A DNA stretch of 64,000 nucleotides. Origin: Rhabditoides inermis (lineage: Eukaryota; Nematoda; Chromadorea; Rhabditida; Rhabditidae). Position 1 is the stretch's first letter, and each line of letters opens with the position of its first letter. Position numbers and translations under genes: made by a program. Location: assembly GCA_963966185.1 (NCBI GenBank), contig CAWZYM010000117.1, positions 47,501-111,500 of the forward strand. The letters are read 5' to 3'. Shown piece by piece: positions 1 through 64,000 of the stretch. Under the pieces are notes generated by a model. It was not told the DNA's origin and did no database searches. It worked only from the letters and a program-made list of their open reading frames with translations.

Positions 1-2
1 TC

Positions 3-167
3 TGCAGCACCGCGTGGCATCTCGTGCGATACTCGGGCGACGTGCCGACTCCGCGCGCCGCCGCCGCCTGCTGTGTGGCCGGAGACGAGGTACGGTGGCC
101 ATGGTGGAGACGAGTACGGTAGCCCTTCTTTTGTCACGACGTGTTTGGAACAAGCAAGTATCAGTTG

Positions 168-216
<49 letters not shown>

Positions 217-399
217 TATGTACTAGGTGTTTGTGTTCGGCGGGCGGTCGGGCGACGCGCGTCTCAACGACCTCTACCGTCTCTGTCTCCACACTCTCGT
301 GTGGCGGAGAGTCCTCGGCGCGTCGCTCGCACACCAAGTGCCGGTCGGACGCTCGTTCGCCACGCTCGACGCTCTGCCGTCAGTCTCTCTCTCTCTCTC

Positions 400-438
<39 letters not shown>

Positions 439-619
439 ATCACCCCTTGGACGATTCGAAGCTGCCCACACTTGCAGCGACTCTTCTCGCTTGCTGCTAT
501 GGGGTGGTATGGGCAACGACGACTCGGATGGGAATGCGCCGACCCTCTTCGATGCGTGGACCTACGATCAGAAGACGAGAGAGTGGAGGAGGGAGAGGGA
601 CGGGCTGCCCAGGTATGTT

Positions 620-672
<53 letters not shown>

Positions 673-925
673 TCAGGAAGGAACACTCGAGCATCATCGT
701 CGACGGCATGTTCGCGGTGATTGGAGGCGCTACATCGGCGAGATACGACAGACGCCATCCTCAGGTGGAGTACTAACGATTACTGTAGTGTACAGCACTC
801 TGTGGATTACTGTAATGTACAGTATTCCAGTTGCCGCTTCTGGAGACGCGTCGCGTGCAGCCGGCGAGCCTGCAACGATGCGCGTTCGACGCCCTGCCAT
901 CTGCCAAGGACCTCGGGTACGTTCT

Positions 926-963
<38 letters not shown>

Positions 964-983
964 CTTTCTCTCTCTCTCTCCCT

Positions 984-1025
<42 letters not shown>

Positions 1026-1160
1026 CGCAATCCTCTTCTTTCCAGACCCCTCCTGCCGAAGCCGTGGATGGAGCATTGGCGAATGCGCGAGGTGCTTCGC
1101 GGAGGGGAAAAGATCGACAAAAACTCTATCGCCGACATTGTGCTGGCTAGCAGTTTCTGA
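3..1160 (+). CDS. Kelch-repeat protein, 3' part (5' end outside window)
   Basis: Six phase-consistent exons are visible: 3-89, 227-378, 478-612, 677-764, 831-916 and 1046-1160 (TGA at 1158). The translated pieces show kelch blades: VFVFGGRSGD and DLY...W in exon 2, LLLWGGMGND and FDAWTYD...W in exon 3, and FAVIGGAT in exon 4. Each has the hydrophobic-GG then aromatic/W spacing of kelch repeats, which fold into a beta-propeller used for protein binding, often as an E3 ligase or actin adaptor. The last two exons form a helical, non-kelch tail. The start lies upstream of the window, so length and partner domains are unknown. Introns 1 and 3 are almost pure (GA)n on the sense strand and introns 2 and 5 almost pure (CT)n. 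The kelch call is firm; the subfamily is not assigned. Confidence 0.8.
172..214. repeat. (GA)n microsatellite in kelch intron 1
   Basis: A pure GA tract, one of about 30 such arrays in the window. Others of more than 25 bp lie near 386-436, 621-670, 990-1021, 1640-1676, 2754-2814, 2839-2908, 10351-10378, 15809-15838, 19389-19436, 20040-20080, 32014-32046, 34646-34690, 43533-43566, 52740-52782 and 53336-53402. Most sit in introns close to a splice site. Confidence 0.95.
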
Positions 1161-1437
1161 CAAAGTAGACGAGCCTTCTTGTCACTGCCATCGAGTCATC
1201 CTCACCGTTTTCAAAAGAGTCAATTTTCCGTACTTGTCTATTCCATTTAGTACACATTCCGTAAATTTCATGTGTTAGATAAACGCTTGTAATCAATAAT
1301 TGCGATCTGCAGGGAGTTTTAGAGAAAAAAAAATGATGCAATCAATTGCAAACATTTCTATATTCAACAGCTTGGACAAAACTACGCATACACAAAAAAG
1401 CAGAACGTTTATCTCAAATGGAATAGCACATTCGGTT

Positions 1438-1632
1438 TCACTGCTTGTCTATATTTTGTGTTCCTCCCTGTGGCGGAAGCTCGGCGCTCTGCTGGGTCAC
1501 GTGCTCCATCTGCAGGATGGCCTGCAGCTGGTGCTGAAACGGGGACAGTACGTTTTGTTTTATTTATTTTTCATTTATGTTCTTTTCTCACATCATCTAC
1601 CCCACTTTCCTCACATTTTCACCTGGCAGGAG

Positions 1633-1680
<48 letters not shown>

Positions 1681-2747
1681 TCACAGACTGGCCTTGAGTG
1701 TCTTGTTGCTCTCGGCTAGCCGCTCGTTCTCCTCCCGCATCCTCTGCTCCAGTATCTCCAGCTCCTCCTCGTTCACCAGCTTGTCATTGGCCAGCTGCTT
1801 TTCGAGCTGCTGGATCTGGAGAGACAACGATTTGAATGATTCGATTGTTTTTTTAATAAGCCAAAAAATTGTCTACCGGAGAGGGACATGAGTGCGCAAA
1901 AACAAGAGAGACGGTCCGAGCACTCTATTCGAGCGAGCGAAGTAGTATCGCTCTGAGGCAAGCTATATAATGTGCAAGAATCCCCACCCTGGCCACGAGC
2001 TGCATATTCTTCCCCCTCTCCTCGTCCCTCTCCACTACGGCTCGAGTCTGCTCGTTCTCCACCGAGATGGCTTTGCGCAGGCCTGGGAAGCAGGTATGTT
2101 CATTCATTGGTGTTTGACAGCCGAAATGCTTCGGTGTTTGGAAAGGCTGTGATATGTGATCGTGTCAACTTTCCGTACGCGAATGCACACCCATGAACCA
2201 ATGTCGAAAGCCTACCGTACGCAATAGCGCTTTCCAGCACGCTCTGATACGCGACGAGCGACATGCGGATCTCATCTCTGACACGCAGGAGGAGCAGGCC
2301 CCGCTCCGCGCATGAAACCGTCACTTGACGGATCAGCTCGTCTGCAAGAGGTGAATACTATATAAAGACGCAAAAAGCGCAGACTGCAAAATGCCTCTCT
2401 CTTTTTCGAGTGATAGAAAAAAAGAATGCGCAAATTCTCCGCGCATGATCAGGCTGTGACCTGGCGGATCAGCTCGTCTGGAAGAAGTGAATGCTATAAT
2501 GGCGCTTGTCTCCAAACTAGATTATTTGAAAAACCTGCATGACCCTTCATTTTCGAAAAGAGAACCGCAACTATTGCAATTAGTAAAGAAACAACTAATC
2601 AAGTGAAAATCAAGCGTTGCCGACTGATTCTGACCGAACATCTGATCGAACAAGTCCCTCCTAATCGGGCAGATGCCATATGCCTTGGCACGGCGCGAGA
2701 CGAGCTCCACGTCGAAGCGCTCTTCCAGGGCGACCTGCGAGCGAGTT

Positions 2748-2819
<72 letters not shown>

Positions 2820-2840
2820 TCATCGATATACACTAGCGGG

Positions 2841-2901
<61 letters not shown>

Positions 2902-3618
2902 GGAAGGGGGGAGGAGAGTCTGCCTACCAGGTCTAGCCGCGTACAGGGCGTGGTGGCGGTGTGCGCGCGCCACACCTGCCCGTCCGACGAGAACGTTCTG
3001 AGATACGGATGCTTTACTTCTTCACGCTTCCCCGTTGTTTTTTTTTGACGGAAGAATCGAAGAGGTTAAAAGTATATTACGCATGTTTTAAAATAACTCT
3101 TTGGGTAGGCAATTGTTGATCATACTGTCTCGCAACGTTTTATTTGATTGCATCATTCCATATCTATAGTTGGTTTCCACTCTAGCTTAGCTTCCTCTCT
3201 CCCCCACCTCGGCGGCAGCACGCAGTCCATGATGTTCTGCAGCTGTTTCTCCGCGTCCAGCGGCGGCAGTGAGCAGTCCGGGATGGTGGAGAAGTCGGGC
3301 TGAAAGACGACTCCGCATGTCTCACACTTTCCCTGGTGCGAAAGGGCATAAAAAAAGATACAGAGAAAGAGAGGGGGGTTGAAGAGAAAGAGAGAAAAAG
3401 AGACCCACCACCGTCTCACTCTCAGTGGCCACCTCCGGCTTGCTGCGCTGCAGGAAGACGTTCTCTGAGAACTGGCTGGAACATTTACATGTTTCTATTT
3501 CTCCTATCGCAAACAAGAACAGAGCAATGAGAGACGGCAGTGATCAAGATAGCCAGATGGAGGGCTAGTTATACAGAGAGTGGGTGAGAGAGAGAGAGTG
3601 GGTGAGAGAGAGAGAGAT

Positions 3619-3650
<32 letters not shown>

Positions 3651-4652
3651 GGACAAAGATCCCCGCACCTCTGCACCTCCTCCTTGAGTGGGTGGATGGC
3701 GTAGCCCACCGGGCCGTCGTCCCCTCGCGGCTGAGCTTCTTCCCACGAGTCATCGCGGTCTGGGTGGGAGTGACTCTCTCTCTCTCTCATATTATCTCGT
3801 TATCTCTCTTTCTCCTTCTACAGGTTGAATGGACACTGACTGGCAGTAGAACGACGAAACACAAGTAACACATTGTATAAATTACGGTAACTATGTAAGT
3901 CACACTCACCCTCTCCACTGTCGTCCTCGTCTCCATGGGCCACCAATATCCCCTCCCTGTTCAGCACTTCTTGTTCCGAGCGGCGGCGGGCTGCTTGTTT
4001 TTTTTTGTTTATAATTTAGTACTTAATATTGATAATTTGACACAGCTTACTGAACAGCAACTACGCCTGCAGCCTCACTATGATTGGTTAGGTCGTTAGA
4101 TGCCATAGAAAGGTAGTGATTTCCAATTCGTTTACATAAACAAGTCTCACCAGCTTCGGCCGCCGCCTGCCCGGCCGCGGCCAGCTCCTCTTCTTCGTCC
4201 TTCTTCCCCTCGTCGCCTCTCTTCCTCTCATCCGAGCGGGCGGTGGTGAATGTGTCTGTGGAAGATTGATGGGTCGGTATTGATCGGAACTTCGGACAGA
4301 GAGGAGAGAGGAGAGTGGGGAGTGAGATGGAGAGAGAGGGAGGGAGGGAGAGAGAGAGAGAGAGAGAGAGAGTGAAGAGAAAGAGGGAGAGAGAGATGGA
4401 TAAAGAGCATACCTTCGGTCCGCTTCACCGTCAATCCCGGCAGGGTGGTTTCGGTCCTGTCCTCCAGTCCGAAAGACGGCAGCGTGGAGACGGGCAGTTC
4501 GGACAGCTCCTGCCGGGAAATCTTTATACTACTTCTCTCTGGAATTGGAATTAGAGGTGGAATTAGAAAGAGAAGAGAGAGAACGATAGAACACGTTGTA
4601 GGAAGATAGGAGACGAGCGACACTTTTGGAATGGCGCAGAGGAATGGAGAGT

Positions 4653-4693
<41 letters not shown>

Positions 4694-5285
4694 AAAGAAA
4701 GAGAGAGAGTCATGGCTGGCTGCGTGGGTGGTGGTGGTGGGGTGAGAGGCAGCTGCACACACGGCCACGAGCAGCGCAGACAGCAGCAGACTGAAAGAAG
4801 AACCCACCATGTTGAGTTCTGTCTTCTCGGCACTGCCGTGCCGGCTCTGTATCGGCGGCAGCGAGAACTTGGACGAGCCGGCGGACGGCGGCTGGGTGAG
4901 TGTGGCGATTATTATTAGATCAGCTTCGTTTCAACATTGTCGCGGTCGATAATTTGTGTTTTGGAAAACTGTTGACGTAGCTGTTAGTGATCGAACTGTG
5001 GTCTAGCTACATATGTATGTAATGTCAGTCATTTTTTGGGGTAACGATGACTTACTTACCTTCTCCTCCTCCTTCTTAGTTTCATCAATCGGCTTCTCGT
5101 TCACGAATACTGACTGAAAATGTGTTCTTCTTGTTTAATTGTTTCAATTGAGTACGTTTAATTGAGTACTTTTGGGAATGCGATCACCTACATAAGTCGA
5201 CTACTGAACTCACCTCTGTCCGATGAAACGACAGATCGGTGGAGTTGGGTAGAGAGTCGCTCGACACTTCGCTCGGCCGATACAT
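1438..5285 (-). CDS. Axonemal dynein light intermediate chain (p28/DNALI1-like) with N-terminal extension
   Basis: Fifteen minus-strand exons join in phase to about 470 residues: 5285-5214, 5113-5060, 4891-4808, 4536-4413, 4255-4151, 3990-3910, 3759-3669, 3475-3409, 3332-3208, 2997-2928, 2734-2635, 2341-2216, 2082-1988, 1815-1693 and 1533-1438. The C-terminal half matches the p28 inner-arm dynein light chain family: a VLPPR motif, the AYGICPIRRDLFDQMF block, then ELIRQVTVSCAERGLLLLRV and a long coiled coil. These proteins bind inner-arm axonemal dynein heavy chains. About 215 residues at the N terminus are disordered and acidic and have no counterpart in the roughly 260-280-residue vertebrate protein; they could instead be a separate upstream gene, but every junction keeps frame from the ATG at 5285. 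The intron after exon 14 appears to start with GC (AAG|GCCAGT), a rare GC-AG intron. A CxxC lies at the start of exon 9. Confidence 0.82.
4711..4790 (-). pseudogene. Inverted duplicate of a signal-peptide exon
   Basis: On the minus strand, inside an intron of the dynein light chain gene, lies a diverged copy of exon 2 of the membrane-protein gene at 5946-6051. Both read LLL(S/A)ALLVA(V/A)CAAASHP followed by TTTTHA and are preceded by CTTTCAG. The copy runs into a (CT)n tract and has no matching downstream exons nearby. It may be a stranded exon duplicate, or a small ORF of its own starting at the ATG at 4810, since that reading also yields a plausible signal peptide. Confidence 0.6.
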
Positions 5286-5671
5286 TGTAGGGGTTCTCGT
5301 ATTCAAGAGAGGTAGCAATAGGACTGGAATATTTCGCCTGCACATGTCTTTGCTGCCCGCGCCGGAAGGGCGCGCTGCTTCACACTCCAGTGAGCACGGT
5401 TACTATGTGGTTTTCCCCTTCCCTCTTTCTTTCCCTCTCTCTATCTCTCTCTATCTATAATCTCTCATTTTACAGAAGATTGATTTTAAAAAGTAAGGCA
5501 GAGATCAGCGGAAACGGGTCATTAGCGCGCCAAATCGCGGAGTAGATCGGTAGATCAGCAGATCAGTCGCTAGGTAGATCACGCGGGAAACAAGGGCGCG
5601 CGCGCGCGGGAAACGGCGAGAAAGGGAGAATCGGCGGTAATTCCGCCACTCTACCTCGCCCAGCTCTCGCC
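5286..5671. promoter_or_regulatory. Shared head-to-head promoter interval
   Basis: This 386-bp gap separates two divergent start codons (dynein light chain at 5285 minus, membrane protein at 5672 plus), so it must hold both promoters. It contains a GC-alternating tract at about 5597-5610 and several spaced TAGATC/AGATCAG copies at 5520-5585. No TATA box is obvious. The assignment rests on position only. Confidence 0.35.
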
Positions 5672-7672
5672 ATGAACCGGTGAGTCTCTTCGCCTCTTGT
5701 TCTTGTTATTGTGTGAAAAGTATCCACCTGACTATGATTAAAATAACACTCTGTCTAGTCGTTATGTTTCAGTAATAGGATTCCACACATTTGCTCTTGA
5801 TATTGTGTAAAACTACACCTTGTCATCTTGTCGTAACTCCTATGTGACATAGGAGTGACCTCTCGCGTCACACTTCCCCATTGCGAAAGCATGACGGCTG
5901 CCAGACCCCAATACACCCCTGTGCCCGTACTATGTCTGCTTTCAGTCTGCTGCTGGCTGCTCTGCTCGTGGCCGCCTGTGCCGCTGCCTCCCACCCCACC
6001 ACCACCACCCACGCACCCGGCCATGTCCACAGGAAGCACCACCACCACAAGGTGGGGATTATCGATGTATTGATTTTCCCGTTATTCCCGTTAGTATATA
6101 GCTTGTCTGATGTCCTACCAACCGCAACTGTAGCATTACTGCTCACCACATTTCCCCAATAGATTCATTTCAATCGCTTAAACACTATGCACTTGAGAAT
6201 TATCTTTAACCTGTGACCACCGAGATCCTTTAATAGCTGTCCGATTAGATGTCAGTATCGATCGATCAATTATGACTCCCTTTCAGACCACGACCACCCC
6301 CTCCACTACCACTACCACCGTTCACCTGTCGAACCTGGCTGCTCTGGCTGAGCGGGCCATGGGACTGAAGGAGGAGAAGGAGGAGGAGAGGAGGACGACT
6401 ACCACGACTGGCAAGCCGGAGGAGATCAAGGAGGGAGGAGGGTGGGTGGTTTACTTACTTGTTTTTTTTTTACATTAGTGCTGTGTATGGTCTAGTTTTG
6501 AGTAGTCTATTGATTCGTGGTGTTTGATCGCTGGTTGGCGCAGAACAGTGTTGTGTATGACTCGATAACTGTAGATACTCTATCAGGTGGGCTACATTAA
6601 CTGACTAAAATCTAGTCTATATGTAACCCGAGACAGCCAGGCAGCCGAAAACACTTATCTTTCCCTGCAGCGTGCTCACCCTACCTCACTAGTGTACTTT
6701 AGCAACGTATAAAGTATCAACGTGTGAGTTTAGTCGCCTCCTGGTGGATAGTTTATGTTATTGCCAGCCGGGGTCAGTTGGCGAAACTCGGGTCGAGCGA
6801 GAGAGGCCAGACAGCGCGGGCAAATGGTCGAGTGTCGCGCGGCCTCTTTGATTCGCATGCCGGCTTCTTTGATTATCGTTTGAAAGCGCGCGCTAGGGTC
6901 TCCTCACGACTAGAAGATAGATCGAATGCGACTAGAGGGTAGATCGATTTTCTACCGTAATCTGACAAATCTCCCAAAATAATAGTATATAAAGTTCTGC
7001 TGTTGCAGCGTGCTCTCGTCGCTCTCGCACTCTCTCTCCTCTGCCGAGTCCTCCTTCGCCCGCGAAGTGCGCGCACTGAGGGACGAGTACTACTACCTGC
7101 GCACCGAGATGGACAAGTGGATGGTGAGTGTGGGATGGGGCAGGTGACGTCATGATGACGTCATTGGAACGGTATGACTTCTTGGTTGTACTGTAGAAGT
7201 TTGGTGAGGGTGACGAGGAGTGACGCCGGCATATTGTCATCGTAGTGGGACGAGTACGAAATGTATACGACCGAAGAGTGTCACTGACAACTCTGTTTGT
7301 TTTTCGTGGTGTAGTGCAGTGATAGATTGTGCGGTCGATTCTGTCTAAATTGTGTTGTAATTAGTCCCTCTCACTGTTCCCAGGAGTCGTCGACGCACCG
7401 CACTGTCATCCTTCCCATCGTGCTGGGAGTGTGCTCGGCCTTCTTCACCCTCCTCGTCATCTACACTGTCAAGGTGAGGAAAAAGGGGTACTGTAGCATT
7501 ACTATATGGACGGTAGGTACTGTATGTTCACTTCTAGGCGTGCATCTTCCGCGCGCGCCGCCGCGAGCGCATCTACCGCGTGTCTCAGCAGGTGCGCAGT
7601 GGTGGGGCGGAGACTGACGGTCTGCTGTTCCGCAACAAGAACAACGAGGAGAGCGAGGACGACCTCATCTGA
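5672..7672 (+). CDS. Small type I single-pass membrane protein, unrecognised family
   Basis: Six exons (5672-5679, 5946-6051, 6287-6441, 7009-7123, 7384-7473, 7538-7672) give 202 residues with every junction in frame. Residues 1-17 form a signal peptide (MNRLLLAALLVAACAAAS). A Thr/His-rich stretch follows (TTTT and HHHHK), likely O-glycosylated. Next come an acidic helix with AERAMGLKEEKEEE and a short helical exon (EVRALRDEYYYLRTEMDKW). Exon 5 encodes a transmembrane helix (VILPIVLGVCSAFFTLLVIY). The cytosolic tail is basic near the membrane (FRARRRER) and acidic at the end (EESEDDLI). I do not recognise the family; a cell-surface adaptor is possible but that is inference. Intron 3 carries a MITE (6726-6998). 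Confidence 0.8.
6726..6998 (+). mobile_element. MITE family A, copy in intron
   Basis: A roughly 270-bp sequence starting GAGTTTAGTCGCC, containing GCCAGCCGGGGTCAGTTGGC and GATTCGCATGCCGGCTTCTT. It recurs inverted at 20698-20968, in the same orientation but shorter at 21263-21478, and as fragments near 46488-46560 and 46655-46710. There is no coding capacity. Its right end lies just upstream of the acceptor of exon 4 of the membrane-protein gene. Confidence 0.75.
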
Positions 7673-10010
7673 CAATCCATTTCCATCTGAGAGCCAGCCT
7701 CACAGAACTTGATTGCTATTTCATGTGTCCATTTTGTATGATCTCGCAACCTTTTCACATTCCTTCATTTCTCTATGATATCTCCCCACTACTAGTTTCC
7801 CATTGACAGTTTGATTGTAAAAATGTAAAAATGTATACGTTTTATGCACAATACATGTTTTAGCGGTTTCGATGAGTAGTTGAATCTGCTTCAGCTCCGT
7901 CAGTGGCGGCGACGATGATTGTTCACGGTGGCCCGTGCCCCTTCAAACGGACACACTTCCGGGCTGTGCGACATCTTTCATCATCCATCGTTATGAAGCG
8001 AGCACTCTCGAGTGAGGTTTATGGTGTGCCGGTTTGAAACACCCACTTATCCTTGTCGAGAAGACACAGTGCGCTGACGTGCTTGTGCCGCCACGCTTCT
8101 GTCCGCTGCGACAGATCACATAGGGTATATCCCCCCACATATATCCCCCATTTTCACGGTACGCAATGATCTCGGTCGACCCAGACACGAACCAGACAAT
8201 GAGAAAGTGACGCCGAAAAGAGGCATGTTTTTGAGCTCAAATGAGCACTTCCAAAAAGAAAATCACAAATATCAAGCCGACAATCTGTTTCGCCGACAAT
8301 CACTCAGAAGTTCATACTTCCAAAGTTTGAAAAGTTATTAGAGAAACACTGAATCACCTATTGAAGCTATGCGTTTTGGAGGTTTTCATGATTTTTCGGA
8401 GTAGCGATATCGATATCAACAAAAGCGAGCCGACAATCCGACAATCTCTTGGAAACAGTCTCAGAATTCCTCTGTCCGAAAGACAAAAAAATGGAAATTT
8501 TTGAAAGTTAAATAACTTCGAGTTATTAACTTCGGAAGATGCTCCGATCTGCTTCATATGACTTGCAAATGACCCTCATTTCCCTAAAATCAGACCGCCA
8601 AGCGCGCGAATGACCCTCATTTCCCTAAAATCAGACCGCCAAGCGCGCGGCGCGGTCGAATGATCCAGCGCGGTCCGATAACGCGTCGGAAAATATGCGG
8701 CGAGTGAACAGGCGTAATGTGAACGGGGAGATACCCTATAGATAATTGCAGAAATACTGCGTCGCACAAATGAACATCAAAAAGAGATGACTCGCTCGGC
8801 GCACCGCGTGGCCCTATGTTGACGTGCATAGCACCGCGCAGCTTTATGCAGAAGAATGTGCTGTACGGTTGGCAGTGTCATCACTGCGACTATTAGTGCT
8901 GCCCTTTTTCATGTAATTTTATTACTTTTTTTGTGTTTTTGTGTCTGTGTTGTTATCTAGAAGTGGCAACTAAGTCACTCAGTAATGAAGAGTACCGGTT
9001 GCAAAAAGTGCGGGTGCAGGTTTTGTTCGGCGTCTCCCGGTGGGGCATCGCCACCGCCTCCCTCTCCTCTTACTCTTACTCTGTGAGATCCTTCTCTGCT
9101 GTATCCGTCACCTTACTTAGCGGCCGTTCCAGCCGCCTCGCCCTCCTCCCGTCATCGCTATAGGGACATAGATTCACAATTGTACATTGCACATCTGATA
9201 GAGCGTGAATGAAGTCGGAAAAAACGGAAGAGTAGGGAGCCTCACCATAGTCGTCAAAGAGATTTGGATTAGCCGTCCGTCGTTGAAGAAGAACTCCAGG
9301 TCGAGGTGTGTTTGTATGATTTGTTCTTTTTCATCCAGAATTTATATCGTTTTTGGTTTTTACGTTTGAAAGCATAGTTTTGTGTGTTTCTATGCATAGC
9401 TAACCACAGTTTGTGGTCCAGATTCATACGCGGTTGCTTCCTAGGCTATGCGATTTTTTATATGAGATCACGGTCACGGACCGCTACAATTTTTCACGAA
9501 CTTTCTCGTTAGAATCGGATGATCTCGTTTTCGGTCGCATTTGGATTTAGCGTGAAAACCTAAAAAAATCGATGTAAAAAAAAACAATGTAAAGACCATC
9601 AAACACTGATGCTCCTTGAGAATTAGAGAGGACATTGCACGGATATATTTTGTGACACGGTGTTGTTGACTCGTCGTATTCGTATGAGAGAGAGAGTCAG
9701 TATCTCAAACGTATCAAAACCCAGCATGTAGTTTATCACGACAAGATTTTTTGCGAAACAATTTTTTTGCTTGGTTGTTTCTGTCTACCATCCCTTCTCG
9801 ACTACTCGTGAATCGTATTCGGTTTTTGAGAGACGGAGAACCTGTAAAACACACTTTTTCTTTACTTTTTTTCTGCATCACTCACTTTTGTCGCCCGATA
9901 AATTTGATTTCTATACAGTATTCCAGTGTATAGAAACGCGGAGCATACAGTATAGAGTGGAATCATCTGAATTATTTCGATAAAGGAACAAACGTGCAAT
10001 GTTCACTCAC
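7673..10010. other. Sparse intergenic stretch; possible terminal exon of the chemoreceptor
   Basis: Contains the 3' region of the membrane-protein gene (no canonical AATAAA seen close by), a dispersed repeat at 8556-8720, and AT-rich DNA. On the minus strand at 9304-9245 a short open exon-like block (FFFNDGRLIQISLTTM, followed by a GT donor) is phase-compatible with the last chemoreceptor exon, and a terminator follows within 130 bp. This is weak and was not included in the receptor model. Confidence 0.35.
8556..8720 (+). repeat. Dispersed repeat family B, copy 1
   Basis: Contains ACCCTCATTTCCCTAAAATC twice in tandem, then GCGCGGTCCGATAACGCGT. A diverged same-strand copy lies at 12165-12300, and an inverted fragment at about 24953-24995 abuts a foldback element. 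No ORF. Confidence 0.65.
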
Positions 10011-10348
10011 GTTTGTGGTGTTTACAAATGTTTGGTACGCAATGTCGGTTGTGAACATGTCCGTGATCCATTTTGACTTGATTAAACTGGTGAATATCGT
10101 GAAAATCAGATAGTATGTAAAATGAAAAACGATAACTGGAGACAGAGATGTGATCACAAATACCATTTCCTGGTGATGAAACTTCAATGAGAGGTTGCAG
10201 GTTGTATGAACTGAAAAAAGAACTATTTGCTTAGCGGAACCTAACTGACTAACGTGATACTGCCGCGTTTGCTGCGCCAATACAGACCGATGAATATCAA
10301 CAATGTAACGAAATCGATGCCCAAACAAACCTGTAGTTCGAGTGAAGA

Positions 10349-10382
<34 letters not shown>

Positions 10383-11406
10383 ACGTGGAACGTCATCTGG
10401 AGCTTCCAGCTGTTTCGTGGTCCGATAGCCTTGCATAGTGATTGCGTGGCGGACATGTCACTGCCCCACGTGATCCACACACAGAACCACACCAGAATGA
10501 TCATCTGACAATTAACAAACGGAAAAGGCAAATAATAATAATGTCGCTGTGACATCACCACTCACCAAGACGACTCCAAACGCTCTCGCGAAAGTTGGCG
10601 GGACGTGCTCGTAGCGAGTGCTGCAAAATATTACAAAAAATAATCATTTTCCTCCCTATAGTTTCATCTGGGACATGTTCTGAACCGTACCCGTGATATG
10701 CCGCGATGATTCTCTCTAGTGCGAGTGCGAGTTGGAGGAGTGAGAAGGCGGGCAGGCACGGCGCCACCCAGCCACGAGAGAGGAGACACGCCTAGAGACA
10801 TTTATTTCTAGTTTTTAGCCGTTGGTACCCGGTATTTTCTTAGTCTAGAACAAAATAAAAACAAAATCTAGTGGCTGGCATTTGTTGATACTCTAAACTC
10901 TTGACAAAAAATACTCTTTCACTTTTTCTCAAAAACAGTTCTGTCGCTGACAGTTGTTGGCAATTAATCAAAGAATATCTTATTCACAGTTGTTTACAAC
11001 GAACTTAAAGTAAATTTTGGAAACAATTTCTAAACACCTACCCAAGTAGGCACTGGTACATGGGTGCAGATTGGTAGAAACACGTATGAGAAGAGATGGT
11101 AGGACTGGAAGAATCGAGTGAATTATATTTTTAAGAAAAATACCTACGTAAATTATGGCCATTCCGATGGACATTACCACATAGCTCGCGAATATGTAGC
11201 TCAAAATTATCTAAATTTAAACTATAAAGTAAAACTACAATAATAATAACCTTGCAGTTGGGGTGAATGAACAGCTCTCTGCTGTGTCTGTGTATAAATC
11301 GAAGACTGAGAAAAGTGGCGAATAGGCAAATGACAATTTGGACACTCAACCCGATGTGAAGAGGCGTATAAGAAGCATATTTCAGAGCCTGCTCGCAAGT
11401 TTCCAT
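10011..11406 (-). CDS. Nematode chemoreceptor GPCR (Sra/Srab-like), TM7 not found
   Basis: Eight minus-strand exons (11406-11251, 11210-11148, 11104-11042, 10791-10691, 10620-10566, 10504-10385, 10330-10261, 10210-10011) keep phase for 276 residues from METCEQALKYAS. Six hydrophobic segments are clear: TM1 IVICLFATFLSL, TM2 YVVMSIGMAIIY, TM3 FSLLQLALALERIIA, TM4 IILVWFCVWI, TM5 GIDFVTLLIFIGLYW and TM6 PVIVFHFTYYLIF. The ALALER end of TM3, the short RYEH loop and the CNLSLKFHHQE motif before TM6 resemble the Sra superfamily of nematode seven-pass sensory receptors in ciliated neurons. A seventh helix is not visible before 9000, so the gene may be truncated or have a missed exon. Confidence 0.7.
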
Positions 11407-12164
11407 GATGCTGAAAAGAAACACTTACATTCAATAAAACGACAGCCTGAAGACAACGTCAATGTCTTTCAATTTGACAGCACAACATGACATAATCAAC
11501 GAGAAAGCATTGTAAGTAAGTTAATTGGATTGATCTCTGCGAGCCTGTTAGTGACAAACGGATGTAATGATATGCATAAAATGTGTGGTCTTGGATGTTG
11601 GAAAATGATTGGATAAAAACATTAGATAATTGAGGTGTGCGAATGATTGAAGAAAGCAATTGAGTAAGAGCTCGAGAGATCAATGCTGTAACAATATAAT
11701 TAGCAGATTGTCAGAAGCGCACGTAGAGTATGTACAATTGTGCTTAAAATAAGTGATTGAATAATAAAATTAGCGAGTTTGTAAGTGAGCATTATATTGC
11801 AATACTGCATTTTTTGAAATTACGAAAAAAGTGAGTTGTTATGTTTGACACAAATGCATATTAGCAAAATGTTGCTGAGTTTCAGAATCTGTAAACACTT
11901 TGGGGAGAAAAACGGCAAAAATGAATGAAATCGAAAAAAATAGAAAACTATAGTTCTGTGCGGATACCATCAAAGCACCTTCTTCCTCAAACTGGGTTTG
12001 AGTGAGTTATTAAGATTTTTTATATTTTACTTATTGAAAAGCCTCAAAGACGTGGTTTTCGAACGTTCTATGAGTAAGGATCCACCACAACACATATTCA
12101 AAAATTATAAAGATTCTATCAACTGCGGAAAGAGTTATTAGCTCGTGTGGAGAACTCTGCTTCA

Positions 12165-12300
12165 TTAGAATTGCAAATCACCTTCATTTCTCTAAAATCA
12201 GACCACAAAACGCGCGACTTGGTCGAATGGTCTTGCGCGGTCCGATAACGCGTTTAACTGCTATGAAATGATGTCTGAAAAAATGCGGCGAGATGGCTGC
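12165..12300 (+). repeat. Dispersed repeat family B, copy 2
   Basis: Diverged match to 8556-8720, sharing CTAAAATCAGACC and GCGCGGTCCGATAACGCGT, located between the chemoreceptor and the glycosyltransferase. No ORF. Confidence 0.6.
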
Positions 12301-12528
12301 GTACCGTGAGCCGAGAGAATATGCATAACTATCGGCTATTGTACAAAGTTTCTACACAGGTTTTTTGTGTTGTTTTGCATTAAAGAGTTCGTGCTTATTG
12401 TTTGATATTACAACATATTTATCAATTCATACAATACCCATAAACAATCAGCATCACTAATACGAACAGATCGGTTAATTCCTGTGAAAGAAAGAGAGAG
12501 AAAGAGAGAGAAAGAGAGAGAGAGGTGT

Positions 12529-12719
12529 TCACATAGTCAGCATTGCATAGTGCGCGTATGGGAGGAGGAATCTCTCTAGGATGAGTCGGGAGACTGGGTG
12601 GGCATAGAGAGAGTCGACGAGGTGCTGGTACGCCGCGAACTCTTTCACAGAGTCTGCAAAGAGAGGTGAGAGGGGAGAGGGAGGGATGGAGAGGGAGAGA
12701 GGGGGAGGGACGGAGAGAT

Positions 12720-12753
<34 letters not shown>

Positions 12754-12990
12754 GCACCTTTCACTGTCATCGGCGGCGGGTTGTGCACGATACGAGACGC
12801 GCGCTAAAACATAAGAGTGAGATTGAACGGTCCTTAAAAATCGAAGAAACTATATGAATTCTGGATGGAAAAGAACAAATTATACAAACACACCTCGACG
12901 GCGCTCGCATTGCATGTGCGTGCGTCGTCACTGAGAAAGTAGAAGCCGAGTTCGCGCATCTAAAAGAACTCATGATAGTGATACTGAGAC

Positions 12991-13023
<33 letters not shown>

Positions 13024-13369
13024 CGAACCGTGGCGAGCTTCCCTCCGAGCTCTCTGTACCCGTCGAATTGGATAAGGCGGGGCGGGGTAGAGGAGGGAGA
13101 CACCAGCCACTGCCAGTTGGTGATGAAACTGGAATGGAGGTCTCTCTCTCCCTCTCTCTCTCCTCTCTCTATCTCTATCTCTCTCCCTCTCCCTCTCTCT
13201 TTCTCCCTCCCTCTCTCTCTCTCTCCTCTCTCTATCTCTATCTCTCTCCCTCTCCCTCTCTCTTTCTCCCTCCCTCTCTCTCTCCCTCTCTCTCTCCTCT
13301 CTCCTTCTCTCTCCCCCTCTCTCCCCTCTCTCTCTCCCTCTCTCTCCCTCTCTCTCTCCCTCTCTCTCC

Positions 13370-13433
<64 letters not shown>

Positions 13434-15799
13434 TCTACCTGAACGGCAGCCGTCCGCAGTCCACGTCCATCGTCGCGCACAGGTACGTCATGTACGTGTT
13501 ATCGGGCGCGTACCTGACGTGAGAGAACGAGTATGAGAAGACGTGTAGTATGTAATAGTCAGAATTCAAAAAGGACTTCTTGGACAATACGCTGCCCGTT
13601 GCTCTTTTCTGACTACTCTGAAACTGAAGCTCTTCGAATTTAGTTTTCGTAGTATCTAGTGTGTTCCCTTTTCTGGCCGACTAATGTGGACTTTGGAATA
13701 AGATGATTTCAAACTTTTCAAATCGTGTGAACCGGTCTATTTGAAAGGCGAAAAATGGGTTTTTATTGAATCGCTTGTTAATGAGATCGAAATTGAAATT
13801 CGAACGACGCTACGTTGTCGATGTGAGTATCCCCCACAACTTTCTCTGTTGTCCGGAGTCTCTATCATGTCTCTGGACAAAGTTGGAGACACTTGTCTAA
13901 TTGTCTCTATCTGATAGAGCTACGGATATCGATCGATATCGGTGTTAGAACTCCGATATGGAAGCTGGGTTAAAAAGGGTACAATCTAAAGTGTATGCAC
14001 TGCACATTTCTATAGCGTGGTTGCTCTGTTTTGAGTGGGAACCAAGTTATAGAGTGACTTGTCCACTTGTCCGAAAATTGAACTTTCACAATAACGAGAG
14101 AAACTCCTTGAAATAGAAATCGAAAAATCGGGCCACGCTAAGTTGTGAGGCACACTTTTCTCATTTGAAGCACTTGTCCATCTCTACTCTCAACCGAACA
14201 GGAGACATTTTTCTCACCGAAAACTCATTTTCTGTGCATATTTGGCGTATCTGTAATCGAATTTTCGTATACATATGCCGATTTTCATCAAGAAATTACT
14301 TCTGATCTTTTTTCATCATAAGACTGTTCATAGATACTGTATTTCTCACAAAACAACTGTTTTCATGTGTATGCTGCGTAAAAAGTTCGACCGCGCTGAT
14401 GCGCCATTGGAAAAAAAATGACACGAAAATCAGGCATTTACATAAATATCACATCATTCGTCTAATCTCTGATTTTCCGGCTTTCCGAATTTGTCGGTCA
14501 GAAAAGGGAACACACTATAGTTCGAAGTGGTTAAACGCATTTGTGAGGTAGTATGTAGTATGAAGGCATTTCGAGAGCAGTTTGAAGAGAGGAACAAGAA
14601 GATAGAGAGAGCTCGCGGCAAAGAGAATCAGACGATTACAGTATTCAATCAGCAAGCGAGGCATAAGTACTATTGCTTTCCGTACTCACCACCACCACAG
14701 GTCGGCGCTCAGCTTGGAGAAGTAGGCGATCGAGCGGGGAGTGGGAGAGGCGCGGTAGTAGCCGCCTGCAACAGTTTCTAGTCACATATCGCAGACTTCA
14801 GAACCATCAACACTTCGAGCACCCACGCCCTCTCTATGATTTCCGCTTCTCTGGTACACTAATGGTGCACCTATCCTGCATGGTCGTCCCAGTACCCTGT
14901 ACCCACCCGCAATCAGCGCGTTGTCCCCTTCACTCGCAGTGTCGAATAGGATGTCGTGGTGTTGGTAGACGGGCGAGGCAGCTAGGGAGTGGAGGGACGA
15001 GTGCCAGTATGTGTCCTGCAAACGTTCTCAATCATCCTTCACGCGCTTCTTACGTGCAATTTCTTATAGACTGCATTCGAACCGCGAAAGAACACTTGAC
15101 CACACCGTTACACTTATGACAGTTTTTGAACAAGCAAGTATTTCTATTCAAGTTCACAAACACATCGAAACAACTTTTGCAACTATCATCGAACCACCTT
15201 GGAAACCACGAAACCTCACCTCCATACTTGATAATATGTTTTATTCGTTTTCGAATTCACCCACCTGCTGTATCATCCAGAACCTCTTGCCGCTCCGCAG
15301 CAGGGCGAGCGCGAGGTTCGAGCGGAACAGGTAGAACAGCTGGTAGCAGCCGTCGCCGTAGTTGAACGGGTTCTGAAAGGCATCTCTCTCTCTTTCTCTC
15401 TCTCTCTCTCCTCTCTCACCTCTCTTCATATCATTTCAAGGGCTGTCAAACTGAACAAAACGGTGACAAAGGTCACGAAAATTTCGAGTAGGAGTAGGAT
15501 ATATACTGCTATGAGCCCTGTCCAACCCTTTCCAGGCGGGAAGGACAAAGCCACAAAGCGGTTTGACTGTAGGATACAAACAACTCTCTACCTGCAGACA
15601 GGACACGCTCCAGTGCAGCCGTCGCACCCCCGGCCAAGCAGACGAGAGGGCCGCGTCCGCGTCGGAGTCGAGGGTGACAATGAGCGAGTGGGAGTGCACG
15701 TCTGGAAGGAGGGCTTTCTCACACTGATCTAGCCACGTAAGACGTGAGATACAGAGTTGGGAGGTGGAAGAAATAGAGACGGATCGAAGAAGGGAGTGG

Positions 15800-15835
<36 letters not shown>

Positions 15836-15984
15836 AAGAGAGATACGCACCTGGTATTCCCTCTGTGTTGCAGAGCCAGTTGAGTGTCATGTTGAGCGCG
15901 TGTCGGTTGAGTATCAGGACGAGTGAGTCATTGCCCAGCGAGGAGACAGTGGAGGAGAAGGAGGGGGAGGAGAGCTGGAGAGAG

Positions 15985-16021
<37 letters not shown>

Positions 16022-16526
16022 AGGTTCTCTTTCTTTCTGTCTCTCTCTTTCCCTCTCTCTCCTCTCTTCTCTCTCTCCTCTCTTCTCTCTCCCTCTCTCT
16101 CTCCCTCTCTCCCTCTCTCCCCCTCTTTCTCCCTCCCTCCCTCCCTCTCTCCCTCTCTCCCTCTCTCCCTCTCTCTTCCTCTCTCCCTCCCTCTCTCACT
16201 CTCTCACTCTCTCACTCTCTCACTCTCTCTCTCCCTCTCTCCCTCTCTCTCTTTTTCAAGTTCTCTTTCTTTCTGTCTCTCTCTTACCCTCTCTCTCCTC
16301 TCTTCTCTCTCTCTCCTCTCTTCTCTCCCTCCCTCTCTCTCTTCCTCTCTCCCTCTCTCTCCCTCTCTCTCACCATCCTCTCTGTGTCCACCTGATCCAT
16401 ACACTTCCACACGGTGCTCATTGAGTAGAACGCGACGCCGATCTTTCTTCCGATCAGAAGAAGGACGAGGATCGCCGACCATTTCAGAGGAGCCAGCAAT
16501 AGAGACGCCGCGCGCAGCTTCATCAC
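12529..16526 (-). CDS. Type II membrane nucleotide-diphospho-sugar transferase (PF03407-like)
   Basis: Eleven exons (16526-16392, 15974-15851, 15701-15592, 15372-15265, 15015-14907, 14765-14690, 13513-13439, 13128-13029, 12959-12894, 12803-12758, 12653-12529) give about 357 residues in one frame. Residues 10-30 form a signal anchor (LLLAPLKWSAILVLLLIGRK), so the enzyme should sit in the Golgi with a luminal catalytic domain. Family-like features follow in order: LVLILNRHALNMTLNWLC, SLIVTLDSDADAAL, NPFNYGDGCYQLFYLFRS, RFWMIQQDTYWHSSL, HHDILFDTASEGDN, GGYYRASPTPRS and DNTYMTYLCATMDVDCG. These match the order expected of the nematode-expanded diphosphosugar transferases; donor and acceptor are unknown. 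The QQD takes the position of the acidic metal motif. A second in-frame ATG one codon downstream could also be the start. Introns carry very long (CT)n tracts. Confidence 0.8.
13141..13432. repeat. Compound (CT)n/(CCCTCT)n tract in glycosyltransferase intron
   Basis: About 290 bp of interrupted pyrimidine repeat on the plus strand (polypurine on the sense strand), lying immediately downstream of the exon ending at 13439. It yields long S/L/P phantom ORFs that are not genes. A block of about 72 bp is repeated within it. Confidence 0.95.
15990..16376. repeat. Compound (CT)n tract in glycosyltransferase intron 1
   Basis: Nearly 390 bp of pyrimidine repeat between exons 1 and 2. The motif TTTCTTTCTGTCTCTCTCTT appears twice about 240 bp apart (near 16028 and 16266), which indicates internal duplication of a larger block. 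Confidence 0.95.
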
Positions 16527-16530
16527 TGAA

Positions 16531-16706
16531 GTTGCGGTCAGTCTCTTCGAAACACTCCCGAATGCCTGCGAAACACTTCGGAATTATCTTGCGAATCGCT
16601 CTCGTAACACTCTTGATTTGCCTTCGGAATACTCCCGAACACTTCGGAATGCCTTGCGATCCCCTCGAAACAATTCTTAATAGATCCCGAAGAGACTGAC
16701 CGCACC
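16531..16706 (+). mobile_element. MITE family C, copy 1
   Basis: A 176-bp element with terminal inverted repeats GTTGCGGTCAGTCTCTTCG and CGAAGAGACTGACCGCAC, internally full of ACTCCCGAA and ACTTCGGAA half-palindromes. It lies 5 bp from the start codon of the glycosyltransferase gene, so it may supply or disrupt its upstream region. A second copy is at 21900-22499 and a 23-bp end fragment is near 32853-32876. Confidence 0.8.
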
Positions 16707-16884
16707 TTGAGAAAAGGATGTTGCACAAAGCGCAAGCAATATTTTCTTGTATGTTCAGGGCGGAAGAATTTTGCACTTGGTGAACCTTTTCGGAAAGAAA
16801 GAGATAATTGATAGAGACACACACACATTCGCGTGTTTTTTTTGTTGTTCGCCTTTTCTACTAAAATGTCCTATTGTCTCTGTC

Positions 16885-18085
16885 CGTCATTCCAGAGTCA
16901 TAACTAGCTTCAAACTCAACCAATTCACATGAAACTTGGTAGAAAGTTGTATTTCTTTGCAAGGACGACGACAAAATTCAGGCACCTTTCAACTCCTTCT
17001 CTACGTCCATATTTGGTCAAAAAACCACCAAAAATGGTCACTTTTGCACTTTTTCTTGTGTGTCCGCGGGCATAACTCCGTTTCTACTGAACCGAATTGC
17101 GTCAAACTTTGCGAAAAGTTTACATAGTACTTCAGGATGCAGTCCACTTTGTGATTACTCTCTAATTACACTCATTGCCTTTATCTGGAAGAAAAACCAC
17201 AAAAATTATTGATTTTGATGCTGTCCGCTGCGAAAGCTCTTTACCTAAGAAACCATTTCGCTTCTTGTTTCGTAACTACTTTCAACAAATAGTTTTGGTA
17301 CGAACCTGCAAATTTCACCCTCATTGGTTACGGTGTGAGGAAAATATAGCCAAATTAGCAAGAGATGCGCGCGCGCCCTCGCCTCACTTTTGCGATTTTG
17401 AGTATTTCCGCGGTCATAACTTGATTCATACAAAACCAATTTGCATTAAACGTTTGAGATAGTTGAGTTTACGTCTTCTGATGCAGTCCACTTCGTGATA
17501 GTTCTCAATTTTGTCTTCATTACCTCTATTTTTGGTCGAAAAACCACCAAAAATGATCACTTTTGCACTTTTTTTGTGTTTCCGCGGGCATATCTCCGTT
17601 TCTACTGAACCGATTTGCGTGAAACTCTTCAGAAAGTTTACATATTACTTCAGGATGCAGTCCACTTCGTGATTACTCTCCAATTACACGCATTGCTTAT
17701 ATTTGGAAGAAAAACCACAAAAATCATCGATTTTGTAGCTGTCCGCAGCGAAAGTTTCTCATCTAAGAACTAAGAAACATCTTCGCTTTTTTTCCGTAAA
17801 AACGTTTAACAAATAGTTTTTTTTCGCGTACCTGCAAAATTCAGCCTGAGTGGTTACAATGTGAGAAAGATATAGCCAATTTATCAAAAGGTGCGCGCGC
17901 CCTAGCATTTCTTTTACGATTTTGGTTAGTTCATAACTTTAGTCATACTAAACCAATTTGTATGACACTTTGCAGAATAGTTGAGTTTACGTCCTTGGCT
18001 GTAGTCCACGTTGTGATAGTTTTCAATTTTGCTTTCGTTATTCTGTTAAAAAACATCAAAATCTCGCTGTCCGGCAGCGGATGTT
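16885..18085. repeat. About 525-bp tandem repeat, roughly 2.3 copies
   Basis: TCCGCGGGCAT(A)A(T)CTCCGTTTCTACTGAACCG at 17065 returns at 17579, and GATTTTGAGTATTTCC at 17395 matches 17920, a period of about 525 bp. GCAGTCCACTT recurs at about 17140, 17485, 17660 and 18005, so each unit is built of shorter related halves. No coding signal and no terminal inverted repeats seen. Confidence 0.7.
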
Positions 18086-18403
18086 CCATGTTCAAGAAAA
18101 GCAAAAGTTTTACTTCAATCTCTAGAAATGCATTGACAAAGAACGGAGAGAGAGGGATAGAGGAAAAGTTAGAGAGAAATATATGAAATATATAGATATA
18201 TTTATAGAGAGAAAGGCAGTGGTAGATCGACTTACTGTTGTCGTTGCATTGACAACAGAAAAGATGCGAGAGGAGACCTAAGAGAAAGAGGAAGAGGAAG
18301 AGAAAGAAAAGAGAAAAAGATAGAGTGAGTGAGAGAGAGAGAGAGATTATTGAGGGAAAGAGGTTGCAGAAGCAGAGAAGCAGAACTGTCTGTTTTCGTA
18401 GCA

Positions 18404-18756
18404 TTAAAGGAACAGTGACGACTTATTTGACACGGAGTACTTTTAAAAATCATGTTATTATTTGCATATTTTTTTTCGAAAGAACGACGATTCTGCGTTA
18501 CTTTCGAATCTGACACTGCCAAGGATTCATATGAAAATTTGAATTTCCCGCCAACGCTTCAATACTGCAAATTGGGGTCGGAGACATAAGCGCAATTGAA
18601 CAACGCTTAGTCAATAGCTTCATGGCTCAGAGCATGTGCGCTGCATTGTGGCCCCCGATCTTCGCCGGTTCGATTCCACGGCCAAATGTTTTGCTCGTGT
18701 GAAAATGAGGAGTTGTGGCAGGTTGTGACAGAAATAAGTCGCCACTGTGTCTTTAA
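18404..18756 (+). mobile_element. TTAA-ended MITE with internal tRNA-like segment, copy 1
   Basis: About 353 bp ending in inverted TTAAAG...CAGTGRCGACTTATTT repeats of about 25 bp. Positions 18618-18690 hold a tRNA-like block with GGCTCAG (A-box-like) and GGTTCGATTCC (a perfect B-box). The second copy, 26039-26404, is about 85 percent similar by eye, including the tRNA-like block. The TTAA ends suggest piggyBac-type mobilisation; that is inference. Confidence 0.75.
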
Positions 18757-19388
18757 CACTAAAATAAAAACGAAAAAAAAATAAAGAGAAAGCAGAGAGA
18801 TAAAGAGAGGAAGGAGAGAGCGAGAAGAGAGGGGAGAAAGAGGGAGAGATAGAAGGAGGAGGGCTAATATCAGAGCGATGCTGACTTGTGCCTGAGCGCA
18901 TTCAGTTTTTAGGAGCATAGGAAAGTAGAGTTCAGAAAAAAAGAAATATATCATTATTCTTTTCATAGACATTGATAGGTGAAGCGCGCGGCAGCTTACT
19001 ATAGGACTTGCAAACCAGTTATTATTATTATTATTATTATTACCCCGCTCCTAGACAACATACTTATCAGTGCAATCAATACATCAATCGACTAATCTTC
19101 TCTACTTTAATAATTCGTTTCACTCGTCAAAATGTTATGAATTTGTAGATAAACAGTAGTATTGAACATAACAAAAAACTTGTATGAATTTCTATTCTTC
19201 TAATTTTCATGTTCTAGCGCGGAGACGCGCGGCAGCGCGCCGGAGCGCTAGTTGAAAATACCGATAAAATATAATATTGACACAATTAGTGAATATAGAA
19301 AACTGTATGAAATTCAAAGGTGAAATGCGTGAGGATGCGAGCGGCTGGCGATATAATTGATCTCCCCCTCCCGGGTGTCAATAGCCCT

Positions 19389-19439
<51 letters not shown>

Positions 19440-20037
19440 CGCGCGGGAGCGAGTGAATGGTATTGAGGGTGAACCTATTAGATGAGATCCGGACAGTATT
19501 CGAGAAAATATGAAGAGATCACAGATCGTGCGAACAGTGAGAAAGAGAAAACTGTGTTAACCAAACCACAAACGATTCGCACGTAAGTGAGTGATAGTGA
19601 ATGTCTCGAAGGTCACCCCATGCGCTAAACGTATGCGATTAGCGAACGTTTCAAGTGGAAAACAAAGAAGGTTATTGAACCTTTAATACCATGAAGATCT
19701 GTTTCGATCTCTACAAGGGCAAGGTCAGGTTTAGAGCGCTTTCAACGCGAGAATCTCTCGGCGGAGAGAGAGAGAGAGAACGAGAGAGAGAGAGGAGAGG
19801 GGAGAGAGAGAGGCCTTTGAGACGTCATTGAAAAGGGCGTGCAGGCGGGTGAAAAAACATGATCAATGATTCTCGAATGGTACCAAAAGGAATATGGGTT
19901 CATGTCTTGTTTGCCGCTGAAACGAATTCACCGAATGTGTCGGTGAGTAACCCGAACACTCGTTCAGACATTATGACGTAATCAAAAATTACCCTTTCTC
20001 TTGCATCCTTTCTTTTTTCCTTCTCTCTCTCTTTCTT

Positions 20038-20083
<46 letters not shown>

Positions 20084-20697
20084 ACAAAAGCCACCACAGA
20101 ATGAAACGTGAGAACAGAAAGAAGACATTCCTAAACTGGTTGCGGAACAATATGGAATGCAGACGATAACACAGCGGCTATCACCTTGAAACCATCAAAA
20201 AGTGGCGTGGTTTTTGAACCACTATTTTTTAAAGCTTTTAAAATGTCAAATAACTTTTGTAAATAGTTTTTCTTCTGCGAAATCATCGATCCTCAAAACA
20301 CAAACTATCACATTTCCATGCGTTTTATAAAGTGTTCAGTTCATCTTATGCATACAGCATTTGCTCGCTTCGTTAAAGGAAGTGTACACTCTGAATTTCG
20401 AAGTTGAGTTAGCACCGGGATGTGAAAATATGTTGGAAATGATGTGTGTCGGAGATACCTATAGTGTACACTCTGAATTCGTGAAGGGAGTGTACACTCT
20501 GAATCCGCGTGTAGAAGAGGACGATAGTCGATAGTCGGTGAGAAATTCTGTTGAACATTGAAAATTGGCACCAATTGGCACCAATTTCTGCATTTTGATA
20601 CATTTTGCGCTCAATTTTCATCAACTTGCAGACATTTCAGAAATAGTTGTAATGACAAAACTGAGTCGTTTTCATCATATTTTCATGTCCAGGTGTT
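18757..20697. other. Intergenic stretch, repeats only
   Basis: Holds purine-rich DNA (18775-18870), an (ATT)n tract at 19018-19041, (CT)n tracts at 19389-19436 and 20025-20082, and GTGTACACTCTGAAT boxes near 20390, 20464 and 20490. A short ATG-led ORF at 19691 (MKICFDLYKGK) could be a first exon but no phase-compatible partner was found. Confidence 0.5.
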
Positions 20698-20968
20698 TAT
20701 AATATTATTCTGGGAGATAGTTCGCCAGATTACGGTAGAAAATCGATCTACCCTCGAGTCGCATTCGATCTACCTTCTAGTCGTGAGGAGACCCAAGCGC
20801 GCACTTTCAAACGATAATATTGATCAAAGAAGCCGGCATGCGAATCAAAGAGGCCGCGCGACACTCGAACATTTGCCCGCGCTGTCTGGCCTCTCTCGCT
20901 CGCAACTGAGTTTCGCCAACTGACCCCGGCTGGCAATAACAGAAACTATCCACCAGGCGGCGACTATA
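20698..20968 (-). mobile_element. MITE family A, inverted copy
   Basis: Near full-length reverse complement of 6726-6998. It is framed by the same short sequence in opposite orientation: GTGTACACTCTGAAT at 20390-20500 on the left and ATTCAGAGTGTACACTCCCT at 20981-21000 on the right. GACGATAGTCGATAGT lies near 20520 and 21026, so the element sits inside a larger inverted or duplicated unit. Confidence 0.75.
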
Positions 20969-21262
20969 CTCATTTTCGAAATTCAGAGTGTACACTCCCT
21001 TTAATAGAAGTGCGTGTACAAGAGAACGATAGTCGATAGTTACTTACACATCTTTAAATTCACCCGTGTTGCAAAAAGAACCGATGCGTACGTATGTAGT
21101 AATCGTCATTTCTGCGAATTCATGCAGCCTTTTCCGCTCACTTCAATCACATTACTGGTTATTGCGAACGATTCCACACGGCGAGACGATAGAAAGTTTT
21201 TTTTCATGAAACCTAGGGTTAGGATATAGCGGTGTATCGTTCCGGTCTTTTTTATATAGGCT

Positions 21263-21478
21263 CAGAAATGAGTTATAGTTGCCGCCTAGAGGATAGTTTC
21301 TGTTATTGACAGCCGGGGTCAGTTGGCAAAACTCAATCGCGAGCGAGAGAGGTCAGACGCGCGGGAAAAGGCTAGAGTGTAGCGCGGCCTCTTTGATTCG
21401 CATGCCGGCTTATTTGATGAATATTATCGTTTGAATGCGCGCGCGTCTGGTCTCCTCACGACTGGAGGTAGATGGGCA
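21263..21478 (+). mobile_element. MITE family A, shortened copy
   Basis: Same order of blocks as 6726-6998 (GTCGCC-like start, CAGCCGGGGTCAGTTGGC, GATTCGCATGCCGGCTT), but the right end stops at GGTAGAT and lacks the final 50 bp. Confidence 0.7.
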
Positions 21479-21899
21479 AAAAAATCCGTCAAAATTTCAG
21501 ATTGATCGGACATTTATCTTCATATGATATTACATCATTCTTGAGCGCGCGCTACTTGCTAGGGTCGCGCCCTCCGGGTTGCTCGCTACCAGCCGCGAGG
21601 TCAACAGATCTATGTCATTTGGTTGGCATTCGCAATTACTGACCCATATCCACATAGTGGTGCGTTAGTTTGATAGAAACACGTGCAAATCATCTCATTA
21701 ATAGTTAATAGATTGATTCAGTTGAAAAAAAACAGATTTTCTATCTTCAACGTATAACTTCAACTAAACGAAGAGCTGAAGATGAAAAAAACACAGGAAA
21801 GTTTTGCAAGACGAGTTCAGTAGTTATATGATGGTTTCTAAAGATCAAACAAACTTCAAACTTTATCCAACTACTTCAAACATGCGCACAACATTTAAG

Positions 21900-22499
21900 T
21901 TGCGGTCAGTCTCTTCAAAACACTCCCGAATGCCTCCAAAACACTTCGGAAGTGTCTTGCGAATCGCCCTCGGAAGTTGAGCGAATAATTTTTTTGGACG
22001 ATCAACGAATAATTTTTATTCGTTCGATTAATCGTCGAGTTCGATTACTCGAATATTCTTCGATTAATCGTCAGCACTCGAATAACGAATAAAAATATTC
22101 GATTATTCGATTATTCGATTAATCGACTGAATAATTCTTCTCGAATAACCACAAAATGACAATATTTTGGAGTATATCATATGCTTTGGTGGACAATTAT
22201 TCGAATAATCGAACTTTGAAGACGAATAACGAATAAATGTTATTCGATCGATTAATCGAACAAATATTTTATTCGAATAATATTCGATTAATCGTCAGAT
22301 CTCGAACAACGAATAAAAATTATTCGATTAATCGATTAATCGAATAATTATTCGGATTTTATTCGTATTCGATTAATCGTGCACACCTCTACTCGGAACA
22401 CTCCCGAATTGCCTTCGAAATACTCCCGAACACTTCGGAATGCCTTGCGATCCCTTCGAAACAATTCGGAATCGATTGCGAAGAGACTGACCGCACCTT
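21900..22499 (+). mobile_element. MITE family C, copy 2, split by a nested AT-rich element
   Basis: Left end GTTGCGGTCAGTCTCTTC and right end GAAGAGACTGACCGCACC match 16531-16706. At about 21978 the match breaks and resumes at about 22394. The 416-bp insert is built of alternating TTCGATTAATCG and CGAATAAT motifs that can pair with one another many times, a highly self-complementary foldback sequence. Confidence 0.75.
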
Positions 22500-23077
22500 T
22501 AGGGCGCTCCCACCGGCTTATTTTCTCTCAGCCGTGGCAAAGAGGTCAGTGTATGGATTGTATGTATATTATATAAATATGGATCGAAAACAGTGACTGA
22601 TCGGGTACATAGTGTTGTAGAAAAAAACTTTCATTGTCATCCTCTTTCATACTACTTCTACAGCAAGCGCAGGTTATGCGAGGAGCGTGCCAGCCGGCGT
22701 GCTTTCTGTCAGCCGTCGCATAAAAATAAGTATCACTGCATCGTAGACATATATTTCTTCTTTCTTCTTTCGTTTTGTTTTATAGAAGAATAGAAAATAG
22801 ATAAATAGTTGAATGGTAAACTACGCTCTCAACACGAAATTTTTTGTTAATTTTGACGCAAAGGTAACAACAACATTTTAGACACAGTTCCATGCATTCT
22901 TCTGTCTACTATCACGTCTCATTATCGATCACAACAGTTTTCTAGAGTCCAGACCACCGCCCCAGTTTTGGCGCGAAAACTGTGGGGGGTGTGTGTGTGT
23001 GCGAGCGGAGTGACTGGCTTTGGCAGGCGCGCGCGAGCGATTCGACCAAGCAGTGCGTTTCCATATTCAGTATAACA

Positions 23078-23205
23078 GTTATTCAGTTAAAAATATTCGA
23101 CCAAATTTTTTTTGGCGCCAAGTGGGCTCTGGCCAATGACAATCGAGAAGAGCATTCGAGAAGGTCAATTTTTTTTGGTCAAAAATTTTAACTGAATAAC
23201 AGCTT
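23078..23205. mobile_element. Short foldback element, about 128 bp
   Basis: TTATTCAGTTAAAAATATTCGACC at the left and GGTCAAAAATTTTAACTGAATAA at the right are near-perfect inverted repeats flanking GGCGCCAAGTGGGCTC. No ORF. Confidence 0.6.
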
Positions 23206-23284
23206 ATACGTTTTCTAAAGTTTCGAATATGTGTACATAACATGTTCGGCACATCAACCTGAAAAAAATTTCTTCGAAATTCGA

Positions 23285-23693
23285 GAAAAGGACATTCATT
23301 CTCTTTCGAAAAGTACACGAGTAAAGAGGAGTGGTTTGTTTTAATCTAATTCAACAAAAGCACATACATAAAATCTCTTCGCAGCTGACTAAAATTTCAA
23401 AATTAACCTGCTCTTTCTGATCGATGGAAGGGCAAATATAGTATGCACTATAATCGTGTCACACAATTTGTTGCAAGTTACTTGTTGGGATTAACAGTAT
23501 CCTGAATACCTGAACTCAACATGCTAACAAGAAAACAATAAGAGTTTTTAATCATCGAAAGATCGAAAGAGCAGGTTTGTTTTGAAATTTTAGTCAGCTG
23601 CGAAGAGATTTTATGGATGTGCTTTTGTTGAATTATAGATCAAAACAAACCACTCCACTTTACTCGTGTACTTTTCGAAAGAGAATCCATACA
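23285..23693. mobile_element. Foldback element with about 130-bp arms
   Basis: The left arm (about 23300-23425) and right arm (about 23555-23690) are inverted copies: CTTTCGAAAAGTACACGAGTA at the left pairs with TACTCGTGTACTTTTCGAAAG at the right, and GCAGCTGACTAAAATTTCAAAA pairs with its complement. The loop of about 130 bp has no gene. Confidence 0.75.
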
Positions 23694-24001
23694 TCCATAC
23701 AGTTTCACTTCGCTGTAACAGCTGTGGAAACGTCGTGACAGCTTGCAGATCTGTTAACCGTTGTCCGTTTACTCATTTCGTGGCAGATTCGCGAAAAGAG
23801 CAAAATGCAACATCTATACATAACTCACTTTCCGTATCAACACATTCAAAATTTGGTTTTCTGTTTTGTGCTCGGGGAAACCCCACACATATAAACATTA
23901 AGGCTTAATGAATAAGCACGAAATAGTGAGTAAAGCAGTCATATTATTTACTCACTATTTCATATTTTCGTTCTCCCCTTTTCCGTCGTCATTTCTTTGC
24001 A

Positions 24002-27000
24002 ATGACTCGTCTCGAGTGGCGGTGAGTTCATTTTCTCTCCTCGTCTTTTATTTTCCGGTCTGTTCACACTGTCCTTTCATTCTGTTATCGCGGTGATATC
24101 GTTCATCTCAGTGCTTCTAGGCTGTTGCTGCTTCTACTGATGTGTCGCTCCAGTCTCGGCGGCACCCGGACAAAGGCGTTCAGTGAGTGTTGTTCTACTA
24201 ATTTGTATAGGTGATTTGAAATTTGCATTCGACGCCAATTCCACGATTGGGCATTCCCCCGTCCATTTTGCCGGATTTTCACCAGACATCTTTTGATGCA
24301 ACGAACACTTTTAGGATATTTGGGTACTAGAAGCTATGCGTTCGCACATATAGGGGTTTTACAGTCATTTTTTTTTAACAGTCAAGGTAGTAACAGTCAT
24401 TTTTGTCAAAAATGCAAATTATGCTAATTAAGAGACCATGACCTCAAATAGGTCAATTTTTGTTAATATTAGAAAATAAGTGCTCGTTCGATTACTCATA
24501 AGATTTTAAAACATATTTTATAAAACATGATTTTCATGAAAGTCGTGTTGAAAGAAAATATGACATACTGCAAAATGAATGAACATACTCTCACGGCACG
24601 GATAATTGCACAGCGCGCTTCACAGAGAGAGAGCGGCGCGCGCTTGCGGAGCGGTCAGTGCGAGCGCCACTGTCCACTGTGCAACTATCCGAACCGTGAC
24701 TCTGTCCTTTTCCGATGAAGATTCTTTTTTCTTAAAAATGGTAGTTTGTCTCGAGGTGGAACATCTCCAAAAATTCAAAAATATGCAAATTTTTCAATTT
24801 TCATGTCATAACTTCTTTCAACATGACTTCCATGAAAATCATGTTCATAAAAAGTGTTTTGGAATTTCATGAGGAATCGAACGAGCACATATTTTCTGAC
24901 TTTTAAGAAAATTGACATGTGTTAGGTCATGGTCCCTTAATTGGGTAATGAGGGTCATTTGCAAGTCAAATGAAACAGAGTTCTTTAGTCACTTTTGAAG
25001 ATAATTACTCTCATATGTGGAATACAACATGTATTTCTAGAATGTTCCAACTACAAATCGAACGTGCGTGCAGTGGTTGATCTTGGGAAGAGTGCGGAGT
25101 GGCAGGATAGGCTAGTGGCAGCGGCGGCAGACTGGCTCGCCCCCAACACTGTCCAACCGCCATCGGAACCAACACTTAGAGGAGTGATCGAGGTATGTTT
25201 TGCATTCCTTCCCGAGTTATTTGCTCAAGTGAAGTGTTGCAAAGAATTCACTAAGCTAGACAAACATATTTTCAGCACTTGTTTGGTATCAACAATGCCA
25301 CGTCGTTTGACGTCTTGATTCGAGAAATTGAAGAAAAGACTCCGGTTAGATAGTCGCATTTTGTAAAAAGTATACAAGATATATTTAGATGTCATTTGTA
25401 CCCTCTATATTAATCGGTTTCCTGTCGCTTGCTAGCTTTATCGCTGTACTTTGCTACATTCTATACACCACAAAGAGAAAGGCAGCTGAAAAGGTTGGTG
25501 TATCAACGTTTTAACTCTTAATTCATATTTCAAGACGTTGAAAACGGTTTCATGCTCTTCGAAGTCAGTTTCCATTCCTTTACTGACAAAGGATCATTCG
25601 CTTCAAATATTTCTCTTGAAGGTACATGAATTGCTCAAAAAAGTTGGGAAGCCCAGAAAGGGTTTTGTTTTTATTTCGTCCAATTTCGGTCAAAATCGAA
25701 AGCCGTTCGAATAGCCACCACTGTTGTGGTTAAGTAACTGTTCTGTTTCAGATATCGATTGCTATTGTATCGATTTTCACTCTGGCGTGTATCATTCTAT
25801 CGATTGTGTATGTCAGTGCTTTCTTCCACACTCACAACAAAATATCCAAGAATTTTCCCAACGACCTAAACACTCAGCTCAAAAGTTTGTGAAGTACTAT
25901 TAAGTTCAAACGATTGATAGTGTATTTAGACATTTATAATGAAATGTTCGAGTTCATGTGTACTATTCGTGAGTCCATTGAGAATCCAAAGGAAAACAAG
26001 ATATCAGCACTCAATAGTGTTTTTGGCAAACAGGTATTTTAAAGCAACAGTGGCGACCTATTTTCGACTCGGAGTATTATTAAAAATCATATTATCCTAA
26101 CACATTTGCAGTTTTTGCGAAAGAACGACGATTCTGCGTTATTTTCGATTCTGCCACTGCCAAGAATGCAGCTCAAAATTTGAAAAAATTTCCCGCCAAC
26201 GCTTCACTGCAAAAACTGGGGTCGGAGACATAACCACAAATAAACAACGCCCGGTCACTTGCTTCTTTGCTCAGTGCATGTGCGCTGCGTTGTGACCCCC
26301 GATTTTTGCGGGTTCGATTCCGGTCACCGCCAAATGTTTTGCTCGTGTGAAAATGAGGAGTTGTGGCAGGTTGTGGCAGAAACAACTCGCCACTGTTCCT
26401 TTAATGTGTATTTTTTTTCCTATTCATTACATGTTTTTACTGTTTATTTACAGTTGAAAGAAATAAACGCAACCGTTTTGAGCAAAAGTCAACCAATTGA
26501 TATCACGGTAATTTTAAGCATTATTAATTATTTTACTTGCTATTCAAGAACGCTCTGATTGATCATTTTACTAAAGTGGATATGACGAGTATTGATACGG
26601 GTTTTCATGCAACAAAGGTTGATTTTATATTATTTTTCGTTCAACTTAAATTTATTTCAGAGGGAATTCGAAATTCTAGCTTTACCTGATGTCGTCAAAG
26701 CAGCTGAGAAAACTCGCGAATTTTTCAAAACAAAATTCGAAATATACTTTCATCATGCACAAAAGGATACGGTATAATCATGGGCAGAATTATAAACATA
26801 TGTTTGCAGACAAGTGTTAATAACATACATAACATCCTCAATAACAACGCTGTTACATACTCTAAGGAACTGTTCAAAATCAAATTTTATCGAGCTCCGA
26901 ATTTGTTTTCCAAAACGGTAAACAGTGGATTTTGGTTTTAATTTTTTCTGACATCAGATCCACAATGAATTAAATATATTCGATAAAGAAAAGAAGAAAA

Positions 27001-30000
27001 TGAGTAAACATGCATCGGAGGTATCTACTACTTACGTATTGATCGTTTTACGGTTTTCTTTCAGTACATCACTACAAATGAAGTTGCCATTCGAATGTTG
27101 TTCTTTTTCAAAGTGTTGATAGGTGTTTCTTCTATATTGATTATATCATTCTACTTTGCTCCGAGTGAGTTATCCATTAACTTGAATGTTAACGAATTCA
27201 TTTTTCAGTTAAGCCCCAGATCATTTTGATTGGATCCGGCATCTTATTTATCTTGATTCTCATTCCAGTAGTTTACATGCCGTATGTTTTGAACTTCTCA
27301 TTTCGATTATCTTTTAACATTTATTGATTACAGAAGTGTTTCAAAATTTGCTGATGTGAGACAAACCAGCTGCAATTATTTTGTTGAAAACGAACAGAGT
27401 GTTTGGAAGCTTGCTGGAAATATGAACGATACATTCTTACATAGAAATGCACTGTGAGTATTTAACATGCTCTACACATGCATGCTGAGCGTTCAGAGAT
27501 ATGGGGAAGTGCTACAAGGAGAATGGTCACATTTTCTTTGAAAGCTATACAGATCGCACTTTACAAGGTTCTGATTACTTTCACTACTACTGTGATAACT
27601 AATGAAATATTTGTCATAGGTATTTTCGACGAACTGTCAACAACACGTGAAGTTATTCAAACGTTGTCCTCTAATCACACGTCAGCTATTCTTGAAAGAC
27701 TTATGGTACACTTTGTTATCAGTTATTTTGAAAACGTTGTTTTTTTCAGCTTCTGCAAAACAAATACTTCGAGTTTGATCAAAAAGTGAACGATACTCTG
27801 AAAAGTTGTTCTGGAGTCGTTTCAAAAGCGTTGGAATGTTTCGAAGACGAAAAATACGACAAAAATTGGGGACGTGATTTTCTCAGGACGGCCGTTGAAA
27901 ACTTTCTGGTCGGGAAAATATTCTTGTTCAGAAATATCCAAAAGAGTTTATTTCACAGGCAGATTGGAACTGTGACACTGACAATCAGAAATGCAAGAAT
28001 TTAACAGCATTTGTTGATCTCAGCAATCATTTGAAACACAGAATTGAAGACCCTGGAGTCTACGAAATGTTCTCTGTTATAGAAAACACTACAACAGCTA
28101 TAAAAGTAAATCATTTTTGATGCTTCATCTTTATTCTATTCATTTTCAGACAACATTAATGAAGGCTCTACCAAAGGATTGTCAAATGAATGTGATTTAT
28201 ACAAACATCGTAGCCCGAGCTTGCAATCAGGTCAAACCATACTACTTGATTGTCAATACACTGTGTGAGTAGAGACACCTACTATTTATTTACTACTCAT
28301 AAGAAGACTTAATTTAGACATATACATGGCATGTCTATTTCTGTTCGGAATTATATCTTTCCTGATTGGTCGTCTTCGATTTCTCGATCCTGTACGAATC
28401 AAGTTAAAAGGACTGAAGGTAGTAGCATTTTCATAATGTAAAGTACAAACGTTTATATTCTCAGCGTGAGCTCAACATTGAAAATCAGATGAAATTCGGA
28501 AATAGTATTGGCATATCTTTGGTATGTTGGCATATCTTTGGTATGAAAATCGATTACAATTGTTCAGGATTGTGTTGGTAATGATCCAAGGAAAATATAT
28601 AAAGACTTCATGAGGCGAACATTGCCACAACAATCGATAGAGAGAACTTCAAACAGCAAAATGTCGCAATCAAAACAGAGCGGAGTCAACGAATCGAAAG
28701 AATCGAGCGAAACAACCATGGTTGATTTGGGATGGCCGGCAGATCACAACTACTTTGATGGAAACTGGGTGGTTCCGTTTGGGCATGCTCACAAGTGAGA
28801 GTTCTGACACTGAACGAAGTTGAATGCTGTTTAGATATATTGTAACCGCTGCTCCGACCGCAGACACCGCCGTTGACTTCTGGCATGTGGTCTTCCGATA
28901 CAACTGCAAGGCTATCGTCATGCTATGCGACTTTGTGGAGAACGAGAACGGAAAGTCGGTCGAAAAATGCGTCGAGTATTGGAATGAACAAACGCATCGA
29001 GTGTTCGAGAACCAGTTTGCAAAATATACGGTATGCTTGAAACAATTATTGGTTTATACATTGTTGCGATTCAGATCAAATGCAAGTCAAAGAACAAGGC
29101 TGCTGTCAAGAATCTGAAACACATGGTTTTCACTGTGTCCAAGTATGTTCGCGTGTTATAACGAGAAATGGTATATGTGGTGTTTAGTGGGTACGTGAAG
29201 AAAGAGGTCCAACTGCTGCAATACACTGGCTGGCAAGACTGCCTCGCGCCTGGAAACCCGGAAGAATTGGCGCAAGTGATGAGGATGCTATACGAGAACA
29301 TTGGAAACACGGACGAGCCAGTGGTCGTCCACTGCGCTGACGGACTCGGAAGGAGCGCAGCTTTCGTCGGTGATTTAAAACTCGCAATTGATGTATACGC
29401 TTAACTTACTTAAGGCATGGATGTCCTCATGAGCATCGTTGATTCGGATTCTAATCCTGAGCCGTTCGATCTCATTCAGGTTGGTTGATCTCATACCGTT
29501 TCTATGACCTTTTTTGTTAAGACGATGCGTTCTTTCCGAGCCAACAGCTACACTGACAAGTGGCAGTACTACTTCACATACATCTGCTTCTTCCAATTTC
29601 ACATCATGGTAATACTCGTAAACTCGTATTGTCTTTCTCAAAAACGTGTTTGCCCTTTAGAATCTCACATATGGCGAGTCTTCGAAAATCTACGCTTACC
29701 TGAATGATCGCAAGGCTTCGTTTGTCGAGAAAATAAAGGCAGTGCCTGTTGCGGAAGACTATACTGGACTTAGGAAGAGAAGGTTAGAATTGGCAGAAAA
29801 CTACGTGGATTTCCAAACAACCGTTCTGGCTATGGACAAAAAGAAAAAGAAGGAATCTTCATCGCAAAAGGACAGAGTATGTTCATTTATTTCGCAGTTT
29901 ACAGTTTGACTGAAATGCGTTAAGAAACTAACTGGATCGTATCTCAAAGGTTGCAATGATGAATATCTACTGGGCAAGCCTCTGGGAGCAGGAACCTATG

Positions 30001-31427
30001 GAGAAGTCTATCAAGCGACCAAGAAAAAACAAGAATCGAAAGAAAACACAGAAACTGGTCTATCGAAAAACAAGGGAATCAAAGAAGTTTACGCGATCAA
30101 GACTGAAAAACGCGGAGTTTCCGCTGCACTTATTGTAAGTTAATCCTCAGCAGTTGAAAGTATCGATTTCGTTTAGTCTGAAATATTCGTTCTCATGGAT
30201 GTCTCAGCGAATGCTCTCGAAAACAGAAACCAAATTGTTCAGTACGTGGATAAGGGTATATTGTAATTGTATTTCACCTGTCTCATTGAAAACTTTTCAG
30301 GTCACACACCGAGCTTCCATTTCTTGGTCATGAGTCTCGTCGGAAAATCACTTACCACTGTACAACAGCATGTGCGCCAGAAACTAAAGTGACTATTGAA
30401 AACAACCCTACTCCCTACTCCCTACTCATATTTCAGCACTTTCTCTGCTATGTATCTCTCTATCCAATCATTCAATGCAGTCCACCAGTTGCACCGATGT
30501 GGATTTATTCATAGGTCAAGTTAAGACTATTTAGTTTTTCAATTATATTTTTAAGGGACATCAAACCCGGGAACTTTGCGATCGGTGGGAAGAAAAATGA
30601 GAAAATGGTGTACATTTTCGACTTTGGAATGGCTTGGCGAAGCGTTGATAATCTGGGGAAAGTCAATGTTCGCAAGGGAAGAGAACACGGTTTCATCGGA
30701 ACACTTAGGTAGGAGAATCTTTTTGAAAAATAATGGGTTTTTTTGTTGAGATATGCTCCACGCGCTGCTCATGAAATGAGAAAACAGCATCCCAGTGACG
30801 ACCTCGAATCCTGGCTCTTCATGAGCATCGAGGTGTCTTAACCGGTTATCATTTGTCGCGCAAATCTATATTCAGATGTTCCAAAAGCTGCCGTGGAAAG
30901 GAAACGTGGACAAAGAATTTGTATTGCGAGAAAAATGCAATATGATGGAGGGAAAATGTAGGATCTCGCATCAATGACGTCATCAGCCTTTTGGATTGCA
31001 GACATGACGTCACTGCAGTACAGAGGTCTACCTGTCGCGATGCTACACGTCATCAAGTATTGTTTTATATGACGGATTATTCTTTTACTGATTCTAGGCA
31101 TATCTATTATTCTAGGCATATCTATGACATGAACCCCCACGATGTTCCTGACTACCGAGCAATAATGCATATCATGATGGGCGCAGAGTGCGATCTCATT
31201 GTGACTACCACATTCGTATCCTCGTCTGATAACATGTTTTCCAGCGGGATCTCGACTGGATCAACTCGGTGAAAATCCATGATAGGGCACAGTACGAGGT
31301 AGGATTCAGGCCCCTTATAAAAACAGGTAGCATGTATTATCGTACTTTTTAGTCGCTCGCTACCCGTGCGACCTCGAGGGACAAGAAGGCGATTCTCGCC
31401 AGTTTCAAGCCCCTCAGTCGCCTATAA
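24002..31427 (+). CDS. Prominin-like five-pass protein fused to a tyrosine phosphatase and a CK1-type kinase
   Basis: Forty exons join without a break in frame to about 1390 residues. Exons 1-2 (24002-24021, 24121-24182) give a signal peptide (MTRLEWRLLLLLLMCR). TM1 is residues 104-128 (25389-25493), TM2 137-161 (25752-25884), TM3 about 360-383 (27065-27164), TM4 385-404 (27209-27281) and TM5 646-666 (28318-28418). Two large Cys/N-glycosylation-bearing loops lie between TM2-3 and TM4-5, the prominin layout, which puts the C-terminus in the cytosol. A PTP domain follows (about 750-975; YIVTAAPT, DFWHVVF, WQD at 876-878, HCADGLGR at 909-916). A CK1/TTBK-like kinase fills 1057-1370: LGAGTYGEVY, Lys1103, HRDIKPGN at 1195-1202, DFG at 1218-1220. 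TAA at 31425. The gene could be two overlapping transcripts, but exons 22-30 stay open and in phase across both joins. A possible 38-nt intron (27894-27931) is the least secure junction. Confidence 0.83.
24426..24941. mobile_element. Foldback MITE in intron 2 of the fusion gene
   Basis: About 516 bp with long inverted ends: AATTAAGAGACCATGACCT at the left and AGGTCATGGTCCCTTAATT at the right, and pairing continuing inward for about 140 bp (GTGCTCGTTCGATT with AATCGAACGAGCAC). A second, inner inverted pair (CGGATAATTGCACAG and CTGTGCAACTATCCG) flanks a GC-rich core. A fragment of repeat family B abuts its right end. Confidence 0.75.
26039..26404 (+). mobile_element. TTAA-ended MITE with tRNA-like segment, copy 2, in fusion-gene intron 7
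   Basis: Matches 18404-18756 from TTAAAGCAACAGTGGCGACC to GGCGAGT-complementary right end CGCCACTGTTCCTTTAA. The tRNA-like block (about 26258-26335) keeps GGTTCGATTCC. It sits sense-oriented in the intron between exons ending at 26033 and starting at 26454. Confidence 0.78.
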
Positions 31428-31850
31428 CTCCACTACTAACACTTATCTTATAACTTAAAATACTCACCATAGCGTTGTTATAACTTATATTCACTTGTCT
31501 GTATCAAACTACAAAGCCCATTTACATTTTAGTGAAAACCCTAAACAAACGAGGTTAAGAATAAATGGTTGAAAATAAACGATTCGTGAAGAGCCGTTAA
31601 AGGAAAAAGAGTAGTAACAGAGAGTAGTAACAGAAGCAGCGAGAATTTCCGGGATCACTTTTTCAACAGCTGTTTTTGAATCGTCAGATGCCTAATTGAG
31701 TTTATAAAACTTTGACGTGTATTCACTTATATTGTTATTCGTTGTCGTAGTATTTATCAATATCAGAATCAGAAAATGTTACTTGTGGTCAAGTTTCGAT
31801 CATTGTGAAATATCCATGCGCCACAGAAAGCGAAGAGATTCCTCCGAGTG
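31428..31850. other. Gap between fusion gene and PTP relic
   Basis: AT-rich 3' flank with AATAAA at about 31560 and again near 31575, candidate polyadenylation signals of the fusion gene. A GAGTAGTAACAGA duplication lies at 31607-31633. No exon was recognised. Confidence 0.45.
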
Positions 31851-31852
31851 TT

Positions 31853-32011
31853 TCATCGTCTATGTAACACAATTCGCAGTACCCCCTCCCTCGAACACAC
31901 TGTGGCCGACTTCTGGCGAATGGTGTTTGAGAGCACTGCGCCGTCGATCGTCTTTTTTCTGCAACGACAACGACGGTAAGTAGTGAGAAGAAGAGAGAAC
32001 GGGAAGGCAAG

Positions 32012-32056
<45 letters not shown>

Positions 32057-33034
32057 GAGAGAGAGCGAGAGAGAGATGGGAGAGATATACCCGTCATTTC
32101 AGCATTCGGCGAGGTTTGGCCGCGTACTGTGGGCGGGTTCGCCAACTACGGAGAGATGTTCGTCCAAAACAAGAGAAAGGAAACGCTGGACAGATACGAC
32201 AAGCTGGCCATCGAGGTGCTGCCGTCCGGACGCTCGAACGCCAAGCTGACTTCGGTATAGTCACTTCATTTAATTTATATTATCAAATCTCACCATAACC
32301 ATTACCACCCGCCGCACCTACACAATCTCGATCATTCCTACATAAATTATACATCACTCTACTCTACTCTACTGTAACTTGCAGGTATTTCGGATGACTT
32401 CGTGGGCAGCGGGTGGCGCGCCTCCATCTCCTCTCCGTCTCCTCCGCTTGCTGCGCGACGCCAAGACAGCTGACGTCACGAAGCCGATGGGGCAGGTACG
32501 GGGGTACGGTAGCGTACTGTAGCCGCCGACAATGGAGGTGATTCTGGTGTAGGGCGCTGGAGTGGGAAGGGCGGGGAGGCGGGGACCAAGCTGCTCATCG
32601 ACCGCATCATCTCCAGCCTCTTTAAAAAAAGCAATTGCGTCCCGCCTTCGACCCATCTAGCCCTCGAGGTTCCAGGCGACAACCGTGAACACGGAGAAGC
32701 AGCTGAATTACCTGCGCGAGCAGAGGGCCGGCGTCGTCGAGAGCGCCGAGCAGTACGTGTTCGCGCACGCCACGGCACTCGATTACATCAAGGTAGGGAG
32801 TGTTCAGAGGCGATTCGAAAATGAATTTTGGAGGCAATTCGGTAGTATTGTATTGTGAAGAGACTGACCGCAACTGCAGCCCCCGCCCCCCCAAACCCCG
32901 CCCACTCACCGATGCAGACAACGGTCCATCAGCTGTGCAGCGTCGCTGAGACACGGGACACCACCGCCTACAGAAAAATGTGTTCCTGTGGCGTTAAATT
33001 CCCGAACAAAGTCATTAAAATTGTATTTTTATAA
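31853..33034 (+). pseudogene. Decayed nematode-type protein tyrosine phosphatase
   Basis: PTP exon remnants in order: 31880-31978 (TVADFWRMVFE), 32103-32254 (YGEMFVQNKRKETL ... EVLPSGRSNAKL), 32385-32495 (MTSWAAGGAPPSPLRLL), about 32553-32663 (GAGVGRAG, then LLIDRIISSLF in another frame), 32676-32792 (REQRAGVVESAEQYVFAH) and 32918-33034. The WPD loop reads WAAG, without its acid. The HCxxxxxR loop is broken: ILV, a stop, then GAGVGR, with no Cys. A 5-nt GC-rich duplication shifts frame after GVGRAG, and the C-rich run at about 31882 also shifts frame. Three later exons remain open with good splice sites. It is probably a tandem paralogue of a phosphatase that has died; a catalytically dead adaptor protein is the alternative. 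It lies 430 bp downstream of the PTP-kinase fusion. Confidence 0.65.
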
Positions 33035-33088
33035 AACATAAATGTTTGACAAGATTCCGTCAAAAACACGTAATTCGATTCCACCAAC

Positions 33089-33625
33089 ACTTTATCAAAT
33101 TCAAGTTAGTCATACAACATACAACATTCACAATACGAGTTTATTCACTGATTGGAAAGTCATACACCATATAGTCATCCACAGCGTTATAAAATTACAA
33201 ACTACTCAGTATACAAAACTTATCTGCAAAATATCACGAATCTTGACCCGAGTATGTCAGAATAAAACTGTGAGCGCAGGCAACTGCCGGTGCGTGCGTA
33301 AGCGGGTGGACACAGTCCGGTCAGAGCCTGGATGCAATATCCACATCCTGGAAGGACTCGCTGCCCTCCGCCGAGACTCACACCACCGTCTGCCAGCGCT
33401 GCTTCACCTTGCTCATCGGAACTGCGTACACGATCAGCCTGCAAGCAGTTCATCTTCCTCCCTCCCACCCCCCCCCCCTCTCTCTCTCTCCTCCCCCTCC
33501 CTCCTCCCACCTGTCGTGCACAGTGACGACCGACATGATGAGTTCGTCCTCACTGACGGTGGCGGCAAGTGAGTGTGGCTGGGGCAGCGCGCGGATTCGG
33601 ATCAGCGGTGGGATCTCCGCCTGCG
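33089..33625 (-). CDS. Duplicate of the last two exons of a beta-propeller-like gene
   Basis: Minus-strand exons 33620-33511 and 33438-33378 (TGA) encode exactly the same 57 residues as 62464-62355 and 62282-62222 at the other end of the window: AEIPPLIRIRALPQPHSL ... VVTVHDR, then LIVYAVPMSKVKQRWQTVV. The roughly 290 bp of downstream non-coding DNA also matches. I count about 12 differences in the coding part, all synonymous, and acceptor and donor sites are preserved. The exons expected upstream were not found between 33625 and 34500, where an (AT)n region lies. Either the gene body is rearranged or missing from the assembly, or the copy is a very recently stranded fragment. Confidence 0.72.
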
Positions 33626-33782
33626 AATCGATCGGTGACACCACATCCACACAGCTCTCTTTCCGTGTGGCTACACTGTATTCTATCCTCTCTTTTCCAT
33701 TTACGAATGTTCCTACAGTTTCATGCTACCAACTCTGTTCCGGTTCACTTGTTCACAAATGAACTGTCGTACTGTCGCTCTT

Positions 33783-33860
33783 CACGGCGATTCACAATTC
33801 AAAAAAACGCTATCTGAAATCAGCCGCGACAGGCGTAGCGCCCCGCCCATTCGGTCTCGA

Positions 33861-33862
<2 letters not shown>
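33783..33862 (+). mobile_element. MITE family D, truncated copy
   Basis: CACGGCGATTCACAATTC and AATCAGCCGCGACAGGCGTAGC match the left part of 60285-60523. The match ends exactly where an (AT)n tract begins. Confidence 0.7.
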
Positions 33863-34724
<862 letters not shown>

Positions 34725-37700
34725 TGCTCCCTCTCCGTGCAGTGCTTGTCCATCTCGGCCCACGCGGCTCCGTCCATCGAGATGCAGTCCCGATCCGCGC
34801 CGAACATGCTCAGCAGCTGATACCTGCAGGATTTGATCCCAATATGTACGTATGTACAGTCCTCAACACAAACAATGTTCACTCTAGCCGAACCCGATTC
34901 GCGGCTCCCTCCCTGTGAGAGACTCGTCCGACCAATGCACCAGAACACCCATACTCTACAATACGAACCAATCAATACGTACAATTTTCGATACAATTTA
35001 CGAACCCAATAGTCCCGCTGTACACGATTTCGCGTTAGCAGCCTTACCCATTTTTCACGATTCGCTTTCTTTTCCTGCTGCCCAATCTACTCTTCGTAGC
35101 TGTTCTTCTTTGATCAAGGTTGTTTTCCGTCTTGTCTCGATCAACATACGTGGAATTATGTTACATGGAATTACGAATTATGTTAGAGCTCGGTGAACAA
35201 ATTGTTGAACGTGATAAAGCGATTATCTCGAGAAAAGAGAAACTGTTTTGCGACTTGTGAACCAATACATCCCCCAACGCCAACATTAGAAAATCACTAT
35301 CAGTTCCTGCGATCCACTAAAATCAATGACTTACCACAGTGTGCGGAACTCAAAACTATCCAAAACAATTTAAATATGCAATGATACAACAAATTTATCT
35401 ACATGAAATATTGAAATGTTGTAACCGTTTTTAACATACAACAACATCTTTTCTTCTCGCATCGCCATTTTCAGCACTTCATTTTCAGTAACACATTCCA
35501 CCTGCCACAATGGTATACTATTGATAAAGAAAAAAGACTCACCTTACTGTCATTGTATCGCATCCACCTGTCATCGTCAAACCGATACGTGATGTAATGC
35601 CCTGAAATACAACAAATGAACATCGTTTCAACCCTTGAAGTAATCACCGTTATCACCATTTTTTTATATATCGAACCACAGCTTTCAGACTATAAGTTTC
35701 ATATTGAAACTGTTTCACATTCAAAGCAGGCGTCCACTGCTTCTTCAAGGAATCGAATGACAGTAGGAGCGTGCCTAAGGTGATATACGACTCAGGTTGC
35801 GTGAATGCACTGGCCACTCAAATCGCATTCATTCACTCACCGACACCTTCATCCATTCCCTTAGGTTCTGTCCACATCCAAATGTCTTCTCTCTGAACAC
35901 CCACAATAAGATCGATACTTTTTTTTTGGAAAATTTCATCCCACCTCCATGAAGAAAAGGAGTCGAATATTAAAACAATTTGAAATCAAAACCGTCTGGG
36001 CAGGCCAAGGAAAGTCCTTCAATTGTTTATATCTAAAAAATTTTTTTGATAATTTAACAGTAAAAACAAAAAATGGAATTTACCTATTGACAATTTTTGG
36101 TGGAAACAAAGTCATGTTCTGTTTCTGACTTAAAAACGCAGACGCCTGAATCATAACAATACGTGATTTTAAACATAGGATCTAAGTATTAAATCGTACC
36201 AATTTATACAGTTTCTTACACAGGGATTCGCTTCCAACTAGAAGCATGGAGAGCGAACTGAATGTATCCAGCGTGTGAAACAATAGCAAGCGAAATCTTA
36301 CCGGAACAACGACATGTCTTCCAGACGTGATGCTCCACGCCAAACCACGTAGCACAGGAGCGCCGCTGTACACAATCAAACACACATGTAAACAAATAGA
36401 AGCGATACCTACCCGTTCTTTTTAGGGAAGCGTTCGGCCCAGAACGTGAAACAATCCGCGGGCGGAGAGTGGAAGACGACACCGGCGAGAGACCGAGCCC
36501 TCGCCGGAGAGCTGCCCGCGGCCATCCGACCATCTCCAGATAGGCCAAACCCATCCGCCAAGTTGCCCGCTTCGTCCTCCACCATCACGTCATCGCGGAT
36601 GCTGAAAATCAGAACAACCCATAAACAACAGTTCCACCACTACTTACGTTTGCTCCACAATCTCCATCTGCTCGTCTTCCTCCTCTCCCTCTCTCTTCCC
36701 GCGCCCCCTTTCCTTCTCCTTCACGTCATCGTTGATGCTGAAATTTAGAATACATAAACAACAGTTCCACCACTACTTACGTGAGCTCCACCTCTTCCTC
36801 TTCTTTCTTTCTTTTTTCGAGCGCTCTATTCTCATGCATCTTGCGCTTTTTGTACACCCTCTTCCTCTGTCTCCTCCGTTCAAGACTATCCGGGTACGTC
36901 GGATCTCTCTTTTCCTCACGGTCCTGTCAACACCGAATAGTAAGAAACCCTACTAACTGAAGAAAACGATGAACCAATGACGTACCCGCTTTCTCTTCTG
37001 GCAACCACCGTTTTCTTTCTTCACCGCATCTTCCACTTCATCTTGCAATAGGAGACACAACTTCTGAGAAACGAAAGAAAGTACAAAGCTGATCTGTGGA
37101 GGAAACAACCTTATTAAGCTTGATAGACGCTCGCACTCCGTGACGCGGAGTGTGGTAAACAAGATATCTGAATTTCCTAATGTATCAGATAGACAAAAGT
37201 GGGTCTTACTGTGGTGCTGTGAGAGAAATTGTTCTCATTGACCAACTGCACGTATCCCTTCCACACATAAAACAAAACGATTAGAGAGTATATCGAGGAC
37301 ATGATTAGAGATATGCGTACCTCGGACACTTGAGAGTGCGCAACGTATTGTTCATTTTGATTGAACTGTGTAAAGCAACGAGGTGAAAGTCTTTGTCCTC
37401 TTTCAATATAAAAACAGAAGAATAAGTTGTTGACCATTCAATCTTCACATATTCATTTTCCGTGGAGCAAAAAAAAACTGAAAATACGAAATAGTGAAAA
37501 AGGTCTAAAGTGAATAAAAGTTTCACTAACATCTCTCTTCGGGTCCACGAAAAAAGATCCATGCCGTCGAAACATTTGTTGTTCAAAACTAGATTGAGAA
37601 GATCGTAAACATCCTAGAAACCATTTTGAAATAATGCTATGTCTAGAACACCAAACACTTACTTGCGGCTCGAAATCTTGAAACAATGGGGATTGAATAC

Positions 37701-39009
37701 CCAACTCAATTTTCGAATTCATATAAACATTAGTATCAAAAACTTTCGTCTTCATTTGCTTTACAACGGAAACCAGAGACCTGGAAAATGTGTATAAAAC
37801 TACATAATATAAAGGTGAAAACACTTTGCAAAGTCAAGCGGGAATCGATGCATACACGGAACTCCCTTCGAGATCTGTGTGTCTAGGCATGCAATACACG
37901 TAGGAACGACGCACAAAAATTGCAGAAACGCGTTCCAATAGCAATCATTGCCGCTGTTCAGCAGCCTTTAAATAACAATTTCATTCACGAAACATTGTGT
38001 ATACACAAACCCTCCACCACGAATCGGCCAGTTGTCTTTCATTCTTCTTTCAACTACAGTTGAGAACCGCTTGACAACTGCCTTTTCCCACTCAGAGCTG
38101 CGCACAGAAACATTCACATCTCTCAATGCATACAAGTAATGCGCACCTTGAGGGACGGCTGGAGACGTAGTTCTCGAGATCGCACTCGCGGAGACCGGAG
38201 ACCAGCGCCACCACGTCGTCATCGTCCTCGTCTGGCACAGTGACCACCATCTTGCCGTCACTCCCGCCGCGGTCCCCACCACACGATTGCCGGTCGTCAC
38301 TGAAAGAGAGGAATGGTGAGAATGAGAGAGGGAGAGAGGGAGAGAGGAAGAGAGGGAGAGAGGCAGAGAGGCAGAGAGGCAGAGAGGCAGAGAGGCAGAG
38401 AGGCAGAGAGGCAGAGAGGAACAGAGGGAGAGAATGAGAGAGGGAGAGAGGGAGAGAGGGAGAGAGGGAGAGAGGGAGAGAGGGAGAGATAGAGAGAGAG
38501 AGAGGGAGAGAGGAAAAGAGGAAGAGAGGGAGAGAGGGAGAGAGGGGGAGAGAAGGAGAGGGGAGAGAAGGAAAGAGGGAGAGAGGGAGAGAGGGAGAGA
38601 GGGAGAGAGGGACAGAGGGACAAAGGGAGAGAGGGAGAGAAAGAGAGAGGGAGAGAGGGAGAGAGGGAGAGAGGAAGAGAGGGAGAAAGAGAGAGATAGA
38701 GAGAGAGAAAAAAAGGGGGAGAGAAGGAGAGAAGGAGAGAAGGAGAGAAGGAGAGAGGAAGAGAAGAAGAGAGGGAGAGAGGGAGTGAAGGAGAGAGGGA
38801 GAGAGAGAGGGGGGAGAGGGGGAGAGAAGGAGAGAAGGAGAGAAGGAGAGAAGGAGAGAGGGAGAGAAGGAGAGAGGGAGAGAAGGAGAGAGGAAGAGAA
38901 GGAGAGAGAAAGAGAAGGAGAGAGGGAGAGAAGGAGAGAGGAAAAGAGGGAGAGAGGAAGAGAGGAAGAGAGGGAGCGAGGGAGAGAGGCAGAGAGGAAG
39001 AGAGGAAGA

Positions 39010-39052
<43 letters not shown>

Positions 39053-39937
39053 AGACCGTACCTCTTATGGAAGGGTGCAGTGGATGTGCCATCCGAGCCC
39101 TCCACGTTCGGCTGGTTCTCGAAGTCCTCGAGAGCCTTCCAAAGGAGCAAGGTCAGCACCATCTCTCTCACCCTACTCCCCCTCTCCCTCTCACCTCTTG
39201 CGTTCTGCAACCACACGACGATGTCGCGAAGCAAGAGCTGGAGCTTCTTGACATCCAGGTCGTCGTCCTCGAGATAGGCGTGCTTCTCGAAGAACTGCTG
39301 CAGCTTGCGCAGCTGGAGAGGCAGAGGCGAGACGATGCCTGCTGCTGTTGCTGCTGCGGCATGGGAAGCATCGAAGGCATCGCACCTGCAAAGGTGAGGT
39401 ATCACTCCAATCACCCTAGCCCCTCCATCCCGACCCCTATATTCACCTGACAGCATAGCGGATGTCTCATCCAAGAGTGCGGGGGGCGCTGGAAGGACGG
39501 CAGGTGCGGCTGGGGTGGGCAGGGATGGAGGCGGCAGCGGCGGGTTGGATGCGGGGGCTGGAGGCGGTGCAGATGAGGGAGCGGCCGCCGTCGCCGGCTC
39601 ATCCGACACGCTCGCTCCGTGCGACTCGTCACTCGCTGACACACTCGCGCCGCTCTGTCAACATACGTATCACAACAGTAAGCCATATATCAGCAACATA
39701 CATCTCCACCTGGTAGAGTTCTGTGTTGGTCGACGAGCAGTGCGGGGCAGAGTGACGTCACCGTCTCCATTCCGAACGAGTTGAGCACCGCGCGCAGCTG
39801 CAGCGCGTTCTTCGGAGACGCGTACTCGTCTGGAAGAACGTCTCTCTCTCCCTCCCTCCCTCTCTCTCTCCCTCTCTCTCTCGCTCCCTCCCTCTCTCCC
39901 TCCCTCCCTCCCTCCCTCCCTCCCTCCCTCCCTCTCT

Positions 39938-40001
<64 letters not shown>

Positions 40002-43000
40002 GCCTCTCTCCCCCCAATACCCCTATACCCACCTGTGCCTGTCAGCTGACGGGGCGGGGCATCCGCACTGCAGTCCACGATGGGCGTTCTCTCCATGGAG
40101 AATCGAAGGAACTCAATATCTGCGCGGATCTCCGCTGCCGCCTAGTGTTTGAGTAGGTGAGAGTAGAAATGCGAGTGGGACTACTTTTAGAACACGACGA
40201 CGCGTGCGCTTGCCTCGCGTCTTCTCTTCCTTGCCATCCTGAAAACAAACACTTGCACCCACATTCATACAATTCGTATCTCCTCCCATCTCACCGCTCC
40301 GCGCATCTTCTTCCAATTACGCGACACATGAGGCTGCGTCGCCTCATTCTAAGAGATAATACGTACCAGAATGAATGGAAACTGCTACTTCTACTACTAA
40401 CACACCTCCTCGCACGACGCGTTCGTCAGCGTCAGCTGGGCGAACATGTTGATCACGAATGCGCCCGCGCACGACTAAACAACAGTCAACAAATCAAAAC
40501 AAATCAATAATTCAAGTCCCGCCAATCCAAGTTAATCCAAGTCACCGTCGCGGCGTTAACTCCTTTCCTGCCCGCCATCGCGGTGACCTTGGTGACCTTG
40601 TTGAAGCGACGAGTCGCGACGAGTCGCGCGGGGGCTTGGCCGCGAGGCGACGGCTGTTCCGAGGTCAGCTGAGAGAACAGGCTGGCTCGCACTTGCCCCC
40701 ACACTCCCTCGTCCCACTCACCTCCCCTGCAGTGCTCACTGCCTTGCACTCCTCGCCCTTCAGCCAAGCCGGCCATCTCTCCTCCATCCAGCAGTCGCTC
40801 ATCCTGTCTCGTACGAAGCGGTGCTCTTCGAACACCCGCACCGTCGGCCTGCGGGTCGACGACTCCTAAGAGACAAGTAAGCTCGATACAAAAAAACGCT
40901 GTCAAACTAGAACTCACTATTCACTATTCACATGCTTACATAAGTGCTTTTGTAAGGTGTAACATGTGAATTGATTGTGTATGATGTACAGTTAGATAAA
41001 TATTATTATTATTAGAACAGCGTACCTGGTTGTAGTGGGGGTTGTCCCAGAGGAGAATGGGCTGCGCGGCAGGAATAGGGAGACGCGGGGGCTCGGCGGC
41101 GACAGAATAACGACGCTCATTGTCCTACAAATATGCAACAGACTATCAACAAACTGTGAAGTGAAAACATCCCAAACGAGCAAATCAAGGGGCGACATAC
41201 CGCCGGCTCGACAGGCGTCCTCGGGTCCGCTGGCACGGCCTTGGTCTTGTCCACCGCGAACTGCGGCAAGGTTTGCTTGGCCTGGTACATCACCATCTGA
41301 AAGCGACAGTCAAGACACCAGAACGACAAGAATGACAATAAAATCGTACTCACCCACTTGCCAGGCCGACGCGGATCGGGCACGGTGGTGGGGGTGAACA
41401 TGTCCTGAAACAGTTGTCAATCAATCAATCAATCGTTTATCCACAATCGCTATATCCAGACTATACGACGTGTTCTCTCGCCCACCATTCCGTCCCCACG
41501 GGAATCGGCCACGCGACCGGCGTCGTTGATGTTGGCCAGGTGGTTGATCGTCTGAACGAGTCATTGATCCAGCATCCAGCAACAACGCAGAAACAAAACT
41601 CGTTTCACAAGACGTAGTAGAAAAAATGTAAAGAATCAGAAAGGTTGGTTACCTCCACCACCGTTGGCCAGGCGGTGAGAGGCATCGATGGCACCGACCC
41701 CAACAGAGGCGGGAAGTCGGCGTCCTTGAAAACGAATGCCGCAGCCGGCACGGCCTGTAACAGACAATTCGCACAACTACTTCAAACAATCGCAAATCTA
41801 CGGAGGGGACAGTGGAATGTGAGTGTGCAAAGAGAGCGGATACCAAGCAAGTAAATAGAAAAGCATGATGAACGACTCACGGCTTTGGCGGAGATGGTGC
41901 GCGAGGGCACAGATGGGCTCGGGAGCGTCGGCGGCGACGGGGCCATGCTGGAGGGCGGGCGAGGCGCCACGTCTCCCGCCTGCCCCGGCAGCGACGCTGC
42001 CTTCGCCCCGCCCTCCACGGCCGTCCACAGACGGCGGTGCCTCTCCGACCGGTGCTCCTTCATCGCCTGCAAGGTACACGGTGGGACAAAGCGGCACTAC
42101 TCAGCAATTACAAACCCTGATAGCTTTGTTCGCTTTGAACGACAACATGGTTTGATATCTAAACATCAAGTTGAATGCCTTGAACACACACAAAAAATCG
42201 CATCGACAGGGGCGAAAAGAACAGCAAGAGGCGAGAAAGACGGAGTCGCGGACGAACAAGTGACAACAAGTAAGTTACAAAAAAGAACGAATAACAAATA
42301 TGCACGCAAAACTTCTACCGTAAAGAACGATAACAATGATAGCAACGATAGACAAACGATAGACCATTGATATTAAAGACATAAATAGACGCACATAACT
42401 ATTGAAAAATGTGCTCATTTAACAACCATTAATGTCTTGATACTTCTATGAATCTACATCCACTTTTCCACACACCCAGTCTACCTTGAATCTGAGGAGG
42501 ATGGTGGTGCACGCCTCCTGTTGCGCGTAGCGCAGCTTCGAGAGACTGCGCCCAGTTCAGCGGCACCGACTCGGAGTGCACTGAAGCGGAAAGATCAATA
42601 GATAAACGTGTCATCTACGTTTCAAGTACATCAATATCAAAATTGCTCCCCGGCACTACTCCGTAAATAACTGATGTTTTTTATTTATGATCACAAAATG
42701 CTGATAAAAAAAGATTCGATTTTTGTATATATATATATATAAATTAATCTCTGAACGCACCCAACTGCTAGAAAGCTTACAGTGGCCCAGCCGAGGCTGA
42801 CCGTGGCGATCTGCACAAAGTGCTCCATCAGCGCGCAGTGCGGTCATAGTTCCGCCCACTCTCGCCCCGCCTCCCACCTGCAGATCCTCTGCGAGCAGCT
42901 CGCCGGTGCTCTTCTCCACCGTTCTTGCCACCTCCGAGTACGCAGACGAGGCATCAGACTTCAACGACAGAGACAATAGTATGTTATTCATATTTCACAG

Positions 43001-43530
43001 ACAATAAAATAATACCCACCTTCATCTCTTTGACAAATATGACATCACTGAATATATCAGCCTACATGCTCAAGTTCACGTCATCATGACGTCACTCGTC
43101 ACCCCAAAAGACGTAACCGCCACTCACCATATCACCACGGCGGCCGGCGATCAGCTCAAGTTGATTCCCGTCCAGCACCTCTTCCTAAAAGAAAACAGTA
43201 TAACACAACAATTCAAACCAAGCCCAAGCCACTCACTCTAATATGGACACGAGCAGACGCTGCACGGCCTCGCAGCGTTCGCTGTCCTTCTCGTCGAGCT
43301 GCACCGCATCGTCCGTACTCCCGCTAATTGCAAGCAATCGACACACATCTCAATCGATAATCCCACATCTCAATCGATAATCCCACATCTCAATTGATAA
43401 TCCAGGGTGGGGACATCTCAATCGATAATCCCCACCCTGGAACGCCGCCCTGACATCGTGCATCGCCTCGGATATCGTCCTTCAACTCGGCCATCGAGAC
43501 CAGCGCACCGCGCGCTCCACCGGCTGAATC

Positions 43531-43571
<41 letters not shown>

Positions 43572-43930
43572 CTTGGCAATCCTCGACACAGGCGAACTCA
43601 TTCTCTTCTCCGCTTGCCACACTACTGCCCACTGCCGAGTCCGCGTCGTCCTCCGTCGCCTTCTTTCGCCTTCTCCTTCCTCCGAGGCGGTGTCGTCTCA
43701 TCCGACGAACCCGCAATCGACGACGGCGCAGACGACGTGGGCGACGCGGCGGACGATGAAGATTGGGGCATGGCGCGCGCAAAGTCGCGGCATCTGAATA
43801 GAAACAAAAAGGTGTGTGAGACAAACACAAAATCGAACAAAGTGATGCAACCCACATCTCCCGTACTCCATCTCGCACGCCGCCCTCTCATCGAACATTC
43901 TCCTGCACCGGAGAGATAACACTGAACACA
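34725..43930 (-). CDS. Ubiquitin-specific protease (peptidase family C19), many exons
   Basis: The catalytic part is clear. An exon at about 37966-37830 has the Cys box [17 protein letters not shown]. It is followed by exons at about 37780-37675, 37614-37532 ([12 protein letters not shown]), 37480-37322 and 37277-37210, and the His box [18 protein letters not shown] lies at about 35602-35543. The last exon (34827-34725) ends in a stop. Between the boxes lie Lys/Glu-rich exons (37065-36655) and a Gly/Ser exon (36598-36417), so the catalytic domain is split by an insertion. Upstream exons from 43930 to 38100 include [18 protein letters not shown] (39300), [16 protein letters not shown] (40470), a Pro/Ala-rich exon (39660-39448) and [12 protein letters not shown] (42050). 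They are taken as one N-terminal region, but a separate upstream gene is possible, and one junction near 43690 seems frameshifted. Further exon-like blocks reach 45690. USPs cleave ubiquitin from substrates; the specific target is unknown. Confidence 0.68.
38318..39052. repeat. 735-bp (GGAGAGA)n-type purine tract in protease intron
   Basis: Uninterrupted purine-rich repeat with GGAGAGAGG units, a run of GGCAGAGA units at about 38365-38420 and a pure GA end. It generates the largest phantom ORFs of the window on both strands (R/E/G or S/L/P composition). It lies between protease exons at about 38300 and 39060. Confidence 0.95.
39840..40010. repeat. (CCCT)n and (CT)n tract in protease intron
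   Basis: CTCC/CCCT repeats passing into pure (CT)n, again directly next to a splice site (exon boundary near 39836). Confidence 0.95.
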
Positions 43931-44418
43931 CACAAAATTTGTAAACGAACAAAAAAAACCACCACACTCACCCTACTACTACTACTAACAACAAACACAA
44001 CACCACCTAATCTACAAGTTGACCAGGATGTGCCGTGTGCTAACGAACCAAAACATTATTATCCGTTCAAACCACATGCAATATGAGTTCGGAATGTCGA
44101 ATAACTGATTGACTGATGGCTAGCGTAGCCCACTCACCATGAGGCGTTCATGTTGGCAAGGCAATGGAGGTGCGGATGGGTTCACTTGGCCCTGTGGCGG
44201 GTCAGATCGCAGGCCAGCCGGCCACACGCGTACAGCACGATCGGCACAAGACTGCAATGGAATCGAGGAAGCCGTCAAGAAATCAATGGCCCTTTACTCA
44301 CATAGCGCCGTTTTCAATGCGTTTGAAGTAAAAAGGAACATATTGAAGAAAATGACAATACACCTAAATGCTCATCTTAGGCTTGAACATCATAAGCCAC
44401 TCTCGTTGAATATCGTCG

Positions 44419-44952
44419 CACGGCGAGTCGACTGTGTTGAAAATGTGAAATAGAAAAGTGTCTTGACTAACGGGAATTCGACGGCGGGAAAGTTGAAAAT
44501 TTTAATTTTTCCACTAAATTTGATTCATTTCGGTTGTAAGTTAACATTTTGTTTTGAAACTTTATAATATAAAACAAAACACTGTTCTCGAGGCATTAAC
44601 GAAGCGTTTTTGTACAAAATATGTCTCAATAGCTAGTTCCTTATTGGGCAACATTTTTTGAAATATTTCTCCGTTAACGTCTCTAGCAGTCTATTATGAA
44701 AGTAGAAATACAACAAAAGTCAAGAAAAAGTTAATATTGGGTGAGATGAATCAAAAAATCACTTTTTACTACTCGAATTATCAACATTTAGAAAACCAAT
44801 TTGCAATATTATTTTTCTTCAGTAGTTCATGTATCGTATTAACACAAGAAATGATACAAAAAATCAAAATAAGTATCATATTGAGCCGATGAGACATATT
44901 TCCTTCACTCTGATCATTTGACCAGCCCTATTTCAACTGTCGACTCGCCGTG
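44419..44952. mobile_element. MITE family E, single copy
   Basis: About 534 bp between inverted CACGGCGAGTCGACTGTGTTGAAA and TTTCAACTGTCGACTCGCCGTG. The interior is AT-rich without an ORF. It interrupts the region upstream of the ubiquitin protease exons. Confidence 0.7.
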
Positions 44953-44989
44953 GTCGCCAATTCGAGCACCTGAAATTACAGTTAACACT

Positions 44990-45690
44990 CACGAGTCGAA
45001 TCTTCTCGTTCCACTGCAACGACGCGCCGTCGTTGAAGTTGCGAGATGACGTTGTCGATCTGCGGCACACTGATCTACAACCGGTTATGAAATTGAGTAT
45101 GTGTGCAGTAGTCTGGTGACGCTACTTTCGATAACGAAACAGATCGCCGTTCAGACGCGTACCTTGATGGCGTTGCGGAAGAAGATGTACTGGCCGCGGC
45201 ACCACGGTGTGTCGATCCCTGTGTAAATGCGGAAATTTCATTTTCAGCTGAAATTACGGTATGCCTTTAAAAAATCAAGCAAATCAGGCAAATTGTCGAA
45301 TTATTCTTCATGATCGAATAATTTGACGATACGAAAGACGTGTAGTTATTACTTGTGAAACCTTATGGACCTATTTTGTTATCATATTCGAGTTTCCTAC
45401 TCAATTCTAAGTAGAGTGATACCAAAACAATCCACAAAAATGATGAAATTCAAGTTTTACACAAAATTTAGTGAAAATTCATGCAAATCTGAAAATACGG
45501 TATGTCGCGATTAGAGCACACAACTTTGTAAATTGGCGCACTATTTCGCAAATTGAAATTTCCACTATCGACACACCGTGGCACGACTGCTGCAGCTTGG
45601 GGTAGAGCTCGGTGGTTGTGTTTGCATAGGCAGCAGTACACTGGTCCGACGCCGCTATCGACAAGTCATGCTGAACCAACCGAATTGATT
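44990..45690 (-). other. Exon-like blocks upstream of the ubiquitin protease
   Basis: Minus-strand open blocks bounded by AG and GT: about 45681-45589 (SDQCTAAYANTTTELYPKL), 45222-45167 (DTPWCRGQYIFFRNAIK) and 45065-44992 (VPQIDNVISQLQRRR). Composition looks protein-like and the three can be joined in phase, but I do not recognise a family. Whether they belong to the protease gene is unclear. Confidence 0.4.
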
Positions 45691-45810
45691 CTGCATATAC
45701 CAAGAGAACAATTGAACTAGAACTACCGAAAAAAAAATTCGAACGAAAATGTGACGTATGTTTCATTTGATCGAGTGTATACACAATGCACCAAACTGCA
45801 CAAATCACAG

Positions 45811-45869
45811 AGCTTGCATCATTATGATGCAAGCTATCTAATATCGCTTATTCAAGCGATATTAGATAG
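45811..45869. repeat. Two adjacent perfect hairpins
   Basis: 45811-45835 is a 25-bp palindrome (12-bp arms AGCTTGCATCAT, 1-bp centre). 45834-45869 has 16-bp perfect arms (CTATCTAATATCGCTT) around ATTC. They share the CT at 45834-45835. Possible paired cruciform or RNA hairpins; no gene identified. Confidence 0.8.
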
Positions 45870-46861
45870 GAATAGTTTTTTTTTTCTGAAATAACACTGT
45901 TTGTGCTTTTTATTTTTGAGTCTCTAGAGTCTCTACAAGTCCGAAACGGCGTGTTGCTGAACTGTTCTTTACATACACACACACGTACTCCTCAGAAACT
46001 GATATTGACTTATCATCTTGCAATCCATTGATTTTTTTTGCGAATCCATACATTGTATGGGTCGTGATATTTAGTTACAATTGCTATGTGTTAATATCTT
46101 TGTTATGGTAAGATCTGCGTTTTCAGGGTGGGTATGACAGACGGAATTGATGTCGGGCTCGATTTGTCAGACTCGGGCTCCGCCGCCCACTCTACCTCGC
46201 CACCTCCAAGAAGGGGTGGGTATTAGTTAAGACCGCTGGTTTTACCTATTGATGCGCACTGATTTTTTTTGCACAAAGAACTTTCTCATATTTTTCATCA
46301 TATATTTTATGGCACTGTGTAAACTATGTATAATTTGAAGAAAAAAGTTTCTCTTTCGTTATTTCAATCATTGCAGACGTTCCCAGAACATTCCGAGACT
46401 ATTAATCGCTCTCGTAACCGAGTCCTGGTTGGTTTTGTTTTGTGTGTTTTCTCAAAAAATACTCATGTTGTGCTTACTATATAGTATAGTTGCCACCTCG
46501 CCTATGTTTGTGTTATTGACAACAGTCAGTAGGCGAAACTCAGATTGTATTGTGACATGTTAGAGCCAGAGAACACGTGTGTTAGAAATACTTATTTTTA
46601 TCCGACATTTCGGCTTCACGCCTTAATCGGGGATGTGGCAATACCTACAATACTCAGATTTGAGAGATCAGACGCGCAGGAAAGACTAGAGTGCGGTGCT
46701 TTGAATCAAAAAGTTGAATTTGATTTTGTTGGTTTGTACAGCAAATAAACTGTGTAATTAGTCTTGAAAGCGAACAGCACTGCATGTCTACATCTACTTT
46801 AAGCGTTGTTTGGAAATTTGTGTCGCTATATGTTCATGCCGATTTGTATCCTTTGTCGTAG

Positions 46862-49800
46862 GTCAATTTGCTGGGTTCTTCGACCGACGACGACGAGGAG
46901 GAGGGGGAGGCTGGGCGGGACAGGGCAAGGGCGCCGCACTCGCGCACACCGCGGCCGCGGTCTACTCGGGGACAGCGGCCGGAGGAGGGTGGTTCATCCG
47001 ACGAGAGCGTCTACGCCTATCGACCGCCGGTGAGTTGTTCCCGCATGCCTCGAAGCGGGTCACTTTCTAATACCTGTGTTCATTTCGTGATTTCGTTGTG
47101 ATCTGATCTTTCATATTTATGTTTTTTTCTTCGATGAAAATAACTCGTTATGTATGCGTAATGTATCACAATGATGGTTGTTGTCAGACCGGCGACCAGT
47201 ACCTTCCGCGCCTCCCGCACTCGACGACGTAGGAGGGCAGCGCGGTGTTCTCGGACGAAGTGAGGTTGTTTGCAGTCAGTACACATATTGTCACTATGTT
47301 GTGAATGCACCACTGTACGCGTGTATATTGCAGGAGACGAAGATGGATCTGTTGACGGGTGTTGGATGGACGACGATGATGGAGCGGCGCCGCGCACGCC
47401 AAGCTCCCCGGGCGGCGGCCGATTCGGGAGACGAGGTGGGTGTAGGTTGAGAGACGTGTGAAGGCGTGACCACGATTATGTCATATAGATTGCAGGGGAT
47501 GTCCCTGCCGATGTATGGGGCATCCGTGGATGCAACGGAGGAGACGCAAAACTCGCCATCTGTTGTGAGTGAATTGATATTGTGAGTGAGTGGTGTATTT
47601 GTTTTGTTGAGGGAGAGGATTCTGTGGCAGCCGCCTCCTCGTCTACACCTACCGCACCGCGCGCGCCTCCCTCGGACGTTGCTACCGTCATAGGCAAGGT
47701 AGTTAGCTTGGTTTTTAAACGCTAATAGTTAGCTTGAAGCAATGCATGTGTTCATACTCTGCTCTTTGTAATGAGATGTGTGATGTATTGAATTGAATTG
47801 ATTTACTGCCGATATCAAGAATACAACAGCGCAAATAAAAACACAACGGTTTTAATCTGCGTGAATTATCTGTCGGTGATTTCTTCTTTATCCGACGTTA
47901 AGAGGAAGTGTGCTTGGTCTCACAATTAGGATGACGTCGCGATAGCCGTTGTAGAAAGTGTACTCGGCGGGTTCAACTCCGTGTTCCGCGGAATTTTCAA
48001 ATTCCGAAGCCAGCAGCGAACATGTAGCAAGTATGATCTAGCAATTCTCCACGTAAACGGGGCTTGGCGGGTGCGACGCGAAAATAAGCTGGGGAGACTG
48101 ATCACACGGGGACAAGGGAGTGATGGAATTCGCCTTGCAGAAATGTATGTTGCTGGTATTTGCCTTTTTGTTGTGATACGTATGTTGACAGAGCGGCGAT
48201 ACTGTAGTGGTGGTATGTGGCGATATGATATGAGATACTCAATAATACACACACACTTCCTGGTATAGAACGTACAGTATTAGTATAGTATTAGTATTAG
48301 TATCTCGAACCCGAGTCGCGACGGTGATGGTCACGCGAATAGTGACGCTCACACTGATCGTACCTATCACGGGAATCGCGCCTATCACGCCTGTCACGGG
48401 AATCGTGACGATGACGCTCGCTGGAATATCCCCTGTTTTCGTACGCGTCGCGCGAATTGGAATGCTGGAAATGCTCACGGGAATGGTCGTGGTCACGCTC
48501 ATTGCGTAGGTTGGATTGCGGCACTTGCGTGGGCTGCTGCGGTGTGTGAAAGTTTCCTGTGACGGTGTCGTCGCTGGATTCCGAATCACTACCGCTCATT
48601 CAACGGTATGCAACAATCGCGCGGTGTGACAGGAAGTCGTGAATCAGAATGCTAACAAAGGATGTAGTAAGTCAGAAGAATATAGATATATGTCCGCGCG
48701 CAGCTACCGTATCCTACTCCAGATGATGGACAAGAGAAAAGGAAAGGCGCTATATATATTTTTAAGAAACTTTTTCACGCTGCTCAACCTTTCACACACT
48801 CGCACACACTATACAGCTGGTATCTCAAACCCGAACCCAAAAATCAGAGAAAAATGGGTAAGATTGTGTACCTCGGCTGTTGACTGGTGTCGGTGGTGTG
48901 CGTGAAAGAACTCGGCTCGGAGCGGTTGGTCGTCAAAGCGGGTAGACTTTGTGAATTACCGAATTCGAGTATTACCTTAAACAGTCTTTGATCAGCGCTA
49001 GTAATGAGAAATGCTTGAATGCGATGGGGTGATGAACAAATTAAAAGGATGAAGCGCGCCTTCTCGTGTCGATGAATGCAAATAGAGCGGGCTTGGCCTC
49101 ACCCTGCAAGCAACCGTAAGACTCGGAGCTGGCGTGGCTGTAAAGTGCCAGGCAGGCGCCAATGATCCCATTTGTCATGACCCTATTGTAATCCCTGCGC
49201 GAGGGTCGAAGTCGGCTCAGATGAATGGCTCTCGCGGATCATTGATGTGCCAGAAAGTGTATTGCTATTTGTCTGTCGATCTCGCGGTGTGACCGGGGAT
49301 CGAAAGCGAAATTGCTACACATTTGAATGCTGGGTTGCTTGATAAATGGCTAATTACGATTACGACTGCGCGTGCGCGCTAGAATTGCACTGCAGTTACC
49401 GTATGCCATGACTCACACTCAGATGCTGATTGAATTGAATAGTCTAAAGTTTTTGTTTGTTTTGGAATTTTTGGTTAACCTTAAGACAGTGGCACAGAGA
49501 GGGCTAAGTGTGTTGGATAGATGTGAGAGGAACGATACAAATTAGGGATGGAAAACGCATTACAGTTTACGGTAAGTTGTCACGGAATTCACGGAATCAC
49601 GGAAATCACGGAAATCACGGAATCACGGAAGTCACGGAATCACGGAAATCACGGAATCACGGATACGTTATTCAGAGGTGTTGATGGAAAATCTGGGAAG
49701 CACGAAATAGATTTAGCCCACTCTCTGTGCGGCCACAAAACAGTAACTGTACACTATTTACAGTAAACACGGCACTCATTTTCACACGTCGTTCGAAGAA

Positions 49801-52494
49801 AAGAAGAGAGACAAGATAGAGAAGAAAGAAGAGAAATGCTAGAAAAATGTTTCATTGTCAGTTAATCCATTGCACTAGAGAGAACCGGGATCCTCCATGT
49901 TATATTTGGGGTTTGGTAAGGGAGTTCACTCTCTGTGTGTGCAATAGACTAAACAATGACTGTGAGAAACATATTTATTAAACGCTAAGACAAGACAAGA
50001 AGCAAAGGTTAGATTAGACTAGACTGAGGTCCTTGGGGGTGTGGCGGTTCCTCTTCTCTCTATCCCTCTCTGTGCTCTCTCCTCTCTCGCTATGCAGGCG
50101 AGTGATTGTTACATCCACTGCCAATGCTTTCGCGCACTCACACGCGACAATGGAATGACGTATAGTCAATAATGCGGTAGCGCAGGGCGCGGCGGTAGCG
50201 CAGTAGATGTGTCTCTGAATCGAAAGGTCACGGGTTCGGTGCCGCCCGTGGACCGAAAGAAGTTCCGCTACCGCGGTGGGTTGGCGACCACCCTGACACG
50301 TTGTCAGCCGCTAGCCAGAAGACACACCGTCATCGTGGATTCTCATTGCTGGTTTTCTAGAACCATAACATCTAGTACTCTACTGCTGTCCCTCCATTGT
50401 CATTGTTCACAGGCATTTCATGTGTGACGCATCCTTGTGGTGTAATAAATTTGAAATCTGTTCAGTTCTACCACTCGCTCTCTTGCCCGAACCTCTTGAA
50501 GACGCTACGATGCGATCTGAAGGCGCAGACTCGCAGTCTGCGACAACTCGTCGCCACACTGCAGTCCCCGGACGGTTCGCGCTTTCATATCACATTCTAT
50601 CTGTGTCTCTGAGATTCTTACGCTTTTCGTACATTTCAAACGGGTCATAGATTCGCCGACGTAGAGTATCCACATGACCGTTCGATTTATACAGAGATGC
50701 TGTTTGCACTAACACGCCTCGTGCGTTATCCATATATAGCAAACAGGATAGGGCAAATATGGAGCTGGCCCTAGGCTAATTGGTGTAGTCAATCAGCTAC
50801 TTGTGGGGGCTAATCGTGTCGTGGTTTGATTGCAGTCGAGGCTGTGCGCGGAGGTGGCGGCGAAGACGGCGCAGCTGTACCAGCAAGTGCGCGACGCGAC
50901 CATGGCGCCGGCCACACTCCACCACTCGCCGCCCGCGGCCGCCGCGCGCCGTTGCCTCGTCAACGCCGGCGCACTGCCCGTCAACGTGGGTGGTTGGGAG
51001 TGGAGTGGATTGGCGCATGCTCCATCACGTATGTATATATGCAGGCGTGGAGCACCCCGGCGGCACTCCTTCACAACGTGTGCGCGCTCGGCCCTCTGCG
51101 AGCCAACGAGTGCGTAAGCTTATGTTTGACTGGATTGTTTTATTATCATATTACAGGCTGGACGTTGCGTCACTGAGTCTTCTTGAACGAATGTTCGTCG
51201 TGGAGCGAGGGAGGGACAATTCGGTGTCGGCCACGCCTCGATATCTTCTACTTCAAGTCGACAAAGTTGGCAAGGTAAGAGACCTTGTGATTTGGCGAAA
51301 TTGATTTGAAGACGCGCTCGGGTTGACTACGGTATCGTATATGTGTTCGTCCGGAAGTCTTTGTTTTTGTTCAGTTGACGGTGCAGCCCTTCTTCCCTCA
51401 GTATGGTCTGTGCGTTGATGAGCTTTTGAATGAGGAGCAATGAGAACGACGTAAGAAGAAGAATTGGCTCTGTTTGATTGCTAATAATTGACACGATACA
51501 AACGTGAATAAAACAGTTAACGATAGTTAATATTGTGTAAACTCTATTTATAAGCAAATTGTTTTTCTTTCATAGGTTCTATAAGAGTGATTTTATTGTG
51601 TACGTGTCATTTTTGCGATTCCGAATAAACATTTGATTTGATTTGATTTGTGTTACTTGTTTCCAGTGTGTGCTGTCTATGTTGCCTTTTCACTCTCGTT
51701 CCGAGATACTTGAATGTCTATCACTCAAATTCACGCCGTAGGTAGCAATTGCGTATGTGAAAAGAACGGTGGTGCGGTGAAGTGTGTTGCGATTTCCCAA
51801 TTGTCGTGTTGTGTTGTAGTTTGTTCGCATTAACAAATTCTATCGCCCCCTTCTTCTTCTTTATCATTTCTTCCAGTCGGGCACATCAATTCGGTCGGCA
51901 GAGGTTTGTGAAAGATCGAGTTGTTTCCGGGATTATGTGTTTCTTTCAGACGATGGCTCGAGTGGCTGCCAGCGCGCGGTGCCGATGGGGATACACCAAC
52001 CGCATGAAGATGGCCGAGATGCGCGGTGCGTTCTCTCCCCCTCTCCCCCCCCCCCTCTCTCTCGCATCGCACCCGTTCAGAGCAGAGCCCGGACCTTCGT
52101 CGGGCGCCTCTGCCTCCCGGTTGCGTCGTGCTGTTCGACCTCTCGAGTGTGGGCGGGAGTGAGCCGCCCGTGCCCAAGTCATCTGGGAAGGTGAGAGGGG
52201 GGAGGGGGAGAGAGATGAATATTCGCATGGGCACGAACCCCCAATTGCTCGGATTCGCTGGCGGCGTAACTCTGCCCGAAAGAGGTGTCGCAGAGAGAGA
52301 GAGAGAGAAGAGAGAGAAGAGAGAATTGGATTGCAGATGGTCGATCTTTCGACGCACGCTGTGCTGCCGCTCCACGACGCTCATCCGAAAAAGGCGTGTG
52401 TCAAGGCGGCGTTGCTGCAAGCCAGCAAGGGAGCCATCAAGACGGCCGCGGATTTCCAGGTGCGGGGGACACTATATAGGAAGAGAGAGGGAGA

Positions 52495-52537
<43 letters not shown>

Positions 52538-52732
52538 CGCGCGCCGAGAGAGAAAGCGCGATTACTCTCATCTACCGTAATCCCCTGCACTGCAGTCACT
52601 CACATCACTGTACCTATTGCTTCTACCGTACCCCTATTGATATGCCAACACATAATAATATACCTCATGTATTAAAACACAAACAAACTAAACTATTTAA
52701 TGTACTTGTGGTGGTCTTGGTTGCGCACATGT

Positions 52733-52784
<52 letters not shown>

Positions 52785-53356
52785 TATGACGCTTGATTTG
52801 GGAGGTTTTAAGGCAGTGTTCGGGTGCGGTAGTTGAGGTGAGCGCTATGGAGGCGCTTTTGACTGGTAGGTTCGATGTTTGAATTCCTGCCATCGTCTTC
52901 TTCATCGCAGGTCCTTCGAGCAGTGAGGTGCTCGATGTCATCCAGAGGATAGCCGAATTGGCACTCAAGTCGGAGACTTTGTTCCCGAGGGTGAGCAATG
53001 ATGGAGAAGGGGGGGGGGGGTGGACACGGTAACGCAAACAGATAACTAGAGATAGAAGAAAGCGAGACTGGTTCGATGAAAGAAAGAGAGAGAGAGAGAA
53101 AGACAGAGAGGGAGAATGACATTGCAGCATCTGCCTCTGTTGGTGAAGGACGCGCGTGAGTGCGAGGAGGTGATGCGGCACGTGTCGGAGACGTCGCTGT
53201 CGATGACGCAGCAGCAGTCGGCCTCCCTCATCTCGCTCGCCTTCTTCTGCTGCTCCATCGTCCGACCAGAGCAGCGCCAGTTCAACAACTTCGATATCAA
53301 ACAGTACGTTCTCATGATTGGTTTTTGGTTGATAAGAGAAAGAGAGAAAGAGAGAG

Positions 53357-53404
<48 letters not shown>

Positions 53405-55110
53405 ATGAGTGTATGGATGCAGTGTTCTCGCGAATGGCCGGAGGGGCGTGACCAAGTTGCGGTTTCTTCTCGCGTATTTCCAGTCGGTCACGCAGAGGTG
53501 AGCTCCCTATCTATTGAGCATTGATCCATAACTATCACGACAAATGTTTTGGGTAGAGTGAATATTTCAGTAGCTAGACGGTAGTAGCAGAGTAGTAGTA
53601 GCAGTAGTAGCAGAGTAGTAGAATAGCTAGTTGGAGTCGACATTAACTTCACACTGACAGCGTGTCTACTGCTTGTGATGTCACTTGTTTGCAGAATGCC
53701 TACTGGGACTCTGTCGTTTGTGCGCCGCCGGCATGCGAATCAGTGGCCGGACTGGAACCAGCCGCTCCGGGTAGGGGAGGGTGGGAGGAAGAAGAAGAGA
53801 GGAGGACACCCCGTTTCAGTTCGTGGCGATCGGGATGTGGGACGGACGCATCGAGGATGCGCATGGACTAGCCCATCACGACTTCGCCAACTCGTACGTC
53901 GGAGGCGGCACATTGGCCGGTGGAGTCGTTCAGGTACGAAAGGGGGGAGCGAGAGAGAGGGGGGAGGGGAGGGGGGAGATGAGGGAAGAGAGCGAGTGAG
54001 TGATTTGCCTTTAGGAGGAGATTTATTTCCTGTCGGCGCCGGACGCGATCGTGTCGCAGTTGATATGTGAGGAAATGGGCTCGGACGAGTGCATTGTGTT
54101 GCTGGGCGTGCGGCGCCACTCGGCCCACACCGGATACGGCAAGGGAGCCAACCCGCTGGGTCACAAGCAGCTCCCCGAGGACTACCCGCTTCCGCCGCGA
54201 GACTCGTGCGGTCGTCACCTCACAGAGGTTGGTAGGCAAGGGACAGACAGAGTTCTTAGGGGCGGGAGAGAGAGAGAGGGGGGAGGGAGATAGAGTGCCT
54301 AATTCAGCACTCTTTCCAGGTCGTTGCGCTCGATGCGCTAAACTTCAAGAACATCGGCAAGGCCAAGCAGTACGAGAAGGAGAAGATGTACAGAGAGATT
54401 GCCAAGGTATGCATTCCTCCTCTCGTAGTTGAGTAGAGTCCAGACTCAACTTTTGCTGGCAACCCAGCAAGATCTTAGCAAAATCGTAAAAAGTGACATC
54501 ATATAAAATCATTCTGCTACTTCTTATCCGATATCGTATCAGATATACGTCGGGTTTCTGTCGCCGATCGACATGCCGCCGCCAGTCGTAACGGGCAATT
54601 TTGGATGCGGAGCGTTCGGAGGAGACGTCCAACTCAAATGTGAGTTGGGTGGAACAGAGGGAGAGAGGGAGAGAAGAGGAGAGGCAGGGGGGGGGGGGGG
54701 GGGGGGAGAAAAGGAAAGGGACGGATAATGGCGAGGTGTCCAGCCGAGCTGGAAAGAAGGGGAAGATCGATGAGCGAAAGGTACTTTGCAGTTCTGTTGT
54801 TGTGGGTGGCGGCGACGCACGCTGGCAGGCTGATAATCTACTGCCCATTCGGCGAGGACAAGAAGGGCGGACGCCTGGAGCACGTCGACGCCCTGTTCGA
54901 GGGTCTGTTGGAGCTCGGCATCAGCACTGGTAAGTCGGGATACAGAGAGAGCAGAAAGAGAGGGAGGAGAGAGGGAGGAGGAAAGCGGGGCGAGAGAAAC
55001 TTCGAAATTGTGATTCAGGACTCCTCATCGGCGCGCTGGTAGAGTACGCTGAAAAGAAGGAGAACGACGAGACGGTGTTCCAGTACGTGCTGCGCCGACT
55101 GGAGGGATGA
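46862..55110 (+). CDS. Poly(ADP-ribose) glycohydrolase (PARG)
   Basis: Seventeen phase-consistent exons from 50836 to 55110 encode 605 residues that match PARG. Visible: QSASLISLAFFCCSIVR (53128-53303), TKLRFLLAYFQSV, MPTGTLSFVRR, then DFANSYVGGGTLAGGVVQ (53820-53933) joined across an intron to EEIYFLSAPDAIVSQ (54015-54227). Together these give the GGG...QEE catalytic signature whose second Glu is the acid/base. Next come VVALDALNF, VVTGNFGCGAFGGDVQLK and a final helix, TGA at 55108. The enzyme removes poly(ADP-ribose) from proteins after DNA damage. Exons 46862-47029, 47334-47435, 47496-47564, 47612-47698 and 47930-48052 join in phase with 50836 and give an acidic, Ser-rich N-terminal region. 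Membership is likely but not proven, and the start codon is unresolved (a candidate first exon at 46134, MTDGIDVGLDL, does not match phase). A 28-nt exon (52838-52865) is needed to keep frame. Confidence 0.82.
48297..48599 (-). CDS. Small RD-repeat ORF antisense inside PARG intron
   Basis: A 100-residue uninterrupted ORF with an ATG at 48599. It starts MSGSDSESSDDTVTGNF, a cluster of likely CK2 sites, continues with a Gln/Pro patch and ends in about 50 residues of RD/RDRRD/HSRD repeats, like the RD/RS tails of RNA-processing factors. The other strand is also partly open because of the short repeat (CACGGGAATCG-type units). It may be one exon of a larger gene or a fortuitous repeat ORF. No introns are needed. 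Confidence 0.4.
   Translation of the reverse strand: MSGSDSESSDDTVTGNFHTPQQPTQVPQSNLRNERDHDHSREHFQHSNSRDAYENRGYSSERHRHDSRDRRDRRDSRDRYDQCERHYSRDHHRRDSGSRY
49585..49662. repeat. Short tandem repeat of AATCACGG units
   Basis: About nine copies of a 9-10 bp unit (CACGGAATCACGGAAATCA-like). No function apparent. Confidence 0.9.
50187..50255 (+). ncRNA. tRNA-like sequence, probably SINE-derived
   Basis: Contains CGGTAGCGCAGTAGATG (A-box-like) and GGTTCGGTGCC (B-box with two mismatches), spaced as in a tRNA. The T-arm can pair (CACGGGTTC...CCCGTGG), but a clean anticodon stem and acceptor stem cannot be drawn, so it is unlikely to be a working tRNA. The first 10 bases GCGGTAGCGC occur twice in a row. 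Confidence 0.4.
53336..53402. repeat. (GA)n tract in PARG intron
   Basis: Sense-strand GA array lying between the exon ending at 53303 and the acceptor at 53422. A poly-G run of about 19 bases occurs in the next-but-several intron at about 54687-54705. Confidence 0.95.
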
Positions 55111-56067
55111 AAAGAAGAGCGGCAGAAGCTGGACAGCAAGGCCGTTCACATGCAGCACTAAACTCTCCTTCTATTATGTATTATGCTTTTTCAATTGGTT
55201 TAACGATAAATATGTTATATAAGTATAAGTATGAGTATAAGTACAAGTATAAGTATAAGTTATATAAGTTACAATAATAAGATAAAATATGTCACTCCAA
55301 CATCAACAATTCACAGCGGTCTTAATATATTTACACACTTGCAATTACCAAAGAATATCTCTCTTTAACAAAACAACACTTCACCAACTCAGTCGGGATA
55401 TTTACAGAAAATCACTACGCCACATTTACACACACCTAAAACAGGATGCCAGCGTCATAATATGCTCACTTCTCCCTCGGAGCACACTTGGGGCGAGGGG
55501 CTCGGCTTTTCCAGGAGGAAGCGGAGTCTTCGCGGTCAACGACTTCATCTGAATGCATCCAATTGCCCATCTGCCTTCACAGCCCGTCCACCAACCTTGG
55601 AGAGCCTCTCGCGAGAAGAAACGCGACGAGGGCGCACCTCGTGGGGTTCACAGCCCCATACGCCTGTTCGCACGAGCATCTTTTTTGCACGTGGACATTT
55701 TGCATGAGCGGTCTAATAGAACGTCTTTTCTCGAAACAAACGCCGAACAGCGCGACATTTTGCATGAGTTCATTTTTGAATGTGCTTAGGGCATAAAACA
55801 GAACACATAGGAAAGAAAGAGGGAGACAGAGAGAGACAGAGACAAGCACATTCATAAAACTATTCTTTCCACGCTAAACTATAAACACAAACCTGCTCTC
55901 TTAAAAAGGTATGTAGAAACGTATACTTCATCGATAATTTTTTATTAGGGGCGATATACTATGTTTTCTTATTTCTTATGAAAGCATTGTGAGAATCAAT
56001 ATAGTTTTATTGTGGGAGATAGTTGGGGCCTCTGTGCATTTGACTACAGAAATGAAGAGACTCATTT
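55111..56067. other. Intergenic region after PARG
   Basis: The tail of PARG has ATAAGTATAAGTATGAGTA-type tandem units at 55210-55275. On the minus strand, 55550-55431 is an open block starting ATGAAGTCGTTGACCGCGAAG after an AG acceptor, possibly the last exon of a small minus-strand gene, but no upstream exon was confirmed. ATTTTGCATGAG occurs twice (55696, 55759). Confidence 0.4.
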
Positions 56068-56575
56068 TGTGGGAGGGAGGGAGTCAGGGAGGGAGGGAGA
56101 GAGGGAGTCAGGGAGGGAGGGAGTCAGGGAGGGAGGGAGTCAGGGAGGGAGGGAGTCAGGGAGGGAGGGAGTCAGGGAGGGAGGGAGTCAGGGAGGGAGA
56201 GAGTCAGGGAGGGAGGGAGAGAGTCAGGGAGGGAGGGAGAGAGTCAGGGAGGGAGGGAGGGAGTCAGGGAGGGAGGGAGTCAGGAAGGGAGGAGGTCAGG
56301 GAGGGAGGGAGTCAGGGAGGGAGGGAGTCAGGGAGGGAGGGAGAGAGTCAGGGATGGAGGGAGGGAGGGAGTCAGGGAGGGAGGGAGTCAGGGAGGGAGG
56401 GAGTCAGGGAGGGAGGGAGTCAGGGAGGGAGAAAGTCAGGGAGGGAGGGAGAGAGTCAGGGAGGGAGGGAGGGAGGGAGTCAGGGAGGGAGGGAGTCAGG
56501 GAGGGAGGGAGTCAGGGAGGGAGTTAGGGAGGGAGTTAGGGAAGGAAGGAGAGAGGGAGGGAGGGAGTCAGGGAT
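56068..56575. repeat. Minisatellite of GGGAGGGAGTCA units
   Basis: About 30 copies of a 16-18-bp unit GGGAGTCAGGGAGGGA with occasional insertion of an extra GGGA. Strand-asymmetric and G-rich, so it could form G-quadruplexes. It yields two overlapping phantom ORFs rich in G/R/E/S. Confidence 0.95.
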
Positions 56576-56895
56576 TGCAGGTACAAAAACATACATTATG
56601 TGTGTTTTTCTTGTGTTTCGTGAAGAATCGGTAATACGAAAACAAATCGTTGTCAATTCCAGACAACTGCCGATCATGTCATTTGTCCCGTTTGTTTTGC
56701 ACAGTGCGGTCACTGATTTTTTTCAATAATGTTTTTTGTTTCTCGTTCATCAAAGTGTTGTAAATAGAAATTTAAACTGATATCGAATTAAATTGTACGC
56801 AGTCTGTTCACTCTTGTATGTTTGTATTCGTTGCTAATTTCACAACTACTGATTGTTTTGTTTTTGTTTTTATCGTTAATTTATTTGTTGCAGAA

Positions 56896-58958
56896 ATGTC
56901 AAGTAAACGAAGCTCGGATAGGTTAAACAAGAAAAATTAAACAAGAAAGAAAGATTCAAGAAAGATTCACAAGAAAGATTCACAAGAAAGATTTTAAACA
57001 AGAAAGATTCACAATGTTTCATTTCTGCTTATATTTCAGGGTACCCTCAAACAAAGGACGCCCGCGTGTGTCTTATAAAGGATACAAATACGAGTGCATA
57101 ACCAGCAAGATGCGGGAGCACTTATATTTCAAGTGTGCAACTCGGTCGTGTAGAGTGGGATTCAAAATCGAAAAAGATAAGTTATCCCAATTCGGTGCGT
57201 CGTCATCCAACTTCTGCCAATGGACTTCGAGTTCGACCGAGCATTGTCACATAAGTTCTCTTCTCTCGGACAAGGTACAGTAACAGCAGAATATCTAATT
57301 CAATTTTATATAATTCAACATGTCACTGTCACTTCTGTTTCAGGTGCAAGCAGCAAGAAGCATATTGAAGAAGAAGCGAAGGGAAGGACTGTCCCCTACG
57401 AAGGCACTGCAAGCGTATAAATCGGCACTCGGAGCTGACATGGCCCTTTTCGGAGGACAGCCCTACGCAGTATACAAAGCGTGAGTACTCCGTTACTTTA
57501 CTCTCTTATTGTTGTGTTCAGTACTCAGCGTGCGGTACGTTTGTCCGACAGGGAGGCGATTAACATGAACAAGGGTATCATCAATGCCAACTCCTATCGT
57601 TTGAACGGTTGGTTATCAACAAATGCAAAAAAAAGTTGTTATACACAATGTATGTTTCAGGAGAACGGACTATTGTGTGGAGCGGTTGGCATCTCGAGGA
57701 AGACCTAGCCGTCAAGTTTGTCATGGTAGCGACCACTGAAGGACTACAGCGACTTGCCCGAGCGATTGTGGTGTTTGCGGACGGCAGCTATAGGAGCAGA
57801 CCGAAAGGATCTCAGCAGACCTACAGGATTGGCACCGGAGTGAGTGTACAATAAACAACTAGTTATGTGTTTTAACTTCAGGGAACTGATGAGCGCTACA
57901 GGGACTGCGCGCTGATCGTCTCAGCTTCCCACTCGGAGGCGTTCTACGCTGCTGTGTTCTCTCTTCTGAAGGTATCAGTTGTTGTATAACATGATATTAC
58001 TATAATATTGTAGTTCATGATTGGCGAGGAATGGATGGGTCCAAAGTTTCTCACTGTGGACCTGGAAATTGCCGCTGGGAATGCTGCTCGACGGGTCTTC
58101 CCGAATATCCAGATCTCTTTCTGCTCATTTCACCTAACACAGGCAATCCGGTGCCAGTTCATCAAGAAAATCGGTGTAGTTTTTTTTCTCATTTTTTGTA
58201 TCCAGTTCGTATTTCAGAAAAGAAGCTTCCGGGTGATTTCGATGGACATGAAGCAGTGGAGGCGTACTGGACCGGATGCGTCGGTCTCATCTACATGCCC
58301 GTGACAGAGATTCATGCTGCTTATCGAGAGCTCTACACTGCTGTCTCCATACATCAAACTTCCGTCGAAGGTTTGTTGGGAAATTGTAAATATCTGTTTA
58401 GTTTACTATTTCAGAGTTCCATGTATATTTCGTCAAGTACTTTCTGGGTTCTCCCGATGTCGCACTGTTCCCCCGATTCCATCCTGCTCAATGGAATAAA
58501 CACGAATCACTCATCTCGGGACGCGCGCTGACCAACAACTGCTTGGAAGGCAGGAATGCTTCTTTGATCGTGAGTTATTTTCTCATATAATAGTGACGTG
58601 TGATTACTCAGGGACAGTATGGAATCAGACCGTACATGTCGTCGTTCATGTCCAATGCGTACGACGAATTGAGCAGGTATGCAGTTGACATTGCGCACGA
58701 GGAGGCGAATCCAGCATGGAAAGCTCCAGCGAAGGTAAGTGTTTATCGATTTGCTGTGCTCAGTGTTTCATTGATTTGCTTACAGCGCCGAGGTGTGCAA
58801 GCAGATGGCCGCGTGAAAGGTGAACTGAGCAAGTCGTACCCAACGGAGACGCTTAGGCAGAAAGCGATCCGTATAGGAATTGCAGCTCGGGTACGAAATG
58901 TGTTTGAGTGATGCATTTTTCACGTACATAATTTCAGCGTTCCGCTGCTGCGAAATGA
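56896..58958 (+). CDS. FLYWCH zinc finger plus MULE-type transposase domain protein
   Basis: Twelve exons (56896-56921, 57040-57274, 57344-57480, 57522-57607, 57661-57839, 57882-57971, 58014-58173, 58218-58370, 58415-58569, 58612-58734, 58786-58890, 58938-58958) give 489 residues, all in frame. Residues about 12-80 form a FLYWCH-type finger: GRPRVSYKGYKYEC, a C...C pair, then HCH. Residues about 170-400 match the MULE (Mutator-like) DDE transposase: VVFADGSYRSRPKGSQQTY with the first Asp, FLTVDLEIAAGNA with the second, then FCSFHLTQAI (C..H). A basic C-terminal tail ends RSAAAK. It has short GT-AG introns and no stop or frameshift. No flanking inverted repeats were found, so it may be a domesticated host gene or a young element whose ends I missed. 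Confidence 0.78.
56922..57039. repeat. AAGAAAGATTCAC tandem units in intron 1
   Basis: Four imperfect copies of a 13-17-bp AAGAAAGATTCAC unit make up most of intron 1 of the FLYWCH/MULE gene (about 56940-57010). Confidence 0.75.
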
Positions 58959-59020
58959 TTCCATACAAGGCAATGAATGGACGAGTGGGAGAGGAGGAGG
59001 CAGAGAGAGAGAGGAGCTAG

Positions 59021-59436
59021 GTGAGTATTGATTAGTGTTCGCCAATGATAGAATATTGTTGTGTTTGTTTATCTAAATTGTTATGTGTACGTTTCATGTT
59101 GCAGGAGAATGCATGTGTGTGTGTGTGGCGACGGAAGCGAGTGGCAGGCTGATCGCTTCCAGCACGATGTCGCAAGAGACGGCCAAAGGAGAGTGGGAGA
59201 GGAGGAGGCAGGGAGACAGAGGAGCTAGGTGAGTATTGATTAGTGTTCGCCAATGATAGAATATTGTTGTGTTTGTTTATCTAAATTGTTATGTGTACGT
59301 TTCATGTTGCAGGAGAATGCATGTGTGTGTGTGTGTGGCGACGGAAGCGAGTGGCAGGCTGTTCGCTTCCAGCACGATGTCGCAAGCGACGGCCAAAGGA
59401 TTGTGGGAGAGGAGGAGGCAGGGGAGAGAAGACCAA
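59021..59436. repeat. 208-bp tandem duplication that looks like an intron plus exon edges
   Basis: Two head-to-tail copies, 59021 and 59229. Each begins GTGAGTATTGATTAGTG (a good splice donor after GGAGCTAG) and carries an acceptor TTCATGTTGCAG before GGAGAATGCATGTG. A third partial flank lies upstream at 58981-59020. A (TG)n-like ACATGTGTGTGTGTG tract differs in length between copies. The repeat lies just after the FLYWCH/MULE stop, so it may be a duplicated last intron/3' UTR exon. Confidence 0.75.
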
Positions 59437-60284
59437 GAGGAGCCACCATATTGTAGGTTTCAGATTATGAAATATAGTTTAGAAAAATATATATTTAATT
59501 ATGTTATACTTCAATAGTTTGCATACAATTGTTATAGTTTTATAGATTGTTATATTGAATGTTGTATATTTATATGTTGTGATTTGCCCCAAAGATAAAT
59601 GTTAAAAATATGATTTGTGAATGATTGAGAACGGTTTTACTGTTTTGTCAAATGGAATTGATTGTTCAGATATCATTCCTAGTATTTACCAGACATAATT
59701 TGAGACATCTATCGCCTGTTTGCGAATCGCCTCCGTGCAAGTTCATGTGCGTTAGGCTGCTTTTAAAGGAAATGCGGGTGGAAATGAGAATGAAGTATTG
59801 ATTTTATACAAATTTTAACTGCCTGCCAACTTTTTTCAACTGAAGTAGATTTCATAAAGAAAAATTCAATCAAAGTACCATATATCATGAGGCGAAAAAA
59901 AGATCTTTTACCGACAATTTTACTAATCCGAAATTCTTTCGTTTGCTCAATTCATGCGAATAGTCATACGAAACGCGATCAGAGAGTACCGTGTTCAAAT
60001 CTTAAAGTCATGCAAAATGTCAGAACACGTGAGTGCAGCGGTCATGCAATATCATCTCATGCAAACTGTCGCTCGTGCATTTGCTATCTCATACAAACTG
60101 TCTATGGGGGGATTTTCATGGTGCTATTTCATTTTATATCACATTTATATTAAATAGTAGAATTTTTGTTTTGGTTTCAATTTGATCGCCATATCGATAT
60201 TAACTATGTCGACTTCATGTGATTATTCCGCACACCTCTCCTTTAATATTTTTGGTTAAACAAAAAAATATATGCGTACGCGCT
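59437..60284. other. AT-rich intergenic DNA
   Basis: No exon recognised. Contains repeated CATGCAA(A/T)(A/C)TGTC boxes at 60011, 60044 and 60058 similar to the ATTTTGCATGAG motif near 55700. Confidence 0.4.
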
Positions 60285-60523
60285 ACCACGGCGATTCACA
60301 ACTCAAGAAAATCGCTAGCTCAAATCAGCCGCGACAAGCGTAGCCCCGCCCCTTTGGTCCCGAAAAAAGGGGGCGGAGCCTCGCTTGTAGCTTTTGGTCC
60401 TGTCACGATCCCAGCAGACTCTGATGTGCTTTGTGTTTTGGTAACACGCTCCGCGCGAGTCGCGCGTTTTTGTAGCGCAGCTCCGCCCATCCACAAATTA
60501 TTAACTGTGAATCGCCGTGGCTA
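60285..60523 (+). mobile_element. MITE family D, full copy
   Basis: About 239 bp with inverted ends CCACGGCGATTCACA and TGTGAATCGCCGTGG. The interior has AAAAAAGGGGGCGGAGCCTC and a CGCGCGAGTCGCGCG palindrome. A left-end fragment occurs at 33783-33862. Confidence 0.8.
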
Positions 60524-60596
60524 CAAATACAGAAAGCTACAAATGACATTCAGTCTTGTTGGTTATGACGCATTTGTCAATAACAGGTGTTAGATT

Positions 60597-61063
60597 TTAT
60601 TCAAAGAATTCGGGCAAATAGCATATCGCAGGTGCGGTGTGGTGCGATTTCCGGTGGTTTTGCAGATTTGTGTGGTTTGTTGTCGTTTTGAAAGTTTTGT
60701 TGTTTATTATAATCACTTGATTGCATAGATCGTCGTTATTCCGTTTGGCCGCGTTGTACATTACCCGCCCAATCTCGGACGGAGTTTCCACCTCGACCAC
60801 ACAGAACTTGCTGTTCTCCCTCAATTTGTGTAGCATCGCGTTTTACATTGTTGTTGGTGATGAATGTTTGAATCATATTTTGTACAGTCGTTGTAGGTCC
60901 ATGCGCCATGTCCGCCAGGTCCGCCGCCATGCGTGTCGCAGTTTGTCTGCTCAGGCCGGTCAAGGGATATATATGTTTCATGATAATGAATTGATCTTGT
61001 TGAATTTAACAAATGGTGTAAAGGCAAGCCGAAATAGTCGATAATAATCGTCACATTCTTCAA
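60597..61063 (-). other. Overlapping minus-strand ORF fragments
   Basis: Two open minus-strand segments in different frames (61020-60900, GLSRQTATRMAADLADMAHG; 60836-60597, FCVVEVETPSEIGRVMYNAA) look as if they were once one protein, joined by a frameshift near 60840. Family not recognised; possibly a relic. Confidence 0.3.
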
Positions 61064-61130
61064 AAAATCATATTTTCTAACATCATCTTTTCTAATATTA
61101 TATCAGATTATTTTCTAACATTTTATCTTA

Positions 61131-61496
61131 TCATGGCGTTAGCGAAATTAAAGGATGACGTGCTGCATCTATATTGTCACATAGCACCACTATATTAGAG
61201 GGAGTGTGAGGGAGCATTCGAGGAAATGAGCATTTCATACTGAAGATCAGTAAATCTTGAATCCTTGCATCAGTGGTGACCGTCGCCTTCACACAAACAT
61301 GCATATCGGCATGACCTGTTCCTGCAAGTGTCTTGCTAGATGTAACAAATTGTTGTTCTACTACCTTTTCCATTCTGTTCTCAATAGCTGCCTGTCTATC
61401 GTGAAAGATAATCCAAAATTGGTTGTAGCCTTTACCGACTGGAATAACATTAGTTATTGGAAAAGTCTTGTCTTCTTCTGATACCTCTATGGCCAT
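61131..61496 (-). CDS. 121-residue hypothetical ORF
   Basis: An uninterrupted ORF from ATG at 61496 to a stop at 61131. It has mixed composition with conserved-looking patches (NVIPVGKGYNQFWIIFHD, ADMHVCVKATVTTDARIQD, NIVVLCDNIDAARHP) and no signal peptide or TM. It may be continuous with the ORF fragments at 60597-61063, making an old element protein. Family not recognised. Confidence 0.35.
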   Translation of the reverse strand: MAIEVSEEDKTFPITNVIPVGKGYNQFWIIFHDRQAAIENRMEKVVEQQFVTSSKTLAGTGHADMHVCVKATVTTDARIQDLLIFSMKCSFPRMLPHTPSNIVVLCDNIDAARHPLISLTP

Positions 61497-62221
61497 TCCC
61501 TATCTGAATCTCTTTCATATATGTTTATCTACAACTATAATAGCATCCTAACACACTAGACTACTCGGTTCGCTCGCATCGTAGACACTCCTCACAGTCT
61601 CTCTCCCGTTCGGCTCCTCCTCTCACAGCTGACTCGCATGATCTCTTCTCTCTCCGGTCATAGTCCGACATCAGCGACAGTCATCTTGTCGTACTAATGT
61701 TAATCGGGTAGCCATTCAATCTCTCTCGAAGCTCTTATGTTGTCACATCAAATCAATGATTTATCTCGAAAATCGCTTCAGTATTACGCTTGAGATGGTT
61801 GGTTAGCGCTGAGAAATAAGATCGTTCCATTTTCGGCTGGCGTTAGTTACTGTCCGTCTCCATTCTTTGCGAGCATGTGTCCTCGGTAGATCGAACACGT
61901 TTATCAAATTCAAGTTAGTCATACAACATTCACAATACGAACTTATTCACAGTTATACTATATAGTTATCCACAGTGTTACAAAATTACAAACTGCTCGG
62001 TATACAAAACCTATCTGCAAAGTATCACAAATGTCGACCCGAGTGTGTCAGAATAAAACTGGTGAAAAAGTGCTACACACGAATAGCAGAGAATATAGAA
62101 AAGAGTACGCACAGTAGTTAATTGCCGGGGTGTATATACGCGGGTGGACGAGATAGAGTTCCTTCAGAGCCAGAATCCATCTCACAAAAGATGAGATATC
62201 AAGTTTCCTCCTCCCCCTATC
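61497..62221. other. Downstream flank of the beta-propeller-like gene
   Basis: 61898-62221 is the 3' flank shared with 33089-33377 (ATCAAATTCAAGTTAGTCAT at the left edge). 61497-61897 shows nothing coding. Confidence 0.6.
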
Positions 62222-63475
62222 TCACACCACCGTCTGCCAGCGCTGCTTCACCTTGCTCATCGGCACCGCGTACACGATCAGCCTGCAATCGCTCTTTCTC
62301 TATCTCCCTCTCCCCTCTCTCTCCCTCCCTCTCCTCTCACTCCATCCTCCCCACCTGTCATGCACGGTGACGACCGACATGATGAGTTCGTCCTCGCTGA
62401 CGGTGGCTGCGAGTGAGTGCGGCTGAGGCAGCGCGCGGATCCGGATCAGGGGAGGGATCTCCGCCTGAAAGACGAGTGACTACACATCCACTGTAGCTTG
62501 ATCAAACAACTGTGGCAGAGGATGGCACGAGAAGACCCGCACCAATGGATGATCATCATGTACCCAACAAGAGTTACAGACTAAACCTATCTATGCTTGC
62601 AACAAGTCACATCTGTCTTTGATTCTGGAAGTAAATACTTTGATATTTTGATCATGTTCATCCCTATGCGTTTATCCTCATTCCTCATCCTCTGTATGAC
62701 TTCACAACTTCACATCCACACTCTACACCGCCTATCCTATTGTATTGTATTTATCGCGGATGAACAATATACGAATGTCCCTATACACATCTTCCCTCCG
62801 TCATCTCCCACTCATTCGTACACGATTATAAAGAACACAGTTAGATCACTGAGATCACAACACCCCACCTTGCCCATCCTCTCGTTGTAGGCGTAGACGC
62901 TGAGTGTGCCGTCCACGTGCAGACACACGATCAGGTGGAAGCTGGCCTGCAACTCTCTCCCTCTCCCTCCTCCTCTCTCTCCTCTCTCCCTCTCCCTCTC
63001 TCCTTTCCTCTCTCTCCTCTCTCTCTCTCCCTCTCTCTTTCCTCTCTCTCTCCCTCCTTCTCTCTCTTTCCTCTCTCTTCCTCCCTCTCCCTCCTCTCTC
63101 CTCTCTCTCCTATCTCTCCCTCTCTCTCTCCCTCCCTCCTTCTCTCTCGCTCCCTCCCTCTCCCTCCTCCTCTCTCTCCCTCTCTCTCTCCTTCTCTCTC
63201 TTTCCTCTCTCTCCCTCCCTCTCCCTCCTCTCTCCTCTCTCTCCTCTCTCTCTCCTCCCTCTCTCTCCTCTCTCTCCCTCTCTCTTTCCCTCTCTCTCTC
63301 CCTCCTTCTCTCTCGCTCCCTCCCTCTCCCTCCTCCTCTCTCTCCCTCCCTCTCTCTCCCTCCTCCACCCTCTCCCTCCTCTTCCCTCCTCTCTCCCCCC
63401 CAACCTGTCGCACCGCCGCCACTGCCAGCACGTCTGGCTGACCGGCGTGAACGAGACGGCGCTCGCGGCGGTGGC
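62222..63475 (-). CDS. Beta-propeller-like protein, C-terminal exons (5' part outside or unresolved)
   Basis: Four phase-consistent minus-strand exons: 63475-63405, 62946-62869, 62464-62355 and 62282-62222 (TGA). They read QPDVLAVAAVRQ|ASFHLIVCLHVDGTLSVYAY ... AEIPPLIRIRALPQPHSL ... VVTVHDR|LIVYAVPMSKVKQRW. Alternating hydrophobic strands ending in SVYAY and IVYAVP resemble WD40-type propeller blades, but the family is not identified. The protein continues upstream; nothing coding could be assigned between 63476 and 64000. A 450-bp (CT)n tract fills one intron. The last two exons are duplicated at 33378-33620. Confidence 0.65.
62950..63400. repeat. 450-bp compound (CT)n tract
   Basis: Pyrimidine repeat with internal longer-period duplications (TCTCTCGCTCCCTCCCTCTC recurs near 63146 and 63309). 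It gives several overlapping phantom ORFs. Confidence 0.95.
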
Positions 63476-64000
63476 CTGCAACCCATACGCTCAGGGAGGG
63501 GAGTGGCTATATTCCTCCATCACTTCGAAACGCGTCAATTTTTCAAAGTTTCAACGGGTTTGGAAGGCGCTTCAAGGCAGTTGCGAAGCAATTATGGAAG
63601 AAATTCGACATCCGATACCGTATTGTCTCGCCATCGAGAAGGGCGATCGATTTGGTAAAGACAAATTATCGAGAAGAAAACACGGCCGACCTCCATGCAA
63701 AACGTTAGCAACTAACAACGCTATATTAGAGAGGGCGCGCAGCGCCCTCTCTCTTGGGTTAAAATAAGGCTCGCGCCAGAATTTTCAAGTAGCGATATCC
63801 AAAGATCATGTTAGCAACAATGTGAAGTCTTCCAATTTATGTTAGTTAGATTCGCACGGTTCCATAGGACATATCACTAATTGACGGCATCTTTGTATCT
63901 TTTCTCCGAAGGAAGTTATGAGCGATCTCGCGCGAAAGGCCAGCGTGTGGGTGGGTGGGTGGGTGGGTGGGTGTCGTTTCCAGTCACGCTAGCTGATAGC
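63476..64000. other. Window end; unresolved DNA with GGGT repeat
   Basis: 63487-63765 is open on the plus strand but lacks splice-supported exons. GAGAGGGCGC and GCGCCCTCTC form a short hairpin at 63730-63751. (GTGG)n lies at about 63945-63972. Confidence 0.4.

Follow-up and report, generated by a model that had tools for sequence, protein, structure and literature searches.

A predicted five-pass membrane receptor of Rhabditoides inermis carrying a tyrosine phosphatase and a CK1-type kinase, and its family of paralogs

Positions 24002-31427 (plus strand) of the window, the 64-kb stretch of DNA analysed here, very probably hold one gene for a single-chain five-pass receptor with a signal peptide, two large outer loops and a cytosolic tail in which a protein tyrosine phosphatase (PTP) domain is followed by a CK1/TTBK-like kinase. 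This arrangement is repeated at no fewer than 33 other loci of the genome, which form a large family of paralogs. Judged from sequence, these receptors with two enzymes appear to be a family not yet described: a literature search, with subscription papers and genome databases outside its scope, found no described protein joining these modules. Automatic annotation of the family may already exist. In animals, removal of phosphate from tyrosine and its addition to Ser/Thr are usually the work of different proteins, and the fusion of both enzymes to a variable multi-pass receptor would, if true, be a new signalling layout.

Gene model and parts of the gene

The first splice model comprises 41 exons in a single frame of 1411 residues, open throughout and with its only stop codon at the end, in line with the first-pass annotation, which had assembled about 40 exons in one frame; 35 of the 40 introns measure 38-59 bp. 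The paralog-corrected protein has 1422 residues, the start of exon 3 having been moved from 25074 to 25041. Paralog DNA, read by eye, indicates that exon 2 probably begins at acceptor 24121 rather than 24112, with three residues fewer. Residue numbers throughout are those of the 1411-residue model. The parts of the gene are as follows.

24002..24021, plus strand: exon 1 with the start codon (MTRLEWR); counterparts upstream of paralog C342A (E 0.06) and of the second C176 copy (E 0.005)
24121..24182, plus strand: exon 2, hydrophobic core of the signal peptide; start at the acceptor that the paralogs favour
25041..25192, plus strand: exon 3, N-terminal extracellular segment; matches 7-8 of 9 assembled paralog loci at 47-73% identity
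25407..25463, plus strand: TM1 (residues 100-118), by hydropathy
25752..25808, plus strand: TM2 (residues 158-176), by hydropathy
25809..27094, plus strand: exons of extracellular loop 1 (residues 177-381), from the gene model and paralog alignment
27095..27276, plus strand: TM3 (residues 382-400) and TM4 (residues 409-427), by hydropathy
27277..28260, plus strand: exons of extracellular loop 2 (residues 428-664), with 8 Cys and 5 N-glycosylation sequons; splice sites least certain
28261..28370, plus strand: TM5 (residues 665-683), split by an intron, by hydropathy
28465..28708, plus strand: juxtamembrane linker (residues 700-765), exon 23 and the 5' part of exon 24; joins TM5 to the PTP domain in frame
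28709..29590, plus strand: PTP domain (residues 766-987), with WQD at 897-899 and HCADGLGR at 930-937 (29330-29353)
29661..29876, plus strand: exon 30, end of the PTP domain and linker 2 (residues 994-1065); last in-frame ATG before the kinase is M1051
29970..31143, plus strand: CK1/TTBK-like kinase (Pfam stretch, residues 1081-1350), with GAGTYG at 1086, YAIK at 1121, HRDIKPGN at 1216 and DFG at 1239
31353..31427, plus strand: last exon and stop codon; protein end SLATRATSRDKKAILASFKPLSR common to paralog C104A
31560..31579, plus strand: two AATAAA polyadenylation signals (31560, 31574), 3' of the stop

Splice sites were scored leave-one-out against GT and AG sites outside the model. The three introns that join the modules (22, 23 and 30) scored well, equally high scores being reached by 1.3-4.1% of non-model donors and 1.6-5.3% of non-model acceptors. 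Weak donors lie in the region of extracellular loop 2 (27567, 27893) and in that of the kinase (30514, 31200), and the 5' end of the first gene model also had weak splice scores. Counterparts of exons 1 and 2 were found upstream of C342A, C338A and the second C176 copy, with single-match E values of only 0.005 to 1.8. A candidate exon at 24211-24323 was rejected because of stops in the continuing frame.

Evidence on one gene or several

The genome searched comprises 172.6 Mb in 599 contigs, the window being C117:47501-111500. The matches listed numbered at least 112 to the membrane half, at least 225 to the kinase half and at least 166 to the Pfam PTP family PF00102. Membrane-cluster, PTP and CK1 places were entered by hand from the matches listed, with the window's own copy excluded; 41 membrane clusters entered the selection analysis and 40 the domain-order count, where two on C151 were merged. 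In 33 of these 40 other clusters, among the matches listed, the membrane match is followed downstream on its own strand by a PTP match and then a CK1 match. C338 and the second C176 copy fail this count, yet a PTP was found at their fetched loci; five of the 40 clusters are still without the full set (C312+, C578, C313, C79- at 114296 and C317). At C312+, a CK1 match lies just outside the distance limit used. A further figure, 67 of 78 PTP places, describes a hand-picked subset and is not a rate.

The DNA of 30 membrane-half loci was fetched, 3 of them the window's own copy and 27 others, and TM5 is present in 18 of the 27 (17 places). At 16 of the 17 non-window places, the conserved linker and then the PTP domain come directly after TM5; the exception, C313, has no PTP in the DNA seen and carries a C-terminal CK1 piece. 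Seven assembled loci extend as far as the CK1 domain (C103A, C104A, C151A, C176A, C187A, C338A and C342A), and at each of them a single predicted gene spans both junctions, the C103A prediction being cut upstream, within the membrane part, in one run. C104A is 68% identical to the window protein over residues 33-1411. No relatives were found in prokaryote genomes or viral contigs, and Rfam and tRNA scans of the 64-kb window gave no match.

Conservation was compared by module in six paralogs, with the window protein as reference. Identity is 56-82% in the juxtamembrane linker, 53-73% in linker 2, 74-84% in the PTP domain and 59-86% in the CK1 domain, and falls to 34-62% in the outer loops and 26-57% in TM3-TM4. 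The dN/dS ratios over six pairs (0.08-0.33 for the juxtamembrane linker, 0.08-0.37 for linker 2, 0.13-0.22 for PTP, 0.11-0.23 for CK1 and 0.26-0.46 for the membrane part) are in part rough, since several dS values exceed 1, and the ratio was undefined once, for loop 2 of C103A/C104A. Since relatives in the same genome repeat the domain order and keep both linkers as conserved coding sequence, we favour a single gene joining the five-pass part, the PTP and the CK1-type kinase, as the first-pass annotation had proposed.

Within the window, the evidence on one gene versus several is mixed. The junction tests used our own gene finder, and are only moderately decisive because its start and stop penalties were self-set. 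The score advantage of one gene over two genes divided between TM5 and PTP was 14.3, 11.5, 8.8, 7.5 and 0.0 nats with five training sets, about the size of the penalties. At each junction, all 80 shuffles had a lower total score than the real sequence, and joined paths were still obtained in 59 and 80 of the 80, respectively. When 28425-28658 was shuffled, the real score was reached in 4 of 200 trials, or in 200 of 200 with kinase-only training. Reading through intron 22 leads to a stop at 28434-28436. An AATAAA within exon 30 (29732) also speaks against a single gene. From exon 31 to the Gly loop or catalytic Lys there is no in-frame ATG, the next Met being residue 1142, so the kinase cannot start alone after exon 30. 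The PTP-CK1 junction is the firmer one because M1051, the sole in-frame ATG close upstream of the kinase, shares the exon that ends the PTP domain.

An alternative is that two genes are neighbours here, a five-pass gene ending soon after TM5 and a PTP-CK1 gene starting from M733, M750 or M769, the three in-frame ATGs of exon 24. GC3 rises from 0.387 to 0.553 at codon 747 (log ratio 18.1, with a maximum of 11.1 in 300 permutations), close to where a separate PTP gene might begin, and the kinase-only training, blind to the membrane part, starts the PTP at 28661. We regard two genes as very unlikely, however, given the low dN/dS and the identities across residues 700-765 in six paralogs, the linker found between TM5 and PTP in all but one of the places above, and the absence of AATAAA between 26462 and 29732. 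Still more improbable, to the point of being barely credible, is a pseudogene or an assembly artefact: some splice donors are weak and copy C313 is incomplete, but the frame is open, the motifs are intact, dN/dS is below 0.5 where defined, and the independent copies are many.

The membrane half

A simple method based on hydropathy, charge and sequons, with no trained predictor, gave a signal peptide and five hydrophobic stretches with the N terminus outside and two large outer loops of 205 and 237 residues. The TM1-TM2 loop contains 8 K/R and 2 D/E and the segment after TM5 contains 11 K/R and 5 D/E, and 7 of the 7 sequons before residue 720 fall in predicted outer segments. The tail should be cytosolic, because the TM1-TM2 loop and the post-TM5 segment are positive and the sequons are outside. 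In this predicted topology, loop charge and sequon placement agree with the earlier claim that both enzymes lie in the cytosol.

The membrane part had been described as prominin-like, and here the topology holds while the family membership does not. Prominin (PF05478) and Tweety (PF04906) proteins are likewise five-pass with two large outer loops, but the window protein shows no detectable sequence or profile similarity to either. To our knowledge, Prominin and Tweety proteins carry no cytosolic enzymes. PF05478 was not matched by the window protein (E up to 10) or by three paralogs, although a human PROM1 sequence gave 1028 bits in the same Pfam library as a positive control. No exon-level prominin match was present anywhere in the genome searched, and a PDB search with the membrane half gave no relevant match. 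A profile of 8 family members compared with two human prominins gave a probability of 1.4 over 28 columns at TM2; the reversed control scored 0.4, and prominin versus Tweety 35.7.

A highly diverged but true prominin within the single gene, which would shape protrusions or vesicles and bring the enzymes there, was also considered. Prominin homologues are present in C. elegans and Drosophila, according to an excerpt of PMC11776279. The five helices, the loop sizes, the signal peptide and the eight Cys of loop 2 would suit such an origin, as would the alignment of TM1-TM5 to human PROM1, with a z of 4.3 over shuffles and 0 of 60 shuffles reaching the real score; that z, however, comes from whole-length shuffling, which also breaks the helix pattern. 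The outer loops alone reach a z of at most 1.5, and the TM3-TM4 loop has only 8 residues. Together with the Pfam, genome and profile results, these observations make a diverged prominin distinctly unlikely, and membership in the prominin family was rejected, since neither these searches nor the pairwise shuffles support anything beyond topology. On its sequence, the membrane half is best classed as an orphan pentaspan family.

The two enzymes and their possible role

The PTP domain with its HCADGLGR motif, noted at first pass, is recognised far above chance, Pfam Y_phosphatase (PF00102) giving E 1.2e-48 and 166.3 bits against a curated cut-off of 20.9. Its closest PDB matches are receptor PTPs (CD45, PTPRE, PTPRS, PTPRA), which likewise place a classical PTP domain in the cytosol behind a membrane part. 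Known receptor-type PTPs are single-pass. The window protein differs from them in being five-pass, with one PTP domain, a WQD motif, an unmatched KNRY and a kinase downstream; both the gene model and the conserved paralog linker place a transmembrane part and a PTP on one chain, as in a receptor-type PTP. The catalytic HCX5R is present, and WPD is replaced by WQD with the general acid Asp kept. Both WQD and HC[AT]DGLGRSA occur in 7 of 7 aligned members.

The Pfam PTP match begins at profile position 14 and KNRY is not matched. Deleting the insert after DPRKIYKDF gained 0.9 bits and did not extend the match. A conserved DPRK[VIA]YK[DNE]F at residues 724-732, absent from the C342A model, may replace KNRY. 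These departures, with WQD in place of WPD, would suit a reading in which the gene is single but the PTP serves mainly to bind phosphotyrosine or acts as a weak phosphatase, with the kinase delivering the output. This appears somewhat unlikely to us, given that all seven aligned members retain the catalytic Cys and Arg, the WQD Asp and the Q-loop Gln, and that dN/dS in the domain is low.

The second enzyme was confirmed as a full CK1/TTBK-like kinase: Pfam Pkinase matched with E 9.8e-16 (58.4 bits, cut-off 31.7), the best PDB relative is TTBK1 (E 2.5e-28), and the signature is complete, with Gly loop (GAGTYG), Lys, HRD (HRDIKPGN) and DFG. DIKPGN and DFG occur in 7 of 7 aligned members, and the HRD exon in 7 of 7 loci that reach it. 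The domain belongs to the same kinase class as tau-tubulin kinases and casein kinase 1. Known TTBK/CK1 kinases are soluble, whereas the window kinase would be membrane-tethered behind a PTP.

We prefer the two-enzyme receptor, in which both domains would face the cytosol and be active. In the alignments the outer loops are less conserved than the enzymes, a variable outside and a constant two-enzyme inside. The variable outer loops would sense different ligands and the near-constant tail would give a common output, stripping tyrosine phosphate from, and adding Ser/Thr phosphate to, shared membrane-proximal substrates. An inhibitory or priming phosphotyrosine on a substrate or partner tail could be cleared by the PTP, after which the adjoining kinase could phosphorylate Ser/Thr there. 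We put forward only tentatively, as a possibility somewhat short of even, the wider proposal of a nematode family whose diverse pentaspan ectodomains feed such a tail, a phosphotyrosine eraser and a Ser/Thr writer that would work in cis on common substrates at the membrane. If real, the fusion family would allow cross-talk in cis to be tested directly.

The C. elegans parallel would point to sperm as the most likely site. An extract of PMC9635660 lists PTPs and TTBK/CK1-type kinases together among NHR-23-regulated spermatogenesis genes of C. elegans, so that sperm is a reasonable tissue to consider first. The genes F47B3.2, F55H12.5, ZK596.2, W03G9.5 and ttbk-5 belong to the same two enzyme families and are sperm-linked; they are likened to the window protein by enzyme family and, unlike its fusion, are separate genes (same extract). 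A fast turnover of copies and outer loops would, if true, be in keeping with gamete recognition or another arms race. Fusions are also a possible reason for the large nematode PTP and CK1 families; many of the PTP and CK1 matches listed in this genome are located together in fusions.

Paralogous and partial copies in the genome

Two of the assembled paralogs of the main gene, C103A and C104A, differ by a dS of 0.03 in the membrane part, as against 0.13-0.23 in the PTP domain, linker 2 and the CK1 domain. This lower divergence of the membrane part suggests that the two copies underwent gene conversion or exchange. An incomplete copy on another contig of the same genome (C313:12633-17114, minus strand) retains the membrane part together with the C-terminal end of CK1, and no PTP was found in the DNA fetched for that locus.

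PTP and CK1 matches also lie near each other on one strand on contigs C355, C283, C346 and C21, with no membrane match at these sites among the membrane-half matches listed for the genome. The PTP-CK1 fusion may therefore also occur behind membrane parts that are of a different kind or have diverged further.

Sequences around the main gene

The following features were predicted or observed in the window:

23298-23686 (before the main gene) and 24426-24942 (within its intron 2), long inverted repeats
31850-32800 (+), fragments of a second PTP domain, shortly 3' of the main gene
35370-38042 (-), gene predicted to encode a ubiquitin carboxyl-terminal hydrolase (PF00443, 2.6e-8)
57220-59698 (+), predicted transposase of the MULE type (PF10551, 5.4e-7)

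When joined by hand, the downstream PTP pieces gave a Pfam match of 9.1e-24. The stretch is GC-rich, and its frame seemingly shifts near the active site, which points to a possible decayed copy. The inverted repeats, with arms of 51-99 nt that are 80-96% complementary, resemble small inverted-repeat transposons.
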